Position numbers and translations under genes: made by a program
Source: Halobacillus yeomjeoni
GTDB lineage: Bacteria; Bacillota; Bacilli; Bacillales; Halobacillaceae
Direction: 5' to 3'
Assembly (NCBI RefSeq): GCF_020171525.1
Contig: NZ_JAIVAI010000001.1
Span: forward strand, 124,001 to 188,000
Length of the DNA: 64,000 nucleotides
Notes under the pieces: model-generated
The model's database searches: none
What the model was told of the DNA's origin: nothing
What the model saw: only the letters and a program-made list of their open reading frames with translations
Shown here: one piece after another, positions 1-64,000 of the stretch
Layout of the letters: every line of letters begins with the position of its first letter
Numbering within the stretch: the first letter of the stretch is position 1

Positions 1-323
1 GAAAAGAATTGGAATTCATCAAATCACCTCAACCCTACAAAGAAAAACCTATGGCGAAGGTGAAAGGGAAAGATTTCCATGTAAAAATGGAATTGGACCT
101 CCGGGGAGAGCGCTATGAAGACGCATTGAACCGGTTGGAAAAGTATATTGATGATGCTTTATTAGCCGGATATCCAAGAGTCTCCATCATCCATGGAAAA
201 GGTACTGGTGCTTTGAGACAAGCCGTACAAAATTACGCCAAGAATCATAGAAATATCTCCAGTCACCGTTCTGGAGGGATGAATGAAGGCGGAAGCGGCG
301 TGACAGTTCTCGAACTTAATTAA
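1..323 (+). CDS. mutS2: Endonuclease MutS2, C-terminal fragment (Smr domain)
   Basis: This is the 3' end of a gene that starts before the window; the open frame runs from base 3 to the TAA at 321-323. The visible ~106 residues are the Smr domain, with the LDLRGE and HGKGTGALR motifs and the C-terminal GGMGEGG-like glycine-rich end (GGMNEGGSG) typical of MutS2. MutS2 binds branched DNA or collided ribosomes, and Smr supplies the nuclease activity. The following DUF350, lcfA and fadR genes match the B. subtilis yshD (mutS2) neighbourhood. The ATPase part cannot be seen. Confidence 0.93.
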
Positions 324-349
324 ATGTCGATTCAAGGGAGCGGACGGAA

Positions 350-757
350 ATGAATGGTTTTTGGGAATTCACATTAATCGAGACAGCAGCACGTTACAGT
401 GTAGTCATTCTTTGCTTAATTGTCTTTATGGCAATCTTTGAAATCGTGACCTCCTACAATAATTGGAAAGAAATCAAAGGGGGAAACTTGGCAGTCGCAA
501 TGGCTACAGGAGGAAAAATCTTTGGAATCGCGAACATCTTCCGTTATTCCATAGAACATAATGACTCTCTTCTTCAGACGATGGGATGGGGGATTTTTGG
601 ATTTGTATTATTACTGTCAGGATACTTCATCTATGAATTCCTAACTCCTTCATTTAAGATTGATGAAGAGATTGCAGCAGACAACCGTGCTGTCGGATTC
701 ATATCCTTAGTCATTTCTGTCGGTTTATCTTATGTCATCGGCGCGAATATCATTTGA
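350..757 (+). CDS. yshE: DUF350 family integral membrane protein (YshE-like)
   Basis: A 135-residue, very hydrophobic protein with about four membrane segments (roughly residues 12-35, 52-72, 78-100 and 112-135). Its length, topology and position between mutS2 and lcfA match B. subtilis YshE, a DUF350 protein. The function of DUF350 is not established. The ATG is preceded by a GGAG-type site, and the gene starts 26 bp after mutS2, so the two are probably co-transcribed. Its TGA stop is directly followed by the ribosome-binding site of the next tiny frame. Confidence 0.85.
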   Translation: MNGFWEFTLIETAARYSVVILCLIVFMAIFEIVTSYNNWKEIKGGNLAVAMATGGKIFGIANIFRYSIEHNDSLLQTMGWGIFGFVLLLSGYFIYEFLTPSFKIDEEIAADNRAVGFISLVISVGLSYVIGANII

Positions 758-767
758 GGAGATCGAT

Positions 768-845
768 ATGGAAACATTAGCGAAAATATTAATGGTCGTG
801 GCAGCATTATTCCTCATTGTCGGGGTGCTGTTCTTTATCTTATGA
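768..845 (+). CDS. Possible 25-residue hydrophobic membrane peptide
   Basis: ATG at 768 follows GAGGAG at 756-761 with a 6-base gap, and the frame ends in TGA at 843-845. It encodes METLAKILMVVAALFLIVG and six more hydrophobic residues, which would form one membrane helix. It begins 10 bp after yshE and ends one base before a strong terminator hairpin, as expected of the last gene of an operon. I recognise no family; it resembles only the start of DUF2905-type small membrane proteins. It could be a chance frame, but the ribosome-binding site and terminator support translation. Confidence 0.45.
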   Translation: METLAKILMVVAALFLIVGVLFFIL

Positions 846-846
846 C

Positions 847-885
847 AAAAAGCGTTCTTCACATCGAAGAACGCTTTTTGTTTTG
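847..885 (+). terminator. Rho-independent terminator of the mutS2-yshE operon
   Basis: A perfect 14-bp stem (847-860 with 866-879) and a 5-base loop, followed by a T-rich run. It sits immediately after the 25-codon frame. Confidence 0.9.
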
Positions 886-942
886 TCTTTTTTGGGTTTT
901 CGGTCTGATCCTTGCTTAGAGTATGGGAGGGAAGGAAAAACA

Positions 943-1027
943 GTCCGCTTGTCGCGGGGAACGCCGAGTCTCCTCGAACTTCATTCTCCGGGGTCTTCTA
1001 CGGTCCCCTGCGAAATGGAGTCATTCA
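943..1027 (-). repeat. Degenerate copy of a GC-rich Bacillaceae-type intergenic repeat
   Basis: Read on the minus strand, this GC-rich stretch resembles the intact element at 29904-30026. Both share an AGCGGAC end, a GAGGA(A)G..C block, runs of CCCCGC and a GGGAGAC-like end, in the same order. The copy has diverged and has lost clear terminal inverted repeats. Its GC content is sharply higher than the surrounding AT-rich intergenic DNA. The long frame crossing it (817-1083) is not a gene. Confidence 0.6.
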
Positions 1028-1084
1028 CGCCTCAAACAAATTCCAGGACAGGAAGAGCTGAGACGAACTTCCTTCTGAAATAAC

Positions 1085-1158
1085 AACACCATGCAATACC
1101 AGAGCATTTTGGTTAAGTGAAGAAAGTAAATGGTAAGTGACCATCATGCAACGGTGTT
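1085..1158. other. Potential multi-branched stem-loop in the intergenic region before lcfA
   Basis: AACACC plus TGCA at 1085-1095 can pair with TGCA plus GGTGTT at 1147-1158, enclosing a second hairpin (ATGGT 1130-1134 with ACCAT 1140-1144) and a weak CCA/TGG pair. It lies upstream of the likely lcfA promoter, so it is not in the lcfA leader. Together with the repeat at 943-1027 this is all I can see in the 418-base gap between the terminator and lcfA. It may be chance pairing. Confidence 0.3.
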
Positions 1159-1243
1159 TTGCATCTTCGTTTAAAGTTTTTTTCTTATTTTCAGAGGATT
1201 TCCTATTAATCGGTGTAATTTTCTTAAAATTTAAAAATTATAT

Positions 1244-1272
1244 TTCAAATATGACTTGTCTCTCGTTATAAT
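1244..1272 (+). promoter_or_regulatory. Probable sigma-A promoter of lcfA
   Basis: TATAAT at 1267-1272 is preceded, 17 bases upstream, by a weak -35 (TTCAAA, 1244-1249). The predicted transcript starts about 25 bases before the lcfA start codon. No FadR-like palindrome is seen near it. Confidence 0.6.
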
Positions 1273-1303
1273 GGAACTAAGACAAAAAGGGAGGCGTTTT
1301 GGT

Positions 1304-3004
1304 ATGACAACCTTTAACAGGCCATGGCATGAACATTATCCACCCGAGATCCCTGCAACGATGAACTATGATGAAAAACCTTTACATGAATATTTGGAGG
1401 AAAGTGCATCAGTTTATGGAGAAAAGAAAGCGCTTTATTTTTTAGGGAAGGAGTTAACTTATAAGGAGTTGTTTCACCAATCGAAAGCTCTGGCGCGTTA
1501 TTTACAGGATTTAGGTCTTGAAAAAGGGGACCGGATTTCAATTATGCTACCAAACTGCCCTCAATCCGTCATTGCTTACTACGCAATCTTGATGGCTGGT
1601 GGAATCGTAGTCCAGACTAATCCTTTGTATATGGAAAGAGAGCTGGAATATCAAATGAAGGATTCCGGGGCGAAAATGATCATATGTCTTGACCTTCTAT
1701 ATCCAAAAGCTGTGAATGTCAAACCAGAGACGTCTTTGGAGCATATTATTGTGACGGGAATTAAGGATTACCTGCCATTCCCTAAAAACAAAATTTATCC
1801 TTTCATACAAAAGCGGCAGTATCAAGTCCTGGTCAAACCAGAACAATCCTATGATACACATTTATGGACACATATCTTAGAAACTAGTGATGGTGAAGTT
1901 ACACCAGTAGAAGTGGATCCAAAAGAAGACCTGGCGCTCCTCCAATATACAGGCGGGACCACAGGTTTTCCTAAAGGAGTAATGCTCACTCATCATAACC
2001 TGGTGGTAAACACCCAAATGTCAAGAAAGTGGTTATACAACTTGGAAGGTGGAAGTGAAAGTGTATTGGGAGTTCTGCCATTTTTCCATGTCTACGGCAT
2101 GACCTCAGTCATGAATTTTTCCGTCATGACAGGTAATAAAATGATTTTAATGCCAAAATTTGAACCCGAAGATGTATTGAAAGTTATCGATAAGCAAAAA
2201 CCGACCCTTTTCCCTGGAGCTCCTACCATTTACATCGCTTTATTAAATCATCCTCAATTAAAGAAGTATGATTTATCTTCAATAAAAGCTTGTATTTGTG
2301 GATCAGCACCTCTGCCGCATGAAGTCCAGGAGCAGTTTGAAAGAATCACCGGAGGTAAACTTGTCGAAGGGTACGGTTTGACGGAGACTTCTCCTATTAC
2401 CCATGCCAATTTCGTCTGGGGAAATCGCGTCAGCGGTAGTGTAGGGGTTCCGTGGCCGGATACTGATGCAAAGATTTATAAGATGGATGTCGATGAAGAA
2501 GCTGAGTTTGGAGAAGTTGGTGAAATCATCGTCAAAGGGCCTCAAGTCATGAGAGGGTATTGGCAGAAACCTGAAGAAACAGCCCAGGTTCTCAGTGAAG
2601 ATGGATGGTTCAAGACTGGTGATTTAGGTTACATGGATGAAAAAGGGTATTTTTATATCGTGGATCGTAAAAAGGATATGATCATAGCTGGTGGATTTAA
2701 TATTTATCCTCGTGAAGTAGAAGAAGTCCTTTATGAACATTCTGAAATTCAAGAAGCAGTCATTGTAGGTGTACCTGATGCTTACAGGGGAGAAACGGTC
2801 AAAGCTTTCGTAGTTAAAAAAGCAGGAAGCGATATTACAGAGGATGAACTGGATGCCTTCTGTCGAAAACATCTGGCTTCTTATAAAGTCCCTCGCATTT
2901 ATGAATTCCGCGATGAACTTCCTAAAACTGCAGTCGGAAAAATCCTTCGCCGTACTTTAGTGGAGGAAGAAAAAAGAAAATTAGAAGGTACAGAAAGCGT
3001 ATAA
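1304..3004 (+). CDS. lcfA: Long-chain fatty-acid--CoA ligase
   Basis: A 566-residue acyl-CoA synthetase of the ANL adenylating superfamily. It activates long-chain fatty acids with ATP and CoA, the entry step of beta-oxidation. The phosphate-binding motif YTGGTTGFPKG is near residue 215, the adenylate-binding GYGLTETSP near 356, GWFKTGDLGY near 434, DRKKDMII near 453, and the catalytic lysine lies in KTAVGKILRR near 541. I chose ATG 1304 because AAGGGAGG at 1287-1294 is correctly spaced; an upstream in-frame start at 1256 has no such site and would lie upstream of the predicted transcription start. The next gene is its likely regulator, as in B. subtilis. Confidence 0.93.
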   Translation: MTTFNRPWHEHYPPEIPATMNYDEKPLHEYLEESASVYGEKKALYFLGKELTYKELFHQSKALARYLQDLGLEKGDRISIMLPNCPQSVIAYYAILMAGGIVVQTNPLYMERELEYQMKDSGAKMIICLDLLYPKAVNVKPETSLEHIIVTGIKDYLPFPKNKIYPFIQKRQYQVLVKPEQSYDTHLWTHILETSDGEVTPVEVDPKEDLALLQYTGGTTGFPKGVMLTHHNLVVNTQMSRKWLYNLEGGSESVLGVLPFFHVYGMTSVMNFSVMTGNKMILMPKFEPEDVLKVIDKQKPTLFPGAPTIYIALLNHPQLKKYDLSSIKACICGSAPLPHEVQEQFERITGGKLVEGYGLTETSPITHANFVWGNRVSGSVGVPWPDTDAKIYKMDVDEEAEFGEVGEIIVKGPQVMRGYWQKPEETAQVLSEDGWFKTGDLGYMDEKGYFYIVDRKKDMIIAGGFNIYPREVEEVLYEHSEIQEAVIVGVPDAYRGETVKAFVVKKAGSDITEDELDAFCRKHLASYKVPRIYEFRDELPKTAVGKILRRTLVEEEKRKLEGTESV

Positions 3005-3023
3005 AGACGAGTTTTTTTAAAAG

Positions 3024-3052
3024 TTGACAGAATATTTCCTTGATTGTAGAAT
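3024..3052 (+). promoter_or_regulatory. Sigma-A promoter of fadR-fadB-etfB-etfA
   Basis: TTGACA at 3024-3029 and TAGAAT at 3047-3052 are separated by exactly 17 bases. Transcription would start near 3059, inside the FadR operator that follows. Confidence 0.85.
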
Positions 3053-3058
3053 AATATA

Positions 3059-3076
3059 TGAATGACCGTTCATTCA
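3059..3076 (+). promoter_or_regulatory. FadR operator
   Basis: The 18-base palindrome TGAATGACCGTTCATTCA has perfect 7-base arms and a 4-base spacer, matching the known B. subtilis FadR consensus arms (TGAATGA-N4-TCATTCA). It covers the predicted transcription start, so bound FadR should block the operon. Long-chain acyl-CoA would relieve repression, by analogy with B. subtilis. Confidence 0.88.
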
Positions 3077-3106
3077 TTTTCAGAATTGATAAGGTAGGAG
3101 ATTTCA

Positions 3107-3694
3107 TTGAAAAATAGCAAACCTAAATATAAACAAATTATTGAAGCTGCAGTTGAAGTCATTGCTGAAAATGGGTATCACTCCTCGCAGGTTTCAAAGA
3201 TTGCTAAAAAAGCAGGAGTGGCGGATGGTACTATATATCTCTACTTCAAAAATAAGGAAGATATTCTTGTTTCACTTTTCCAAGATAAAATGGGGCAGTT
3301 CATTGAGAAAATCGAGCAAGAAACCACTTCCAGGCAGACAGCTGAAGAGAAATTGTTGACTCTGATTCAAACACATTTCAAACAGCTGGCTGCCGACCAT
3401 CATCTAGCGATCGTGACGCAGCTTGAATTACGTCAATCGAACAAAGAGCTTCGGCAGAAAATTAATGGCGTGTTGAAGCGTTATTTGAACGTCATCGACT
3501 CCATCATCGAAGAAGGTATGGAAGAAGGGTTGTTCCGGAGTGGCCTGGATCTCCGTCTCGTCCGCCAAATGATTTTTGGTACGCTGGATGAGACGGTGAC
3601 CAACTGGGTCATGAAGGACCAACGATATAACATAGAAGACCAAGCTGAAGAAGTCCATAGCTTGATTGTCCATGGATTAACCCATAACAGGTAA
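3107..3694 (+). CDS. fadR: TetR-family fatty-acid degradation repressor FadR
   Basis: A 195-residue TetR regulator. The N-terminal helix-turn-helix (about residues 8-55) has the pattern AENGYHSSQVSKIAKKAGVA followed by GTIYLYFKNKEDI, and the rest is the helical ligand-binding domain. In B. subtilis, FadR (YsiA) represses beta-oxidation genes and is released by long-chain acyl-CoA. The FadR operator just upstream implies autoregulation. The start is TTG at 3107, six bases after GTAGGAG; no ATG is suitable. It leads the fadB-etfBA operon, with an 18-base gap to fadB. Confidence 0.92.
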   Translation: MKNSKPKYKQIIEAAVEVIAENGYHSSQVSKIAKKAGVADGTIYLYFKNKEDILVSLFQDKMGQFIEKIEQETTSRQTAEEKLLTLIQTHFKQLAADHHLAIVTQLELRQSNKELRQKINGVLKRYLNVIDSIIEEGMEEGLFRSGLDLRLVRQMIFGTLDETVTNWVMKDQRYNIEDQAEEVHSLIVHGLTHNR

Positions 3695-3712
3695 AAAAGG
3701 AGAGAGGAATCT

Positions 3713-4486
3713 TTGTCGACACTTCACTTACAGGTCAAAAGTAATGTTGCTGAAATTTTGATTCAAAGTCCACCTGCAAATGCTTTATCCAGCAGGATAT
3801 TGGAAGATTTATCTTCGGAGCTGGATAAAGTCGAGCAGGATCCTGCTATTAAAGCAGTGGTTTTGAAAGGGGAAGGGAAATTCTTTTCTGCAGGAGCAGA
3901 TATTAAAGAGTTCACTTCTCTCCAAAAGGCTTCAGATTACAAACAATTAGCCCGAAAAGGGTTGAATCTTTTCAACAGAATTGAACACTTCCATGTCCCT
4001 GTCATTGCTGCGATCCATGGAGCAGCATTGGGAGGGGGACTGGAACTCGCAATGGCTTGTCATATCAGGTATGTCACTCATAATGCTAAGCTTGGCCTGC
4101 CTGAATTGAACTTAGGAATCGTACCTGGCTTCGCTGGTACCCAGCGCCTGCCAAGATTAGTGGGCGCACCTAAGGCGTATGAAATGCTGTTGACAGGAAA
4201 ACCGGTTTCAGGCGAAGAAGCAGTTCAATTGGGGTTAGCTAATAGAAGCTTCCCGGAGGAAGATTTATTTAATGAAGTTGCACAGCTGGCTCAATCGATT
4301 GTGTCGAAGAGCGGTCCAACCATCCACCATATCATGAATTTGATACCTTATACCCATTCTTCAAGGTTCGATGAGGGAATGGATGCGGAAAGTGAAGCGT
4401 TTGGAGATGTGTTTGGCAATGAGGATGCGAAAGAAGGCATACAAGCATTTATTGAAAAGAGAAAACCAGAGTTTAAAGATCAATAG
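3713..4486 (+). CDS. fadB: Enoyl-CoA hydratase
   Basis: A 257-residue crotonase-family enzyme that hydrates trans-2-enoyl-CoA in beta-oxidation. The oxyanion-hole segments GEGKFFSAGADIKEF (near residue 60) and AAIHGAALGGGLELA (near 100) are present. The catalytic-glutamate region LGLPELNLGIVPGFAGTQR lies near residue 125. It matches B. subtilis FadB (YsiB) in length and position. The start is TTG 3713, preceded by AAAGGAGAGAGG. It is followed 17 bp later by etfB, which links fatty-acid oxidation to electron transfer. Confidence 0.9.
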   Translation: MSTLHLQVKSNVAEILIQSPPANALSSRILEDLSSELDKVEQDPAIKAVVLKGEGKFFSAGADIKEFTSLQKASDYKQLARKGLNLFNRIEHFHVPVIAAIHGAALGGGLELAMACHIRYVTHNAKLGLPELNLGIVPGFAGTQRLPRLVGAPKAYEMLLTGKPVSGEEAVQLGLANRSFPEEDLFNEVAQLAQSIVSKSGPTIHHIMNLIPYTHSSRFDEGMDAESEAFGDVFGNEDAKEGIQAFIEKRKPEFKDQ

Positions 4487-4503
4487 TACAGGAGGGCATA
4501 GAG

Positions 4504-5277
4504 ATGAACATTTACGTTTTGCTGAAAAGAACTTTTGACACAGAAGAAAAAATTTCCATTAAAAATGGACAGATTGAGGATGATGGAGCAGAATATATCA
4601 TCAACCCTTATGACGAATATGCAGTAGAGGAAGCAATCAACATCAGAGATGAGCATGGTGGTGAAGTCACTGTCGTTACCATCGGGGATGAAGATAGTGA
4701 GAAACAATTGCGCACTGCTCTTGCCATGGGAGCTGACAAGGCTGTCCTGGTAAATACTGAAGATGATTTGGAAGAAGGAGATCAGTTCACAACAGTTAAA
4801 ATCCTTGAAGCTTTCTTTGAAGACCGGGATGTAGACATTATTTTGGGCGGAAATGTTGCGATTGATGAAGCGAGTGGCCAAGTCGGTCCCCGTTTAGCAG
4901 AGCGCCTTGATATTCCTTGTGTGACTACAATTACGAACATTGAAATAGAAGGTAAAAATGTGAAAATTGAACGTGATGTAGAAGGTGATGTAGAAAAGGT
5001 TGAAACGACTTTACCTTTATTAGTCACTTGCCAACAGGGTTTGAATGAGCCTAGATATCCTTCCTTACCTGGGATTATGAAAGCTAAGAAAAAACCTTTG
5101 GATGAATTGGAAATTGATGATTTAGATTTGGATGAAGATGATGTGGAACCAAAAACAAGAACCACTGAAATTTTCTTACCTCCTGAGAAGCAGGCTGGCA
5201 AAGTGCTGGAAGGCGAGGTCGATGACCAAGTAAAAGAATTGGTGTCACTATTGAAGACTGAAGCGAAAGTACTGTAA
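4504..5277 (+). CDS. etfB: Electron transfer flavoprotein, beta subunit
   Basis: A 257-residue EtfB of the adenine-nucleotide alpha-hydrolase-like fold. It binds AMP and pairs with EtfA to pass electrons from acyl-CoA dehydrogenases to the respiratory chain. Recognisable segments are NPYDEYAVEEAINIRDEHGG, GNVAIDEASGQVGPRLAE and the conserved LPSLPGIMKAKKKPLDE-like stretch near residue 190. It is unusually acidic (for example EIDDLDLDEDDVE near residue 205), in keeping with a halophile. It is in an operon with fadR, fadB and etfA. Confidence 0.95.
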   Translation: MNIYVLLKRTFDTEEKISIKNGQIEDDGAEYIINPYDEYAVEEAINIRDEHGGEVTVVTIGDEDSEKQLRTALAMGADKAVLVNTEDDLEEGDQFTTVKILEAFFEDRDVDIILGGNVAIDEASGQVGPRLAERLDIPCVTTITNIEIEGKNVKIERDVEGDVEKVETTLPLLVTCQQGLNEPRYPSLPGIMKAKKKPLDELEIDDLDLDEDDVEPKTRTTEIFLPPEKQAGKVLEGEVDDQVKELVSLLKTEAKVL

Positions 5278-5303
5278 ACAGATAGAAGGGAAGGAGAATC
5301 GAT

Positions 5304-6284
5304 ATGAGTAAAAAAGTGTTGGTTATTGGTGAATCTAGAGAAGGTTCCTTAAGAAATGTCACATTTGAAGCAATTGCAGCTGCTAATATCATAAGTGACG
5401 GCGGAGAAGTCGTCGGAGTTCTTTGTGGAGCTGGAGATATGGAAGCGATGGGGCAGGAAATGGTTTATCATGGTGCTACTCGTGTCATTACTTTAGCAAA
5501 CGAAGAATTGAAAACGTATACATCAGATGGGTTTAGTCAAGCAATCTTCCAAGTAATTGAAGATGAATCCCCTGAAGGAATCGTTATGGGACATACAGCT
5601 ATCGGTAAGGACTTGACTCCAAAGCTTGCAAGTAAACTGGAATCCGGGTTGATTTCCGATGCTACAGAAGTAGTGGCTGAAGGTGATAAAATTGTGTTCA
5701 CTCGTCCTATCTACTCCGGAAAAGCATTTGAGAAGAAAGAGATTACGGATGGAGTTGTGTTTGCTACAATCCGCCCGAACAACATACCGGCATTAGAAAG
5801 GAACGAGGAACTTGCAGGTGAAGTGTCTGCCAGAGATGTGGACATTCAAAACATTCGTACCATCATAAAGGATATCATCCGTAAATCTTCCGAAGGTGTG
5901 GATCTATCAGAAGCGAAAGTTATCGTAGCGGGCGGCCGAGGAGTGAAAAGCTCTGAAGGGTTTGAACCATTAGAGCAGCTGGCTGATGTACTCGGCGGTA
6001 CGGTAGGTGCGTCACGTGGGGCATGTGATGCAGGTTATTGTGATTACTCATTGCAAATCGGCCAGACAGGGAAGGTGGTCACTCCTGATTTGTACATTGC
6101 GTGTGGAATTTCAGGTGCTATCCAACACTTGGCAGGGATGTCCAATTCTAAAGTGATCGTTGCGATAAATAAAGATCCAGAGGCGAATATATTCAACGTA
6201 GCCGATTATGGTATTGTCGGAGACTTATTCGATGTGGTTCCTAAATTAGTAGAAGAAATAAAACAAATGAAAGTGAATGCATAA
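5304..6284 (+). CDS. etfA: Electron transfer flavoprotein, alpha subunit
   Basis: A 326-residue EtfA. The N-terminal half has the ETF fold. The C-terminal FAD domain (about residues 200-326) carries the typical GGRGVKSSEGFEPL, GASRGACDAGYC, GQTGKVVTPDLYIACGISGA and INKDPEANIFNVADYGIVGD blocks. It forms the FAD-containing heterodimer with EtfB. It is the last gene of the fadR operon, with a hairpin about 50 bp after its stop. Confidence 0.95.
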   Translation: MSKKVLVIGESREGSLRNVTFEAIAAANIISDGGEVVGVLCGAGDMEAMGQEMVYHGATRVITLANEELKTYTSDGFSQAIFQVIEDESPEGIVMGHTAIGKDLTPKLASKLESGLISDATEVVAEGDKIVFTRPIYSGKAFEKKEITDGVVFATIRPNNIPALERNEELAGEVSARDVDIQNIRTIIKDIIRKSSEGVDLSEAKVIVAGGRGVKSSEGFEPLEQLADVLGGTVGASRGACDAGYCDYSLQIGQTGKVVTPDLYIACGISGAIQHLAGMSNSKVIVAINKDPEANIFNVADYGIVGDLFDVVPKLVEEIKQMKVNA

Positions 6285-6332
6285 ATTCATTCGTTTACCT
6301 TAGGCAATAAGGTAGTATGGTATGAATCATTC

Positions 6333-6373
6333 AAAGAAGCCTGAGCCGAATTATTTGGCTTTGGCTTCTTTCC
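6333..6373 (+). terminator. Probable terminator after etfA
   Basis: AAAGAAGCC at 6333-6341 pairs with GGCTTCTTT at about 6364-6372, with partly paired inner segments. The following T-run is short, so termination may be incomplete. Confidence 0.6.
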
Positions 6374-6400
6374 ATGTTTAAATGAGGTATAAACAAATTG

Positions 6401-6430
6401 TTAGTCACTAAAAATAGATAGTGATATACT
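6401..6430 (+). promoter_or_regulatory. Probable extended -10 promoter of trxA
   Basis: TATACT at 6425-6430 is preceded by the TGA of an extended -10; a weak -35 (TTAGTC, 6401-6406) lies 18 bases upstream. It would start transcription about 30 bases before the trxA start codon. Confidence 0.5.
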
Positions 6431-6464
6431 CTAATCAGACTCATTGGTCGAGGAGGAATATATA

Positions 6465-6779
6465 ATGTCAATTGTAAAAGCAACTGATCAAAACTTTACA
6501 GAAGAAACAAATGAAGGTTTAGTTCTAGCAGATTTCTGGGCACCATGGTGTGGACCTTGCAAAATGATCGCTCCTGTACTTGAAGAGCTTGATGAAGAAA
6601 TGAATGATCAAGTTAAAATTGTAAAGCTGGACGTAGATGAGAACCAGGAAACAGCTGGTAAGTATGGAGTTATGAGTATTCCTACCCTGCTTCTTTTCAA
6701 AGATGGTAAGGTCGTTGACCAAGTCATCGGTTTCCAGCCTAAAGAAGCACTAGCAGAACTGATTACAAAGCATTCCTAA
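6465..6779 (+). CDS. trxA: Thioredoxin
   Basis: A 104-residue cytoplasmic thioredoxin that reduces protein disulphides. The redox motif WCGPC covers residues 28-32 (C29 and C32), and the cis-proline is in MSIPTLLLF near residue 73. ATG 6465 follows AGGAGG at the right spacing; an upstream in-frame start at 6444 has no comparable site. It is a single-gene unit between two terminators, as in B. subtilis next to etfA. Confidence 0.97.
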
Positions 6780-6803
6780 TTGGAGTAAACACTCTAAAAG
6801 ATG

Positions 6804-6832
6804 CCGCGTTGCCTTTGCAACGCGGTTTTTTT
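6804..6832 (+). terminator. Rho-independent terminator of trxA
   Basis: A 9-bp GC-rich stem (6804-6812 with 6817-6825) and a 4-base loop, followed by seven T. Confidence 0.95.
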
Positions 6833-6896
6833 CTGTATATGTCCTCCCTTATATGATACTTTTGATAATATACTTCTAAATAATGGAGTGAAATTG

Positions 6897-8693
6897 ATGA
6901 ATTCCAATATAAAGGAAAAATTGGCGGTATTACCTGATCAACCCGGATGCTATTTGATGAAAGATAAGCATGGGACGATTATATATGTGGGTAAATCAAA
7001 AGTTTTAAAGAACCGTGTGAGATCCTATTTTACAGGTGCACATGATGGAAAGACTCAACGGCTGGTCAAAGAAATCGTTGACTTTGAATACATCGTCACG
7101 ACATCGGAAATCGAAGCTTTAATCCTTGAAATGAATTTAATAAAGAAATACGACCCGAAATACAACGTACTTTTGAAAGATGATAAAACCTATCCATATT
7201 TGAAAGTTACAGCAGAAAGACATCCTCGATTGATTGTTACCAGGAATGTGAAAAAGGATAAAGGAAAATACTTCGGTCCCTATCCGAACGTCATCGCAGC
7301 AAGGGAAACCAAAAAGTTATTAGACAGGCTTTATCCTTTACGCAAGTGTAACACCATGCCCGATCGCGTCTGTCTTTACTATCACATGCATCAATGTCTG
7401 GGGCCTTGCGTGTACCCGGTAAGCAAGGAAACCAATCAAGAAATTGTGCAGAATATCACTACCTTCTTGAATGGTGGTCATGCCGAGATCAAAAAAGACT
7501 TGAAAAGTAAAATGTATGAAGCTTCAGAAGAGCTTGATTTTGAAAGAGCGAAGGAACTCCGAGATCAAATAGAGCACATTGAATCTGTGATGGAGCAGCA
7601 GAAGATGACTATGAACGATCAAGTCGACCGTGATGTCTTCGGTTATTCGTACGATAAAGGTTGGATGTGCGTACAAGTCTTTTTTGTTCGTAGAGGTAAG
7701 CTGATTGAAAGGGATGTAGCATTGTTCCCGTTCTTTGATGATCCTGAAGAAACTTTCTTAAGTTATATCGGGCGATTCTACCACCATCAGAACCATCCTT
7801 ACCCGAAACAGGTTCTTGTACCAGTGGCGACGAATGTGGACGTACTGGACGGAATATTAGATACGAAAGTTCACATTCCTATGCGAGGCAGGAAAAAAGA
7901 GCTTGTTGAATTAGCTATGAAAAATGCTGAAATCTCACTGGAGGAAAAATTCTCGTTGATTGAAAGAGATGAAGAAAGAACAATCAAAGCGGTTGAATCT
8001 TTAGGAGATTTTTTGAACATAGAAACTCCCCATCGCATTGAAGCCTTTGATAACTCCAATATTCAGGGAGCCGATCCCGTGTCAGCTATGGTCGTCTTTA
8101 CGGATGGTAAACCGGATAAAAAAGAATACAGGAAATATAAAGTCCGTGACGTTGAAGGACCAGATGATTATGAAACGATGAGGGAAGTGATTCGGAGGAG
8201 ATATAAACGTGTTTTGAAAGAAAATCTTCCTTTACCTGATTTGATTGTTGTCGATGGAGGAAAAGGCCAGATGTCTGCAGCTATGGATGTACTTGAGAAT
8301 GAATTAGGGCTGGACATCCCCCTATGTGGACTGGCTAAAGATGAAAAGCACAAAACAAGTGAACTTTTATATGGTGAACCTCCTGAAGTCGTAGACCTTG
8401 ATAGACAATCGCAAGTTTTCTATCTTGTTCAAAGAATACAGGATGAAGTCCACCGCTTCGCTATATCATTCCACCGCCAATTAAGAGGGAAAGGTGCCAT
8501 TCAGTCTGAATTGGACAAAATTCCAGGGGTGGGCCAAAAGAGAAGAAGGTTGTTGTTAAGACATTTCAAATCTGTGCCGGAAATAAAGAATGCCAAAATA
8601 GAGGAAATTACGAAGCTCGGAATTCCCGAACCTGTTGCGAATACAATTCTCATCCATTTGAATCAAGAACAAATAGAACCAGCTGAAGAATGA
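6897..8693 (+). CDS. uvrC: Excinuclease ABC subunit C
   Basis: A 598-residue UvrC, the same length as in B. subtilis, that makes both incisions in nucleotide excision repair. The N-terminal GIY-YIG nuclease begins [20 protein letters not shown] (about residues 18-37). A UVR/UvrB-interacting segment with [15 protein letters not shown] lies near residues 205-230. The RNase H-like second nuclease has [20 protein letters not shown] near 380. A helix-hairpin-helix region with [16 protein letters not shown] is near the C terminus. ATG 6897 follows GGAGTG. No SOS box is visible upstream. Confidence 0.96.
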
Positions 8694-8713
8694 CAGCTGG
8701 TTCTTTCTTTTAC
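8676..8713 (+). terminator. Terminator overlapping the uvrC stop codon
   Basis: GAACCAGCTG at 8676-8685 pairs perfectly with CAGCTGGTTC at 8694-8703; the 8-base loop contains the uvrC TGA. A T-rich run follows and overlaps the end of the convergent yslB gene. Confidence 0.85.
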
Positions 8714-9144
8714 CCTTTAATGGCTTTAATTTCTATGATGCTTTCTTTTTTGTTGATTTCTTCAAAACACTCATATGTATGGTCCGTCAGTTTACGTAAG
8801 GCTTCAGCCAGAAAGCCGCATTCTAAACGGAAGTCGACTTTAAAGAACTTTTGATGGAGTCTCTTTTCAATGATATGACCAGATAGCTTGAAGTGTAACT
8901 CTTTCTTTTTTTCAGTTGCAAGCTCCAGCTCACCCCAGCCCATATACTGGTAAAACTCATATAGATCTTCGAAATCGTAAATCTCAGATTGTCTAGCTAT
9001 ATTCTTTCCCATGAAATAAAGGATATAGGGGGCATCTTTGCCAAGAAAGTCAGGAAGGGTATAGTAGCGGAGCATATCGAATCCGGCTCCAGTCCCTACC
9101 AGCGATGAAATGTTGCTAGTGGTTATGTTCGTCGAATCTTTCAA
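8710..9144 (-). CDS. yslB: DUF2507 family protein YslB
   Basis: A protein of about 144 residues resembling B. subtilis YslB (DUF2507) in length and position between uvrC and sdhC. Conserved features include LPDFLGKDAPYILYFMGKNI near the N terminus, a central GWGELEL, and ECGFLAEALRKL near residue 110. Its function is not established; the fold is related to V4R/bacteriochlorophyll-reductase-associated domains. A GAAAGGA site ends directly before ATG 9153, which is too close, but is 9 bases from TTG 9144, so I prefer the TTG. It is transcribed against its neighbours. Confidence 0.82.
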   Translation of the reverse strand: MKDSTNITTSNISSLVGTGAGFDMLRYYTLPDFLGKDAPYILYFMGKNIARQSEIYDFEDLYEFYQYMGWGELELATEKKKELHFKLSGHIIEKRLHQKFFKVDFRLECGFLAEALRKLTDHTYECFEEINKKESIIEIKAIKG

Positions 9145-9266
9145 AACGCTCATTCCTTTCTATATTTACATTATCACCCGAAATGGAATTTGGCGCAATA
9201 ATAATTGTGGCATTTTCCGGAAAGGAAATAAATGTGTATTTATGAGCATTTTCTACAGCCCCTTTC

Positions 9267-9295
9267 TTGACGCTCCTACTCGATAGAAGTACAAT
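9267..9295 (+). promoter_or_regulatory. Sigma-A promoter of sdhCAB
   Basis: TTGACG at 9267-9272 and TACAAT at 9290-9295 with a 17-base spacer give a 5' leader of about 133 bases before sdhC. Confidence 0.75.
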
Positions 9296-9369
9296 AAACA
9301 TGTCACAAATTGTGCATTTGTCAGATAAAAAGGAAAAACATAAGGTTTTCCTATTTTTTTCAACCAAAA

Positions 9370-9383
9370 TTAAAGCGCTTTAC
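9370..9383 (+). promoter_or_regulatory. Candidate CcpA cre site in the sdh leader
   Basis: TTAAAGCGCTTTAC contains the palindromic AAAGCGCTTT core of cre sites. It lies about 70 bases downstream of the predicted transcription start, a roadblock position. Catabolite repression of sdh is known in Bacillus; binding here is inferred. Confidence 0.55.
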
Positions 9384-9434
9384 TATCTGAAAAATGGACA
9401 AATTCAATCTGTTATCATCTTGAGGGGGGTAAAT

Positions 9435-10055
9435 ATGGCGGGAACACGAGGTTACGTTAATCGAAGACTACATTCATTACTGGGAGTCATTCCCATCGGG
9501 ATCTTTTTGATTCAGCACTTGACTGTAAACTATTTTGCAACACGTGGTCCAGAAGCATTTAACGCTGCGGCACATTTTATGGAGAGTTTACCGTATCGTT
9601 ATGTTCTGGAGATTTTTATCATCTTTTTACCACTTTTGTTCCACTCCATTTACGGGGTGTACATCGCATTTACAGCCAAAAACAATTTGGGGAACTTCAG
9701 CTACTTTAGAAACTGGATGTTCATGATTCAAAGGGTTACCGGTATCATCACTTTAATTTTCATCGCTTGGCACGTTTGGGAGACCAGAATCGCGATCGGT
9801 TTTGGTTGGGCTGAGCTGAATTATCAATTGATGGAAGGCATCCTAACAGAGCCATTCTTCTTCTGGTTCTACATAATAGGTGTGATTTCTACTACCTTCC
9901 ACTTCTCAAACGGTCTTTGGTCATTCTTTGTCAGCTGGGGAATCACTGTATCTCCACGCTCTCAACTTATGATGACGTATGCAAGTATCGTAATCTTTGT
10001 TGCGATTTCTTACGTAGGTGTGCGTACGCTGATTCAGTTTGCCTACGGTATTTAG
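9435..10055 (+). CDS. sdhC: Succinate dehydrogenase cytochrome b558 subunit
   Basis: A 206-residue membrane anchor with five predicted helices and haem-ligand histidines in segments such as RRLHSLLGVIPIGIFLIQHL and WHVWETRI. It ties SdhA and SdhB to the membrane and passes electrons from succinate to menaquinone. ATG 9435 is preceded by GAGGGGGGT; an earlier in-frame start at 9267 overlaps the predicted promoter and is rejected. It is the first gene of sdhCAB, 50 bp before sdhA. Confidence 0.94.
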   Translation: MAGTRGYVNRRLHSLLGVIPIGIFLIQHLTVNYFATRGPEAFNAAAHFMESLPYRYVLEIFIIFLPLLFHSIYGVYIAFTAKNNLGNFSYFRNWMFMIQRVTGIITLIFIAWHVWETRIAIGFGWAELNYQLMEGILTEPFFFWFYIIGVISTTFHFSNGLWSFFVSWGITVSPRSQLMMTYASIVIFVAISYVGVRTLIQFAYGI

Positions 10056-10105
10056 AACATAATCTAAACGTTGATATATAGTTATTAAGGGAGTGAGCTT
10101 CAATC

Positions 10106-11857
10106 ATGACGAATCGAAACATCGTTGTCGTCGGTGGTGGTTTAGCCGGCTTGATGGCAACAATAAAAGCAGCAGAACAAGGGGTTCACGTTGATCTGCT
10201 TTCTATAGTACCAGTTAAACGCTCTCACTCTGTCTGCGCTCAAGGTGGTATTAACGGAGCAGTAAACACCAAAGGTGAAGGAGATTCACCTTGGGAACAC
10301 TTTGACGATACGGTCTATGGTGGAGATTTCTTAGCCAACCAGCCACCGGTTAAAGCAATGTGTGACGCTGCCCCTGGAATCATTCACTTGTTAGATCGTA
10401 TGGGAGTCATGTTCAACCGGACCCCTGAAGGATTGCTGGATTTCCGCCGATTTGGGGGAACTCAGCACCACCGTACAGCTTTTGCCGGCGCGACAACAGG
10501 GCAACAGCTGCTTTACGCTCTTGATGAACAAGTGCGGCGCCATGAAGTAAATGGCCTTGTCACAAAATACGAAAATTGGGAATTCCTTTCAGCTATCGTA
10601 GATGACAATGGAGTTGGTCGAGGAGTGGTTGGTCAAAACCTGAGTGACCATGAAATCAAAGCCTTTCCAGCAGATGCTGTAATCATGGCGACTGGTGGAC
10701 CGGGTATCATCTTCGGTAAGTCTACAAACTCCGTCATCAATACAGGTTCAGCAGCAGGATCCTTGTATCAGCAGGGAGTCAATTATGCCAATGGAGAGTT
10801 CATTCAAATCCACCCTACTGCCATCCCGGGAGATGACAAGCTCCGTCTCATGAGTGAATCTGCTCGTGGAGAAGGTGGGCGTGTATGGACTTATAAAGAT
10901 GGTGAGCCATGGTACTTCCTTGAAGAAAAATACCCTGCTTATGGTAACTTGGTTCCGCGTGATATCGCCACACGTGAAATATTCGATGTGTGTGTAAACC
11001 AAAAGTTAGGTATTAATGGTGAGAACATGGTTTATCTCGACTTGTCCCATAAAGATCCTAAAGAACTTGATGTCAAGCTTGGTGGTATCATTGAGATCTA
11101 CGAGAAATTCGTAGGTGATGATCCGAAAAAAGTTCCTATGAAAATCTTCCCTGCCGTACACTATTCCATGGGTGGTATGTGGGTAGATTACGACCAAATG
11201 ACGAATATTCCTGGAATATTTGCAGCAGGTGAATGTGATTATACTCAGCATGGAGCGAACCGTCTCGGAGCTAACTCACTACTTTCTTCTATTTACGGTG
11301 GTATGGTCGCTGGACCGAACGCTGTGAAATATACAGAAGGCTTAGATGAAATTTCTGATGAGATGTCTTCAAGCTTGTTCGATGCAAAAGTAAAAGAGGA
11401 ACAAGAAAAATTCGAGGAAATCATGAACATGGACGGCGACGAAAACGCTTATCAAATCCACAAGGAGCTTGGCGAGTGGATGACAGATAACGTTACCGTT
11501 GTCCGTGATAATGAGAAATTATTGAAAACGGACGAGAAGATTGTAGAGTTGATGGATCGTTACAAACGCATCAATATCAACGATACTTCCCGTTGGAGTA
11601 ACCAAGGAGCTATGTTCACCCGTCAGTTGTGGAATATGCTTCAATTAGCTCGAGTCATCACTCAAGGGGCTTATAATCGAAATGAAAGTCGCGGTGCACA
11701 CTATAAACCTGATTTCCCTGATCGTAATGATGAGGAATGGTTGAAGACGACTGTGGCTAGTTATGATAAAGAAAATAATAAACCGGTATTCCGTTACGAC
11801 GATGTAGATACTTCCCTGATTGAACCGCGTAAACGTGACTACTCTAAGAGTAAATAA
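10106..11857 (+). CDS. sdhA: Succinate dehydrogenase flavoprotein subunit
   Basis: A 583-residue catalytic subunit oxidising succinate to fumarate with covalently bound FAD. The dinucleotide-binding motif VVVGGGLAGLMATIKAAEQG covers about residues 6-25. The flavinylation-histidine region RSHSVCAQGGINGAVN follows near residue 40. The substrate-site blocks HPTAIPGDDKLRLMSESARG and AAGECDYTQHGANRLGANSL are near residues 235 and 373. Its ATG follows GGGAGTGAG. It faces the cytoplasm in complex with SdhB and SdhC. Confidence 0.97.
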   Translation: MTNRNIVVVGGGLAGLMATIKAAEQGVHVDLLSIVPVKRSHSVCAQGGINGAVNTKGEGDSPWEHFDDTVYGGDFLANQPPVKAMCDAAPGIIHLLDRMGVMFNRTPEGLLDFRRFGGTQHHRTAFAGATTGQQLLYALDEQVRRHEVNGLVTKYENWEFLSAIVDDNGVGRGVVGQNLSDHEIKAFPADAVIMATGGPGIIFGKSTNSVINTGSAAGSLYQQGVNYANGEFIQIHPTAIPGDDKLRLMSESARGEGGRVWTYKDGEPWYFLEEKYPAYGNLVPRDIATREIFDVCVNQKLGINGENMVYLDLSHKDPKELDVKLGGIIEIYEKFVGDDPKKVPMKIFPAVHYSMGGMWVDYDQMTNIPGIFAAGECDYTQHGANRLGANSLLSSIYGGMVAGPNAVKYTEGLDEISDEMSSSLFDAKVKEEQEKFEEIMNMDGDENAYQIHKELGEWMTDNVTVVRDNEKLLKTDEKIVELMDRYKRININDTSRWSNQGAMFTRQLWNMLQLARVITQGAYNRNESRGAHYKPDFPDRNDEEWLKTTVASYDKENNKPVFRYDDVDTSLIEPRKRDYSKSK

Positions 11858-11869
11858 AGGAGGTCTTGA

Positions 11870-12637
11870 ATGATGAGCGAAAATAAGACAATTACGTTTA
11901 TAATTACACGTCAAGATCACCCGGACGAGCCTTCTTATGAAGAAAAGTTCGAAATTCCATACCGTGAAAACATGAATGTCATATCTGCATTGATGGAAGT
12001 CCGCCGAAACCCTGTCAATGCTGAAGGGAAAGATACAACGCCAGTTTACTGGGATATGGGATGTCTTGAGGAAGTTTGTGGAGCTTGTTCTATGGTAATC
12101 AATGGAACTCCACGTCAATCCTGTACAGCTCTGGTCGACCAGCTGGAACAGCCGATTCGTCTGGAACCGATGAAAACGTTCCCGGTTATGCGTGATCTGG
12201 CCGTTGACCGTAGTCGTATGTTCGACTCCTTGAAAAAGGTCAAAGCTTGGATCCCGATTGATGGAACTCACGATCTAGGTCCAGGTCCTAAAATGGCTGA
12301 AAGTAAACGTCAATGGGCTTACGAGCTTTCCAAATGTATGACTTGCGGCGTTTGCTTGGAAGCATGTCCGAATGTGAATGATAAATCAGACTTCATCGGA
12401 CCTGCTGCTCTATCTCAAGTCCGCTTGTTCAACTCTCACCCAACAGGTGAAATGAACAAGAGTGAGCGTCTTCAAACCATCATGGACGAAGAAGGGTTGA
12501 TGGGTTGTGGAAACGCACAAAACTGCGTGCAAGCATGCCCGAAAGGTATTCCGCTTACTACTTCAATTGCAGCATTGAACCGTGATACGGCGATTGAATC
12601 CTTCAAGAGCTTCTTCGGTAGTGACAAACAGATATAA
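11870..12637 (+). CDS. sdhB: Succinate dehydrogenase iron-sulfur subunit
   Basis: A 255-residue subunit with three iron-sulfur clusters relaying electrons from SdhA to SdhC. The [2Fe-2S] site is CLEEVCGAC plus the later C of PRQSC (about residues 65-85). The [4Fe-4S] site is CMTCGVCLEACP (near 156). The third cluster uses CGNAQNCVQACPKGIP (near 208). ATG 11870 follows AAAGGAGG; a second ATG directly follows it, so the true start may be one codon later. It ends the operon before a strong terminator. Confidence 0.97.
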   Translation: MMSENKTITFIITRQDHPDEPSYEEKFEIPYRENMNVISALMEVRRNPVNAEGKDTTPVYWDMGCLEEVCGACSMVINGTPRQSCTALVDQLEQPIRLEPMKTFPVMRDLAVDRSRMFDSLKKVKAWIPIDGTHDLGPGPKMAESKRQWAYELSKCMTCGVCLEACPNVNDKSDFIGPAALSQVRLFNSHPTGEMNKSERLQTIMDEEGLMGCGNAQNCVQACPKGIPLTTSIAALNRDTAIESFKSFFGSDKQI

Positions 12638-12645
12638 AATGAATC

Positions 12646-12684
12646 CAAAAAGCCACTGTACTTTAAGTACAGTGGCTTTTTTTT
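12646..12684 (+). terminator. Rho-independent terminator of sdhCAB
   Basis: A long stem built from AAAAAGCCACTGTACT and its complement around a 3-base loop, followed by eight T. Confidence 0.95.
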
Positions 12685-12748
12685 ATCACATGTTAAATGA
12701 AACTATTTAAAACAATTGGTAGACTAGTGTTCATTATTAAATACAGGG

Positions 12749-12776
12749 TTGTCGGAGAATGCATGAGTAGTATAAT
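12749..12776 (+). promoter_or_regulatory. Sigma-A promoter of comP-comA
   Basis: TTGTCG at 12749-12754 and a perfect TATAAT at 12771-12776, 16 bases apart, begin transcription about 30 bases before comP. Confidence 0.75.
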
Positions 12777-12811
12777 AGTGATGATTGAAATTTAATAGGG
12801 TGGGCATGTAT

Positions 12812-15136
12812 ATGAAAAGTTTCAAATGGCCTCAAATTTTGATTTTAATATTTTTTATTATCTCTGCAATATATTTTATTACGATATCAATAACCTATCC
12901 ATATATAGGGGTAGACCTCGAAAAACAAGAAGGAAGCTGGATGGTGGCTGAAATTGAAAAAGATAGCTGGGCTGACCGGCATGGAATCCCTCTTTACTCA
13001 GAAGTCCTTTCTGTTAATGGGAAGCCTCCTGAAGAACATCTCCCGGTTTCTATGTTTCAGGAGCTTGAAAAGGCTAACTCCTTTGTGTTGAAAGCATCAG
13101 GAACAGAAATACTATATGAGGATATTGAACAATCCAGTCCAATGCATTGGACCTTGTTTTTAATCGTCCCTGCGCTTTTTTTCATTACCATGCTCAGGAT
13201 CGCTCATTTAGTACATACAAGAGTTCCAGAGCGCTATTCGGCGCACCAGTTGATTGCTTTTTTCTTATCCATTGCTACCGGATACTTAAGTAACAGCGGT
13301 GCTGTCAGGGCGGATTTATTCAGTTTGTTTTTAAATACGACGTTATTTTTAATAGGTCCTGTCATCTTGATTCACTTCCTGTACAACTATTTTAAAGAAT
13401 TGGACATTTACTGGTTTTCTAAAAAGATCGTATACGTTCTTTACTCATTTACAATTACTGTATCCTTGTTAGAAAGTTATTTTTTAATCACCCGTGACTA
13501 CCCGGAATTCTTTGACCCTGTACCTGCTTATTTACTGCTGGTTTTGTATATCGTTTTATTCTCAATCATTTACCGGGGGGTATTAAAGAATAAAACAGCT
13601 TCGGTAGGTTCTATATTTAAATACATGGCTGTAGGGATGACTGTAGCTTTCTTTCCTTACATTTTATTTTATCTGATTCCAATGTTGACGATGGGAAAGA
13701 AAATCATAACTTTGGAAATTGCTGCGGTATTTTTAATTGCGCTCCCTATTACCTTTATGTACCTAATAACGAGAGAGCGTCTAATTGATATTGATTTCGT
13801 CATGAGTCGACTGAGGTATTCCTTCATATTGTCGATTCTTCCGAGTTTCCTTCTTACGGCTGCGACCACCTGGGTCGTATCACAACCATTATCAATGATT
13901 GAATACGTTCAAATCTATTTGTTCCTTCACTTCACTTTGATTGCTTTTTTATCTATAAAAGAGATGCTTGATTTTCGTCTGCAAAAGTATTTATTCTCTG
14001 CAAGATATAGTTACCAGGAAAGTATGCACCGTATGTCTAAGAATATGAAAAGCCAATCCAATGCCGTGGACCTGATGAAGGTGATGAGGGCAGAAGTCAA
14101 TAATGTGATGAGAGTGAAAAAGATTTATATTTTCTCCAAACACAATCAAAAAAATATGTATTGCGTTTATGACGAAATACCGGAAGACATCCTGTGTCAT
14201 TTCAAGGAACAGCTCAACAATGATCATTTGGATGTCGGGTCTATCATTGAATCTGAGAAAGGGTTCGGAGTCATTGTAGGATTCTCATTACAAAAAATTA
14301 CGATGATGTGGTGTGAAGGGAAACGCGATTACACCAACTTAAACAGAGATGAGAAAACTTATCTGCAGACAATATCGCACAATGCCAATATTGCCATTGA
14401 AAATATGAATCTAATAGAAGATTTAGTAGCAGAACTTCAAAGGTTGAAAAACGATCAAACGCAGAAATACCCGACTTGGCTTTCCCGTTTGCTATTTACT
14501 ATTGCTGAAAATCAGCGGAAACAGTTATCCATTGATTTGCATGATACGGTGTTACAAGAACAACTGTATTTGTACAGAAAGATGGATGACCTTATCGGAT
14601 ATAGGAAAGACCTTCCTCCGACACTGCATTCAGAGCTGTTGACTTATAAGGAATCTTTGCTGGACAGCATCCATTTAATCAGGGAAACCTGTAATGAGTT
14701 ACGTCCGGCTTTCATTGAAGAGTTAGGTTTGGTCCAATCATTGAAAAATCTGATTCATCAATACCAGCTCAGATCTAATTTCACTGTATATTTCACTTTT
14801 GAAAGGTTTAACGCCGAACTCGACCAAGAGCATATTCTCGCTATATTCAGAGTTGTGCAAGAGTTATTGACGAACGCGATGAAACATTCTCATGCTAAAA
14901 TCGTCAAGCTTTCTCTTTCTAATGATGATAAGCAGGTGATGCTTCTATATTCCGATAATGGAATTGGAATGGACTTTTCCTATCAACGCAATTTATTTTC
15001 ACATATCGGCCTGTCTGGAATTGAGCAGAGGGTGAATGGTTTGAATGGAAACTTGAGTATTGAAACGGAGCCAGGAGAAGGATTTAAAACCATCATTACA
15101 TTCCCGGTCGATTCGAGAAAGGAGATTAAAGTATGA
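12812..15136 (+). CDS. comP: ComP-type membrane sensor histidine kinase
   Basis: A 774-residue kinase close in length to B. subtilis ComP (769). The N terminus has one membrane helix, then an extracytoplasmic PDZ-like segment (about residues 35-100, with SWADRHGIPLYSEVLSVNGK). A block of several more helices reaches to about residue 390. The cytoplasmic part has a HisKA_3-type phosphoacceptor in DLHDTVLQEQ (His near 577), the ComP-like RETCNELRP, an N-box ELLTNAMKHSHA (near 685) and a G-box DNGIGM. It would phosphorylate the next gene's product. ATG 12812 is chosen from AGGGTGGG seven bases upstream. In B. subtilis ComP senses the ComX pheromone; no comX or comQ is beside this copy. Confidence 0.85.
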   Translation: MKSFKWPQILILIFFIISAIYFITISITYPYIGVDLEKQEGSWMVAEIEKDSWADRHGIPLYSEVLSVNGKPPEEHLPVSMFQELEKANSFVLKASGTEILYEDIEQSSPMHWTLFLIVPALFFITMLRIAHLVHTRVPERYSAHQLIAFFLSIATGYLSNSGAVRADLFSLFLNTTLFLIGPVILIHFLYNYFKELDIYWFSKKIVYVLYSFTITVSLLESYFLITRDYPEFFDPVPAYLLLVLYIVLFSIIYRGVLKNKTASVGSIFKYMAVGMTVAFFPYILFYLIPMLTMGKKIITLEIAAVFLIALPITFMYLITRERLIDIDFVMSRLRYSFILSILPSFLLTAATTWVVSQPLSMIEYVQIYLFLHFTLIAFLSIKEMLDFRLQKYLFSARYSYQESMHRMSKNMKSQSNAVDLMKVMRAEVNNVMRVKKIYIFSKHNQKNMYCVYDEIPEDILCHFKEQLNNDHLDVGSIIESEKGFGVIVGFSLQKITMMWCEGKRDYTNLNRDEKTYLQTISHNANIAIENMNLIEDLVAELQRLKNDQTQKYPTWLSRLLFTIAENQRKQLSIDLHDTVLQEQLYLYRKMDDLIGYRKDLPPTLHSELLTYKESLLDSIHLIRETCNELRPAFIEELGLVQSLKNLIHQYQLRSNFTVYFTFERFNAELDQEHILAIFRVVQELLTNAMKHSHAKIVKLSLSNDDKQVMLLYSDNGIGMDFSYQRNLFSHIGLSGIEQRVNGLNGNLSIETEPGEGFKTIITFPVDSRKEIKV

Positions 15137-15783
15137 CTAAAGTTCTGATAGTAGATGATCATCCAGCTGTAGGTGCCGGCACGAAAACGATGCTGGAACA
15201 AGAAACGGATATGGTGGTGGATGTGGTCGATCACAATGAAAATGTAGAGTCCTTGTTAAAAAACAAAGACTATGATGCATTATTGTTGGATCTATACATG
15301 CCAGGCATTAATGGTATAGAGCTTGCAAAAAATATACGCAAAAAAGATCCCGATTTAACTATACTCATATATACCGGGTTTGATTTGAGCACCCATTTCA
15401 ACATGGTCGTCGAGGCAGATATAAACGGCTTTGTCAGCAAAACGGCTACAAGTGAAGAGCTGGTGACGGCTATTCGATGCGCTTTACGTGATGAGGTGGT
15501 CATTCCTCTTCATTTGTTCAAACAGTTGCGACGGACAGAAGCAAGTGTCAGTAGAACGAGTGATGTTCCTGAAAAAGAAGGGATTTCATTGAACGAAAAA
15601 GAACAATCGATTTTGAAAGAGGTGGCCTCCGGGTTTACGAATCGTGAGATCGCTCAAACCCTGCATATGTCTCAAAGAAGTGTGGAATATACACTTACAG
15701 GTATTTTTAATAAGCTGAATGTACGTTCGAGAACAGAGGCTTTATTCAAAGCGCAGGAACTCGGGCTCGTGTCAAAATCATAA
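15133..15783 (+). CDS. comA: ComA-type response regulator
   Basis: A 216-residue NarL/LuxR-type regulator. The receiver domain (1-120) has acidic residues D8-D9 and the likely phosphoacceptor D53 in LLLDLYMPG. The DNA-binding helix-turn-helix (about 145-210) includes GFTNREIAQTLHMSQRSVEY and IFNKLNVRSRTEA, which closely match B. subtilis ComA, as does HPAVGAGTKTMLE at the N terminus. ComA activates early competence and surfactin-type genes in B. subtilis. The ATG overlaps the comP stop by four bases, indicating translational coupling. Confidence 0.87.
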   Translation: MTKVLIVDDHPAVGAGTKTMLEQETDMVVDVVDHNENVESLLKNKDYDALLLDLYMPGINGIELAKNIRKKDPDLTILIYTGFDLSTHFNMVVEADINGFVSKTATSEELVTAIRCALRDEVVIPLHLFKQLRRTEASVSRTSDVPEKEGISLNEKEQSILKEVASGFTNREIAQTLHMSQRSVEYTLTGIFNKLNVRSRTEALFKAQELGLVSKS

Positions 15784-15790
15784 ATCCATG

Positions 15791-15820
15791 ACACACGCAC
15801 GATTCTTTTCTCATACGATA
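15791..15820 (+). promoter_or_regulatory. Candidate sigma-K promoter of gerE
   Basis: CATACGATA at 15812-15820 fits the mother-cell -10 pattern CATANNNTA, with an ACAC-type -35 17 bases upstream. B. subtilis gerE is transcribed by sigma-K, which supports the call. Confidence 0.6.
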
Positions 15821-15876
15821 CATTGACTAAATAATCCCCCTCAAACATGCTCAGGATAACAAGGAGGGGTACGCTT

Positions 15877-16101
15877 GTGAAGGAGGACGGTTATCGGCCT
15901 ACACAGATTCTTACCAAGCGGGAGCGGGAAGTTTTCGAGCTTCTGGTGCAGGATAAAACGACGAAAGAGATTGCCAAAGAGCTTTTCATTTCTGAGAAAA
16001 CGGTGAGGAATCACATTTCAAACGCCATGCAGAAGCTGGGTGTGAAAGGACGTTCACAAGCAGTTGTAGAACTGCTGCGTATGGGAGAGCTGGAATTATA
16101 G
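15877..16101 (+). CDS. gerE: Spore mother-cell transcription regulator GerE
   Basis: A 74-residue stand-alone LuxR-type helix-turn-helix protein, the exact B. subtilis length. The sequence LTKREREVFELLVQDKTTKE and the C-terminal GRSQAVVELLRMGELEL end are nearly identical to GerE. It acts late in the mother cell, activating or repressing sigma-K spore-coat genes. I chose GTG 15877 because AAGGAGGGG ends 7 bases before it; the upstream ATG at 15847 has no such site. A stem-loop terminator follows. Confidence 0.96.
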   Translation: MKEDGYRPTQILTKREREVFELLVQDKTTKEIAKELFISEKTVRNHISNAMQKLGVKGRSQAVVELLRMGELEL

Positions 16102-16147
16102 TCTCCCTACCTACTACTAAGGTGGAGTCGTTTAGTATCAGAAAGCT

Positions 16148-16187
16148 CCTTTCAGGTATTGTACGATTCAATACCTGAAAGGTTTTT
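16148..16187 (+). terminator. Rho-independent terminator after gerE
   Basis: A perfect 14-bp stem (16148-16161 with 16169-16182) and a T-run. Confidence 0.92.
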
Positions 16188-16275
16188 ATTCAAATGACAT
16201 CGTTTTCCTTGATATTTTTCTGTTGAGAGTTGAAAATGGGCTTTACATAGTATGGATTCATTAGGAGTGCTAGAT

Positions 16276-16743
16276 GTGAATGGAGCAAATGAAACTTCAA
16301 TGATTGCAGATGTGGAAAAAGAATTAAGATACATATCCGGCATCATTAAACAAAGAGGACGAGTCATCTTAAATCATTATCCTATTACCGCACCGCAGTT
16401 TGTCGCTTTACAATGGTTGTTGGAAAAAGGCGATATGACCATTGGAGAATTATCAAAATGTATACACCTCGCCTGCAGTACGACCACTGATTTAGTTGAT
16501 CGGATGGAAAACAACGGACTCGTCGAAAGAGTCAGGGATCCAAATGACCGTAGAGTAGTTCGGATTCATGTATTATCCAAGGGTGAAGAAATCATACACG
16601 AAGTCATACAGAAACGGCAGAATTATTTAGAAGGTGTTTTGGAAGACTTTCCTGATGAAGACGTAGAAACATTAAAACTTATGCTGCGTAAGCTTCATGG
16701 GAAAATGATGCATGTCGGCCAAGAAGAAAGCAATCGAGATTAA
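16276..16743 (+). CDS. ysmB: MarR-family transcriptional regulator (YsmB-like)
   Basis: A MarR regulator of about 155 residues resembling B. subtilis YsmB, in the same place before racE. The winged helix includes TIGELSKCIHLACSTTTDLV and the wing VRDPNDRRVVRI. Its targets are unknown to me. An ATG at 16252 opens the frame, but GGAG at 16262-16265 is well spaced for GTG 16276, so the shorter form is preferred. A weak promoter (TTGAGA and CATAGT near 16223-16251) would also suit the shorter start. The next gene follows 14 bp later. Confidence 0.82.
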   Translation: MNGANETSMIADVEKELRYISGIIKQRGRVILNHYPITAPQFVALQWLLEKGDMTIGELSKCIHLACSTTTDLVDRMENNGLVERVRDPNDRRVVRIHVLSKGEEIIHEVIQKRQNYLEGVLEDFPDEDVETLKLMLRKLHGKMMHVGQEESNRD

Positions 16744-16757
16744 ATGAGGGATGTATT

Positions 16758-17579
16758 GTGAAACGACCGATAGGAGTCATAGATTCAGGGGTAGGCGGAC
16801 TGACTGTTGCAAGAGAATTGATGCGTCAATTACCAAAAGAAGCTTTTTTGTATCTGGGTGATACTCAGCGGTGCCCTTATGGACCCAGATCAGAACAAGA
16901 AGTGCGTGCCTTTACATGGCAGATGGTCAATTATCTATTGAGGAAAAATATCAAAATGCTCATTGTCGCTTGTAATACAGCCACTGCGTATACGTTGCAG
17001 GAGCTTCAGGAAAACCTTGATATCCCTGTCATAGGCGTCATTGAACCAGGAGCTAGAGCTGCCATCAAAGTCAGTCAAAATAAGAGGATAGGTGTCATAG
17101 GAACGGAAGGGACCATCCAAAGTAAAGCTTATCCAAGGGCTTTGCAATCGATAGATGAGAATATCCGCATTAATGATTTGGCATGCCCTCCATTCGTTCC
17201 GATGGTTGAGGATGGAATGTTATCCGGGCCTGAAGCAGAAGGGATTGTAGCGAGAACATTACAGCCCCTCAAAAATATGAATCATATCGATACATTGATT
17301 TTAGGATGCACCCACTATCCCTTGATAAAAGGGTTGGTTCAAAATGAGATGGGGAATCACATTCAAGTCATCAGTTCAGGTGAAGAAACTGCACGTGAAG
17401 CAAGCTTGATTTTATCCTATCAGGGCTTATTGAATCAAAGTGAGGAAGATCCGGTTCATGAATTTTACACGACGGGTAACATGGAAAAATTCAGAAGCGT
17501 AGCAAACAGTTGGTTTGACCAACCTGTGCAAGTATTAAAAAGGATCAGATTGGACCATGTTCAAAGCTCTGCTATTTGA
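16758..17579 (+). CDS. racE: Glutamate racemase
   Basis: A 273-residue enzyme converting L- to D-glutamate for peptidoglycan. DSGVGG is at residues 9-14, the first catalytic cysteine is in VACNTATAYT (near 72), and the second is in LGCTHYPL (near 183). GTG start follows GAGGGATG. It belongs to the operon of the upstream MarR gene and ends at a terminator, in the conserved ysmB-racE-gerM order. Confidence 0.95.
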   Translation: MKRPIGVIDSGVGGLTVARELMRQLPKEAFLYLGDTQRCPYGPRSEQEVRAFTWQMVNYLLRKNIKMLIVACNTATAYTLQELQENLDIPVIGVIEPGARAAIKVSQNKRIGVIGTEGTIQSKAYPRALQSIDENIRINDLACPPFVPMVEDGMLSGPEAEGIVARTLQPLKNMNHIDTLILGCTHYPLIKGLVQNEMGNHIQVISSGEETAREASLILSYQGLLNQSEEDPVHEFYTTGNMEKFRSVANSWFDQPVQVLKRIRLDHVQSSAI

Positions 17580-17618
17580 TTATCATAAACAGAACTTCTC
17601 AATTGAATAAGCAAGGTG

Positions 17619-17650
17619 AAACGCTCTGATTTTAATCAGAGCGTTTTTTC
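17619..17650 (+). terminator. Rho-independent terminator after racE
   Basis: A 13-bp stem (17619-17631 with 17634-17646) with a very short loop, followed by T residues. Confidence 0.9.
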
Positions 17651-17804
17651 AAATCCTTTTACAACTTGAAAGTCTTCCTAAGTTATCTTTTGAGTACAAG
17701 GCGTCCAGTAAAAGGTCGGCGAGAATGCGGATTAAAAACCCTTGGTCTATTCCTCCTGATAGCTCGTATACATGGTAGTACAATCTATGTCAGGGGGTAA
17801 TCGT

Positions 17805-18887
17805 ATGAAAAAATACTGGGTTAAGCCTTTTGTTTTTGCTTTATTCATCTTTTTGGCCATGGTATTATCCGGCTGCTTATTTGAAGGTGAGCAGGCGTTA
17901 GAAAAAATGGATACACCTCATGAAGACGTGACCACAGAAGTGGACCCGAATAAAGATGAACCAGCTCCTGAAGGTGAGGGGGAAAGCAGCGGGGATTCAG
18001 AGCAGCCAAAAGAGTCTTCAACGGTTCAAAGAGAGATTTACTTAATGGATCGACATGGGATGATTGTTCCAAGGACCATAGAGCTTCCGGCGTCTGCAGA
18101 AGTAGCGAAGCAGTCGTTGGAATACATGGTCAAGGATGGACCGGTCACTGAATTGCTTCCAAACGGTTTTCAAGCTGTTTTACCAGCTGGAACTCAAATC
18201 TTAGGTTTGAACCCGGAAGCAGACGGAACTCTAGTGGTCGATGTATCACAGGAATTCAAAAATTACGATGCTAAAGATGAACAGAAAATCCTTCAAGCCA
18301 TGACCTATACGTTGACTCAATTCGATAATGTCAAGAGGATCAAATTGTGGATCAATGGACATGAGCAGGATGTGATGCCAGTTGGTGGAACGCCGATTAC
18401 GAATGGTGTATCCCGTTCAGATGGAATCAACATCCATGTGGGTGATCATACAGATGTGATCAACAGCCAGGCTGTTACTGTATACTTTCCTTCGCAAAAT
18501 GGAAAAGAGGTCTATCATGTACCAGTGACAACAAGAGTGAAAAAAGGTGAGGATGTTTACTCCACAGTGGTGCAGGCATTGTTGAACGGTCCTGAAATTG
18601 GATCGGCACTCTTGCACCCTTTTAATGAAGGGGCTGAGGTTTTGGACGCGAATGTTCAAAACGGCATTTTATCGCTGTCGTTTAACGAGGCGTTGTTGAC
18701 AGGACAGGACCTTCCATCATTATCGGACGCTGCTTTATCAAGTTTGGTCATGAGCCTTACAGAGCTTGAAGATGTCGATTCTATTGAAGTTAAAGTGGAC
18801 GGTTCCGAACTTGTGATGAGTGAATCAGGGGAACCTATCGTGGAACCGGTCAGCCGAGGAGACCTGACACCAGCAGAAAGTATGTAA
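17805..18887 (+). CDS. gerM: Germination/sporulation lipoprotein GerM
   Basis: A 360-residue secreted lipoprotein. The signal peptide ends in a lipobox, LSGC, with the lipidated cysteine at residue 24. An acidic linker (about 30-75) follows, then two GerMN domains (about 75-200 and 215-345), the second copy showing similar LNGPEIGS and SFNEALLTG blocks. GerM is needed for normal sporulation and germination and acts at the forespore septum. ATG 17805 follows AGGGGGT; an earlier in-frame ATG at 17772 is rejected because it would bury the signal peptide. Confidence 0.93.
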   Translation: MKKYWVKPFVFALFIFLAMVLSGCLFEGEQALEKMDTPHEDVTTEVDPNKDEPAPEGEGESSGDSEQPKESSTVQREIYLMDRHGMIVPRTIELPASAEVAKQSLEYMVKDGPVTELLPNGFQAVLPAGTQILGLNPEADGTLVVDVSQEFKNYDAKDEQKILQAMTYTLTQFDNVKRIKLWINGHEQDVMPVGGTPITNGVSRSDGINIHVGDHTDVINSQAVTVYFPSQNGKEVYHVPVTTRVKKGEDVYSTVVQALLNGPEIGSALLHPFNEGAEVLDANVQNGILSLSFNEALLTGQDLPSLSDAALSSLVMSLTELEDVDSIEVKVDGSELVMSESGEPIVEPVSRGDLTPAESM

Positions 18888-18900
18888 GATGAAATAAGAT

Positions 18901-18937
18901 AAGCATTCCTTACAAGTATGTAAGGAATGCTTTTTTT
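18901..18937 (+). terminator. Rho-independent terminator after gerM
   Basis: A 13-bp perfect stem (18901-18913 with 18920-18932) and seven T. Confidence 0.95.
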
Positions 18938-19051
18938 GGTTCGTTAAAGTCATTATCTGAAGTGCCTGGGTTTTTGTTTCAACTACCGAGGATATATAAA
19001 TTGTGTTAAGATGGGCTAGGATAATGGTGAAGCAGAAGGAGGTCGTTTTCG

Positions 19052-19822
19052 TTGAGAAAAGATCATAGAAATATAAACGAACTAAGAGAAGTGACGATTG
19101 AAACAGATTATGTCAAACATCCTGAAGGATCGGTCCTTATCAGTTTTGGTGATACAAAAGTGATTTGTAACGCAAGTGTAGAAGACCGGGTACCTCCTTT
19201 CTTGAGAGGGCAGGGGAAAGGCTGGATAACAGCAGAGTATGCCATGCTGCCACGTGCTACTGAGCAGAGAAACATTAGAGAATCCTCAAAAGGAAAAGTG
19301 TCAGGTCGTACGATGGAGATTCAAAGGCTTATTGGCCGTGCACTTCGTGCTGTTGTAGACCTCGACCAAATTGGAGAACGGACATTATGGGTGGATTGTG
19401 ATGTCATCCAGGCTGATGGAGGCACGCGTACAGCTTCAATTACAGGTGCGTTTGTAGCAGTCGTTTTAGCTTTTGGTAAGCTGGTGAAAAACGGCACATT
19501 GAAAAAAATGCCCGTCAATGACTTCTTGACAGCTATATCTGTAGGCGTTTTACCGGATGGAAGTGAAATCCTGGATTTATGCTATGAAGAAGACAGCAAA
19601 GCTCATGTCGATATGAATGTGGTCATGACAGGTCAGGGTGAATTTGTTGAGTTGCAGGGAACAGGAGAAGAAGCGACGTTCTCTATGCCTCAATTACAAA
19701 AAATGCTGAGCTTGGCACAAGAAGGTGTCGATCAATTGATTCAACACCAGGAAAACGCCATCGGCGAGTGGGCGGATGTAATTAGAGGAAAACAAACTTC
19801 CGCAGTGAATGATAAGTCATGA
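19052..19822 (+). CDS. rph: Ribonuclease PH
   Basis: A 256-residue phosphorolytic 3'-5' exoribonuclease that trims tRNA 3' ends. It shows [20 protein letters not shown], the [19 protein letters not shown] block, [13 protein letters not shown] and [20 protein letters not shown]. The start is TTG, 10 bases after AAGGAGGT. Its stop overlaps the next start by four bases, so it is coupled to the nucleotide pyrophosphatase gene, a widespread pairing in Bacillaceae. Confidence 0.96.
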
Positions 19823-20415
19823 AGGAATTAATCGTTGCTACAAAGAATGAAGGAAAAGTAAGAGAGTTCCGTCAGTTATTTTCTGAGTATGGAATAGCCG
19901 TGAAGTCTTTGTTGGACTTTGATGAACCTATTGAGGATATAGAGGAAACCGGCACAACCTTTGCAGAAAATGCGACGATTAAAGCAGAAGCGATCTCAGA
20001 AGCTTACAACACCCCTGTAATTGCTGACGATTCCGGTTTAGTCGTTGATGCGTTAGGAGGAGAGCCGGGAGTTTATTCTGCACGCTATGCCGGAGAAGAA
20101 AAGAATGACCAAAAGAATCTTGAAAAAGTGATAAAAAAACTGGAAGACGTGCCAGTCAATGAACGTACGGCTCGTTTCGTTTGTGCAATAGCAGTAGCTC
20201 GTCCTGGGTTTGAAACTTTTGTCAAAGAAGGCTATTGTGAAGGCAGCATAGCTGTTGAGCCTCAAGGTCAACACGGATTCGGATATGATCCAATTTTTAT
20301 TCCTGAATCTTCTGAACGGACGATGGCAGAACACACGTCAGAAGAGAAAAACTCAATCAGTCATCGCCATCACGCGATTCTTCAATTGGAAGAGTGGTTG
20401 AAAAATCAATCATAA
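19819..20415 (+). CDS. rdgB: XTP/dITP diphosphatase (RdgB/HAM1 family)
   Basis: A 198-residue house-cleaning enzyme that hydrolyses non-canonical purine nucleotides (XTP, dITP) to monophosphates. Key segments are [13 protein letters not shown] at the N terminus, [14 protein letters not shown] near 45, [20 protein letters not shown] near 70 and GFGYDPIF near 155. B. subtilis calls it YsnA. Its ATG overlaps the rph stop. Confidence 0.95.
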
Positions 20416-20433
20416 TAAAAGAGGTGAACAATC

Positions 20434-20961
20434 TTGCCCAAAGTTTTAATTATGAGTGATAGTCATGGACTGAAAGAGGAAGTCCTTGATATTAAAAAGC
20501 GGCATGAACATGAAGTGGATGCTATGATCCATTGTGGTGATTCCGAATTGCCCTTGGAGTCAGAGGAGTTGGCAGGGTTTTATTATGCCAAGGGGAACTG
20601 TGACTTTGAACCAGGTATGGAAAATGAGCAAGTCTTCAATGTAGGAGGGGTCACGTTTTTAGTCGTTCACGGGCACCTTCATCAAGTCAAATCCACTTTA
20701 ATGCCTCTGTCTTATCGAGCGGAGGAAGTAGGGGCTCAAATCGCATGTTTTGGGCACTCCCATATCGTAGGAGCTGAAAAGGTGAGTGGAAAACTTTTCA
20801 TAAACCCTGGAAGTTCCCGCCTGCCAAGGGATAGAGAAGAGCCCACTTATGCTATTCTTGAATGGAGCGATGAACAAGACATGCACTTACAATATTTCCA
20901 TGTCAACGGGAAACCGATGTCTGATTTGCAGATGACGACATCAATTGCAGCAAAGGAATAA
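20434..20961 (+). CDS. ysnB: YfcE/MJ0936-type metallophosphoesterase (YsnB)
   Basis: A 175-residue calcineurin-like phosphodiesterase. The metal-binding signature is complete: SDSHG with D9 and H11, HCGDSE near 36, GNCD near 56, VVHGH near 80 and FGHSHI near 107. The natural substrate is unknown. It starts at TTG after GAGGTGAA, 18 bp downstream of rdgB, and is the last gene of the rph operon. Confidence 0.9.
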   Translation: MPKVLIMSDSHGLKEEVLDIKKRHEHEVDAMIHCGDSELPLESEELAGFYYAKGNCDFEPGMENEQVFNVGGVTFLVVHGHLHQVKSTLMPLSYRAEEVGAQIACFGHSHIVGAEKVSGKLFINPGSSRLPRDREEPTYAILEWSDEQDMHLQYFHVNGKPMSDLQMTTSIAAKE

Positions 20962-20974
20962 TTCTTTGCTGCAA
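20945..20974 (+). terminator. Hairpin overlapping the ysnB stop codon
   Basis: TTGCAGCAAAG at 20945-20955 pairs perfectly with 20964-20974; the loop holds part of the TAA. No good T-run follows, so it may be a weak terminator or mRNA-stabilising hairpin. Confidence 0.5.
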
Positions 20975-20979
20975 ACCTA

Positions 20980-21008
20980 TTGACTTATTTGGAATATGAT
21001 ACTATAAT
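20980..21008 (+). promoter_or_regulatory. Strong sigma-A promoter of the tRNA-Gly/tRNA-Arg unit
   Basis: TTGACT at 20980-20985 and TATAAT at 21003-21008 are separated by 17 bases. Confidence 0.85.
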
Positions 21009-21053
21009 AATTCTTGTCCGCTTCAAAAGGACACAAAAAATAAATGAATAAAT

Positions 21054-21127
21054 GCGGGTGTAGTTTAATGGTAAAACCTCAGCCTTCCAAGCTGATGACG
21101 AGGGTTCGATTCCCTTCACCCGCTCCA
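21054..21127 (+). tRNA. tRNA-Gly (anticodon UCC)
   Basis: The acceptor arms GCGGGTG and CACCCGC pair fully. The anticodon loop CTTCCAA gives TCC, the T-loop is GTTCGATTC, and the 3' end reads TCCA, so CCA is encoded. Confidence 0.97.
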
Positions 21128-21142
21128 TACATAATTCTTTTT

Positions 21143-21216
21143 GTCCCAGTAGCTCAGCTGGATAGAGCAACAGCCTTCTAAGCTGTGGGTCGGGAGTTCG
21201 AATCTCTCCTGGGACG
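21143..21216 (+). tRNA. tRNA-Arg (anticodon UCU), target of island insertion
   Basis: The acceptor arms GTCCCAG and CTGGGAC pair. The anticodon loop CTTCTAA gives TCT, the T-loop is GTTCGAATC, and G21216 is the discriminator. CCA is not encoded. Its 3' half forms the left copy of a 51-bp repeat, so the gene is kept whole by the integrated element. Confidence 0.97.
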
Positions 21217-21218
21217 CT
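21168..21218 (+). repeat. Left attachment site (attL), tRNA-Arg 3' half
   Basis: This 51-bp segment of the intact tRNA is identical to 29622-29672. It runs from the D-stem edge through the anticodon and T arms to two bases past the discriminator. Similarity stops abruptly on both sides. Confidence 0.93.
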
Positions 21219-21226
21219 AACATTTA

Positions 21227-21267
21227 AACGCTGAATCCTTTCTGTAGCATAGGATTCAGCGTTTTTT
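21227..21267 (+). terminator. Terminator after tRNA-Arg
   Basis: A 13-bp stem (21227-21239 with 21251-21263) and a T-run. It lies inside the island, so it replaces the original terminator, now stranded at 29679-29717. Confidence 0.9.
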
Positions 21268-21309
21268 CTAATACCTGAATTTTGTATGCAGTCTATTAGA
21301 TACCTAGTT

Positions 21310-21329
21310 TGAGGCAGCAATGAGGCAGG
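21310..21329 (+). repeat. Tandem 11-bp repeat, possible integrase arm-type site
   Basis: TGAGGCAG occurs at 21310-21317 and 21321-21328, an 11-bp period about 100 bp inside attL. Short directly repeated arm sites are common near att cores of tyrosine integrases; the role here is inferred. Confidence 0.35.
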
Positions 21330-21408
21330 ATTTTAATCAGTAATAGTTGATATGGTCAGGGAAAAAATTGGTCGTTGAGTGAATAGCGAAATAACAGTAT
21401 CATTTTAA

Positions 21409-21445
21409 ATTGCAATGGAACTACTTGTGGTATTCCAATTGTAAT
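21409..21445. promoter_or_regulatory. Imperfect inverted repeat upstream of the AIPR gene
   Basis: ATTGCAATGGAA at 21409-21420 is nearly the complement of TTCCAATTGTAAT at 21433-21445, separated by 12 bases. It ends 25 bp before the AIPR start, where an operator could sit. I cannot assign a clear promoter. Confidence 0.35.
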
Positions 21446-21469
21446 TTAATTTGAAAGGTGTAGAGAAAT

Positions 21470-22705
21470 TTGGAAGTTATAATTGCAGACGAATTTAGCG
21501 TTCCAGGTGAATCTTTACGAAGAATGCCTAACCCTGTAGAACAAGGTATTGATAGTGATGTTCAAGTTTACGAGTTTTATCTTCAGGTAAAGCATATTCA
21601 TAAATTTGCAAATTTACCTATGGATACGAACCCACGTGAACAACATCTTGGCAGTTCTGTTTCGCAAGACATTCGCAATTCGGTAAGGTCTCCAAACCAT
21701 AGTTTGTTTCACATCCTCAACAAAGGAATAACTGTTTCAGTTTTTAAAGTGAACTATGACAATAGAACCGGAATGGTAACGTTCTATTTAGACGATCCTA
21801 AATATCACGGGAATATTGATGGTGGACATACTTTAAAGATTCTCTTGAATGAAATGGACCACGAACATGCTAAAGAGAAATTCGTAAAAGTTGAGCTTAT
21901 TACGGGACTTAACAAGAACAACTTTGTGGAAGTAACCCATGCAAGAAATACTGCTGCTAAGGTAGAACAGTTTACAATTGCAGAGCTAGAAGATAAGTTC
22001 GACATTATTAAAGAAGGATTAAACAATGAATCATTTTTAGAGAGAGTAACATTCAAGCAATTTGAGGAAAAGGTAAATAAAGATAAAAATATTCCAGTTA
22101 GACACATTACAGGTATGTTAAACTTGTTCAATATTGATAAGTATGACAATACTACTCATCCAACGACTACCTATACTGGAGTTGGAAATACCATCAACTA
22201 CTACCTCGATAATTATAATCATTGCAAGAATGCAAGCGAAAACCCATATTATAAAATGATTCCTGTAATGAGCGATTTCTTTAAGATTCACTCTCTAATT
22301 GAATCCAATTTTAAAGAGTATTATAACGAGTACGGTGGTGAAGGAAAAAAACGTGCAAACTATCTAAACCTTAGTTTTGCATCTAGTGATGATAAGACAC
22401 TACACCGAGTTAAGTACTCTAATGAAGATGAATACATTTCCTACGACGTACCTGATGGCTTAATTTATCCCATAGTAGCTTCTTTCAGGGCACTTTTAGC
22501 TGAAAGAAATGGCAAATATTATTGGGTGGTCAATCCTTATAATTTTATGAACAGTGTTATAGATAAGCTCTTTAACCTTACTGGAGAAAAGTTGAGGAGT
22601 ATTGCAAATAATCCAAGTGCGGTTGGGAAAGATTTTTCTCATTGGTTCACATTATATATGGTTGTAGAACATGAGCTCATGAAATATCAAATGCAGCTTA
22701 AATAA
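21470..22705 (+). CDS. AIPR-family (abortive infection phage resistance) protein
   Basis: A 411-residue protein with the landmarks of the AIPR family (PF10592): an N-terminal segment leading to HILNKGITVSVFKV (near residue 82), the NIDGGHTLKIL motif (about 116-126), and THARNTAAKVEQFTIAEL (about 155-172). The first AIPR protein described was linked to phage abortive infection in lactococci, and relatives occur beside restriction systems; the biochemical activity is unsettled. It starts at TTG 21470 after GAAAGGTG. It is the first gene inside attL, transcribed alone and convergent with the integrase remnant. I infer a defence role, but it may also be a partner of the modules downstream. Confidence 0.75.
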   Translation: MEVIIADEFSVPGESLRRMPNPVEQGIDSDVQVYEFYLQVKHIHKFANLPMDTNPREQHLGSSVSQDIRNSVRSPNHSLFHILNKGITVSVFKVNYDNRTGMVTFYLDDPKYHGNIDGGHTLKILLNEMDHEHAKEKFVKVELITGLNKNNFVEVTHARNTAAKVEQFTIAELEDKFDIIKEGLNNESFLERVTFKQFEEKVNKDKNIPVRHITGMLNLFNIDKYDNTTHPTTTYTGVGNTINYYLDNYNHCKNASENPYYKMIPVMSDFFKIHSLIESNFKEYYNEYGGEGKKRANYLNLSFASSDDKTLHRVKYSNEDEYISYDVPDGLIYPIVASFRALLAERNGKYYWVVNPYNFMNSVIDKLFNLTGEKLRSIANNPSAVGKDFSHWFTLYMVVEHELMKYQMQLK

Positions 22706-22710
22706 ATGCC

Positions 22711-22740
22711 GATCCCCCTTGATTTTACTCAAGGGGGATC
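22711..22740. terminator. Bidirectional hairpin between the AIPR gene and integrase remnant
   Basis: A perfect 12-bp stem (22711-22722 with 22729-22740), six bases after the AIPR stop and 14 bases from the integrase end on the other strand. Confidence 0.75.
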
Positions 22741-22753
22741 GATTTAGGACTTA

Positions 22754-23320
22754 TTAATTTTTGAAGAAAACACTGAAGTACTTAGCTGCCAATTGATCAA
22801 CTTCCTCTATGTGATGCTCATAGATATCCTTAATTGTACCAATTTTTTATGACTCACTCGGGAACTAATCGATTTAGTGGGAACATTCTGTTGAATTAAG
22901 TACGTTACAGAATAATGTCTTAAATCATGAAAATTAATGCCTTCAATCTTGTGACGCACCCTAAACCTTGTCCACCACTGGCTTACACTATCCGGTTTAA
23001 TTGGCTTACCTAATTCATCAGCAAATAGAAATATACGCTTAGAATCATACTGACGGTCGAGAGTTCCAAGGAACTCTTTCTTCCTTCTACTTTTAATTTT
23101 GGTGACCATGCCCAACAATTCCTTCGATATAGATGCAGTTTCCTCCATGCCTTTTTTGATTTCTTTTGTGATCAATAATCCATTTGTCAGTTAGGAGAGC
23201 GATTGTTCAAAATTTATGTCACTTTTATCCTCCAATATATGTTTTTCTTCCAGCGCTACAAGCTCACCTTCTCGGCCCCCTGTAACGAAAGCAATCCAGA
23301 AAATGGCCTTTACCATAATG
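22754..23320 (-). pseudogene. int: Tyrosine recombinase (island integrase) pseudogene, C-terminal half
   Basis: Minus-strand frames together spell most of a phage-type integrase catalytic domain. TGGREGELVALE carries the first catalytic arginine near 23270. ISKELLGMV follows, then FADELGKPIKPDSVSQWW and INFHDLRHYSVTYLI with the His-Arg pair. After a frameshift near 22850 come DIYEHHIEEVDQLAAKYF with the catalytic tyrosine and a stop at 22754. An in-frame stop near 23190 and the frameshift break it, and the whole N-terminal arm- and core-binding half is missing. It presumably integrated this island at the tRNA-Arg site. Confidence 0.85.
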
Positions 23321-23324
23321 TGCT

Positions 23325-24327
23325 ATCCTATGCAATTGGGGCATATACGAGCAACAGTATGAGGGTGATCTGGCCCACCATCAGATAACCTGTTGATATG
23401 ATGAGCCTCTAAAAATGGTTTGTCATTTACAGTAAGAAAAGGTGCAGGTTCTAGACCAGCTTCACACACTCCCTGTGAGCGAACTAATAGATAAGTCTTT
23501 ATAGCTTCTGACCTTTGCCTTACGATAACTTTACGTTCTTGATGTGTAGTTGCTTTCGTATTATTTTGAGTAGCTATCTTAAATAACTCATCAAGCTCGA
23601 GGGTGGGCTCTAACTAAATATCGTTTGGTTGATCAACAGTCGCACTCTGAGTTCTTTCGAATTCAAAGACAATGATCTCTCTCATTTTTTTGTCGAGACT
23701 ACGACTAATTTGGTAGCCAATACAGGTTAAGTGCCCCAGAAATTCGTATTTTCCAGAGGGAAGTGTTTTCTCAAAAAAACATCTTTCTCATCTTCAATAT
23801 GGTCTCTTAATCTTTTGTTCTCTTCTTTAAATGCTTGGCCTCCGACCTTTCCTTCACCGGTGTAGAAATAAGTGATATTATCTTGCCACCCGTCCTCTTA
23901 GCCAAAATCTTTTCCTGACTTCCTGTAAAGATGAAAATCATTGGGTGATCTTTTGATGCAGAAATCCCTCGTTACCTATTTCCGCCAAATTCGTCAAGTA
24001 TATTTTTTCGTCTATAGATTCTTCTAAAATTAAAGGATAGATCGAGCTGGGTGCTAAATACGGTCTTAACCCCCACTTCCCATTGCCTTTACCATTTAGT
24101 GCATAGAATAAATCACTTTTGTCGCCTGGAGAACCAGTGAAAATATAGCAATCACTAGAGTGTAGATAAATGTTTTTTCTTATTTGAGCTTTCCAATCTG
24201 TGTAACCTCAAAGATTTACTAAGATGCTATTTTCGATTTCTCTGTATATCTCTTTGAGAGTTCCTTCACTACTAAGTTTTTTTAGTGCATTAATAATTGT
24301 TTCAGTCCAAAGGTTTCGAGAATCCAT
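23325..24327 (-). pseudogene. HNH restriction-type endonuclease pseudogene
   Basis: On the minus strand, broken frames starting at an ATG at 24327 spell a recognisable nuclease. An N-terminal region reads TDWKAQIRKNIYLHSSDCY and NGKGNGKWGLRPYL. A middle domain has WQDNITYFYTGEGKVGGQ and SGKYEFLGHLTCIGY. A C-terminal HNH domain has EAHHINRLSDGGPDHPHTV and CPNC. HNH proteins of this layout are restriction-type nucleases, some of which read modified bases; that specificity is inferred only. At least two in-frame stops and several frameshifts destroy it. Its 3' end runs directly into integrase sequence near 23320, which marks a deletion junction. Confidence 0.75.
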
Positions 24328-24463
24328 TCAAATATCTTCATGTGAGTCTAAATAATTTTAATATCATGTCGAAATTACTCTTGGGTTCTTATTCTTATCG
24401 ATTGTAATAGTCTAATATTAATAAACAAATTATAGCAAAAACAATAAAATATGTTAAAAGCTA

Positions 24464-24492
24464 TTACGATTGTAGTACTATTTTGTTACAAT
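24464..24492 (+). promoter_or_regulatory. Probable promoter of the helicase-GHKL-PLD operon
   Basis: TACAAT at 24487-24492 with an extended TGT before it, and TTACGA 17 bases upstream. Transcription would begin about 30 bases before the helicase start. Confidence 0.55.
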
Positions 24493-24530
24493 AGACCCAA
24501 AGTTTGGGACAGTAGGAAGAGGTTGGTTAG

Positions 24531-26147
24531 ATGCTTAACATTGAAAAAGTCCTTTCTAGAGCTGATGAGATCACTGTTCAAGAGATTATTGGTACTCAAA
24601 CGATAAAGATACTGCGGTTAGTAGATGAAAAATACCAGTATAATAATGCTCTTAAGAAAATGGTTCTAGAGATAGAAGGTAAAAATTTGTTATTACTAGA
24701 TCAATCGTTGCGTAATACAATAATTGATCTGTTGAAACCAGAGGAAGTTAAATTCTTAGGAACTGTTTTAGGTATTAATGTGTCTGAATCTTCTTTAATT
24801 AATGGATACGAAAAAATAAAGAAGAAGAAGTTTGCTAGAGGATCTAATGATGAAAGAGAATTGTTCACGTTTTTTGATATGGCACCACCTGACTTAGAAG
24901 TAAAGGAAGTTAATCAGGATAAATTACAAACTCAAGGTCATTACCCCTTATTTAAACACCAAAGGGTTGCTTCAAGAAATGTGGAGGATCTACTGAGTGT
25001 CTCACCCAAGAAAACATTGCTTCATATGCCTACAGGTTCTGGAAAAACAAGAACAGCTATGAATATCATTGCCGATCACTTTAGAAAGCATGAACCGACC
25101 GTTGTTATTTGGCTCGCAGCTACTGAAGAGTTATGTGAGCAGGCGGCTGAAGAATTCGAGAAAGCCTGGAGCTTTCTTGGTAACAGGCAGATTAATGTAC
25201 ATAAATATTGGGGGAATAGGTCCTTGAACCCTTCTAAGTTGGAAGAAGGACTTGTAGTGGCCGGTTTTCCTAAGCTAACTTCTGCAGCTAAGAAGGAAAA
25301 TGGCCATCAGTTCATGGCTTCATTAGCAAATAGAGTTTCTTTCGTTGTTGTAGACGAAGCCCACCAAGCTATAGCGTCAACTTATAAATTTGTATTAGAT
25401 TTCATGTTTGATCATGATCACAATAAGAAGTTATTAGGTTTAAGCGCTACACCTGGAAGGACTTATGATGACGTAGAAGCTGATCAGAAGTTGGCGAATT
25501 TTTTCTCTAAGAAGAAAGTAATATTAGAAGTGGATGGTTACGAAAATCCCGTCGACTATCTGATCGATGAAGGTTATCTAGCCAGTGTTAATTATACTCA
25601 AATGATGTATGATGGCGCTTCGTTCAATGATGTTGATTTCGACAACTTGAAAGAATTTCCTAAAAGTGTATTGAACCACCTTGGGGATGATGAAGACAGA
25701 AATATTAAAGTTATCTACGAAGCAATTAGATTATCTAAAAGGCATAAAAGAATCATACTTTTTGCACCTTCTGTGGAATCCTCTGAAAGTATTGCCTTTG
25801 TGTTAAGCAGAATGGGGGTCACTTCATACTCTTTAACCGGAAGTACGAATCCCCATAAAAGAAAAACCGTTATAGAGGATTTCAGAAACGACAAGGATGA
25901 GGTCAAAATCCTATGTAATTATGGAGTCTTGACCACAGGATTTGATGCCCCTCAAACAAGTGCAGCAATAATTGCACGTCCAACATTTTCCTTAGTTTTA
26001 TACAGCCAAATGGTAGGAAGGGCGATAAGAGGAGAAAGAGCAGGAGGAAATAAAGAGGCTGAAATCGTAACAGTTGTCGACCGAGGACTTCCTGGGTTTA
26101 GGTCTGTTGCTGAATCATTTATTAATTGGGAGGATGTATGGCAATGA
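24531..26147 (+). CDS. Superfamily 2 DEAH-box helicase of a putative defence operon
   Basis: A 538-residue SF2 helicase/translocase. After an N-terminal domain of about 135 residues that I do not recognise come Walker A MPTGSGKT (166-173), the DEAH box in VVVDEAHQA (275-278), motif III GLSATPGR (303-310), and in the second RecA lobe TTGFDAP (468-474) and motif VI QMVGRAIRG (493-501). It resembles helicases of type I/III restriction and DISARM-like systems. It should move along or remodel nucleic acid using ATP. Its stop overlaps the ATPase start by four bases, so expression is coupled. No nuclease motif is seen inside it; the PLD protein may supply that. Confidence 0.85.
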   Translation: MLNIEKVLSRADEITVQEIIGTQTIKILRLVDEKYQYNNALKKMVLEIEGKNLLLLDQSLRNTIIDLLKPEEVKFLGTVLGINVSESSLINGYEKIKKKKFARGSNDERELFTFFDMAPPDLEVKEVNQDKLQTQGHYPLFKHQRVASRNVEDLLSVSPKKTLLHMPTGSGKTRTAMNIIADHFRKHEPTVVIWLAATEELCEQAAEEFEKAWSFLGNRQINVHKYWGNRSLNPSKLEEGLVVAGFPKLTSAAKKENGHQFMASLANRVSFVVVDEAHQAIASTYKFVLDFMFDHDHNKKLLGLSATPGRTYDDVEADQKLANFFSKKKVILEVDGYENPVDYLIDEGYLASVNYTQMMYDGASFNDVDFDNLKEFPKSVLNHLGDDEDRNIKVIYEAIRLSKRHKRIILFAPSVESSESIAFVLSRMGVTSYSLTGSTNPHKRKTVIEDFRNDKDEVKILCNYGVLTTGFDAPQTSAAIIARPTFSLVLYSQMVGRAIRGERAGGNKEAEIVTVVDRGLPGFRSVAESFINWEDVWQ

Positions 26148-27979
26148 ACACTGAAACTACAAAAAACAATTCCTTTGTTCCAGCCCATCTAGCTATAGAA
26201 GCTATGAGGGATAATGGTTACAGAAATACTGCTTATGCAGTAGCGGAGCTTATAGACAATTCAATTCAAGCGGGAGCTTCTAACGTAGAGTTACTTTGTG
26301 CTGAAGAAGAAGTTCAAATGAAAACACGAACAGGGAAGCGTCTCAAAGAAATTGCAATACTGGATAATGGAAGTGGAATGGACTCAGACGTCTTAGCTAA
26401 AGCGTTGCAATTTGGTAACGGCACAAGGCTTAAGAAATCCGAAAGAACTGGAATGGGTAGATTTGGAATGGGACTACCGGCTTCTTCAATTTCTCAAGGA
26501 AAGCGAGTAGATGTATGGAGCTGGCAAAATGGAATTGAAAATGCTCAAGCTGTTACTTTAGACATTGATGATGTAAGAAAGCATAAAGTAGGAGATATGC
26601 CTTCACCAGTTAATAAACCGATTCCCGAAGAATGGCTAGAAGCTGGTAGCGTTTTTGCTGATTCCGGAACTTTAGTTGTTTGGTCTAAATTAGATCGCTT
26701 GATGTGGACTAGAGGAGAAACATTGGTTTCTCACTCAGAGTTACTTATCGGTAGAATGTATCGGAAATTTATCTATGATAATTCTGTAAAGATAAACCTC
26801 AAGGTTTTCGAATATTACAATCCATCTATGTCGTCTTTCGAGAAGTATACATTGCCTAATGATCCACTTTATCTAATGGAAAACACTAGTTGCTCTGAAC
26901 CTTTTAATGAAGATGCAATGTTTTTACCTTATGGCGGTATAGAAAATTATGAAAAGAAATTCACCATAGAAGCGGATGGTGAAGAGCATGAGATGACTAT
27001 AAGACTTTCTCTTGCTAAGGATGAGGCTAGAACTGGGAATGCAGGTAATAAGCCCCATGGGAAACACGCAGCGAGTAATGTTGGTATTTCCATTGTTAGA
27101 GCAGGTCGAGAACTAGAATTAGACAATACATTGGTTTTAAAATATGATCCGACTGAGAGATGGTGGGGGGTGGAGGTTGATTTTCCGCCTTCTTTAGATG
27201 AGCTTATGGGGGTAACCAACAATAAGCAAACTGCTAGGAATTTCTCTGATATCTTAAGTATCATAGAAGATATCGAAAAAATGCAAAAAAATAATAAGAG
27301 CATAAGAGAAATTCAAGCTGAATACGAAGAAGAAGGGGATCCTAGAGCGCCTCTTATCGTAGTTTGTGATTTTATCAATAAGAAAATAAAACAGATGAGA
27401 AAGTACGTTAACATGCAGAACAAAGGGACTAGAAAGAAAAGATATGAAGATCCTGATAATGGTCCTGAGAAAAAGGCAACTGACTTCACAAATAAAAGAA
27501 AAGACAATGGATATTCAGGGGCTAGTGATGCAGATGAAATAAATCCTCCTGATCGCAGAGAACAGGACATTGAAGAAGGTTTAACAAGTCAAGGCTTAGA
27601 TGAAAGTACTGCGAAAGAAGTTGCGCAATTTACTGTTAAGCATAATCTTAAGTATTCCTTTACTGAGTTTCCTTTTGAGAGTGATGCTTTCTTCACAGTC
27701 CGCCCATGTGGTGGTGCTATTAACATTGCAATTAACAAGGAGCACCCTGCATATAGTAATTTGGTGGAAGTGTTACTAGATAATGGAGATGAGACAGAAA
27801 GTGTCGAGAAGTTAAGAGAACGTTTAGCGAAAGCTTCGACAGGTTTGAAATTGTTATTGGCTGCATGGGCAAGACACGAAGATGAAGCTCCAGATGGTCA
27901 AAGAAAAGATATGATTCAAGCTATTAGAAGAGAATGGGGGATAGTAGCTAAGAACTTCATGAGAGAAAGAGAAGGTTAA
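26144..27979 (+). CDS. MORC-like GHKL ATPase of the putative defence operon
   Basis: A 611-residue protein with a complete N-terminal GHKL (Hsp90/MutL/MORC-type) ATPase: the N-box AYAVAELIDNSIQAGA with Glu35 and Asn39, DNGSGM at 74-79, and the lid glycines GMGRFGMGLP at 103-112. An S5-type transducer region follows to about residue 330, then a charged linker and an unrecognised C-terminal domain (about 480-611). Such ATPases act as ATP-gated clamps. Prokaryotic MORC-like proteins are known from comparative genomics beside restriction-type helicases and nucleases. ATG 26144 overlaps the helicase stop; ATG 26138 is also possible. Confidence 0.82.
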   Translation: MNTETTKNNSFVPAHLAIEAMRDNGYRNTAYAVAELIDNSIQAGASNVELLCAEEEVQMKTRTGKRLKEIAILDNGSGMDSDVLAKALQFGNGTRLKKSERTGMGRFGMGLPASSISQGKRVDVWSWQNGIENAQAVTLDIDDVRKHKVGDMPSPVNKPIPEEWLEAGSVFADSGTLVVWSKLDRLMWTRGETLVSHSELLIGRMYRKFIYDNSVKINLKVFEYYNPSMSSFEKYTLPNDPLYLMENTSCSEPFNEDAMFLPYGGIENYEKKFTIEADGEEHEMTIRLSLAKDEARTGNAGNKPHGKHAASNVGISIVRAGRELELDNTLVLKYDPTERWWGVEVDFPPSLDELMGVTNNKQTARNFSDILSIIEDIEKMQKNNKSIREIQAEYEEEGDPRAPLIVVCDFINKKIKQMRKYVNMQNKGTRKKRYEDPDNGPEKKATDFTNKRKDNGYSGASDADEINPPDRREQDIEEGLTSQGLDESTAKEVAQFTVKHNLKYSFTEFPFESDAFFTVRPCGGAINIAINKEHPAYSNLVEVLLDNGDETESVEKLRERLAKASTGLKLLLAAWARHEDEAPDGQRKDMIQAIRREWGIVAKNFMREREG

Positions 27980-27984
27980 TAGGT

Positions 27985-28926
27985 ATGAGTTTTATCCTCC
28001 ACTCAAAAGAATTCTTAAGCACATTAAAAAAGAATTTGAAAAATACTTTAGATGATTTAGTTGTTGTTTCTGCTTATGTAAAGGTCGATGCGCTAAAGGT
28101 GATTGATGAAAATTTAGTGCATCACCCAAGAAAAAAGAGACTATTGGTCCGATTTAGAATGGATGACGTTGTTTCGGGTAGTAGTGATTTTGAATTGGTT
28201 AATTACTGCATGGAAAATAACTGGGAGTTGTTCATTAATTTCGATCTTCACTCCAAGATCCTAATCTTCGATAAGTCACAATTTATGTTGGGGAGCGCAA
28301 ATGTAACCTTGTCTGGGCTAGGATTATCCAATAACCCAAACATTGAGAGTGTAGTCTTAGGTGATTTGGATGAAACTCAAATCAGTAAAGTGAATTCGTT
28401 ATTTGATAATTCTTTGAGAATGGACAGTGGATTATCCTCGGAGATGCGAGACCAACTTGAAAAATTAATTGATTCAGACAAAGCAAGTGCACCTTTAAAG
28501 TGGAACAAGGAGATCATAGATAAACATAATAACCTAACAAATGTTGAGGAGTTGTGGTGTTCTGAAATGTTTTTTAGCAATACACCGTTTGATATGTTTA
28601 GCAGTGACTGCTCATTACTAGGAATTACGAGCAGAGACGTTGGTGATGTAGATTTACTAAGGAGGCAGTTTGTAAAAACAAAAGTTTTCAGATGGTTCCT
28701 CAACTCATTTGACGATGAGATATATTTTGGCAGACTAACCAAACAATTACATTCTGCACTAATAGACCATCCTGCCCCGTACAGAAAAGATGTAAAGGAG
28801 TTTTTATCCAACTTAATAAATTGGATACGTGATTTACAAATCGAAGGGATTATTATTGATCAACCTAATTATTCCACAAGAATTCGAAAAGTATCCTCGC
28901 ACTTAAATGATCATACAAAACTCTAA
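27985..28926 (+). CDS. PLD-family nuclease of the putative defence operon
   Basis: A 313-residue phospholipase D-superfamily protein with a single HKD motif: DLHSKILIFD with H89, K91 and D96, followed by GSANVTLSG (103-111). The N-terminal beta-alpha segments (VVVSAYVKVDAL, KRLLVRFRMDD) fit the PLD nuclease fold. Single-HKD members such as Nuc and BfiI dimerise to form one active site and cut DNA. It follows the ATPase gene by five bases. The C-terminal half (about 140-313) is unrecognised and may bind DNA or partners. This is the likely effector nuclease of the operon. Confidence 0.82.
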   Translation: MSFILHSKEFLSTLKKNLKNTLDDLVVVSAYVKVDALKVIDENLVHHPRKKRLLVRFRMDDVVSGSSDFELVNYCMENNWELFINFDLHSKILIFDKSQFMLGSANVTLSGLGLSNNPNIESVVLGDLDETQISKVNSLFDNSLRMDSGLSSEMRDQLEKLIDSDKASAPLKWNKEIIDKHNNLTNVEELWCSEMFFSNTPFDMFSSDCSLLGITSRDVGDVDLLRRQFVKTKVFRWFLNSFDDEIYFGRLTKQLHSALIDHPAPYRKDVKEFLSNLINWIRDLQIEGIIIDQPNYSTRIRKVSSHLNDHTKL

Positions 28927-28943
28927 GCAAAGGAAGATCCAAC

Positions 28944-29183
28944 ATGAATAAAACAGATATAGTAAATCAGGTTACAAGTAAAAGACCATTACAAAAGCTG
29001 AGTACAAAAAAAGCTTTAGATAGTATTCCTGATACTTTGACTAGTGAGCTCTCAAATGGCAATAAAGTTCAATTTCCTAATATTGGAACATTTGAAGTTA
29101 AAAAAGAGCTGAAAGAAAGGGGAGAAACCCTTAATCAGGGGAGGTACAAATTATTCCTTAATTCAGCCCCAGTGAAGTGTTAA
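28944..29183 (+). pseudogene. Divergent, truncated HU-like DNA-binding protein gene
   Basis: A 79-codon frame 17 bp after the PLD gene, with AAGGAAG before the ATG. It begins MNKTDIVNQV like HU and keeps NGNKVQFPNIGTFEVKKELK, matching the HU core (NGDKVQLxGFGxFEV). The arm and C-terminal region are altered and the usual last ~12 residues are missing. It is probably decaying or has lost its C terminus, though a functional short HU-like protein cannot be excluded. Confidence 0.55.
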
Positions 29184-29206
29184 AGAGGGGAGTAAATGAC
29201 GTCACC

Positions 29207-29424
29207 TTGCTTGAAGTGCTGAGTCAGAACAACCACTTTAGTGAGAATGAAGAGAAAGTGCTTAAATATGTTATTGAAAAAACAGAAAGAAATGAACTTA
29301 CTCAAATAGCGTTATAAAATTCTCGAATGATTTAGGTTTTTCATTTGAAGAAGTTAAACGTATAAGTATTGATCTAATGAAAAAGAAAGGAAAATATGGA
29401 GATATTGATGTTGTTCATTTGTGA
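29207..29424 (+). pseudogene. Frameshifted small protein remnant near attR
   Basis: One frame from TTG 29207 reads LEVLSQNNHFSENEEKVLKY on to a stop at 29315-29317. A one-base shift continues coherently as SNDLGFSFEEVKRISIDLMK to a stop at 29422-29424. The helical, charged make-up suggests a small winged-helix-like regulator, but I recognise no family. From here to attR (29425-29621) I see nothing else. Confidence 0.4.
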
Positions 29425-29621
29425 AAGAAATATCATGTCTATCTATAATAATGGTGAATGGAGCAAGCAGACTGTTTCAAACATCTGTTTGCTTCAATAT
29501 ATATGGGGCAGGATTTCATTATTTATGCCCCAGTTGAATCCTAAACAATTACATAGCACGTTAAACAATGTTGATTTATAAGGCTTCCCTCGCATTTAAT
29601 TATAAGGGATCGTACTACCTC

Positions 29622-29672
29622 CAACAGCCTTCTAAGCTGTGGGTCGGGAGTTCGAATCTCTCCTGGGACGCT
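29622..29672 (+). repeat. Right attachment site (attR), tRNA-Arg fragment
   Basis: An exact copy of 21168-21218: the anticodon arm, variable region, T arm and acceptor 3' strand of tRNA-Arg without its 5' half, so it is not a functional tRNA. Confidence 0.95.
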
Positions 29673-29678
29673 GAGAAG

Positions 29679-29717
29679 AAAGAGCATTTACATTCAATTG
29701 TAAATGCTCTTTTTTTG
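29679..29717 (+). terminator. Original tRNA-Arg terminator, stranded beyond attR
   Basis: An 11-bp stem (29681-29691 with 29700-29710), extendable by A-T pairs, plus a T-run, eight bases after attR. Its spacing is what is expected for the terminator of the uninterrupted tRNA gene. Confidence 0.88.
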
Positions 29718-29903
29718 GCTCTGTTAAAGATTAGTGTTGATTTATTCGTTTTGAGCCTTTGTAAATGTATAGGTACTTTAACCATACTTAAATTTCATTT
29801 AAAAGGTTTAATTTACAAATGAGAGTCACCTAAATGGAATGTCGTATTTTTTGGGTCTTCACACTTTTAGTAAAAAAGATGATCTCAAGAGATAATCATC
29901 GCA

Positions 29904-30026
29904 AGGGTGGTCGGAGAAGGGGGAGACTCCCGCGGGAGAAGGAAACAGGCGAGATCCCACAGGGCTTTAGCCCGAGGAAGCTTGCCGGTTCCCCCGCAGG
30001 AAAGCGGACCCTTCCCCGACCACCCT
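29904..30026 (+). repeat. 123-bp GC-rich MITE-like palindromic repeat
   Basis: The element starts with AGGGTGGTCGG and ends with the exact complement CCGACCACCCT. Inside are GC-rich blocks (GGGAGACTCCCGCGGGA, a TTCCCCCGCAGG stretch, AAAGCGGA). It resembles the dispersed GC-rich intergenic repeats of Bacillus-type genomes, and a decayed inverse copy lies at 943-1027. Frames crossing it (29834-30037, 29907-30239) are not genes. The rest of 29718-30251 is AT-rich with no supportable gene. Confidence 0.75.
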
Positions 30027-30251
30027 GCATTTCATAGGAGGTTTGAATTCATTTCTGTTCATACAGTTTTAGAAAACAGAGAATATCAACACCAGTCTTT
30101 AACAGAGTTTTTTGTTTTGATGTTAAAAGTAAAGAAAGTTATTCATCCTATTAGGAAAGCTTCCGAATGGGTGAGTGGTCGACAAAATTCAAAATACATT
30201 CAACCAAAACCTGAAAACATTCATACGTTAATTGTATAAGGAGTGTTTTCA

Positions 30252-30428
30252 ATGGTCTTTTTTTATCTGTTGGTTGGATTTATCTGGATCATGTTTAAAA
30301 AGGAACCTTCACTTGAAACTAAAGAAGAGCAGGCTGTCTATATGTTTTATATGCTTGGACTGTTGATCTTCTGGCCAATCGTTTTGTTGGTGAAAATATT
30401 TCTCAAATTATCTTCCAAGGATAACTGA
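30252..30428 (+). CDS. Small two-helix membrane protein
   Basis: A 58-residue protein with a membrane helix at each end (about residues 1-14 and 32-52) around a charged loop KKEPSLETKEEQ. ATG 30252 is 8 bases after AAGGAG; a GTG nine bases upstream is less well placed. I recognise no family. It lies between the repeat and the next small gene. Confidence 0.6.
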   Translation: MVFFYLLVGFIWIMFKKEPSLETKEEQAVYMFYMLGLLIFWPIVLLVKIFLKLSSKDN

Positions 30429-30519
30429 TTTTTCAATGGAAAAAGTAAACAAGGATAAACTCCTCATTCATCCATAAAATAGGAGTGGTCTTAGGACCGA
30501 AAAGAATAGGGAGTGAAGA

Positions 30520-30702
30520 ATGATGATGAAGACTGGAAATGTTCAATGGATTCCAATAATTGCGTCCATAGGTATTGGTGCCGCGACTTATAGTATGATG
30601 ACAGGTCAAGGTGGGCAGCTGCAAAATGTGCTGCCGGGTATAGCAAATATGTCTGGTCAAAATCAATTTTCTCAGAATCCTAATCAAACAAATAATCAAT
30701 AA
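30520..30702 (+). CDS. Small protein, possibly DUF3918-like
   Basis: A 60-residue protein with a hydrophobic, glycine-rich N-terminal helix (IPIIASIGIGAATYSMM, about residues 11-27) and a Gln/Asn-rich tail. A GGGAG site sits six bases before the first of three consecutive ATG codons. The short helix of the form GIGAAxY resembles small Bacillus proteins of the YrzQ/DUF3918 kind; I am not certain. A terminator follows directly. Confidence 0.6.
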   Translation: MMMKTGNVQWIPIIASIGIGAATYSMMTGQGGQLQNVLPGIANMSGQNQFSQNPNQTNNQ

Positions 30703-30704
30703 AA

Positions 30705-30737
30705 AAAAGCAGACTTTCGAAAAGAAAGTCTGCTTTT
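30705..30737. terminator. Bidirectional terminator between convergent small genes
   Basis: A perfect 14-bp stem (30705-30718 with 30724-30737) with T-runs readable on both strands, serving the plus-strand small gene and sda on the minus strand. Confidence 0.88.
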
Positions 30738-30806
30738 CCCATGCTTTATCTAAACGTTTTCGTTTAAGCCCATGACTTGATGTAGGATTCATGTATGTAA
30801 AAGCAA

Positions 30807-30938
30807 TTAATGTTCAGGAATTTCGATAGAGCGCTTATCGATTTCACGGCTGATTAAATTTACAAAATCATCATCTAACTGCAGCTTCAATGACTCAAGG
30901 TAAGTTTCCACTAATGTTTGATCATCAAGCATTGACAA
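30807..30938 (-). CDS. sda: Sporulation checkpoint inhibitor Sda
   Basis: A 43-residue protein on the minus strand. The sequence LDDQTLVETYLESLKLQLDD and then DFVNLISREIDKRSIE aligns over its length with B. subtilis Sda (pattern L-D--L-E-Y------L--DF--LI--EI--RS). Sda is a helical hairpin that binds sporulation kinases such as KinA and blocks Spo0A activation when replication is disturbed. TTG 30938, 10 bases after AAGGAG, gives the same N-terminal spacing as B. subtilis; ATG 30932 is the alternative. I see no clear DnaA box upstream. Confidence 0.85.
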   Translation of the reverse strand: MSMLDDQTLVETYLESLKLQLDDDFVNLISREIDKRSIEIPEH

Positions 30939-31291
30939 GGTAACACAACTCCTTATATTTTCTTCCATATCTCTTCAATACACTTTACTTATTTTAACAA
31001 AAAAAACCAGGTCTTCATGAGTCTTTATACCTAACTTTGAATTTTATGGTGGAAGCATCAAAAAAGTTTATAAATCAAGTGCTGGAAGGTGTCGACTATT
31101 GACTTGATGTCGGGTTTTCTGTCATTGGATTTATTCAGTAAATCAAAATACACTATTTATTCTTGTTCTCGTGTTACACTGAATCAATATCCTTCAATAT
31201 AAGAATAATTAGCCGTTATTAAAATAAAAAGTATGTTTTATTCCTCTCAGGATACACTAAAGAAAAAATCTGTTATTAGGAAGGGTGTCTT

Positions 31292-32275
31292 ATGGAAAAT
31301 AATGAAGGGAACATCGTCATGTTCCCAAAATTGAAGTCAAGTCTGGAAAAGAAAGGTTTACAAGCATGGAAAGAAAAAAGGTATGAGGATGCTGTAAAAT
31401 CTTTTGAACCTTTGTTGGAGTATGGTGTAGCTAATCAAGATGTAGTTACCGGCTTGTTGATGAGCTGGATTGAGCTTGGCCAATTTGATGAGGCAGAAGA
31501 GTTATGCCGTCAAAAAATGAAAGAAGAGGTCGAACAATATTACCATTATTTACATATATACATAACGATCTTATTCCAATCCAACCGCTATCAAGAAATT
31601 GTAGATTTGCTGGATGAAGTGTTTGAAATGGAAGACATCCCTCACCAAAGCAGAACTCAGCTTTGGCAGATGTATGAAGTAAGCAGGAAATTGTTGGATG
31701 AACATCAAAAGGAAACGGGAAACAAACTGATCAATGATTTTCTGGAGAAGTTAGAGTCCGGGGATATCAATGGGCAGTGGGCCACTGTTCTTCGACTGAA
31801 ATCTCAATCTCCTGAACCTTTTTTAGAAACGTGTACAGAAACTTTAAAGAGCGAAGCCGTCCATCCGATTATCAAAACTGCATTGATTGAATGGCTGAGA
31901 GATTATGAAGTTACGGGGAGTGTTTCAGTACATAAATTCGGACAGTTTTTCAAAATACACCCTGATCAACTGAATCAGATGCACTCAGATTATATTTTGA
32001 AGCAGATTCAAATGAGGCTGAGCGGAATAGAACAAAGCAATCCGACTATGTATGAAATGTTGAATCGCCTGCTTACTCACTATTGCTATGTGAGATACCC
32101 TTTATATCCGGACGAAAATGAAGTGCCTGCTATTGTGGAAGCATTGAAGCGGCTGGGGCATGAATATCTGCAGCTTCCATATAAAGAAAACGATGCCCTG
32201 GAGGAAGTGGAACGATATAAAGAAGAAATAGAATTGTGCGAACAGCATTACTTGATGATTGTAGGGGATGATTAA
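31292..32275 (+). CDS. ysoA: TPR-repeat protein (YsoA-like)
   Basis: A 327-residue helical protein. The first ~130 residues form TPR-like pairs (LEKKGLQAWKEKRYEDAVKS, then MSWIELGQFDEAEELCRQ, then QSNRYQEIVDLLDEVFEME). It corresponds to B. subtilis YsoA, which also precedes tig. The function is unknown; TPRs suggest protein-protein contacts. ATG follows GGAAGGG. The 350-base gap upstream to sda is AT-rich with two TACACT -10-like boxes (31175-31180, 31253-31258) but no firm promoter. Confidence 0.82.
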   Translation: MENNEGNIVMFPKLKSSLEKKGLQAWKEKRYEDAVKSFEPLLEYGVANQDVVTGLLMSWIELGQFDEAEELCRQKMKEEVEQYYHYLHIYITILFQSNRYQEIVDLLDEVFEMEDIPHQSRTQLWQMYEVSRKLLDEHQKETGNKLINDFLEKLESGDINGQWATVLRLKSQSPEPFLETCTETLKSEAVHPIIKTALIEWLRDYEVTGSVSVHKFGQFFKIHPDQLNQMHSDYILKQIQMRLSGIEQSNPTMYEMLNRLLTHYCYVRYPLYPDENEVPAIVEALKRLGHEYLQLPYKENDALEEVERYKEEIELCEQHYLMIVGDD

Positions 32276-32299
32276 ATTTTTTACTGTTTAGTACAATTC

Positions 32300-32327
32300 T
32301 TGAAAGCATATGGGATTATGTTATAAT
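32300..32327 (+). promoter_or_regulatory. Sigma-A promoter of tig
   Basis: TTGAAA at 32300-32305 and TATAAT at 32322-32327, 16 bases apart, with an extended TGT before the -10. The leader is about 95 bases. Confidence 0.75.
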
Positions 32328-32428
32328 ATAGTGGTTGCAAAAGAGATTCGTATGTAAAAAGAGTCATAGAATCAATGAACAATCGTCTTTGACGAAATCG
32401 AAACAATAGATGTTGGAGGGAATTTTTT

Positions 32429-33715
32429 ATGTCAGCAAAATGGGAAAAACAAGAAGGCAATCAAGGTACTTTGACTGTAGAAGTACCTGCAAGTGAGTTC
32501 GACCAAGCACTTGATCAAGCCTTTAAAAAAGTAGTTAAACAGGTACAGGTACCTGGATTCCGTAAAGGAAAAGTACCTCGTAAACTATTCGAAAGCCGTT
32601 TCGGAGTAGAATCCCTTTATCAAGACGCTCTTGATATCATTCTTCCAAAAGCTTACACAGAAGCTGTTGAAGAAACAGGTATTGAGCCAGTCGATCGTCC
32701 AGAAGTGGATGTTAAACAGCTTGAAAAAGGTGAAAACCTAGTCTTTACTGCTGAAGTTACTGTTAAGCCAGAAGTGAAGCTTGGAGACTACAAAGGTCTT
32801 GAAGTAGAAGAGCTGAGCACTGAAGTAACTGACGAAGATGTACAAAATGAATTGAAGCAGCTTCAAGAAAAGCAGGCTGAACTAGTAGTCAAAGAAGAAG
32901 GAGAAGTTGAAAACGGCGATACAGTTGTTATGGACTTCGAAGGATTCGTTGATGGTGAAGCGTTCGAAGGTGGACAAGCAGACAACTACTCCCTTGAAGT
33001 AGGATCCGGTTCCTTTATCCCAGGATTTGAAGAGCAGTTAGTCGGTAAGAAAGCTGGAGAAGAAACAGATGTACAGGTTACTTTCCCAGAAGAATACCAC
33101 GCTGAGGATCTTGCAGGAAAAGAAGCTACATTCAAAGTGAAAATTCATGAAATCAAAGGTAAAGAGCTGCCAGAACTTGATGATGAGTTCGCTAAGGATG
33201 TAGATGAAGAAGTAGAAACTCTAGATGAGTTGACGAAGAAAACCCGTGAACGTCTAGAAGAGCAGAAGAAAACAGAAGCTGAAAACCATAAACGTGATAC
33301 GTTGGTAAAACAAGCTTCTGAAAATGCTGAAGTAGAAATTCCTGACGCAATGGTTCAAACTGAATTGGATCGTATGGTACAAGAATTTGAACAGCGTCTA
33401 CAAATGCAGGGAATGACGAAGGATATGTACTTCCAATTCACTGGTCAGGACGAAGATGCATTGCGTGAACAAATGAAAGAGGATGCAGGTAAGCGCGTGA
33501 AAACGAACCTTACTCTTGAAGCAATCTCTGAAGCAGAAGACGTGAATGTCACAGATGAAGATGTGAACAGCGAGCTTGAGAACATGGCTTCCATGTATCA
33601 AACAGACGTTGCTCAGTTGACTCAAATGCTTGGCGGCAACACAGATATGATCAAAGAAGATCTTAAAGTGCGTAAAGCCATCGACGTTCTAGTTGAAAAC
33701 TGCAAAGCTGAATAA
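32429..33715 (+). CDS. tig: Trigger factor chaperone
   Basis: A 428-residue ribosome-bound chaperone and peptidyl-prolyl isomerase that meets nascent chains at the tunnel exit. The ribosome-docking signature GFRKGKVPR is at residues 43-51. The FKBP-type isomerase domain spans about 150-245 ([22 protein letters not shown]-like [16 protein letters not shown]), and the helical C-terminal arms follow. ATG follows GTTGGAGGG. tig-clpX-lon adjacency is conserved in Bacillaceae. Confidence 0.97.
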
Positions 33716-33723
33716 TTTATAAC

Positions 33724-33760
33724 GAAGACAAGGCGTGGATTCCCTGCCTTGTCTTCTCCT
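33724..33760 (+). terminator. Terminator after tig
   Basis: An 11-bp stem (33724-33734 with 33746-33756) with an 11-base loop; the T-run is weak. Confidence 0.75.
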
Positions 33761-33949
33761 ATATTTCGTTTAACAAGGAGTATAGGTACCTTAATTCGTG
33801 GATATCATGAATGGTACATCCTCCCACTTACATACAATAGTAAAGATATCCTTTTGTTTGACTTATCTTTCACATATCTACATAATTAGGGTGGTGCAAT
33901 AGACTTCGCACACCTCTAATAGGTATTGCTTTTTTGTTTGAGGTTATTT

Positions 33950-33958
33950 TGGTATGAT
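33950..33958 (+). promoter_or_regulatory. Extended -10 element, likely clpX promoter
   Basis: TGGTATGAT is an extended -10 (TATGAT at 33953-33958) about 85 bases before clpX. No good -35 is visible. Confidence 0.45.
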
Positions 33959-34041
33959 GGGCAAAAGAAGCTGAATCGTTTAAGTCATATCTTAAGACTT
34001 CAGTCGCAACTATTGCGTCATTTTATTAAGGGGTGAAACGT

Positions 34042-35319
34042 ATGTTTAAATTTAACGATGAAAAAGGACAACTGAAGTGTTCTTTCTGCGGTAAAAGTCA
34101 GGAACAAGTTCGTAAACTTGTCGCAGGACCTGGCGTATATATTTGTGATGAATGTATTGAATTATGTACGGAAATAGTAGAAGAAGAATTAGGTAATGAA
34201 GAAGAGGTTGAATTCAAAGAGGTGCCAAAACCTCAAGAGATCCGTGAAATTTTAAATGATTATGTAATTGGACAGGATCAAGCGAAAAAGAACCTCTCTG
34301 TAGCCGTCTATAACCACTATAAGCGTATTAACGCTGGAGTGAAAAATGATGATGTGGAACTTGCTAAAAGTAATATCTTGATGCTTGGACCTACAGGTAG
34401 CGGTAAGACGTTGCTTGCCCAGACACTGGCACGTATCCTCAATGTTCCTTTTGCTATTGCAGACGCTACATCGCTGACGGAAGCAGGTTATGTAGGTGAA
34501 GATGTTGAAAACATCCTCCTGAAGCTGATTCAAGCAGCTGATTATGATGTGGAAAAAGCAGAAAAAGGAATTATCTACATCGATGAAATAGACAAAGTTG
34601 CACGTAAATCTGAAAATCCTTCGATTACTCGAGACGTTTCCGGCGAAGGTGTTCAACAAGCCTTGCTGAAAATCCTTGAAGGTACTCAAGCGAGTGTTCC
34701 ACCTCAAGGAGGACGGAAACATCCTCATCAAGAATTCATCCAAATCGATACGACCAACGTACTGTTCATCGTCGGTGGTGCCTTCGACGGAATCGATCAA
34801 ATCATCAAACGCCGTCTTGGTAAAAAAGTGATCGGGTTTGGCTCTGAACAAACAACGGATGATTCTGAGAAAAAAGAATTGCTTACAAAAGTTCTACCTG
34901 AAGACTTGTTAAGTTATGGTCTCATTCCAGAATTCATCGGTCGTCTTCCGGTTATCGGAAGTCTGGAGCAGTTGGATGAAGAAGCACTTGTAGAAATCTT
35001 GACTAAACCGAAAAATGCTCTAGTCAAACAGTATCAAAAACTATTCCAAATCGATCACGTCGAGCTGGAAATTGAAGAAGAGGCTCTTAGAGAAATTGCG
35101 CGTTTAGCCATTGAGCGTAAGACAGGAGCTCGTGGTCTTCGTTCAATCATTGAGGGAATCATGCTTGATGTCATGTATGAACTTCCATCACGTGATGATA
35201 TTGAAAAATGTATCATTACGAAGGATACCGTGGTTGCGGAAAATGGCCGCCCGAAACTTATCCTGACAGATGGTACGGTTGAAGATGAGAATAAAGAATC
35301 TCCTAAAGAAAGTGCTTGA
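34042..35319 (+). CDS. clpX: ATP-dependent Clp protease ATP-binding subunit ClpX
   Basis: A 425-residue AAA+ unfoldase feeding substrates to ClpP. The N-terminal zinc-binding domain has C13, C16, C35 and C38 (CSFCGKS, CDEC). Walker A is GPTGSGKT near residue 116, Walker B is IIYIDEIDK near 177, and the IGF-type ClpP-docking tripeptide is in KVIGFG near residue 270. ATG 34042 follows AAGGGGTG; the ATG at 34033 falls inside that site. Unlike in B. subtilis, no lonB lies between it and lonA. Confidence 0.97.
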
Positions 35320-35351
35320 TTTTCTTTAGGTCCCACCTAACTTTTGTCTTG

Positions 35352-35383
35352 AAGCCGCGCTACAATTAATCGTAGCGCGGCTT
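35352..35383 (+). terminator. Hairpin after clpX
   Basis: A 12-bp GC-rich stem (35352-35363 with 35372-35383). The tail is TATATATT rather than a pure T-run. From here to the lonA promoter I see nothing identifiable. Confidence 0.75.
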
Positions 35384-35551
35384 ATATATTATTGTGGATT
35401 TATTTGAACAGGAGAGTATCCCAAACATCTCGATGAACTTAGGATGAAAGTGAGCGAGCAGGCTCATAATATGGATAACATTTGCTGGACTGCCCTTGAC
35501 CCCCCATGGAGTGAAGGGATTTCAGCGTTGGTATAATACAACATACTTACG

Positions 35552-35580
35552 TTTACTTTCCAATAATCTTTATATATGAT
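35552..35580 (+). promoter_or_regulatory. Probable sigma-A promoter of lonA
   Basis: TTTACT at 35552-35557 and TATGAT at 35575-35580 with a 17-base spacer, 37 bases before the ATG. A second extended -10 (TGGTATAAT, 35529-35537) lies upstream. Confidence 0.55.
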
Positions 35581-35616
35581 TAGATTACGTATTTGTATAA
35601 TTCGGAGGTGCACATT

Positions 35617-37947
35617 ATGACAGATAAATCAAGAACTCAAATTCCACTGCTGCCTTTAAGAGGTTTGTTAGTGTACCCATCGATGGTTCTGCACCTTGAT
35701 GTTGGTCGGGAAAAGTCCGTCAATGCACTTGAACAAGCGATGATGGACGATAATGAAATTTTTCTAGTGTCACAAAAAGAAGTGAACATCGATGAACCTT
35801 CTTCCGAGGATATGTACACGGTAGGGACAGTAGCCAGGGTCAAACAGATGGTGAAGCTTCCAAACGGTACAAATCGTGTGCTGGTTGAAGGATTGTATCG
35901 GGCTTCAATCAATGAATTAAATGAAGGCGATGAATTTTATCAGGCAAGCATTCAGAAACTTGAAGATGAACATGCCGATAAAAATGAAGAAGAAGCTTTG
36001 TTGAGAACTTTGATGAGCCAATTCGAACAATACGTAAAGGTCTCCAAAAAAGTCAGCCAAGAAACATTCAATACAGTGTCTGATATTGATGATCCAAGTC
36101 ATCTTGCAGATATGGTGACTTCCCACCTTCCTGTAAAGCTGAAGGATAAACAGAAAATATTAGAAACAGAAAACGTAAAAGCCCGGCTTCAAAAATTGAT
36201 TGAACTGATAGGCAATGAACGTGAAGTTCTTCAAATTGAACAGAAAATCGGTCAGCGCGTAAAGAAGTCAATGGAGAAGACACAAAAAGAGTATTATTTG
36301 CGTGAACAAATGAAAGCTATCCAGAATGAATTGGGCGATAAAGATGGAAAGTCTGGAGAAGTAGCTCAGTTGAAAGAGAAGATTGAGGAATCCAACATGC
36401 CTGAGCGTGTCGAAAAGATAGCTTTGAAAGAACTGGGCAGATATGAAAAGGTACCTCAAAGCTCAGCAGAAAGTTCTGTTATCAGAAATTATATTGAATG
36501 GCTGGTAGCACTTCCTTGGTCAGAAGAAACAGAAGATAACTTGGATGTGAACCATGCTGAGACGATTTTGGATGAAGATCATTACGGTTTGGAGAAGGTC
36601 AAGGATCGTGTTTTAGAATATATAGCTGTGCAGAGGTTAACCCAATCCATTAAAGGGCCTATTCTTTGTTTAGTAGGACCACCCGGGGTCGGAAAAACTT
36701 CTTTGGCGAAATCGATTGCCAGGGCAATCAATCGGAAATTCGTCCGTATTTCATTGGGTGGTGTCCGGGATGAAGCTGAAATAAGAGGCCACCGACGTAC
36801 GTATATCGGAGCTATGCCAGGGCGGATCATCCAAGGTATGAAACGGGCAGAGACTATGAACCCGGTCTTCCTATTGGATGAAATCGATAAAATGGCCAGC
36901 GATTTCAGAGGAGACCCTTCCTCAGCGATGCTTGAAGTGCTGGACCCAGAACAAAATGGGACATTCAGCGACCACTTCATTGAAGAATATTATGATTTAT
37001 CAAAAGTCATGTTCGTCGCGACAGCAAACAATATGGCCGCCATTCCTGGTCCTTTGCGTGATCGTATGGAAGTCATAACGATTGCCGGTTATACAGAAGT
37101 TGAAAAGCTGCACATTGCCAAAGAGCATTTGCTTCCGAAGCAAATTAAGCAGAACGGCCTGACCAAAGGTCAAATTCAGCTTCGTGAAGAAGCGCTTCTT
37201 AAGTTGATTCGCAGGTATACAAGAGAAGCAGGGGTCCGTGGTCTTGAGCGGGAGCTCGCAAGCTTATGCCGTAAAGCTGCCAAAATTATCGTTTCAGGGG
37301 ACAAACAACGTGTAGTCATTACAGAGAAGCAGTTAGAAGAGCTGCTCGGACGTCCGAAGTTCCGATATGGGCAGGCTGAACTGGAAGATCAAGTAGGTGC
37401 TGCTACAGGGTTGGCTTATACGACTGCAGGTGGAGACACCTTATCCATAGAAGTGTCCATTTACCCAGGTAAGGGGAACTTGACTTTAACAGGAAAACTT
37501 GGAGATGTAATGAAGGAGTCTGCCCAGGCAGCTTTCAGCTACATTCGATCTCGAGCTGAAGAGTTGAATATTGATCCTGAATTTGTGGAGAAGAATGATA
37601 TTCACATCCACGTTCCGGAAGGGGCTACACCTAAGGATGGGCCTTCTGCGGGGATTACAATGGCGACTGCTCTGGTTTCTGCGTTAACGGGACGGCCTGT
37701 AAGAAAGGAAGTAGGCATGACTGGAGAGATCACTCTCCGTGGACGTGTCTTACCTATCGGTGGATTGAAGGAAAAATCATTGAGTGCTCATAGAGCGGGC
37801 CTATCAAAAATCATCATGCCTGCAGATAATGAAAAGGATCTGGAGGACATCCCGGACAGCGTCCGAAAAGGTCTGACATTCATTCCTGTCAAACATTTAG
37901 ATGAAGTGCTCAAACATGCATTAATGGAGGATATACATGAAAGTTAA
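35617..37947 (+). CDS. lonA: ATP-dependent protease Lon (LonA)
   Basis: A 776-residue cytoplasmic AAA+ serine protease. The N-terminal LON substrate-binding domain (about 5-205) starts with [20 protein letters not shown] coiled region follows, then Walker [10 protein letters not shown] (near 353) and Walker [12 protein letters not shown] (near 416). The C-terminal protease domain has its catalytic serine in [10 protein letters not shown] (near 677) and lysine in GGLKEK (near 720). ATG 35617 follows GGAGGTG. It overlaps engB by 11 bases. Confidence 0.97.
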
Positions 37948-38524
37948 TACAGCAGATATCGTGATCAGTGCTGCAAGTAAAAAACAATATCCGAAGGCTC
38001 CTATTCCGGAAATTGCTCTAGCGGGGCGTTCCAATGTAGGCAAATCTTCGTTTATAAACAAAATGATCCAAAGGAAGAACTTGGCACGGACATCTTCCAA
38101 GCCAGGAAAAACACAAACCCTTAACTTCTATATCATTAATGATCAATTTCACTTTGTAGATGTTCCGGGTTATGGCTATGCGAAAGTATCCAAAAAAGAG
38201 CGTGCCAAATGGGGAGAGATGATGGAGGAATACTTTGCTGAACGAGAGCAGTTGCGCGCGACTGCTCTTATCATCGATATCCGCCATAAACCAACGGAAG
38301 ATGACCGCTTGATGTATGATTACTTGAAGCACTTCGGCCTTCCGGTCATGGTCATCGCAACAAAGTTGGACAAAATTAAAAAAGGTCAGCGAAAAAAACA
38401 ATTGAATATGATTTATGATGTGCTGGAAATGGAAGAGGAAGATTCCTTGATCCCATTTTCCTCTGAAACAGGAGAGGGCAAAGACGTTGCGTGGAGAACG
38501 ATGCTCAGCCATTTAAATCTATGA
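37937..38524 (+). CDS. ysxC: Ribosome biogenesis GTP-binding protein YsxC/EngB
   Basis: A 195-residue essential GTPase for assembly of the 50S ribosomal subunit. The G1 motif is [10 protein letters not shown] (about 27-36), G3 is [11 protein letters not shown] (near 74), G4 is ATKLDK (near 141) and G5 is FSSETGEG (near 174). Its ATG lies inside the end of lonA, so it is translationally coupled. A terminator follows at once. Confidence 0.96.
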
Positions 38525-38530
38525 CCAGGA

Positions 38531-38561
38531 AACCACTCCTTTATACAGGAGTGGTTTTTTT
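38531..38561 (+). terminator. Rho-independent terminator after ysxC
   Basis: A 10-bp stem (38531-38540 with 38547-38556) and a long T-run. Confidence 0.93.
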
Positions 38562-38701
38562 ATTCATTATAAGAGTGTTTTATTGTATTATTATACAAAA
38601 TCAGATCATATTAGAGCAATTTCATGCATTCTTAAGCATTTGGGCATATTTACAAACCAGACCATATTCACAGAGGTTTTTAGCTGATTTTGTACATTTT
38701 T

Positions 38702-38718
38702 AAATTTTGGGAAAATTT
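38702..38718. promoter_or_regulatory. Candidate CodY-binding box
   Basis: AAATTTTGGGAAAATTT is a perfect palindrome with 7-base arms. It matches 13 of 15 positions of the CodY consensus AATTTTCWGAAAATT. It overlaps the -35 of the ABC operon promoter, a repressing position. Confidence 0.65.
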
Positions 38719-38735
38719 CTAATGGTCGATATAAT
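38707..38735 (+). promoter_or_regulatory. Promoter of the amino-acid ABC operon
   Basis: TATAAT at 38730-38735 with TTGGGA 17 bases upstream, 58 bases before the first gene. Confidence 0.65.
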
Positions 38736-38793
38736 GGGGTATATGCGAATAGTACATATGATTTACAACTGAGAGAAGGGAAGGATTCTGGGA

Positions 38794-39609
38794 ATGAAAA
38801 AACAATTTTTGCTTCTTACGTTCGCGTTGCTGACTGCACTTCTATTGTCAGCTTGTGGCGGGGGAGAAACAACAGAAGAAGAAACAAATGAAAGCAATAC
38901 AGAAGGGGCCTCAAATGAGTATGGATTGGTTGAAGAAGGGAAATTCACATTCGCGGCTTCTGGAGAGTTCCGTCCTTTCAGTATGACGGACGCAAGCGGT
39001 GAAATGTCCGGCTTTGATATTGATGTGGCTAATGCTGTAGCCGAAGAGCTTGGACTGGAACCGAATCCTCAAAAGCAAAAGTTCGCCTCCATTGTTGAGG
39101 GTGTAAAGACTGGGCGTTTTGATGCTGCTGTAGCCAGTCATACAATCACTGAAAAACGAGCGGAACAAGTTGATTTTTCAACCCCTTATTATTATTCCGG
39201 AGCACAAATCTTCACTCGTCCAGGAAGTGATATTGAATCTTTAGAAGATTTGGAAGGAAAAGAGATCGCTGTATCCAAGGGATCCACTTACAGCAAATTT
39301 GCTGAAGAAGTGACAGATAACATTAAAACCTATGACAGTGACGTCGTTGCTCTACAATCTCTTGCTAAAGGCAGACACGATGCTGTCATCACTGATTTCC
39401 TGACAGGGAAAGAGGCTAAGGGTCAAGACTTGGAAATTGAAGCCAAGGCAATGATTGAGCGTAGTGAACAGGCAATTGCCGTCGCTAAAGACAACGAAAA
39501 ATTGTTAGAGGACATCAATGCAGCTCTAGAGACACTTCGAGAGAATGGTAAACTAGCTGAAATTAGTAAAGAATACTTCGGTGACGATATCACTTCCAAG
39601 CCAGAGTAA
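38794..39609 (+). CDS. Polar amino-acid ABC transporter, substrate-binding lipoprotein
   Basis: A 271-residue extracellular lipoprotein. The signal peptide ends in the lipobox LLLSAC with the lipidated cysteine at residue 21, followed by a Glu/Thr/Asn linker. The SBP_bac_3 fold covers about 45-268, with FAASGEFRPFSMTDASGE and GFDIDVANAVAEELGL at its start and FDAAVASHTITEKRAEQVDF near 110. The family binds polar amino acids such as cystine, arginine or glutamine; the exact ligand is not evident. A hairpin separates it from the permease gene, fitting higher expression of the binding protein. Confidence 0.88.
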   Translation: MKKQFLLLTFALLTALLLSACGGGETTEEETNESNTEGASNEYGLVEEGKFTFAASGEFRPFSMTDASGEMSGFDIDVANAVAEELGLEPNPQKQKFASIVEGVKTGRFDAAVASHTITEKRAEQVDFSTPYYYSGAQIFTRPGSDIESLEDLEGKEIAVSKGSTYSKFAEEVTDNIKTYDSDVVALQSLAKGRHDAVITDFLTGKEAKGQDLEIEAKAMIERSEQAIAVAKDNEKLLEDINAALETLRENGKLAEISKEYFGDDITSKPE

Positions 39610-39635
39610 CATCTTAATTTTACTAGATCTGAAGT

Positions 39636-39668
39636 CAAAAAGAGTGCGCTGATTGCGTACTCTTTTTG
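39636..39668 (+). terminator. Attenuating hairpin between binding protein and permease genes
   Basis: A 14-bp stem with one wobble pair, ending in a T-run, lies inside the operon. It probably lets part of the transcription through. Confidence 0.7.
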
Positions 39669-39697
39669 ATATGAATAAGGAGTAGGAGTGGATACCC

Positions 39698-40378
39698 ATG
39701 TATTTGAATTTTATCTCATTTTGGGCGAACTTCTGGGATGCGCTGGTAAGTAGTAAAGGGCTGTTTATTGAAGCTTCACAAGTAACTTTAGCCCTTACAG
39801 CGGTTTCCATAGTCATCGCCATTTTTATCGGTCTGTTTTTTGCATTAATGAAGTTATCGAACATTAAACCGCTGGAATGGATTGCAAATGCTTATATCTA
39901 TATCGTTCGAGGAACCCCTCTGATTGTACAAATCTTCGTATTCTATTATGGTTTGACAGAGGTTTGGATGATCAGTGGATTTTGGTCCGTGTCACTAGGT
40001 CTTGCATTTCATAACGGAGCATACATAGCAGAAATCTTCCGTGGATCGATTCAATCCATCGGAAAGGGGCAGATGGAGGCAGGTCGATCTCTTGGTATGA
40101 GTCATTCTTTGACGATGCGGAGAATCATTCTTCCGCAAGCGTTCAGGCGAGCGCTGCCGCCGCTCGGTAACCAGTTCATCATAGGCCTGAAAGACTCGTC
40201 TCTGGCTGCCTTTATCGGAGTTTCTGAAATCTTCGCTGTAGCAACCACCCAAGGCGCCAATACTTTTGACTATATGACTTGGCTTTTAGTCAGTGCGGTA
40301 TACTACCTGATCCTTGTGTTCATCCTTACAATGGTAGTAGGCTTAATAGAGAAGAAAATGGCTGCTGGTGATGAATAG
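39698..40378 (+). CDS. Polar amino-acid ABC transporter, permease
   Basis: A 226-residue HisM-type membrane permease with about five helices. It has the AYIYIVRGTPLIVQIFVFYY segment near residue 66, and the EAA loop EAGRSLGMSHSLTMRRIILP near 127 that contacts the ATPase. It works with the lipoprotein upstream and the ATPase 15 bp downstream. Confidence 0.92.
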   Translation: MYLNFISFWANFWDALVSSKGLFIEASQVTLALTAVSIVIAIFIGLFFALMKLSNIKPLEWIANAYIYIVRGTPLIVQIFVFYYGLTEVWMISGFWSVSLGLAFHNGAYIAEIFRGSIQSIGKGQMEAGRSLGMSHSLTMRRIILPQAFRRALPPLGNQFIIGLKDSSLAAFIGVSEIFAVATTQGANTFDYMTWLLVSAVYYLILVFILTMVVGLIEKKMAAGDE

Positions 40379-40393
40379 AGGAGGATAAACAGA

Positions 40394-41128
40394 GTGAGTA
40401 ACAATATGATTCAAGTAAATCAACTGCATAAATATTTCGGAGATTTGCATGTCTTGAAAGGGATAGACTTTACAGTAGAAGAAAAAGAAGTGGTCGTACT
40501 TATCGGGGCCAGTGGTTCTGGTAAAAGTACACTGCTTCGCTGCCTGAACTTCTTGGAAATGAAAAATGATGGGGATATCTTCATTCAAGGAAAAGAAGTC
40601 AACCCTAAGAAAGACAACCTGAACGAGTTTCGTCAAAAAGTCGGAATGGTATTTCAACATTTCAATCTATTCCCTCACAAAACAGTACTGCAAAATGTAA
40701 TAGAAGCACCTACTCAAGTTAAGCGCGTTCCAAAAGCTCAAGCTAAAAAAGAAGGGAAGGAACTGCTGGAAAAAGTAGGACTTGGAAGCAAGGCGGACGA
40801 CTATCCTTCCAAATTGTCGGGAGGCCAGAAGCAGAGGGTCGCAATCGCTCGTGCTCTGGCTATGAAGCCTGAAATTATGCTGTTCGATGAACCAACTTCA
40901 GCTTTAGATCCAGAGCTTGTAGGTGAAGTACTTCAGACGATGAAGGACTTGGCTCAAGAAGGGATGACGATGGTTGTCGTGACTCATGAAATGGGATTTG
41001 CCAGAGAAGTCGCTGATCGTGTCGTCTACATGCATGATGGGAAAATCGTTGAAACTGGTGCCCCTAAAGATATTTTTGAGAATCCACAAGAAGAGAGAAC
41101 GCAGGCTTTCTTAAGTTCAATATTGTAA
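40394..41128 (+). CDS. Polar amino-acid ABC transporter, ATP-binding protein
   Basis: A 244-residue GlnQ/HisP-type ATPase. Walker A is GASGSGKST (near 38), the signature LSGGQKQR (near 141), Walker B with following glutamate [13 protein letters not shown] (near 160), and the switch histidine is in VVTHEMGFA (near 200). It starts at GTG after GAGGAT. It ends the operon before a strong terminator. Confidence 0.95.
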
Positions 41129-41132
41129 TAGT

Positions 41133-41166
41133 AAAAGCCGCCATGAAATATTTGGCGGCTTTTTTG
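41133..41166 (+). terminator. Rho-independent terminator of the ABC operon
   Basis: An 11-bp stem (41133-41143 with 41153-41163) and a T-run, between two converging genes. Confidence 0.93.
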
Positions 41167-41177
41167 TATGTTCACTT

Positions 41178-41657
41178 TTACTTTTTCTTAATTAACAGAA
41201 CTCCATAGACGATTAGAACGAGCGGCCAAAACTTCTCAAGGAAGTGGAAAACTTCCTGTATCCCATTCAGCCATGGAAGATACATGGGGGAAATAATGAC
41301 GAACAGTCCACTGCCGACTAAGATCAGACCTGGTATCAATCCGGATTTATTTTTTTGATGACTGATCAAGAATGCAATTCCTGGTAATAATAGATACATA
41401 CCCCAATGATCCGGCCAAATGGACAGCTGTTTACGAGCATAAAAGTGAATACCTAATTCTAGAATTAAGACTCCGGTAAACAGAAAAGAATAGTCTTTTG
41501 TGACATAACTATGGAATAGAAATGCAAGGCCGATAATAATAAGTAGAGTAGGCCAAGAGCTGTATTCACTCAAGAATGGCAGTTGAATTTGTTGGAGAAG
41601 GTAATAAATTCCTAATGCTAACAACAGGTACCCCAATAAAGAATTTTGTTTTTTCAC
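41178..41657 (-). CDS. Integral membrane protein in the ysxD position (LiaF N-terminal-like)
   Basis: A 159-residue membrane protein with about six helices and short loops, such as LLGYLLLALGIYYLLQQ at the N terminus and FWPLVLIVYGVLLIKKK at the end. The repeated pairs of helices resemble the membrane part of LiaI/LiaF-like and DUF5668 proteins. B. subtilis ysxD occupies the same place between ysxC and hemA, but on the other strand. GTG 41657 is preferred to TTG 41663 because GGGAG lies nine bases upstream. The function is unknown. Confidence 0.72.
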   Translation of the reverse strand: MKKQNSLLGYLLLALGIYYLLQQIQLPFLSEYSSWPTLLIIIGLAFLFHSYVTKDYSFLFTGVLILELGIHFYARKQLSIWPDHWGMYLLLPGIAFLISHQKNKSGLIPGLILVGSGLFVIISPMYLPWLNGIQEVFHFLEKFWPLVLIVYGVLLIKKK

Positions 41658-41852
41658 GATCAATCACTCCCGATACGTAGACGAAAAATGTCGTTCGCTT
41701 GCGCTATGTAGCATGTTTTGGTATATTACAAACGGATTAAGATTTTAACTTCTCTTAAAAAACAGGTTCGGTTTTTAAGTCATGTAACGCTATCGTATCA
41801 TAACGATTTCAAAATCTGTTCATATTTTGGTAAAAATATAAGTGTAGATTCG

Positions 41853-41861
41853 TGTTATAAT
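41853..41861 (+). promoter_or_regulatory. Extended -10 promoter of hemA
   Basis: TGTTATAAT (TATAAT at 41856-41861) lies about 45 bases before hemA. No clear -35 and no good PerR box are seen. Confidence 0.6.
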
Positions 41862-41906
41862 GACAAATATATGATTAAGTCAGGAACGTTAATGGGGGTA
41901 GATGCA

Positions 41907-43280
41907 ATGCACATTCTAGCTGTCGGTCTCAATTATAAAACAGCCCCTGTGGAAATTCGAGAAAAGCTCACATTTTCAGAAGCTCATTTAAATGACGCAA
42001 TGCAGCAGCTGAATGCACAGAAAAGTGTATTGGAAAATGTGATTATTTCTACATGTAATCGTACAGAGATCTATGCAGTGGTCGACCAGCTGCATACGGG
42101 TCGTTATTATATTAAACAATTTTTATCAACGTGGTTCGATATTGATAAAGAAGAATTTTCACCTTTCCTTTCCATTTATGAAACGGATGGGGCGATTGAA
42201 CACTTGCTTCGAGTGACATCCGGGCTGGATTCAATGGTTCTTGGGGAAACGCAGATCCTTGGACAGATGAAGCAGGCCTTCCTACAGGCGCAAGAAGCTG
42301 GTGCTACAGGAACGATCTTTAATCAGTTGTTCAAACAAGCCATTACAATGGCAAAGAAAGCACACAAGGAGACAGAAATTGGAGAAAATGCGGTTTCTGT
42401 CAGTTATGCTGCAGTCGAGTTAGCCAGAAAAATATTCGGCGATTTAGTTCACAAGCATATCGTCATCTTAGGCGCAGGGAAAATGGGTGAGTTGGCAGCG
42501 AAGAACCTGCATGGTTCCGGCGTACGAAAAGTCTCTGTTGTCAACCGGACATTCACCAAAGCTCAGACTGTCGCAGAACAATTCAATGGACAGGCGTTGA
42601 CGATGGAAAACTTGGATGAAGTCCTTGCCGATGCAGATATTGTCATCAGCTCGACTGGATCATCTGAGTATGTGATTACACGTGAACGAATGGAGCCGAT
42701 TCATCGCAAACGTAAAGGGAAACCATTATTCTTCGTAGATATCGCCGTTCCGCGTGATTTGGACCCGGCGATGGAAACGCTTGAAAGTGTGTTTTTATAC
42801 GATATTGATGATCTGCAGGGAATCGTTGATGCGAATTTAGCTGCCCGAAAGCAAGCGGCAGAACAAATTGAAATTATGATCGAAGCAGAAATCGTGGAAT
42901 TTAAACAGTGGCTACAGACCATCGGCGTCGTCCCTGTCATTTCTGCGCTGAGATCTAAGGCTCTTTCCATTCAAGCAGAAACGATGAAAAGCATTGAACG
43001 TAAAATGCCGGAGCTTTCAGATCGTGAACGGAAAGTGTTGAATAAGCATACGAAAAGTATCATTAATCAAATGTTGAAAGATCCAATTTTACAAGCGAAA
43101 GAATTAGCTGCTCAACCTGATTCAGAAGAAACACTTCGTTTATTTACTCAAATTTTCGGGATTGAAGATCAAGTGCAAGAGGAAATCAAAGATCAGGAAG
43201 AGAAGGAACGCGCCTCAAAAAAGCATAAAAAAGAAATGAGCGACTCTATTCCTGTCATCGACCCGATTGTCAATTCATAA
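41907..43280 (+). CDS. hemA: Glutamyl-tRNA reductase
   Basis: A 457-residue enzyme making glutamate-1-semialdehyde from glutamyl-tRNA, the first committed step of haem synthesis. The catalytic cysteine is C50 in STCNRTE, and [18 protein letters not shown] follows. The NADPH-binding motif [15 protein letters not shown] is near 188, and the dimerisation helices are near the C terminus. ATG 41907 gives [10 protein letters not shown] like B. subtilis and sits six bases after GGGGGTA; upstream in-frame ATGs are rejected. It heads hemAXCDBL. Confidence 0.95.
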
Positions 43281-43294
43281 GGGTGGACGTCCAT

Positions 43295-44113
43295 ATGTTT
43301 GAATTCAAATGGGTGTACGAACTCATATTATTGCTTTATGGACTTAGTTTAATCGGATACTTTATTGATTTTGTACAGACTAACCGGAAGGCAAACCGAA
43401 CAGCCTTCTGGTTACTTAGTATGGTCTGGGGTTTACAGACGTTTTTTTTATTGACTCAAGTATTGATTGAAGATAACTTCCCTATCATGACTGTCTATGA
43501 CGGCCTATACTTTTATGCGTGGATATTGGTTACCTTCTCTTTGATCATCAACCGTCTGTTTCGCGTCGATTTTTTAGTGTTTTTTACAAACGTATTAGGT
43601 TTCCTCGTCATGTTGATTCACATATCAACGCGTGCCCAGAATGATCTGAAAAACCAAGGAGTCCAACTTGTAAACGAAATGCTGGTGGTCCACATCAGTT
43701 TAGCGATTATATCCTATGGATTTTTTACACTGTCCTTCATTTTTTCAATTATGTATCTACTGCAATACCGATTGCTGAAAAAGAAAAAGTGGGATACGAA
43801 GTTATTCAGGTTGGGAGATCTTACTAAACTGGATTCTTTGTCCTACAGGTCAGTCATCCTCGGGGTTCCATTATTATTGATTGCAATCATACTCGGAATT
43901 ACATGGGGGTACGTATCTCCTGATCTTTTTTACTGGTATGACTCAAAAACGTTAGGATCCATTTTAGTATTAGTCGTTTATATCATTTATCTACTACTAC
44001 GAGTAGTTAAGGGCTATCAAGGTCGAACTATATCCCTTTTTAATTCTGCAGCTTTTTTATTTCTATTAATCAATTTCTTTTTATTCGGTTCCTTATCAAA
44101 TTTCCATTTCTAG
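43295..44113 (+). CDS. hemX: HemX membrane protein (CcsA/ResC-like fold)
   Basis: A 272-residue protein with about eight membrane helices, matching B. subtilis HemX in size and position. The segment [20 protein letters not shown] and [14 protein letters not shown] near residues 55-80 recall cytochrome c assembly proteins. In B. subtilis HemX lowers the amount of HemA. ATG 43295 is eight bases after AGGGTGG; a GTG at 43283 is the alternative. Confidence 0.88.
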
Positions 44114-44123
44114 GAGGATAATT

Positions 44124-45053
44124 GTGAGAAAAATCATCATCGGTTCAAGAAAGAGTAAACTAGCCATTACTCAAACGGAGTGGGTCATCGAACAATTGAA
44201 GGAGATCGATCCATCTTATGAATTTGAGATTAAGAGAATATCCACTAAAGGTGACCAGATCTTAGATGTCACTCTTTCTAAAGTCGGTGGTAAAGGGTTA
44301 TTCATCAAAGAAATCGAGCAGGCTATGTACGATGGGGAAATCGATATGGCTGTTCACAGTATGAAGGATATGCCGGCTGTCGTTGCCGAAGGTTTGACTG
44401 TCGCATCCATCCCGCTCAGAGAAGATCACCGTGACGCATTCGTTTCCAATGGAAATGTCGCTTTGAAAGACCTTCCTGAAGGGGCAGTAGTCGGGACGAG
44501 CAGTCTGCGTCGAGGCTCACAAATCAAAGCGGTTCGCCCGGACTTAGAAATTCAATGGATCCGCGGAAATATCGATACGCGTCTTCGTAAACTGAAAGAA
44601 GAAAACTATGATGCGATCGTCCTTGCAGCAGCAGGTTTGAAGCGAATGGGCTGGGATGACGATGTTGTGACCGAATATTTGGAGCCGGAAGTATGTGTTC
44701 CTGCTGTAGGCCAGGGGGCTTTAGCTATCCAATGCCGTGAAAATGACTCTGAACTTCGTGATTTCCTTATGAAGTTGAATCATGAATATACGGAAACTAC
44801 GGTGAAGGCTGAACGGAAGTTTTTACATGACTTGAATGGAGGCTGTCAGGTTCCTATCGGAGGTTACGCGTACCGTAAAGGGGACGAAATCGTTCTTACT
44901 GCACTGGTAGGAACTCCTGATGGTAAAACCATCTTACATGAAACTGTAAGTGGTAAAGATCCAATCGAAGTCGGAAAAATGGCTGCTGATCGTTTGAAAG
45001 CTCAAGGGGCTCAGGAAATCGTAGATCGCGCTATTGAGGAGTATGAACAATAA
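44124..45053 (+). CDS. hemC: Porphobilinogen deaminase (hydroxymethylbilane synthase)
   Basis: A 309-residue cytoplasmic enzyme joining four porphobilinogens. It begins [27 protein letters not shown] is near residue 76, and the dipyrromethane cofactor cysteine is in [13 protein letters not shown] (near 241). GTG start after AGGAGGAT. Its TAA shares one base with the ATG of hemD. Confidence 0.96.
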
Positions 45054-45826
45054 TGAAGCCACTTGCAGGGAAGCACGTACTCATAACCAGAGGCAGATCC
45101 CAGGCAAGAGTGCTATCTAGAATTATAGAAAGAGAGGGAGGAGTAGCTGTTGAGACTCCTCTTCTCTCTTTTCAACTGAATGATACGGATGAGAATCAAG
45201 AGATTCTGGGACGACTTCACGAATATCAGTGGGTTTTTATAACAAGCTCCAATGGCGTGAAGTTTTTTTTCGAGTTGGTACAACAATATAATTCAGACCT
45301 GTCGGAAAATACTCGTTTTGCGATAATCGGTTCAAAAACGAACCGAATGCTGAAATCATATGGTTATGAAGCTGACTTTATTCCTTCAGTATACAATGCT
45401 GAGGTGATGATTGAAGAGTTTTTCGAAAAGGAACGAAATGTCGGAAAGATATTATACGTTAGAGGGAACCGTTCACGGGACCTTCTGCCTGAGGCCTTTC
45501 GGGAGCGAGGGGTATTTTTTCAATCGATAACCGTCTATGATACGCTACTTATGAAAGATGCAAATAAAAAAATCAATCGATCATTAACGAAAGGCTCATT
45601 AGATGCTCTTACCTTTACGAGCCCTTCCGCCATCCAAGCATATATGGCAATCGTGAAGGGTATGGAAAACAGGGGGCTTTCTGTTCCTTGTTTCTGTATC
45701 GGGCCGACGACTGCCAGAAAAGCGGAAGAAGCAGGGTTCGAACATGTTCATATTCCAGAACAGTACACCATCGAGAATATGGTAGAGCAGATGAGGCAAT
45801 ATTTCACGGAAGAAGGAGAACGATAA
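45053..45826 (+). CDS. hemD: Uroporphyrinogen-III synthase
   Basis: A 257-residue enzyme that cyclises hydroxymethylbilane with inversion of ring D. Sequence identity in this family is low, but [35 protein letters not shown] (near 60), the [11 protein letters not shown] motif (near 183) and [15 protein letters not shown] (near 215) are diagnostic. It overlaps hemC by one base and is followed within two bases by hemB. Confidence 0.93.
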
Positions 45827-45827
45827 A

Positions 45828-46805
45828 ATGCAGGACATAAAATTCAAGCGTCACCGCCGGTTGCGTCGCACAGATTCTATGAGAGCACTTGTAAGAGAGA
45901 CTCATTTAAGAACCGATGATTTAATCTATCCGATCTTCGTAGTCGAAGGGGAAGGGCATAAGAATCCAGTTGCTTCCATGCCGGGCGTGCATCAAGTCTC
46001 CTTAGATTACTTAACAGAAGAAATGAATGAACTGGTCCACTTGAATATCCGTTCGGTCATCGTTTTCGGTGTCCCAAATGAAAAAGATGAAATCGGAAGT
46101 CAAGCGTTCCATGAGGAAGGTATTGTTCAACGAGCAGTTCGTCAAATAAAGGAAGAACATCCTTCTCTTACGGTCATTGCTGATACGTGCTTATGTCAAT
46201 ACACGGACCATGGCCATTGCGGCGTAGTCAGAGATGGGGAAATTGAAAATGATGAGTCACTGGAATATATTACGAAAACGGCCGTGACTCAAGCAGAAGC
46301 AGGAGCGGATATTATTGCCCCTTCCAATATGATGGATGGGTTCGTCGCTGCTATTCGCCAAGGTTTGGATGAAGCAGGATTCAGTAACATCCCGGTGATG
46401 TCTTATGCTGTGAAATATGCTTCGTCCTTTTATGGACCGTTCCGTGATGCAGCTCATAGTTCTCCGCAATTCGGAGATCGCAGAGCCTATCAAATGGATC
46501 CGGCGAACCGGCTTGAGGCTATTCGTGAGGCTGAGTCAGATGTCAATGAGGGGGCGGACTTCCTTATCGTTAAACCGGCTCTTGCTTATTTGGATATCAT
46601 GAGAGAAGTGAAAGACCGCTTCAACCTGCCGCTGGTCGCCTATAATGTGAGTGGAGAGTACTCAATGATCAAAGCTGCAGCACAAAACGGATGGGTCAAT
46701 GAACAAGAAATCGTCCTTGAAAAGTTGACCGCAATGAAACGGGCGGGTGCAGACTTGATTATCACCTATTTTGCTAAAGATGCAGCAAAATGGTTAAACC
46801 AATAA
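45828..46805 (+). CDS. hemB: Delta-aminolevulinic acid dehydratase (porphobilinogen synthase)
   Basis: A 325-residue enzyme condensing two aminolevulinates. The metal-binding cysteines are in [15 protein letters not shown] (near 119-133). One active-site lysine is in [18 protein letters not shown] (near 195), and the Schiff-base lysine is in [12 protein letters not shown] (near 248). In the hem operon between hemD and hemL. Confidence 0.96.
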
Positions 46806-46832
46806 AAGAACTGTCGGAAAGGGTGCGAGACT

Positions 46833-48119
46833 ATGAAAAATTTCAATCGTTCATCAGAAGCTTATAAAAAAGCCGTGCAATTGATGCCTGGAGGCGTGAA
46901 CTCTCCGGTGCGTGCATTCAAATCTGTAGGAATGGATCCTATCTTTATGGAGAAAGGGAAAGGTTCCAAAATGTATGATGTTGATGGAAATGAGTTCATC
47001 GACTATGTTTTAAGTTACGGCCCTTTGATCCTTGGCCATGCAGATGAAAATGTAACAGAAGCATTGAAGTCTGTTACGGAGCGGGGAACAAGCTTCGGAA
47101 CTCCGACTGAAATAGAAAATAAACTTGCTGAGCTGGTTATTGAAAGAGTACCGTCCATTGAGATGCTTCGCATGGTCAATTCAGGTACAGAAGCTACAAT
47201 GAGTGCTCTACGTGTAGCCAGAGGTTATACAGGAAGAGATAAGATATTGAAATTCGAAGGGAACTATCATGGCCATGGAGACTCTCTGTTGATCAAAGCT
47301 GGATCAGGTGTAGCGACTCTTGGTCTGCCGGATTCTCCGGGGGTACCGGAATCTATTGCTCAAAATACGATTACAGTCCCATACAATGATATGGAGAGTG
47401 TCCGCTATGTGTTTGAACAATACGGAGATGATTTAGCTGCAGTGATCATGGAGCCGGTATCAGGTAATATGGGAGTCGTCCCGCCAAATGAAGGTTTTCT
47501 CAAAGAGCTTCGTACATTGACTGAAGACAACGGTACGGTTCTTATCTTCGATGAGGTCATGACTGGTTTCCGTGTTGGTTATCACAGTGCACAAGGTCAC
47601 TACGGTGTCACCCCTGACATGACTTGTTTAGGGAAAGTAATTGGAGGAGGTCTTCCAGTAGGTGCATACGGAGGCAAACGTGAAATCATGGAACGTGTAG
47701 CTCCAGTTGGAGATATTTATCAAGCGGGTACTTTGTCCGGGAATCCACTGGCTATGACGGCTGGATATGAAACGATTTCCTCCATGACGAAAGAAGCGTA
47801 TGAATCTATCAACCAAAAGGTCGACCGATTGATTGAGGGTTATACGAAAGCAGCAGAAAAACACAATATCCCTCTAACCGTCAATCGAGCGGGTTCCATG
47901 GTCGGGTTCTTCTTCACAAATGAGCCTGTCATTAATTTTGAAACAGCCAACCAATCAGACCTTGATTTATTCACCCGTTATTATCAAGGGATGATTCAAG
48001 AAGGGATTTACTTGCCGCCTTCTCAATTCGAAGGGCTGTTCCTTTCTGTGAAGCATACAGATGAAGATATTGATCAAACAATTGCCGCGGCTGAAAAAGT
48101 ATTTGCAGAAATTAAATAA
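46833..48119 (+). CDS. hemL: Glutamate-1-semialdehyde 2,1-aminomutase
   Basis: A 428-residue PLP enzyme giving 5-aminolevulinate. It starts with [20 protein letters not shown]. It shows [20 protein letters not shown] (near 113), [12 protein letters not shown] (near 236) and the PLP lysine in [17 protein letters not shown] (near 267). It is the last gene of hemAXCDBL. Unlike in B. subtilis, ysxE does not follow. Confidence 0.96.
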
Positions 48120-48125
48120 GCGTTA

Positions 48126-48160
48126 AAAAAAGCAGGGGATGAAAATCTCCTGCTTTTTTT
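48126..48160 (+). terminator. Rho-independent terminator of the hem operon
   Basis: A 15-bp stem with wobble (48126-48140 with 48145-48159) closed by a four-base loop and a T-run. Confidence 0.92.
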
Positions 48161-48271
48161 GTTCTCTGTCCCTGCCTTTTGTGATCAGATGGTCATGTAA
48201 GTTTGATCGGCACGTAAAATAAAAAACAGATGTTCTTTTCTGAAGTGGGACAATCAACCTTGTATGAATAT

Positions 48272-48300
48272 GTATGTTCTGTCTCCTTCTTGCATAAGGT
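48272..48300 (+). promoter_or_regulatory. Candidate sigma-E promoter of spoVID
   Basis: CATAAGGT at 48293-48300 fits the mother-cell -10 CATANNNT, and TATGTT 14 bases upstream fits the -35. B. subtilis spoVID is sigma-E dependent. Confidence 0.5.
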
Positions 48301-48347
48301 TGTAATAGTGGAATGAATTTAACTCTATTATGGGAGGGGACCCTATT

Positions 48348-49328
48348 TTGCATAAAAATCAAAATGTGTTTTCATTTTATTTAGATGAATCCTTATGGTT
48401 CAAGGAAGGACAGGGAGTCAAGGAGCTCGTAGGAATCTCATTAGAGCCTGATATCACTCTGGAAGAGCGTGGCGATGAAGTTTGTTTGAAGGGATCAGTA
48501 GCCTTGGTTGGAGAGTATGTCGCTGTGTCTTCAGAAGATAGGCATGAAGATCATCCTCAATTGCAGGCACTGAAATTTATCCATGACGTACAAAGGCAGC
48601 AAGATGGTCTATGCGAATTTTCACATTCCTTCCCTGTTGAAATCATTGTTCCTTTAGAGCGTGTGTCGAATTTGAATGATGTGCTGGTCGATATAGACAG
48701 CTTCGATTACGAACTACCTTCAAGTCAACAATTGCGTCTCCAGGCACAAATGAATATTAACGGTGTGGAGCAGAAGCAGGCTGAGTCATCAAACTTCAAA
48801 GGGTTTGATGATACGAAGACAGCAGGGCCGGTAGACTTCAAGCAGAATAAAGAAGAGAGATTCAGTTTTCCTGAAAGAGAAGCCCCGGTCACTGGGGCGA
48901 AGAAGTATGAGAATCCAGAGCCCCAGGATGATGCCGCTGGGCGTTGGAATAGTAAAAAATCGCAGAGTTTATCTGAGTTTTTTGGACATAAACAAGAAGA
49001 AGTCACAGAAGCGCAGGAGGACTTCTCTCAGAATATGGAAGTAGAAAGTGCTTATCAAAGCTACGAACAAGAGGAATTACCAAAAGAGGAGTCACAGGAA
49101 GGAAAAGGTGAAGCCCCTGGAGGAATGGATGGAATCAAACAAATATTCAAGCACCTTTTTCCTAACCGTGAAGAATCCTTCACTCAAATGAAAATGTATA
49201 TTGTCCAAGATAATGAAACGCTAGAATCCATTGCTGAAAAATACGAATTGCCTGTCAAACAACTGGAGAGGTACAATACCGATCAAGAAGACCTTTCCCC
49301 GGGCCAAATCGTCTATATACCAAATTAA
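48348..49328 (+). CDS. spoVID: Spore coat encasement protein SpoVID
   Basis: A 326-residue protein, shorter than B. subtilis SpoVID (575), mainly because the acidic central linker is reduced. The conserved N-terminal domain (about 1-130, with FYLDESLWFKEGQGVKELVG and ISLEPDITLEE) and the C-terminal LysM domain (about 280-326, YIVQDNETLESIAEKYELP) are intact. It links the coat to the spore surface during encasement, with partners such as SafA and SpoIVA. TTG 48348 is eight bases after GGAGGGG; ATG 48330 precedes that site and is rejected. Confidence 0.9.
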   Translation: MHKNQNVFSFYLDESLWFKEGQGVKELVGISLEPDITLEERGDEVCLKGSVALVGEYVAVSSEDRHEDHPQLQALKFIHDVQRQQDGLCEFSHSFPVEIIVPLERVSNLNDVLVDIDSFDYELPSSQQLRLQAQMNINGVEQKQAESSNFKGFDDTKTAGPVDFKQNKEERFSFPEREAPVTGAKKYENPEPQDDAAGRWNSKKSQSLSEFFGHKQEEVTEAQEDFSQNMEVESAYQSYEQEELPKEESQEGKGEAPGGMDGIKQIFKHLFPNREESFTQMKMYIVQDNETLESIAEKYELPVKQLERYNTDQEDLSPGQIVYIPN

Positions 49329-49513
49329 ATCCACTTATAACGAAAGGCGAGGAAAAGGCCGATAACAAATCCCAGAATGAAGATATCCAATGTCGTTGGA
49401 AGGATGATGGTCCTCAAAGTTTGAAAAATCAGTATAGGAAGAAGCGATTTTTCAATCACATACAACCAATGTCTACACCAGGGAGGTAAGCGATAACGGT
49501 ATATACGGCTCAA
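49325..49513 (-). CDS. Small conserved-looking membrane protein
   Basis: A 62-residue protein with a basic, aromatic N terminus (MSRIYRYRLPPWCRHW) and two hydrophobic helices (about 18-36 and 42-60). AAGGAGG lies nine bases before the TTG start at 49513. Its end overlaps the spoVID stop by four bases on the opposite strand. I do not recognise a family. The strong ribosome-binding site and membrane topology support a real gene. Confidence 0.65.
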   Translation of the reverse strand: MSRIYRYRLPPWCRHWLYVIEKSLLPILIFQTLRTIILPTTLDIFILGFVIGLFLAFRYKWI

Positions 49514-49535
49514 CCTGAACGGCCTCCTTTGTAGG

Positions 49536-49563
49536 TGCTGCAGCCTTTGCTGCAGCTTTTTTT
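49536..49563 (+). terminator. Probable terminator of the spoVID transcript
   Basis: An 8-bp stem (49536-49543 with 49548-49555) and seven T. Placed here, the spoVID transcript would run antisense across the small gene at 49325-49513. Confidence 0.8.
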
Positions 49564-49590
49564 GTGTAATCGCGGAATTTTAAGAAATAG

Positions 49591-49620
49591 TTGACTAAAA
49601 CTGATGATTCTATATACAAT
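49591..49620 (+). promoter_or_regulatory. Sigma-A promoter of the valS T-box leader
   Basis: TTGACT at 49591-49596 and TACAAT at 49615-49620 with an 18-base spacer. Confidence 0.7.
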
Positions 49621-49626
49621 ATGTAA

Positions 49627-49885
49627 TATATACTTCATACGTGAAATGCTCAGATAGGGAAGAGTACATGAATAATACCTTCAGAGAGGAAAACATTTGC
49701 TGAGAGTTTTCCAGGATCATTGTTTATGGAAAGTCATCCCTTATGCAGCTTCTTTGAACGATTAGTAGGAGAAGCCGGTTAGAAGCCGTTATTTCAATCG
49801 AGTGTACAAGAGTAATCTTGTAAATGAAGGTGGTACCACGGAAATCAATCCCTTTCGTCCTTTTTTAGGATGAGAGGGATTTTTT
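49627..49885 (+). ncRNA. T-box riboswitch leader of valS
   Basis: The leader carries an AGAGTACATG-type stem I start near 49662. The T-box core GAAGGTGGTACCACGG is at 49826-49841. A terminator hairpin (49847-49861 with 49867-49881) ends in a T-run. A GTC valine codon at 49733-49735 (GAAAGTCATCC context) sits where the specifier is expected. Uncharged tRNA-Val should favour the antiterminator and raise valS expression. Confidence 0.92.
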
Positions 49886-49920
49886 ATTTTTACAATAATC
49901 AGAAAGAAGGAGGAAGATCA

Positions 49921-52563
49921 ATGAATCAGGAAGATCTTTCAATGCCAACGAAATACGACCCCTCCTCAATCGAAAAAGACCGTTATCAATATTGGGTAGA
50001 CGGTAAGTTTTTTGAAGCTGCAGGGGATGAAAATAAGGAGCCTTACACAATTGTCATTCCACCTCCCAACGTAACAGGGAAACTACACTTAGGGCATGCG
50101 TGGGATACAACACTTCAGGATATTTTGACTCGTGTAAAAAGAATGCAGGGATACGATGTTTTGTGGCTGCCTGGTATGGACCATGCTGGTATTGCGACTC
50201 AAGCAAAAGTGGATGCAAAACTCCGTGAAGCAGGTACTTCCCGCCATGATCTTGGAAGGGAAAAATTCCTGGAAAAGTCATGGGAGTGGAAAAAAGAATA
50301 TGCACAGTTCATCCGTACCCAGTGGGAGAAGCTTGGATTGGGACTCGATTATTCACGTGAACGCTTCACATTAGATGAAGGGTTGTCGGAAGCGGTCAAA
50401 GAAGTATTCGTCAAGTTGTATGAAAAGGGCTTGATCTATCGTGGAGAGTACATTATCAACTGGGACCCTCAAACGAAGACGGCTCTATCCGATATTGAAG
50501 TGGAGTACAAGGATGTTCAAGGCGCTTTTTATCATATGCGTTACCCTTTAAAAGATGAGGAAGGTACGATTGAAATCGCTACGACACGTCCTGAAACGAT
50601 GCTTGGTGATACGGCCATTGCTGTACATCCAGATGATGAGCGATATCAACACTTGATAGGCAAAAAAGCCGTTCTTCCGATCATCGGCCGTGAAATCGAA
50701 ATTGTCGCAGATGACTATGTAGATATGGAGTTCGGTTCCGGTGCTGTGAAAATCACACCTGCCCACGACCCGAATGATTTTGAAATCGGAAATCGTCACA
50801 ATCTGGAACGTGTATTAGTCATGAATGAAGACGGCACAATGAACGAAAATGCAGGAAAGTACAAAGGCATGGACCGTTTCGAGTGCCGAAAGCAAATTGT
50901 AAAAGACCTGCAAGAGGAAGGAGTTCTATTTGAAATCGAAGACCACCTTCACTCTGTCGGTCATTCAGAAAGAAGCGGAGCTGTAGTCGAGCCTTATCTT
51001 TCAACGCAATGGTTCGTGGATATGAAACCTCTAGCCGATGCTTCTATTGATTTGCAGAAAGGGGAAGACGCTGTTCAGTTCGTCCCGGACCGTTTTGAAA
51101 AACCTTACCTGCATTGGATGGAAAACACACGTGACTGGTGTATTTCACGCCAGCTTTGGTGGGGGCATCGCATACCTGCCTGGTACCACAAGGAAACAGG
51201 AGAAATTCATGTAGGCAAAGAAGAACCGAAAGATCCAGAAAACTGGACTCAAGATGAGGATGTACTGGATACATGGTTTTCATCAGCATTATGGCCGTTC
51301 TCTACGATGGGCTGGCCGGATGAAGAAAGTGCAGATTATAAACGTTTCTTCCCGACAGATGTCCTCGTAACCGGTTATGACATCATCGGTTTCTGGGTGA
51401 GCCGTATGATCTTCCAGTCTCTTGAATTCACCGGCCGTCGTCCGTTTAAGGATGTACTCATCCATGGACTTGTCAGAGATGCAGATGGAAGAAAGATGAG
51501 TAAGTCACTTGGAAACGGTGTCGATCCGATGGATGTCATCGACAAATACGGCGCTGATTCCCTTCGTTACTTCCTGGCTACTGGTTCTTCTCCAGGACAG
51601 GACTTACGTTTCCACTGGGAGAAGGTCGAGTCGACATGGAACTTTGCGAACAAGATTTGGAATGCTTCACGATTTGCATTGATGAACATGGGCGGCATGA
51701 AATATGAAGAAATCGATTTGAGTGGGGAAAAATCCGTAGCGGATCAATGGATTCTTACACGTTTGAACCAAACAATCGATCAAGTGACTCAGAACATCGA
51801 TAAATATGAATTCGGTGAAGCGGGTCGTCACCTTTACAATTTCATTTGGGATGACTTTTGTGATTGGTATATCGAAATGGCTAAATTGCCACTTTATGGC
51901 GAAGATGAAGCAAGAATTAAAACGACTCGCTCCATTCTTGCGTACACCCTGGACCAGACGATGCGTATGCTTCACCCATTCATGCCTTTCTTAACAGAGG
52001 AAATTTGGCAGCACCTGCCACATGAAGGGGAATCCATTACCCAGGCGTCCTGGCCGGTTGTTCGTGAAGAGTTCCATAATGAACAGGCAGTGGCTGAAAT
52101 GGAGCGTCTCGTTTCCATCATACGTTCTGTCCGAAACATCAGAGCTGAGGTAGACACACCGATGTCTAAAGAAATTCAATTGCTGATACAGGCTAAAGAT
52201 GATGAAGTCGTTCAAGAACTTGAGAAAAACAGATCTTATTTGGAGAAATTCTGTAATCCTAGTGAACTGACAATCGCTACGGACCTGCAGGCTCCTGAAA
52301 AAGCGATGTCTGCTGTGATTACTGGAGCTGAATTGTTCCTGCCGTTAGCCGGTCTGATCAACATTGAAGATGAAATCAAGCGTTTAGAAAATGAATGGAA
52401 GAAATGGGATCAGGAAGTGACAAGAGTTCAGAAGAAATTGGCAAACGAAGGCTTTGTCAATAAAGCTCCTGAGCATGTAGTAGAAGAAGAACGTCAAAAA
52501 GAAGTTGATTATTTAGATAAGCGCTCTAAAGTAGAAGCGCGTATTGAAGAATTAAAAGCATAA
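49921..52563 (+). CDS. valS: Valyl-tRNA synthetase
   Basis: An 880-residue class I synthetase, the same length as in B. subtilis. The HIGH motif is in [16 protein letters not shown] (about 43-58), and the KMSKS motif in [11 protein letters not shown] (near 525). An editing domain with [19 protein letters not shown] lies near 222. The helical anticodon-binding part and a C-terminal coiled coil of about 60 residues follow. ATG 49921 follows GAAGGAGGA; upstream in-frame codons lie inside the T-box terminator. Confidence 0.98.
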
Positions 52564-52569
52564 GGAAGT

Positions 52570-52603
52570 GGGAGAGTATCGTTTGGGTACTCTCCCCTTT
52601 TTG
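52570..52603 (+). terminator. Hairpin terminator between valS and folC
   Basis: A 10-bp stem with one wobble (52570-52579 with 52587-52596) and a T-run, 16 bases before folC, so folC expression may depend on read-through. Confidence 0.8.
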
Positions 52604-52618
52604 AAATGAGGGAGCAAC

Positions 52619-53908
52619 ATGGTGAATTATCAAGAAGCTTTAGATTGGATTCATTCCAGAGAAAAGTTCAAAGTCAAACCTGGTTTGAAACGGATGGATT
52701 GGATGTTGGATCGTTTAGGGAATCCTCACAAGGATTTGAATGCCGTGCACATAGCCGGAACGAACGGAAAAGGATCCACCCTTTCTTTTTTGAGGCATTT
52801 ACTGCAAGAGCAGGGTTACAGCATAGGTGCATTCACCTCACCATATATCACCCGGTTCAATGAACGAATCAGTGTTGATGGATATGAAATATCCGATGCA
52901 GATTTAGCTGATTTGGTTGGAGTTATAAGACCTATTGCAGAAGAGCTTAAAAAAACCCATCTGGGCGATCCGACAGAATTTGAGATTATTACGACAATAG
53001 CAATGCTGCATTTCTCCAGATTGGAGTTGGATTTCGTTCTTTTTGAAACGGGTTTAGGCGGACGTTATGATTCTACAAATGTAATAACCCCGCTATTGTC
53101 CATCATTACGAATGTCGGTTTGGATCATATCAACATTCTTGGATCCACGCATGCTGAAATCGCTGGTGAGAAAGCAGGGATTATCAAAAAAGACACGCCT
53201 GTTATTACAGGGGTGAAGCGCCGTGATGCTTTAGAAGTGATAGCGCATGAAGCTGAAGGGTTGGATGCTCCTCTTCTTTGCTTTGGCGATGACTTCAATG
53301 CGGAACATATCAGGGAAGAGGAAGGGGTGGAAATATTCGTTTTCACTAATAGCGCATGTCGGTCTGGAGAGTTAAAAACCAGAATGAGAGGGGCCCATCA
53401 AGTAGAGAATGCCGCCCTGGCCGTTCAAGCCTGTGAAGTACTGAATGATTTAGGATACTATATGGAAAGAAAAAGATACGCATCCGCACTTTATCAAACA
53501 TCTTGGCCGGCTAGATTTGAAACGGTTGGGAACAACCCATTGACCATCATTGATGGCGCTCATAATGAAGAAGGAACACAGGCACTCGTGGAAACCGTTC
53601 GGAGACACTATTCGAATCGTAGAGTCACGTTGGTTTATGCTGCTCTCGAAGACAAACCGGTAGAAAAGATGCTGGGCATGCTTGATCAAATTGCAGATGC
53701 CATTTACTTTACGACTTTCGATTTTCCGAGATCTTTGAAGGCTGAACAATTACGGGAGTATTCTTCCATCACAAATAGTTATGTTTACCCAGATTATAGA
53801 GAAGCGATTAAACAGGCTTCGTCTCAAGTCGAACGAGGAGAAGTCCTACTTATAACGGGGTCCCTTTATTTCATTTCATTAGTAAGAGATTATTTTGAAT
53901 TAGTCTGA
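52619..53908 (+). CDS. folC: Folylpolyglutamate synthase / dihydrofolate synthase
   Basis: A 429-residue Mur-ligase-type enzyme adding glutamates to folates. The P-loop is AGTNGKGSTLSFL (about 44-56), followed by TSPYITRFNERISVDG. The metal-site block LFETGLGGRYDSTNV is near 142, and IIDGAHNEEGTQALVE is near 310. ATG after GAGGGAGC. It matches B. subtilis valS-folC order. Its last bases contain the promoter of the next gene. Confidence 0.95.
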   Translation: MVNYQEALDWIHSREKFKVKPGLKRMDWMLDRLGNPHKDLNAVHIAGTNGKGSTLSFLRHLLQEQGYSIGAFTSPYITRFNERISVDGYEISDADLADLVGVIRPIAEELKKTHLGDPTEFEIITTIAMLHFSRLELDFVLFETGLGGRYDSTNVITPLLSIITNVGLDHINILGSTHAEIAGEKAGIIKKDTPVITGVKRRDALEVIAHEAEGLDAPLLCFGDDFNAEHIREEEGVEIFVFTNSACRSGELKTRMRGAHQVENAALAVQACEVLNDLGYYMERKRYASALYQTSWPARFETVGNNPLTIIDGAHNEEGTQALVETVRRHYSNRRVTLVYAALEDKPVEKMLGMLDQIADAIYFTTFDFPRSLKAEQLREYSSITNSYVYPDYREAIKQASSQVERGEVLLITGSLYFISLVRDYFELV

Positions 53909-53923
53909 AAGTTGTGGTACATT
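53895..53923 (+). promoter_or_regulatory. Promoter of the diguanylate cyclase gene
   Basis: TTGAAT at 53895-53900 and TACATT at 53918-53923 with a 17-base spacer and an extended TGG before the -10. The -35 lies within the end of folC. Confidence 0.6.
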
Positions 53924-53981
53924 TTAATTATCTGAATATTGCCTTGGCAATAGAGTGGTCAGGAAGAGTGGGGTGTGAGCT

Positions 53982-55709
53982 ATGACAAAGAGTAAACAGA
54001 TTGTGGTTTGGAGCGCTTGGGTACTGTTATGGCCGACGTCATTATTTTTTCTATTCGATGCATTCGGTTCATCATTAGAAGGAAACATGCTTGGGGTTAC
54101 AGCTTTCATAATACTTGCTGCAATTGTTGCCCTTTTCCCTTTGCAAATCGGTGACAATCCAGTCTTTTTCACTCATGGTATCGCACTCGCCGCTTTTTTA
54201 TATTTTGGTTTATTTGCTGAAATACTGGTATCTCAAGCAGCGCTCATTATGCTCATGTTTAAACTTCGTGTGGATAAGAGCAGCCTCTATCGGGTCCCGA
54301 TCAATTTTTTGATGTTTCTATTTTTATCGGTAGTTTCTGCAACGATTTATTATGCTTTAGGTGGAACCCACGGGCCCTCCGTGTTAAGTTCTGGTACATC
54401 TGCATTACCGATTATCGCCTATGCTTTGTCTCAAATTCTCCTGAACCAGTTCACAATCAAAGGAATTGCGAAATGGCTTTACGGAAAATCAATCAAGTGG
54501 GTGGACCGTGGTTTTATTTGGGATTTGTTAACTGGCTGTTTGGTACTTCCAATCGGTTTAGTCCTTTATATTGTTTACTCAATCGTCGGGGTCAGTGCAA
54601 TCTTCTTTGTGGGCATTCCGTTCATTTTTATCTCAGGAATGTTGATGCTCTACCACAACAGCAATCAAATGAATACCTATTTAAAGAAGACCAGTAATAT
54701 TGGTCATGAACTGACTGGTAAATTGGGAGTAAGAGAAGTTCTGGATCTTTTTGTTGAGAGGATCAGTGAATTACTTCCCTTGGATTATGTTTATATCTAT
54801 GATGTCGTTTCGGAGGATCGTTTGAAATTAATCCGCTTTTTTGATAAGTCGAAGAAGCTTGCATTCCCGCATGTCCAGTTGATGAAAGGCGAATGTATGA
54901 GCGGTCATACATGGTGGGAAGGGAAGAGTTTTCATTTCCATAACAGGAAACAATGGGAGCATTTAAGAGGAATTTATACGCCTGCAGATGCAGAAAGCGT
55001 ATTGTCGATCCCGATAGAGAGGAACAATGAGATTGTCGGTATCATTTCGATATACTCAAAAAAGAAGCGTGCTTTTATGCAGTTCCAATTTATCATCCTG
55101 AATATATTGAGCAGTTACTTAGGAGTAGCGATCGACAACGCGAGGCATTATGAACTGAAAAAATCAGAAAGTGAAAGGTGCCCGTTGACAAATTTATATA
55201 ACTATCGCTTTTTAGAGGGTTATATGCACAAACTGTTTTCCAAATGGACTACCCAAAGCCCACCTATATCCCTGATCCTTCTGGATATTGATCACTTCAA
55301 ACAAGTGAATGATACGTTTGGTCATGAAAGCGGAAATGAAATTCTCTGTCAATTTTCTGAACGGATACAGAAGTTCGTTGCGAATGAAGGGATTGTTGCA
55401 CGATATGGAGGGGAAGAATTTGCTGTCCTTCTCCCGGATAAAAACTCAGATGAAGCGGTGAGTTTCGCTGAGAGTTTAAGGCAGAAGATTAAGAGTGAGC
55501 CTTTTCAAACCTATGAACACATCTTAAGTAGTAAACTTCCTCAGGCAGTTGATATTACAGCAAGTATTGGTGTAGCGACTTTCCCTGATGATTGCGATGA
55601 ACCTATGGAACTCATCCGAAGTGCGGATCGTGCGATGTATGTCGGGGCAAAAAGGCGTGGGAGAAATAGAGTGGCAAGCTATAACAATTTAAAAAAATTC
55701 GTCCAATGA
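53982..55709 (+). CDS. Membrane-bound GAF-GGDEF diguanylate cyclase
   Basis: A 575-residue protein. About seven N-terminal membrane helices (1-225) precede a GAF-like sensory domain (about 245-400) and a GGDEF domain (about 405-570). The active-site loop is the cyclase-competent ARYGGEEF (near 476), and DIDHFKQVNDTFGHESGNE carries the metal and guanine contacts. No RxxD product-inhibition site is present just before GGEEF. It should make cyclic di-GMP. It sits directly upstream of a type IV pilus operon, so a link to pilus assembly or biofilm is plausible but inferred. Confidence 0.88.
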   Translation: MTKSKQIVVWSAWVLLWPTSLFFLFDAFGSSLEGNMLGVTAFIILAAIVALFPLQIGDNPVFFTHGIALAAFLYFGLFAEILVSQAALIMLMFKLRVDKSSLYRVPINFLMFLFLSVVSATIYYALGGTHGPSVLSSGTSALPIIAYALSQILLNQFTIKGIAKWLYGKSIKWVDRGFIWDLLTGCLVLPIGLVLYIVYSIVGVSAIFFVGIPFIFISGMLMLYHNSNQMNTYLKKTSNIGHELTGKLGVREVLDLFVERISELLPLDYVYIYDVVSEDRLKLIRFFDKSKKLAFPHVQLMKGECMSGHTWWEGKSFHFHNRKQWEHLRGIYTPADAESVLSIPIERNNEIVGIISIYSKKKRAFMQFQFIILNILSSYLGVAIDNARHYELKKSESERCPLTNLYNYRFLEGYMHKLFSKWTTQSPPISLILLDIDHFKQVNDTFGHESGNEILCQFSERIQKFVANEGIVARYGGEEFAVLLPDKNSDEAVSFAESLRQKIKSEPFQTYEHILSSKLPQAVDITASIGVATFPDDCDEPMELIRSADRAMYVGAKRRGRNRVASYNNLKKFVQ

Positions 55710-55730
55710 TTTGTCATTGGGCGATTTTTT
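55694..55730 (+). terminator. Terminator overlapping the cyclase stop codon
   Basis: CGTCCAATGA pairs with TCATTGGGCG (one wobble) around a four-base loop, then a T-run. The TGA stop is in the stem. Confidence 0.85.
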
Positions 55731-55779
55731 TCTACATTTTTCTGTTTTTTGAATCTTTCGGAACAAAGACCTAATTTTC

Positions 55780-55788
55780 TGTTATAAT
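55780..55788 (+). promoter_or_regulatory. Extended -10 promoter of the type IV pilus operon
   Basis: TGTTATAAT (TATAAT at 55783-55788) is 35 bases before the first prepilin gene; the -35 is poor. Confidence 0.55.
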
Positions 55789-55822
55789 TTAAGTACTATT
55801 ATTGTGAACGGAGGCCGGTCTA

Positions 55823-56239
55823 ATGACTAAGTGGAAGGAAGAGGAAGGTTTTTCACTTGTAGAAGTTTTGGTGGCTATGGCACTCCTTACGATTACTTTC
55901 ATCGTCTCCGTTCATCTGGTAATGAACACAGTCACACAAACGACAAAGATCAACAGAAGCTTTTCCAGTGTAGAGCTGGCAGACAGCATTTTAGATGCTT
56001 ATCAAACCATGCCAAGCGATGAAGTGAAGCAGGGACTGAATCAGACAAAGTCCATTGATATCGCTTCCACACTCGGGTTGGATGCGGATGATCGCTTGAC
56101 GAAGTATTCAGCTCAAGTAACGGTTACAGAACCTGCCACCATCGAGTTGAAAGAGCATTTGCTAAAAGTCGAAATAATTGTCGAGTCAGAGAACTTAAAA
56201 GACGAGCCTGTTGAATTAGAAGGATACGTGGAATTATGA
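55823..56239 (+). CDS. Type IV prepilin (PilV/GspI-like)
   Basis: A 138-residue minor pilin precursor. The leader MTKWKEEEG ends at the prepilin-peptidase site G9-F10, followed by FSLVEVLVAMALLTITFIV with the conserved glutamate at mature position 5. The C-terminal part is the variable globular domain. It needs a prepilin peptidase encoded elsewhere. Its stop overlaps the next start by four bases. It is the first gene of the pilus operon. Confidence 0.88.
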   Translation: MTKWKEEEGFSLVEVLVAMALLTITFIVSVHLVMNTVTQTTKINRSFSSVELADSILDAYQTMPSDEVKQGLNQTKSIDIASTLGLDADDRLTKYSAQVTVTEPATIELKEHLLKVEIIVESENLKDEPVELEGYVEL

Positions 56240-56730
56240 AGGTCAATAATCAAAAGGGTATGAGTTTATTTGAAGTTTTGGCCGCTGTTTCCTTGTCGCT
56301 GATCATATTCATTGTCGCTTATCAAGGGTTTTACTTCATCACGAATTCTATAGATCACTCCTCTGCTATGACAGAAATCAGAAAAGAAGCGAACATCTTG
56401 ATCATGGATTTAGATGATGCTTTAATCAATGTCGATTCAATTGAAGTTGCAGCAGGGCAGAGCTCCGACAGCTTCACAAAGTTTACTGGAGTGATTAAAA
56501 AGCTGGATGCATCGAATGACTTATCTTACATAAATGAACAAGTGGCGATAGAAATAAAAGACGGGGATTTACTCATTGATGGAACGAAAGTGAATGCAGA
56601 TGATATGAAAGTGACAAATACTTATTTTTCCTTAGATTTATTTAAATTAAAAGTTACCCTTGAAATCGAGAAGCAGGATTCCGATGAAAAATATAAGTTA
56701 ACTAAATTCTATAAATTGGGGAATGAGTAG
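56236..56730 (+). CDS. Type IV prepilin (PilW/GspJ-like)
   Basis: A 164-residue pilin precursor with leader MKVNNQKG, cleavage before M9 and a hydrophobic stretch MSLFEVLAAVSLSLIIFIVA with glutamate at mature position 5. The globular part is acidic. The position after a PilV-like gene and before a PilX-like gene is the usual minor pilin order V-W-X. Start codon overlaps the previous stop. Confidence 0.87.
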   Translation: MKVNNQKGMSLFEVLAAVSLSLIIFIVAYQGFYFITNSIDHSSAMTEIRKEANILIMDLDDALINVDSIEVAAGQSSDSFTKFTGVIKKLDASNDLSYINEQVAIEIKDGDLLIDGTKVNADDMKVTNTYFSLDLFKLKVTLEIEKQDSDEKYKLTKFYKLGNE

Positions 56731-56733
56731 CCG

Positions 56734-58332
56734 ATGAATAGGTTTCTAAATAAAAACCAGGAAGGCTATGTTTTATTAACTGTACTCATTATGTTTGTCA
56801 TTGTAAGTATTCTCGGCCTGAGTCTTATGAGTTATACCGTGGGCTCCGTACAGTTCTCAAATAAAAATAAAGAATTCATTCAAACAAAATCTGAGGCTGA
56901 AATGAAAGCGCAGGAAGTCAAAAGCTTCATAATTGATGGGGTGGACGAAGTGAATAAAAACATCGACTCCCTGGATATGAATGCTGTGATAAATCGAATT
57001 GAAAAGGTGCTGAGCGATGCAGAAGGTTTCGCAGGTGGGGCAGGTACCTTAGAAACCAAAACCATTAAAGATGGTTCAGATGGAGTTTTATTAAAGCAGG
57101 TCGATATTAAAATAGGGGCAGATGATTTGAACAGAGACCTTATAAAAACGATCATCATTACGACCATGGCTGATTATCTGTTCTATAATGCCTACACCCC
57201 AGGTAATTTTGTTCTGAATGGCTCCACATACTTCACCGGGGATATCCAGGTTGGAAAGGATATAAGTGTAGATGATCAAGCACATTTGACTGAAGAAAAT
57301 AAATGGGTGGAGACGGCTTTTCCGGGAATTGATGGGAAATTGAATGTCCTAGGAGACTATTACCGTAAGGATAGAAACAGCAATGGTTTTAAATTTGATC
57401 CCACACTTGAAAACCTGGAAAAATACTTCAGTATTCCCCCGGATATTAGTAAACGCTCAAGTGGTGCAGACCCACTTGATATCGACGCTATCGTTATCAA
57501 ACAAAAAAACGTAGCTGAAAAAGTAGGGAAAGGCTTCAATACTCATAAATCTGAATTTGCTCCTGAAGAAGATACGACCTTTGAAGGTGATTATAAATTC
57601 AACAAAAGTGTATCCATTGAGGAGGATGTGACGGTCCATGTAAAAGGGGATATGCTGGTCAAAGATGATTTGGAGCTGGAAGGAACTCTTATAGTAGATG
57701 GTACGCTTTATGTCCTTAAAAGTGGAACGCTGTCTGGTGAAATTCAAGTTGATGCAGACAGCTATGTATATATAGGGGGAACAGCAACTCTGGAAAATTT
57801 AACGGTCAATGGATACATGTATGTGTTGCAGGACCTGCAGATCAATGGACCGCTGCATACGAACGGAGCAATTTACGTGAAAAGTGGTGGTTCCATCAAT
57901 GTATATGAGAATGACAATGGGAAAGTGATCGTCTATAGTCAAGGACCATTAACGATTGGGAATGATGGGGATGCCGAGGAAGAAGATGAAGAGGAAGATA
58001 AAACTTATTCAATCAAAGGATATTTTTATTCCAACCAAGAGTTAATTCTTGATGGCGTTGTCTCAAAATGGGTCATCCATGGTGGCGTATATGGTAAAAA
58101 CATAACGATGAATGCTGTTAAGGGAAAAACTACAAATGAGAAAGCGGATGATGTTAGTCAGCAAAAAGTAGGGGATTATTACATTGAGACTCCCCAAAGT
58201 GCTCTTACCATGGATCAGTCCCGCTTGAAAATTCTCTATGATGAAGACCTTATTCTGAATCCCCCTAAAGGGCTGCCTGAATTTGATGAAATAACAGTCC
58301 GAGAGATGGACTCACATTTTTATGATCGATAA
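56734..58332 (+). CDS. PilX-like pilus protein with repetitive beta-rich body
   Basis: A 532-residue protein, far longer than ordinary minor pilins. The N terminus EGYVLLTVLIMFVIVSILGL looks like a PilX/GspK leader with cleavage after G11 but no glutamate at mature position 5. The middle (about 285-405) is built of short beta repeats such as LEGTLIVDGTLYVLKSGTL and LTVNGYMYVLQDLQINGPLH, like polymer-forming or beta-helix proteins. An acidic spacer (DAEEEDEEEDK) is near 412. It could be a tip or adhesive component. The repeats could instead form a bactofilin-like fold. Confidence 0.72.
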   Translation: MNRFLNKNQEGYVLLTVLIMFVIVSILGLSLMSYTVGSVQFSNKNKEFIQTKSEAEMKAQEVKSFIIDGVDEVNKNIDSLDMNAVINRIEKVLSDAEGFAGGAGTLETKTIKDGSDGVLLKQVDIKIGADDLNRDLIKTIIITTMADYLFYNAYTPGNFVLNGSTYFTGDIQVGKDISVDDQAHLTEENKWVETAFPGIDGKLNVLGDYYRKDRNSNGFKFDPTLENLEKYFSIPPDISKRSSGADPLDIDAIVIKQKNVAEKVGKGFNTHKSEFAPEEDTTFEGDYKFNKSVSIEEDVTVHVKGDMLVKDDLELEGTLIVDGTLYVLKSGTLSGEIQVDADSYVYIGGTATLENLTVNGYMYVLQDLQINGPLHTNGAIYVKSGGSINVYENDNGKVIVYSQGPLTIGNDGDAEEEDEEEDKTYSIKGYFYSNQELILDGVVSKWVIHGGVYGKNITMNAVKGKTTNEKADDVSQQKVGDYYIETPQSALTMDQSRLKILYDEDLILNPPKGLPEFDEITVREMDSHFYDR

Positions 58333-58349
58333 TGAAAGGAGGAAATTGA

Positions 58350-59915
58350 ATGATTGAACTAATATCGTGGTTGGCCGCTATATCATTTGGTTATCTCATT
58401 ATAAAATATGTACCTATGAATCTTACTTCTAAGGGGAAAAACATATTGTTCGCCATAGGAGCGATCATAAGTTCACTTGGAATTCTAGCAACAATTTCTT
58501 ACACATTATGGACGGGGTTGTTGTCCGTCCTCATCATCGGTTTGCTCATATCCTATATGTCTCAAAACAGATTAGAAGGAATATTTGAGCACGACTCCGA
58601 TAACTCTTCAATGAACGTCAATCATGATTCCGCAATCGCCATGGATTTTTCAGGGTATTCGATGGATAACATGACTACCGTTCCTGATGAGGATTTTGAG
58701 CAAGAGTACGACTCCGATACAGATGAAGCTGCAGGTGACTACTTCTTCTCAGAAGATGATGGATTAGAAGAAAATCAAAAAGAAGTAGATAGTGGTTATT
58801 CTACAGATGTAGACGATCATCCCCTTAAGAAAGAGGAAGAAACTCCTTACTTAGAATCAGAAGAAGAATTGGTGGAAGGTCGTTTCGATGAAGCAAATGG
58901 CATGAACCTGATCGAGGGTGAAGAAGAAAATGATGAATTGAATCCGGTAGAGGATACTAAGGAAACCCTTTTTGACTTAGAAAGAGAAATAGATGAAGAA
59001 TTGGAAGCTGATGATACGCTTCATCCGTCTTCAACCCTTGAAGAAGATACGGAAAACTGGTTCATGGAAGAAAACGCATCATCTTCTTATCAAGAAGGTG
59101 ACTTACTGGATAATCTTCAAGAAATCGATGGATTGACAGAGGAAGAACTCTTCTCAAACCGCAATATTGAAGATTTAGAGGACATGGACGAAGAACTTGA
59201 GGAGAATGAATTATCTTTGGTCAATGAGGAACTCCAAGAACTGCATAATGAATCTACAGTAGAAGATGTTCATGATAGAAACCCTTCTATACTTGAAGAA
59301 GAGGATGAAGATGATTGGGGCTCTGAAATTGAAGAAGAGAAAGTTGAAGAAGAAACAAATGAGGACGAGGTGAATGTTTCAGAACCGCTTGCTGTTGAAG
59401 AAGAGACTCCTCTCGTTGAAGACGAAGAATCTATATCTTATGGATTTTCAAATGAGGACCAGTCAACTTTAGATATCCACTCTCTGCAGGAGGAGAAGGA
59501 TGGTTTGAACGAAAATAGTGAAGAAGCAAGTGAAAATGGTTTTGCAGCTTCTGAAGTAAATGAGGTGGATGACAATTATTTGTCTGAAGCACATGAAAAG
59601 CATGAAACGATTGCGGACGAGGCATTACGCAAGCAATTATTGGATTTAATGGTTGAAAAAATTATTTTCATGAAGAATGAAATGTCAACAAAAGACTATG
59701 AAGTATATATCAAAGAACATCTGACAGAAAACCTTCCTGATTTGGAATATTATACAATTTCAAAATATTTGATGAACCATTATATTCAGGAAGGCCAATT
59801 TGATGTCTTAGATATATTCACAAGACAGTTAATGGATAAGATGGCTGGTTATCCTTTATTGGTTGAAGAGCTGAAAGGATATACTTCCCACTTTTTACAA
59901 CAGAGTAGACAATAA
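58350..59915 (+). CDS. Membrane-anchored hyperacidic protein of the pilus operon
   Basis: A 521-residue protein I do not recognise. Two N-terminal membrane helices (about 1-20 and 30-66) are followed by some 350 residues of low-complexity sequence dominated by Glu and Asp with Ser, Asn and Leu. A compact C-terminal helical segment (about 430-521: KQLLDLMVEKIIFMKNEMST onward to FLQQSRQ) ends it. AAAGGAGG precedes the ATG. It lies 17 bp after the PilX-like gene. It may be an assembly scaffold that holds a partner through the C-terminal domain; this is inferred. Confidence 0.7.
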   Translation: MIELISWLAAISFGYLIIKYVPMNLTSKGKNILFAIGAIISSLGILATISYTLWTGLLSVLIIGLLISYMSQNRLEGIFEHDSDNSSMNVNHDSAIAMDFSGYSMDNMTTVPDEDFEQEYDSDTDEAAGDYFFSEDDGLEENQKEVDSGYSTDVDDHPLKKEEETPYLESEEELVEGRFDEANGMNLIEGEEENDELNPVEDTKETLFDLEREIDEELEADDTLHPSSTLEEDTENWFMEENASSSYQEGDLLDNLQEIDGLTEEELFSNRNIEDLEDMDEELEENELSLVNEELQELHNESTVEDVHDRNPSILEEEDEDDWGSEIEEEKVEEETNEDEVNVSEPLAVEEETPLVEDEESISYGFSNEDQSTLDIHSLQEEKDGLNENSEEASENGFAASEVNEVDDNYLSEAHEKHETIADEALRKQLLDLMVEKIIFMKNEMSTKDYEVYIKEHLTENLPDLEYYTISKYLMNHYIQEGQFDVLDIFTRQLMDKMAGYPLLVEELKGYTSHFLQQSRQ

Positions 59916-59940
59916 ATACACAATAGGTTTGGTGATATAA

Positions 59941-60681
59941 ATGAAGAAAAGTATTGAAATGTTAGGATTTCCGATTATCAGTATCTCGTCTGGGGAAGAA
60001 ATCGGTAAAGTGAAATCAATTGTAATCAACCCGGAGAAAGGTTCTGTCGACTTCCTTACAGTTGAGCATGAAGATTGGCAGGTGAGTGTAAAAGCAATCC
60101 CTTTCAAGAAAATCATTGGTATAGGGAAATATGCGATTACCGTCGAAAACACCCATTCTATTTTGGATCTGAACGAAATTCCGATCGCCAACCAGTTAAT
60201 CAATAAGAAGATCAACGTAAATGGCGCGCGCGTAATGACGAGAGTGGGAGAATTAGTCGGAGAAGTGAAAGAGTATCATGTGAATGAAAAGAATGGTCAA
60301 ATTGTCACAATTGACATCCGTACAATGGAAGAAACTGATGATTCTATTTCTTCAGATTATATTATCACTTACGGCGAAAACCTTCTCATATTGGATGAAG
60401 AATTCCAAAAAGAAGAACAAGAGGATGCGCAGCCTGTTGAAAACATGCAAAAAGAAACCCAGGATCTTCAAGCAAAACCTGAAAGTCAGAAATCCACTTT
60501 AGAAGATATAGATAGAAAGCAGGATGACTTGCTTAAAGGTAGAGAATTGACAAAAAACATCGTCAATTCAAGAGGGGATATTGTAGCAGAAAAAGGCGCA
60601 ATCTTGACTGAGCAGAAAATCAGTGAACTAAAACAGCAAGGTCCAGGTGTCATGGTTGAATTGAGTATGAATGTAAAGTAA
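59941..60681 (+). CDS. Double PRC-barrel protein of the pilus operon
   Basis: A 246-residue soluble protein. Two PRC-barrel domains are visible: about 3-80 (GFPIISISSGEEIGKVKSIV) and about 90-160 (GARVMTRVGELVGEVKEYHV). A charged linker (about 160-200) follows, then a short C-terminal segment NSRGDIVAEKGAILTEQKIS also seen at the end of other PRC-barrel proteins. PRC barrels mediate protein contacts in RNA processing, photosynthetic and cell-division proteins. Its role in pilus assembly is inferred from position only. Confidence 0.75.
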   Translation: MKKSIEMLGFPIISISSGEEIGKVKSIVINPEKGSVDFLTVEHEDWQVSVKAIPFKKIIGIGKYAITVENTHSILDLNEIPIANQLINKKINVNGARVMTRVGELVGEVKEYHVNEKNGQIVTIDIRTMEETDDSISSDYIITYGENLLILDEEFQKEEQEDAQPVENMQKETQDLQAKPESQKSTLEDIDRKQDDLLKGRELTKNIVNSRGDIVAEKGAILTEQKISELKQQGPGVMVELSMNVK

Positions 60682-60710
60682 TGGACTGGCTGTAAAGGAA
60701 GTGCATAGTC

Positions 60711-62060
60711 ATGAGTCAATCATTGAATATTCGGTTAGTTTCTTTAGTCCTATTGGTAGGATTATCCATGTTTTTGTTTTCGCAAGCAAGCTCAGCTGCT
60801 ATCCATTTGGTTGTCCAAGATGAAAATGTTCTTCCTAGTCATACCGTCTTAGCATCCGTAGATGTTTCGAATCTCACAAAAGAAGAAGCTGTTGAATTAC
60901 TGGAGGCGAAGACATCTTCATGGAAGGAAAATAATCCGGTAGTCCTCTTGTTTGAAGAAGAATCTTTGATATTAGATAAAAGTTTCATTCAATTTGATGT
61001 CGAGGGATCCATCCAGCGTATCCTTGAAGGAGAAGAAGCTGAAATGGAAGTCACCGTTGATCAATCCTACTTCAAAGACATCAATAATGAGCTTGAAAGT
61101 GAAATAGCATCTGAATTTCTGTTTGATCAGTTTGCAAGTGCTGTCACTGAAGATGCGAAGCCGTTACCTGAGCAAGCTCTGGAATATAACGGGTATCACT
61201 TTGTGGACCAGAGTTCAGAAGCGCTGAATAAGGCTGTTAGCGAGTATAACATTGACATACCGACGGACACCGATGTCTCGAGGGTGGTACAAATCGTCAA
61301 CGGAGTGACATTGGATCCAGAATCAACGTTGTCCTATAATAGTTTATTCATTCCAGAAAGTGTATACGATGAAACTTCGTTGAACGTCGTTTCCTCTGCG
61401 TTATATGCTGCAGCTTTAAAGGCTGGGTTCATTGCACAAGAGAGGCATATCAGCCATCGTCCTCCTTCATACGTAGAGTTGGGGTTAGAAGCTCAGGTGG
61501 ATTTGGAGCAGGGACATGACCTGAAGTTATTCAACCCTTTTATCAGCACCTATACCATTTCACTGGAAGTGAGCGGGCAGACTCTTACTGCGAAAATCGT
61601 AGGATTACCTACAATATCTGACTTCAATGTGAATATAAGTGACGTAGAAGATATATCACCAAATACGATTATCCATTACTCTTCTTTTGTAACACCTGGT
61701 TCTTATAATTTGGTGCAGCAGGGGAAAAAAGGCAGAGTCGTTACTGTGACACGTATGGACGAAAGACTTGAGGATTCTTTCAGCGAGTTTGTCTCAGAAG
61801 ACTATTATCCTCCAATTAATAGAATAGAAGAGCATTATGATAATCCTGATGGCTCGTCAAACGGTTCAGATTCTGAAAATCTTGTAGATGATGGACAGAA
61901 TTCGGATAGCAGTGGCACTCAACAAGAAGATGAAGATGGTTCCGGTGGCTCTGATTCCGAGCAGGATCAGGAAGATAGTCCGGAAGACGACGAAAGTTCC
62001 GACACTAAGGATGATAAAGGTGATGTGTGGGAACGTGATCCCGATCAAGATAAGAAGTAA
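60711..62060 (+). CDS. Secreted VanW-like protein of the pilus operon
   Basis: A 449-residue exported protein. A signal peptide or anchor occupies residues 1-30. The central VanW-like domain (about 190-310) includes NVVSSALYAAALKAGFIAQE and SYVELGLEAQVDL. A G5-like beta segment (about 325-350) follows, then a hydrophilic Asp/Ser/Glu tail (about 385-449). VanW proteins are extracytoplasmic and of uncertain function. Its placement between the PRC-barrel gene and pilB suggests a role at the cell wall during pilus extrusion, which is inference. Confidence 0.75.
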   Translation: MSQSLNIRLVSLVLLVGLSMFLFSQASSAAIHLVVQDENVLPSHTVLASVDVSNLTKEEAVELLEAKTSSWKENNPVVLLFEEESLILDKSFIQFDVEGSIQRILEGEEAEMEVTVDQSYFKDINNELESEIASEFLFDQFASAVTEDAKPLPEQALEYNGYHFVDQSSEALNKAVSEYNIDIPTDTDVSRVVQIVNGVTLDPESTLSYNSLFIPESVYDETSLNVVSSALYAAALKAGFIAQERHISHRPPSYVELGLEAQVDLEQGHDLKLFNPFISTYTISLEVSGQTLTAKIVGLPTISDFNVNISDVEDISPNTIIHYSSFVTPGSYNLVQQGKKGRVVTVTRMDERLEDSFSEFVSEDYYPPINRIEEHYDNPDGSSNGSDSENLVDDGQNSDSSGTQQEDEDGSGGSDSEQDQEDSPEDDESSDTKDDKGDVWERDPDQDKK

Positions 62061-62086
62061 CTGCAGTTGAAGAGGGTGGTCCGAAC

Positions 62087-63712
62087 GTGAATAAACGAAA
62101 ACGACTGGGTGATTTATTAAAAGATGCAGGATTGATTACTGAAGAACAAGTGGCAGAGGCTTTAGCAAGTAAAAAAGGAGACCAGAAACTCGGAGACACG
62201 CTTGTTGAAAAAGGGTATTTAACAGAGAAACAACTGATAGAGGCTTTGGAATTCCAACTTGGGATTCCTCACGTCTCTCTTTTTCATTATCCTATTGATT
62301 CCAATGTCATCAGTATTGTTTCAAAAGAATTTGCCCTAAGGAACTTCCTCATTCCTATAGAACGAAAAGGGGACGAATTGACAGTGGCTATGAATAACCC
62401 GATGGATTATTTTGCAATTGACGATTTGCGTATATCCACAGGGTTCAAGATCTCACCAGTCATAGCGACGAGGAATGAAATCCTTCAAGCCGTTAACCGC
62501 CATTACAATTTGACGGACAGTGACATAGAAGATGAACAAGAGCAGGATCCGGAGGAAGCACCCGCTATTAAACTAGTTGACCAACTTTTAGAAGCGGGAG
62601 TCCAATTGAAAGCAAGTGATATACATATTGACCCTCAAGAGAAAAAAGTATTGGTTCGTTATCGAATAGATGGTGTGCTTAGAACAGAGAGGACACTGCC
62701 GAAAAATTTACAAAACAGTTTAATTGCACGTGTGAAAATTTTAGCCAACTTGAATATTACGGAATCCAGATTACCGCAGGACGGCCGAATCAAAATGAAT
62801 ATAAACAAGTCTCCGGTAGATTTAAGGATTTCCATTCTCCCTACAGTTTACGGAGAAAAAGTGGTTATTCGGATCTTGGATCTCTCCAATGCCATGAGTA
62901 CGATGGAGGATCTGGGCTTCAACAAAATCAATTCTCAAAAATATAAAAACTTGATCGACCAGCCTTCAGGTTTAGTGTTAATTACCGGCCCGACAGGCTC
63001 AGGAAAGTCATCAACCCTTTACGCATCTTTGAATCGCCTTAATACAGACGATGTCAATATTATAACTGTTGAAGACCCTGTTGAGTATCAAATCCAGGGA
63101 TTGAACCAGGTGCAAGTCAACTCTGCTATCGGATTGACTTTCGCCAATGGTTTGAGATCCATCCTCCGCCAAGATCCGAACATCGTAATGGTGGGAGAGA
63201 TCCGGGATTCTGAAACGGCGGAAATAGCCGTCCGTGCTTCTCTGACCGGCCATTTGGTTTTAAGTACGATTCATACAAACAGTGCGATTGCAACGATTCC
63301 GCGGTTGTTTGATATGGATATTGAACCTTATTTGGTCGTATCTTCCTTGACTGGAGTCGTATCGCAGCGGTTGGTACGTAAAATCTGCCGTGATTGTAAA
63401 AAAGCACATGACCCCACTCCAATGGAAAGAAGAGTTTTTGAACGAAGAGGCATAAAAACGGATGTCATTTATAAGGGACAAGGCTGTGACAGCTGCCAAA
63501 ATACGGGCTATCGAGGAAGGATGGCTATTCAAGAAGTGTTAGTCATCGATGATGAAATCCGTAATCTAATGATGAATAACGGAACGATGGATCAAGTGAG
63601 AAGGTATTGTTTGAAAGAAGGGATGCTGTTTCTGATGGATGACGGCTTGCTGAAAGCAAAAAAAGGCCTTACAACTTTGGAGGAAGTCTTAAGAGTTGCA
63701 AAAGTTGAATAA
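62087..63712 (+). CDS. pilB: Type IV pilus assembly ATPase PilB (GspE family)
   Basis: A 541-residue hexameric motor that powers pilin polymerisation. The N-terminal GspE_N domain (about 1-145) starts RLGDLLKDAGLITEEQVAEA. Walker A is GPTGSGKSS (301-309), the Asp box EDPVEYQIQG is near 326, Walker B VGEIRDSETA is near 370, and the His box is in TGHLVLSTIHTN. The zinc cysteines CRDCKK and CDSC are near 440 and 467. GTG start. Only 17 bp separate it from pilT. Confidence 0.95.
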   Translation: MNKRKRLGDLLKDAGLITEEQVAEALASKKGDQKLGDTLVEKGYLTEKQLIEALEFQLGIPHVSLFHYPIDSNVISIVSKEFALRNFLIPIERKGDELTVAMNNPMDYFAIDDLRISTGFKISPVIATRNEILQAVNRHYNLTDSDIEDEQEQDPEEAPAIKLVDQLLEAGVQLKASDIHIDPQEKKVLVRYRIDGVLRTERTLPKNLQNSLIARVKILANLNITESRLPQDGRIKMNINKSPVDLRISILPTVYGEKVVIRILDLSNAMSTMEDLGFNKINSQKYKNLIDQPSGLVLITGPTGSGKSSTLYASLNRLNTDDVNIITVEDPVEYQIQGLNQVQVNSAIGLTFANGLRSILRQDPNIVMVGEIRDSETAEIAVRASLTGHLVLSTIHTNSAIATIPRLFDMDIEPYLVVSSLTGVVSQRLVRKICRDCKKAHDPTPMERRVFERRGIKTDVIYKGQGCDSCQNTGYRGRMAIQEVLVIDDEIRNLMMNNGTMDQVRRYCLKEGMLFLMDDGLLKAKKGLTTLEEVLRVAKVE

Positions 63713-63729
63713 GAAAGAGGGGTCCTTAG

Positions 63730-64000
63730 ATGAAAAAAGAGCAGTTTGATAAATTATTGACAATTGCTACAGAATATAAGGCTTCTGATATCCATTTGAC
63801 AGTCGGCGTTCCGCCGGTGTTCAGAATTCACGGGGAACTGAAAAAATACGGAAAACAGTCATTAAAACCTGAAGATACGTTTGGTATGACAAGAGATATA
63901 TTATCTGATGAACTGTTCGATAAGCTTCAAGAATCGAGAGAAATCGATATGTCCTATGGAATACCGGGGGTTTCAAGGTTCCGTATCAATATTTATCATC
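63730..64000 (+). CDS. pilT: Twitching motility retraction ATPase PilT, N-terminal part
   Basis: The first 90 residues of a PilT ATPase that continues past the window end. YKASDIHLTVGVPPVFRIHG and REIDMSYGIPGVSRFRINIY are typical of the PilT N-terminal domain. PilT depolymerises type IV pili for twitching. ATG follows GAGGGG and lies in the same operon as pilB, so both extension and retraction motors are present. Confidence 0.93.
   Translation, partial: MKKEQFDKLLTIATEYKASDIHLTVGVPPVFRIHGELKKYGKQSLKPEDTFGMTRDILSDELFDKLQESREIDMSYGIPGVSRFRINIYH

Follow-up and report, generated by a model that had tools for sequence, protein, structure and literature searches.

A helicase, MORC-like ATPase and phospholipase D operon as a candidate phosphorothioation-linked restriction module in Halobacillus yeomjeoni

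How can a compact restriction-like locus distinguish self from non-self DNA when it carries no methyltransferase? This question is raised by three adjacent genes of Halobacillus yeomjeoni, which encode a helicase, a MORC-like GHKL ATPase and a phospholipase D (PLD)-type nuclease. They lie in a stretch of 64,000 nucleotides, referred to as the window, to which all coordinates given below refer.

The operon and its three proteins

The three-gene operon described in the first-pass annotation was confirmed. Each frame was found intact at its annotated position when the sequence was read, with an ATGA overlap at the helicase/GHKL junction and a 5-base gap at the GHKL/PLD junction:

24531..26147, + strand: gene 1, SF2 helicase of 538 aa (ResIII/DEAD and Helicase_C) with a RadD/PbeA-like core
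26144..27979, + strand: gene 2, MORC-like GHKL ATPase of 611 aa, with a GHKL and S5-like region followed by a family-conserved C-terminal part
27985..28926, + strand: gene 3, single-HKD PLD-type nuclease of 313 aa, its C-terminal half mostly helical
28944..29183, + strand: HU-like short frame of 79 aa (Pfam, Bac_DNA_binding), directly 3' of gene 3

The start of the GHKL gene was taken as the ATG at 26144, with alternative starts upstream (ATG 26138 and TTG 26126). That the HU-like frame belongs to the operon is unproven. The single promoter that had been proposed for the genes was not established, as 21 promoter-like sites were detected in a scan, no more than chance would give (25.8). The complete catalytic motifs previously assigned to the trio were present, and they are largely conserved across the aligned relatives.

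The helicase displayed a ResIII domain (Pfam, 4.6e-25), and its approximately 135 N-terminal residues gave no family match. Its closest solved relative in a profile search was the repair protein RadD (4e-39), followed by SauUSI, and the closest PADLOC model to its core was PbeA (9.8e-29, among the 25 of 42 matches listed). The DEAH motif was retained in 15 of 17 aligned helicases and absent from the two Rhizobiales ones; truncated helicases, L038 and L074/L075 were left out of this alignment.

In the GHKL protein, HATPase_c_3 was detected with Pfam (1.1e-24). Residues E35, D38, N39, D74, G78, M79, G103, G105, F107 and G108 were invariant in all 23 aligned sequences, and the family motif G[ILV]S[ILV][VIL]RxxxE[LIM] was likewise found in 23/23; locus L019 (cut by a contig end), L024 and L038 (broken) and L074/L075 (found later) were omitted. 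The profile search of solved structures returned nine distinct sequences at E <= 0.01, all of them MORC2, 3 or 4, and a fold search with the AlphaFold model, which is of limited confidence (mean pLDDT 64), placed SMCHD1 and MORC2 at the top, with MLH1 and MutL close. By its sequence and predicted fold, the protein can be placed in the MORC superfamily in the broad sense. The narrower classes of Iyer 2008 did not apply: the strict prokaryotic MORC motif of the S5 domain (GhXhhpXXRhl) was found in 0/23 sequences, Glu replacing a required hydrophobic residue, and no ExxxH closing the S5 domain, the hallmark of paraMORC2, was common to the 23.

The PLD protein gave a weak Pfam call (PLDc_2, 3.8e-05, 24 bits against a cut-off of 27). 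Nevertheless H89, K91, D96, G103, S104 and N106 were invariant in 14 of 14 aligned sequences, from which L074/L075 were left out. Its predicted fold (AlphaFold, mean pLDDT 65, middling confidence) matched PLD-superfamily structures, and the nearest match of this model was the SauUSI nuclease. No PT-reader domain was assignable to the PLD or the GHKL protein from its AlphaFold model, both models being of middling confidence (mean pLDDT 65 and 64).

Linkage to Ssp genes and the tRNA-Arg island

The search for conserved co-occurrence near defence genes, which had been put forward as a check, pointed to a partner that the first-pass annotation had missed. At least one of the phosphorothioation (PT) genes SspA, B, C and D was present in the same stretch in 27 of the 28 GHKL-family loci examined, the window locus being the exception. 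This linkage is deep; the linked loci span five phyla (Bacillota, Cyanobacteriota, Bacteroidota, Alphaproteobacteria and Spirochaetota), and in several of them the trio and the Ssp genes form one unbroken gene run. Loci L012 and L023 come from the same genomes as G594 and G633 (their coordinates match) and were counted once; H15 was not included, nor was H5, a second Trichormus plasmid of the same species and the same 49.2% identity as H4.

The association was also observed between whole genomes, where the presence of SspB was scored as DUF4007. In the order-level survey of 299 genomes, the GHKL family was found in 5 and SspB in 18, and all 5 GHKL genomes carried SspB (Fisher p = 4.4e-7, relatedness ignored). 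In a cyanobacterial order of 195 genomes the counts were 13 and 54, with an overlap of 12 (Fisher p = 7.9e-7, relatedness ignored). The sole cyanobacterial GHKL genome lacking SspB was G872, whose GHKL gene is broken; internal stops occurred in 3 of the 13 matches (G728, G753 and G872), and in G840 GHKL and SspB lie on separate contigs. DUF4007 was present in 13/13 genomes carrying L012-L024 against 0/14 control genomes.

Plasmid records linked the members of the trio as well. Of 15 such records with a helicase relative, 14 were the 13 GHKL records (12 of them examined in detail) plus SC52, and the 8 records with a PLD relative were 7 of those GHKL records plus SC52. The PLD gene was absent in 10 of the 28 loci, all cyanobacterial (Nostoc and near kin); in 8 of these the helicase was truncated, broken or missing, and L014 and L016 had an intact helicase and no PLD. 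In two Rhizobiales loci, where the helicase lacks DEAH, another protein takes the PLD place; it is unrelated and shows nuclease-like motifs by eye. DUF262 relatives were found 3' of the trio in L023 and L075 and 3' of SspD in L012, and the best models for the L012 relative were PDC-M55C and HEC-05, with no SspE model at E up to 0.001. In phages, GHKL matched two records, neither covering >80% of the query. Outside the family, the GHKL cousins L076 (27%) and L041 and L042 (30-31%) were accompanied by no match to the Ssp queries, and no Ssp, GHKL or PLD gene was annotated in the stretch around a helicase relative of Bacillus badius (30%). In L041/L042, two GHKL genes lie close together, with a DruA or DUF4338 gene adjoining.

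The window locus itself lies in an island inserted at a tRNA gene, as had been annotated, and exact bounds could now be set by a 51-nt identical repeat:

21143-21217: tRNA-Arg
21168..21218: left boundary of the island, one copy of the 51-nt exact direct repeat, comprising the 3' half of tRNA-Arg and the next base; attachment-site-like
21470..22705, + strand: AIPR-family gene of 411 aa inside the island, called from plasmid-record matches
22807..23175, - strand: tyrosine integrase remnant, C-terminal part only (Pfam Phage_integrase 1.5e-10, profile positions 59-159 of 172)
29622..29672: right boundary, second copy of the 51-nt repeat (100% identical pair)

From repeat start to repeat start the island measures 8,454 bp (8.45 kb), and in the sibling genome G677 the tRNA-Arg is followed by only ~1.3 kb to the same flank. 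The other defence-type genes reported around the trio were confirmed in part: one AIPR-family gene lies in the island (9 of 10 matching plasmid records are annotated as AIPR family protein, 1 is unannotated, and neither Pfam nor NCBIfam gave a match), and no defence family was found among the ten genes outside it that were tested with Pfam. These ten encode trigger factor, ClpX, Lon, a ribosome-binding GTPase, glutamyl-tRNA reductase, a valyl-type tRNA synthetase, RNase PH, a sporulation (Germane) protein, a solute-binding protein and an HATPase_c protein.

No Ssp gene lies within the island. The same genome carries genes matching the SspF, G, H, B, C and D models in one run on another contig, C2. 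In the GHKL tree, the window sequence is sister to an Ssp-linked locus (100/100), and the other four members of the clade are all linked. As the window GHKL nests among linked loci, its unlinked state is most simply read as derived. In an SspB tree, the SspB of this genome was placed only as far as the Bacillota group (81/77).

Proposed function and alternative explanations

The linkage to Ssp genes and the co-occurrence of GHKL and SspB between genomes are the grounds on which we infer a defence activity that depends on PT. The trio is likely to be a PT-linked restriction module paired with SspABCD, whichever polarity the mark has, and it probably supplies the restriction side of a modification-restriction pair rather than forming a self-contained three-gene system. 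The first-pass annotation had described a compact restriction-like module of helicase, MORC-like ATPase and PLD nuclease, which these data support, and had argued that discrimination must work another way than by a methyltransferase. The question was apt. Discrimination most likely works through DNA phosphorothioation by SspBCD, whose genes lie beside the trio elsewhere and which would act in trans here.

As to polarity, we lean slightly, and tentatively, towards a mark that protects over one that activates. SspBCD, together with a cysteine desulfurase, puts sulphur in one strand of the host DNA backbone, and the three proteins of the trio would jointly attack DNA without the PT mark. The module may have entered this genome on the small tRNA-Arg island without modification genes of its own, the mark being supplied in trans by the SspFGH-SspBCD operon on the other contig. 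Regarding the division of labour previously suggested, in which the helicase moves, the clamp gates and the PLD protein cuts, the helicase would move along or open DNA, the GHKL protein could dimerise in an ATP-dependent manner as a clamp coupling mark reading to activity, and two PLD subunits might make one active site that nicks or cuts.

Within the same pairing, the trio could instead be a PT-activated effector, silent until it meets PT-marked host DNA and then attacking or blocking unmarked invaders. This is only slightly less probable than protection. All the Ssp linkage evidence fits it equally well, and such an effector would be harmless in a PT-free host, which suits a mobile island devoid of Ssp genes. 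The helicase core is nearest to PbeA among the PADLOC matches listed, and PT is reported to be required for the activity of PbeABCD (PMC6459918) and of SspE (PMC8092258, PMC13251355). Against activation, partial or split SspB was found in 4 of 13 contig loci, and all 4 have a broken or missing helicase, compared with 4 of 9 with intact SspB (hand count). This hints, if weakly, that an intact module is not kept where the mark is missing.

Two explanations outside the protective or activating roles appear improbable. One, the idea of the first-pass annotation, is an independent, self-contained defence system in which the helicase senses foreign DNA, the clamp gates and the PLD protein cuts, with no modification partner, its SspBCD neighbours merely sharing defence islands. 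Indeed no modification gene lies near the trio in the window, and prokaryotic operons of MORC and SF2 helicase genes with other partners are reported (PMC2292703), but shared islands would hardly link one particular system in nearly all loci across five phyla, several times in an unbroken run, nor give co-occurrences of 5/5 and 12/13 against backgrounds of 18/299 and 54/195. The other, equally unlikely, is that the trio assists in PT modification or mends the nicks that SspB makes in DNA. Its RadD-like helicase, its ATPase of the MutL/MORC superfamily and its PLD phosphodiesterase would suit such a task, and nicking activity has been reported for SspB (PMC8092258). Yet the GHKL family is absent from 13 of 18 SspB genomes in the order and from 42 of the 54 cyanobacterial ones, so PT modification seems independent of it, and a repair role also sits poorly with the nuclease-like protein in the PLD place of the two Rhizobiales loci. 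A PT-linked restriction module remains the preferred reading.

Comparison with known systems

Three PT restriction branches are distinguished in the accessible part of a 2025 review, namely DndFGH/SspFGH, SspE and PbeABCD (PMC12707154), and the trio matches none of them. No description of the trio with Ssp was found in literature searches, which covered mainly openly available papers. In the genome survey of PMC8092258, as far as its accessible text goes, 2,211 of 2,678 sspBCD loci had neither sspFGH nor sspE, and further restriction partners were asked about. The trio, found in five phyla, is a concrete and testable candidate for such a branch. It is evenly balanced, in our judgement, whether it forms a fourth, unnamed branch of PT immunity, in which a MORC-like ATPase would couple reading of the sulphur mark to a split helicase-nuclease and which in this genome would be a tRNA-island plug-in on an unlinked SspBCD-SspFGH mark. 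If so, some of the sspBCD loci that lack a known restriction partner would be explained, and PT restriction modules could travel without modification genes. The MORC superfamily, whose eukaryotic MORC-type ATPase relatives act on chromatin, would gain a bacterial member that reads a backbone mark.

The annotation had not recognised a named system, and this agrees with the comparison to DISARM, MZA, PbeABCD, SspE and SspFGH. DISARM consists of DrmA, DrmB and a methyltransferase, with the PLD protein DrmC. The comparison with it made earlier turned out to be unsuitable: DrmA and DrmB were absent among the 25 of 42 helicase PADLOC matches listed, and DrmC matched weakly (8e-07 in PADLOC; 15 bits against an NCBIfam cut-off of 133). 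MzaB of MZA shares the GHKL N-terminal domain (NCBIfam 3.1e-21, residues 18-191), but the score of 75.3 bits against a cut-off of 850, with the remainder of the protein uncovered, rejects equivalence. SauUSI, a type IV restriction enzyme, likewise combines a PLD nuclease with an SF2 helicase; it differs in being one chain that includes an SRA reader domain and cleaves modified DNA, and no GHKL partner is named in the accessible part of the review (PMC12707154). The prokaryotic MORC/paraMORC operons of Iyer, Abhiman and Aravind (2008) resemble the trio in a GHKL-S5 ATPase adjoining an SF2 helicase and a nuclease. HKD domains occur in a few, and paraMORC2 is found mainly in cyanobacteria and Gram-positives; unlike the trio, they are described in the accessible text with restriction-modification methylases and not with PT (PMC2292703).

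Like the PT-based systems, the trio lies with PT modification genes, except in the window genome, where these are encoded in trans. PbeA fuses a PLD domain to a ResIII-type SF2 helicase, both of which the trio has as separate genes. The PbeABCD partner is Dnd, in archaea and bacteria, rather than Ssp, PbeC is reported as a CxC-type ABC ATPase (PMC10853773) and not a GHKL protein, and the small PbeB and the DndE-like PbeD have no counterpart in the trio. SspE is linked to the same modification genes as the trio; it is described as a single NTPase-nuclease, DUF262-DUF1524/HNH (PMC12707154, PMC13251355), and Pfam detected no DUF262-type or HNH domain in any of the three proteins. In SspFGH, SspF has a Walker A motif and the end of SspH resembles FtsK/SpoIIIE; a helicase/GHKL/PLD trio is not described in the accessible part of that paper (PMC8092258), and no Ssp model was found among the 25 of 42 helicase matches listed, the single GHKL match and the 17 PLD matches (PADLOC). 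The window genome holds both modules. Like SspFGH in the SspABCD-SspFGH system of Vibrio anguillarum FF-93, which lies beside sspBCD, the trio would be a three-gene restriction module with the same modification partner and possibly a common logic by which PT-marked DNA is spared; Ssp genes lie in the same stretch in 27/28 loci, the window locus having its sspBCD on the other contig.

The helicase, GHKL and PLD genes

The module consists of three genes of the window:

24531-26147, gene 1, SF2 helicase
26144-27979, gene 2, MORC-like GHKL ATPase
27985-28926, gene 3, single-HKD PLD protein

The window sequence was read again, and it agreed with the first-pass annotation on all three frames, the spacing between them and the catalytic motifs. 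The single promoter that it placed ahead of the genes was not demonstrated by a promoter scan. In Pfam, gene 1 matched ResIII and Helicase_C and gene 2 matched HATPase_c_3, and all PLD matches of gene 3 were below threshold. Alignment revealed that the HKD residues and the subsequent GS.N are invariant in 14 of 14 PLD proteins, as are the GHKL motifs in 23 of 23 sequences; DEAH was present in 15 of 17 helicases. Among solved structures, RadD was nearest to the helicase profile and SauUSI second, and the GHKL profile matched nine distinct sequences, every one a eukaryotic MORC2, 3 or 4. The AlphaFold model of the PLD protein was built from four sequences (mean pLDDT 65). Its fold ranking was headed by SauUSI, followed by the archaeal DNA-binding protein TrmBL2, H. 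pylori NucT and Salmonella Nuc; the lower matches were other PLD-fold proteins, both nucleases and lipid enzymes, among which the NgoAVII R protein ranked 28th.

Linkage to Ssp genes

Relatives of the trio were found beside genes of SspABCD, the single-strand DNA phosphorothioation (PT) system. The GHKL protein was used for a pattern scan of genome_contigs, which gave 13 loci, and for a plasmid search, which gave 16 records; in 13 of these the match spanned 80% or more of the protein, and 12 of the 13 were fetched. Together with G405 and G556 from the order sample and the window, 28 loci were obtained (L numbers denote fetched locus stretches, G numbers sampled genomes). In L019 the contig ends inside GHKL, and in L024 and L038 GHKL is broken. 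At least one of SspA, SspB, SspC and SspD lay in the same stretch in 27 of the 28. Some loci have unbroken runs, for example SspB-SspC-SspD-helicase-GHKL-PLD in L075 and helicase-GHKL-PLD-SspB-SspC-SspD in L012 and L074. A helicase match preceded GHKL in every locus except L024 (27/28); the PLD gene was present in 16, and nothing was found in its place in 10 cyanobacterial loci. Searches of 72,556 plasmids with the other two proteins agreed with the GHKL result. With the helicase (E up to 1e-25), 15 records were returned: the complete GHKL set of 13, Rhodobacteraceae SC52 and one from Bacillus badius, the last of which has neither Ssp genes nor trio partners annotated close by. With the PLD protein (E up to 1e-5) there were eight, seven of the GHKL set and SC52.

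The same association was observed at genome level, SspB being scored as DUF4007. Among 299 genomes of the window's order, which include the genomes of L012 and L023 (as G594 and G633), the GHKL family (E 1e-60 or better) occurred in 5 and DUF4007 in 18, with an overlap of 5/5 (Fisher p = 4.4e-7, uncorrected for relatedness). SspB lay on the same contig, about 1 or 6 kb away, in four of these; the fifth is the window genome. In a cyanobacterial order (195 genomes) the counts were 13 and 54, with an overlap of 12 (p = 7.9e-7, likewise uncorrected); 11 of the 12 have the two genes on one contig, no more than about 17 kb apart, and G840 has them on different contigs. The sole cyanobacterial GHKL genome without SspB was G872, whose match contains a stop and starts from position 105 of the profile; stops were also found inside the matches of G728 and G753. 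DUF4007 was present in all 13 genomes behind the genome_contigs loci and in none of 14 control genomes. Because 13 of 18 and 42 of 54 SspB genomes, respectively, were without the GHKL family, it is an optional SspB partner, as a restriction module would be expected to be.

Several loci depart from the window's arrangement. In two from Rhizobiales a 359-aa protein takes the place of PLD (L032, 9028-10107; L033, 13786-14865); it gave no Pfam match, its motifs look by eye like those of a PD-(D/E)XK nuclease, and both helicases have lost DEAH. SC52 (L094, 6237-11156) carries a divergent 561-aa GHKL protein, a 210-aa PC4-domain protein, which may bind single-strand DNA, then the helicase and PLD genes; genes of the same stretch annotated PAPS reductase and ATP-binding protein are read by us as SspD and SspC. 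Nostoc and near kin (L013, L017-L022, L024) lack a full helicase gene, which is truncated, split or absent; a frame that by eye looks HNH-like or carries an HTH often ends near the break, and the GHKL frame is open save in L024 and L019 (contig end).

Other neighbours were also recorded. Upstream of their helicase, several cyanobacterial loci carry a DndB-like (DGQHR) gene (L015, 4084-6354; L029, 2419-4779; L034, 8034-10370; L035, 7878-10184), those of L034 and L035 being annotated DNA sulfur modification protein DndB. Three Bacillota loci encode a DUF262-type protein close to trio or Ssp genes (L012, 16146-17831; L023, 10829-13030; L075, 17496-19169); that of L012 was unmatched by SspE models. 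Two Rhodobacterales plasmids (L041, L042 9905-16131) have two MORC-like GHKL genes close by, then a DruA or DUF4338 gene, a context differing from that of the trio.

The tRNA-Arg island and the separate SspBCD genes

In the window the trio lies in an island of 8,454 bp bracketed by an identical 51-nt direct repeat:

21168-21218, left repeat copy, the 3' half of tRNA-Arg
21470-22705, AIPR-family gene, inside the island
29622-29672, right repeat copy

Besides the trio, the island holds the AIPR-family gene, an integrase remnant, a region devoid of long frames and a short HU-like frame. Plasmid relatives of the AIPR-family gene are annotated AIPR; the gene itself had no Pfam or NCBIfam match. Pfam gave no defence family among ten tested genes outside the island. 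The site was compared across stretches of five siblings. In G677 the right flank comes about 1.3 kb after tRNA-Gly and tRNA-Arg, against 9.3 kb in the window. G674 and G402 each have a copy of the tRNA 3' half ahead of the flank but no tRNA gene found in the DNA fetched, a pattern suggestive of other insertions at this site; in G682 and G684 the right flank alone matched. Sibling stretches (L092, L093) apparently have different insertions at the same tRNA-Arg. The site may be an integration hotspot.

SspB and SspC of the window genome (G000) are on another contig, C2, where SspF, SspG, SspH, SspB, SspC, SspD, an AAA_5 gene and a DUF2357-PDDEXK_7 gene form one run on the minus strand (about 274.7-293.4 kb; L027, L028). 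We label the last two McrB-like and McrC-like; since they continue this run, the pair may belong to the Ssp operon. In the GHKL tree, for which the tool warned of long branches elsewhere, the window protein and its Rossellomorea counterpart (72% identical) are sisters (100/100) in a clade with three more SspBCD-linked loci. Because of this nesting, the unlinked state would most simply be a later separation, via the island. The SspB of the window genome groups, weakly (81/77), with a Bacillota set that includes trio-linked SspB proteins.

Possible mechanism and published systems

The module is conserved, its catalytic motifs are intact and a PT modification system is present in the same genome. 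Single-HKD enzymes work as dimers, and GHKL ATPases close as ATP-dependent dimers. In a PT-linked restriction module, the GHKL protein would couple the reading of PT status to movement by the helicase and cleavage by the PLD protein. PT could either protect DNA or activate the module. By hand count of the 13 genome_contigs loci, the helicase is broken or missing in 4/4 with partial or split SspB and in 4/9 with intact SspB, a weak hint in favour of protection, whereas an island without modification genes is a point for activation.

Among published systems, SspFGH is a three-gene module in which one protein has a Walker A motif and another is FtsK-like (available text of PMC8092258), and PbeABCD combines a PLD-helicase fusion with an ABC ATPase and two small proteins (accessible parts of PMC6459918 and PMC10853773). 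HKD with SF2 helicase in Dnd-type systems is discussed in PMC10853773, in whose main text the words GHKL, PLD and paraMORC are absent. A literature search, with subscription papers mostly outside reach, found no publication naming the helicase-GHKL-PLD trio as an Ssp partner. 'Histidine kinase genes' are reported to adjoin SspE in 211 Acinetobacter strains (PMC7464106, accessible text), and these could be candidate GHKL ATPases instead of kinases. MORC and paraMORC restriction operons with SF2 helicases were described by Iyer and colleagues in 2008 (PMC2292703, available text), in a figure of which some of the present cyanobacterial genes may be included.
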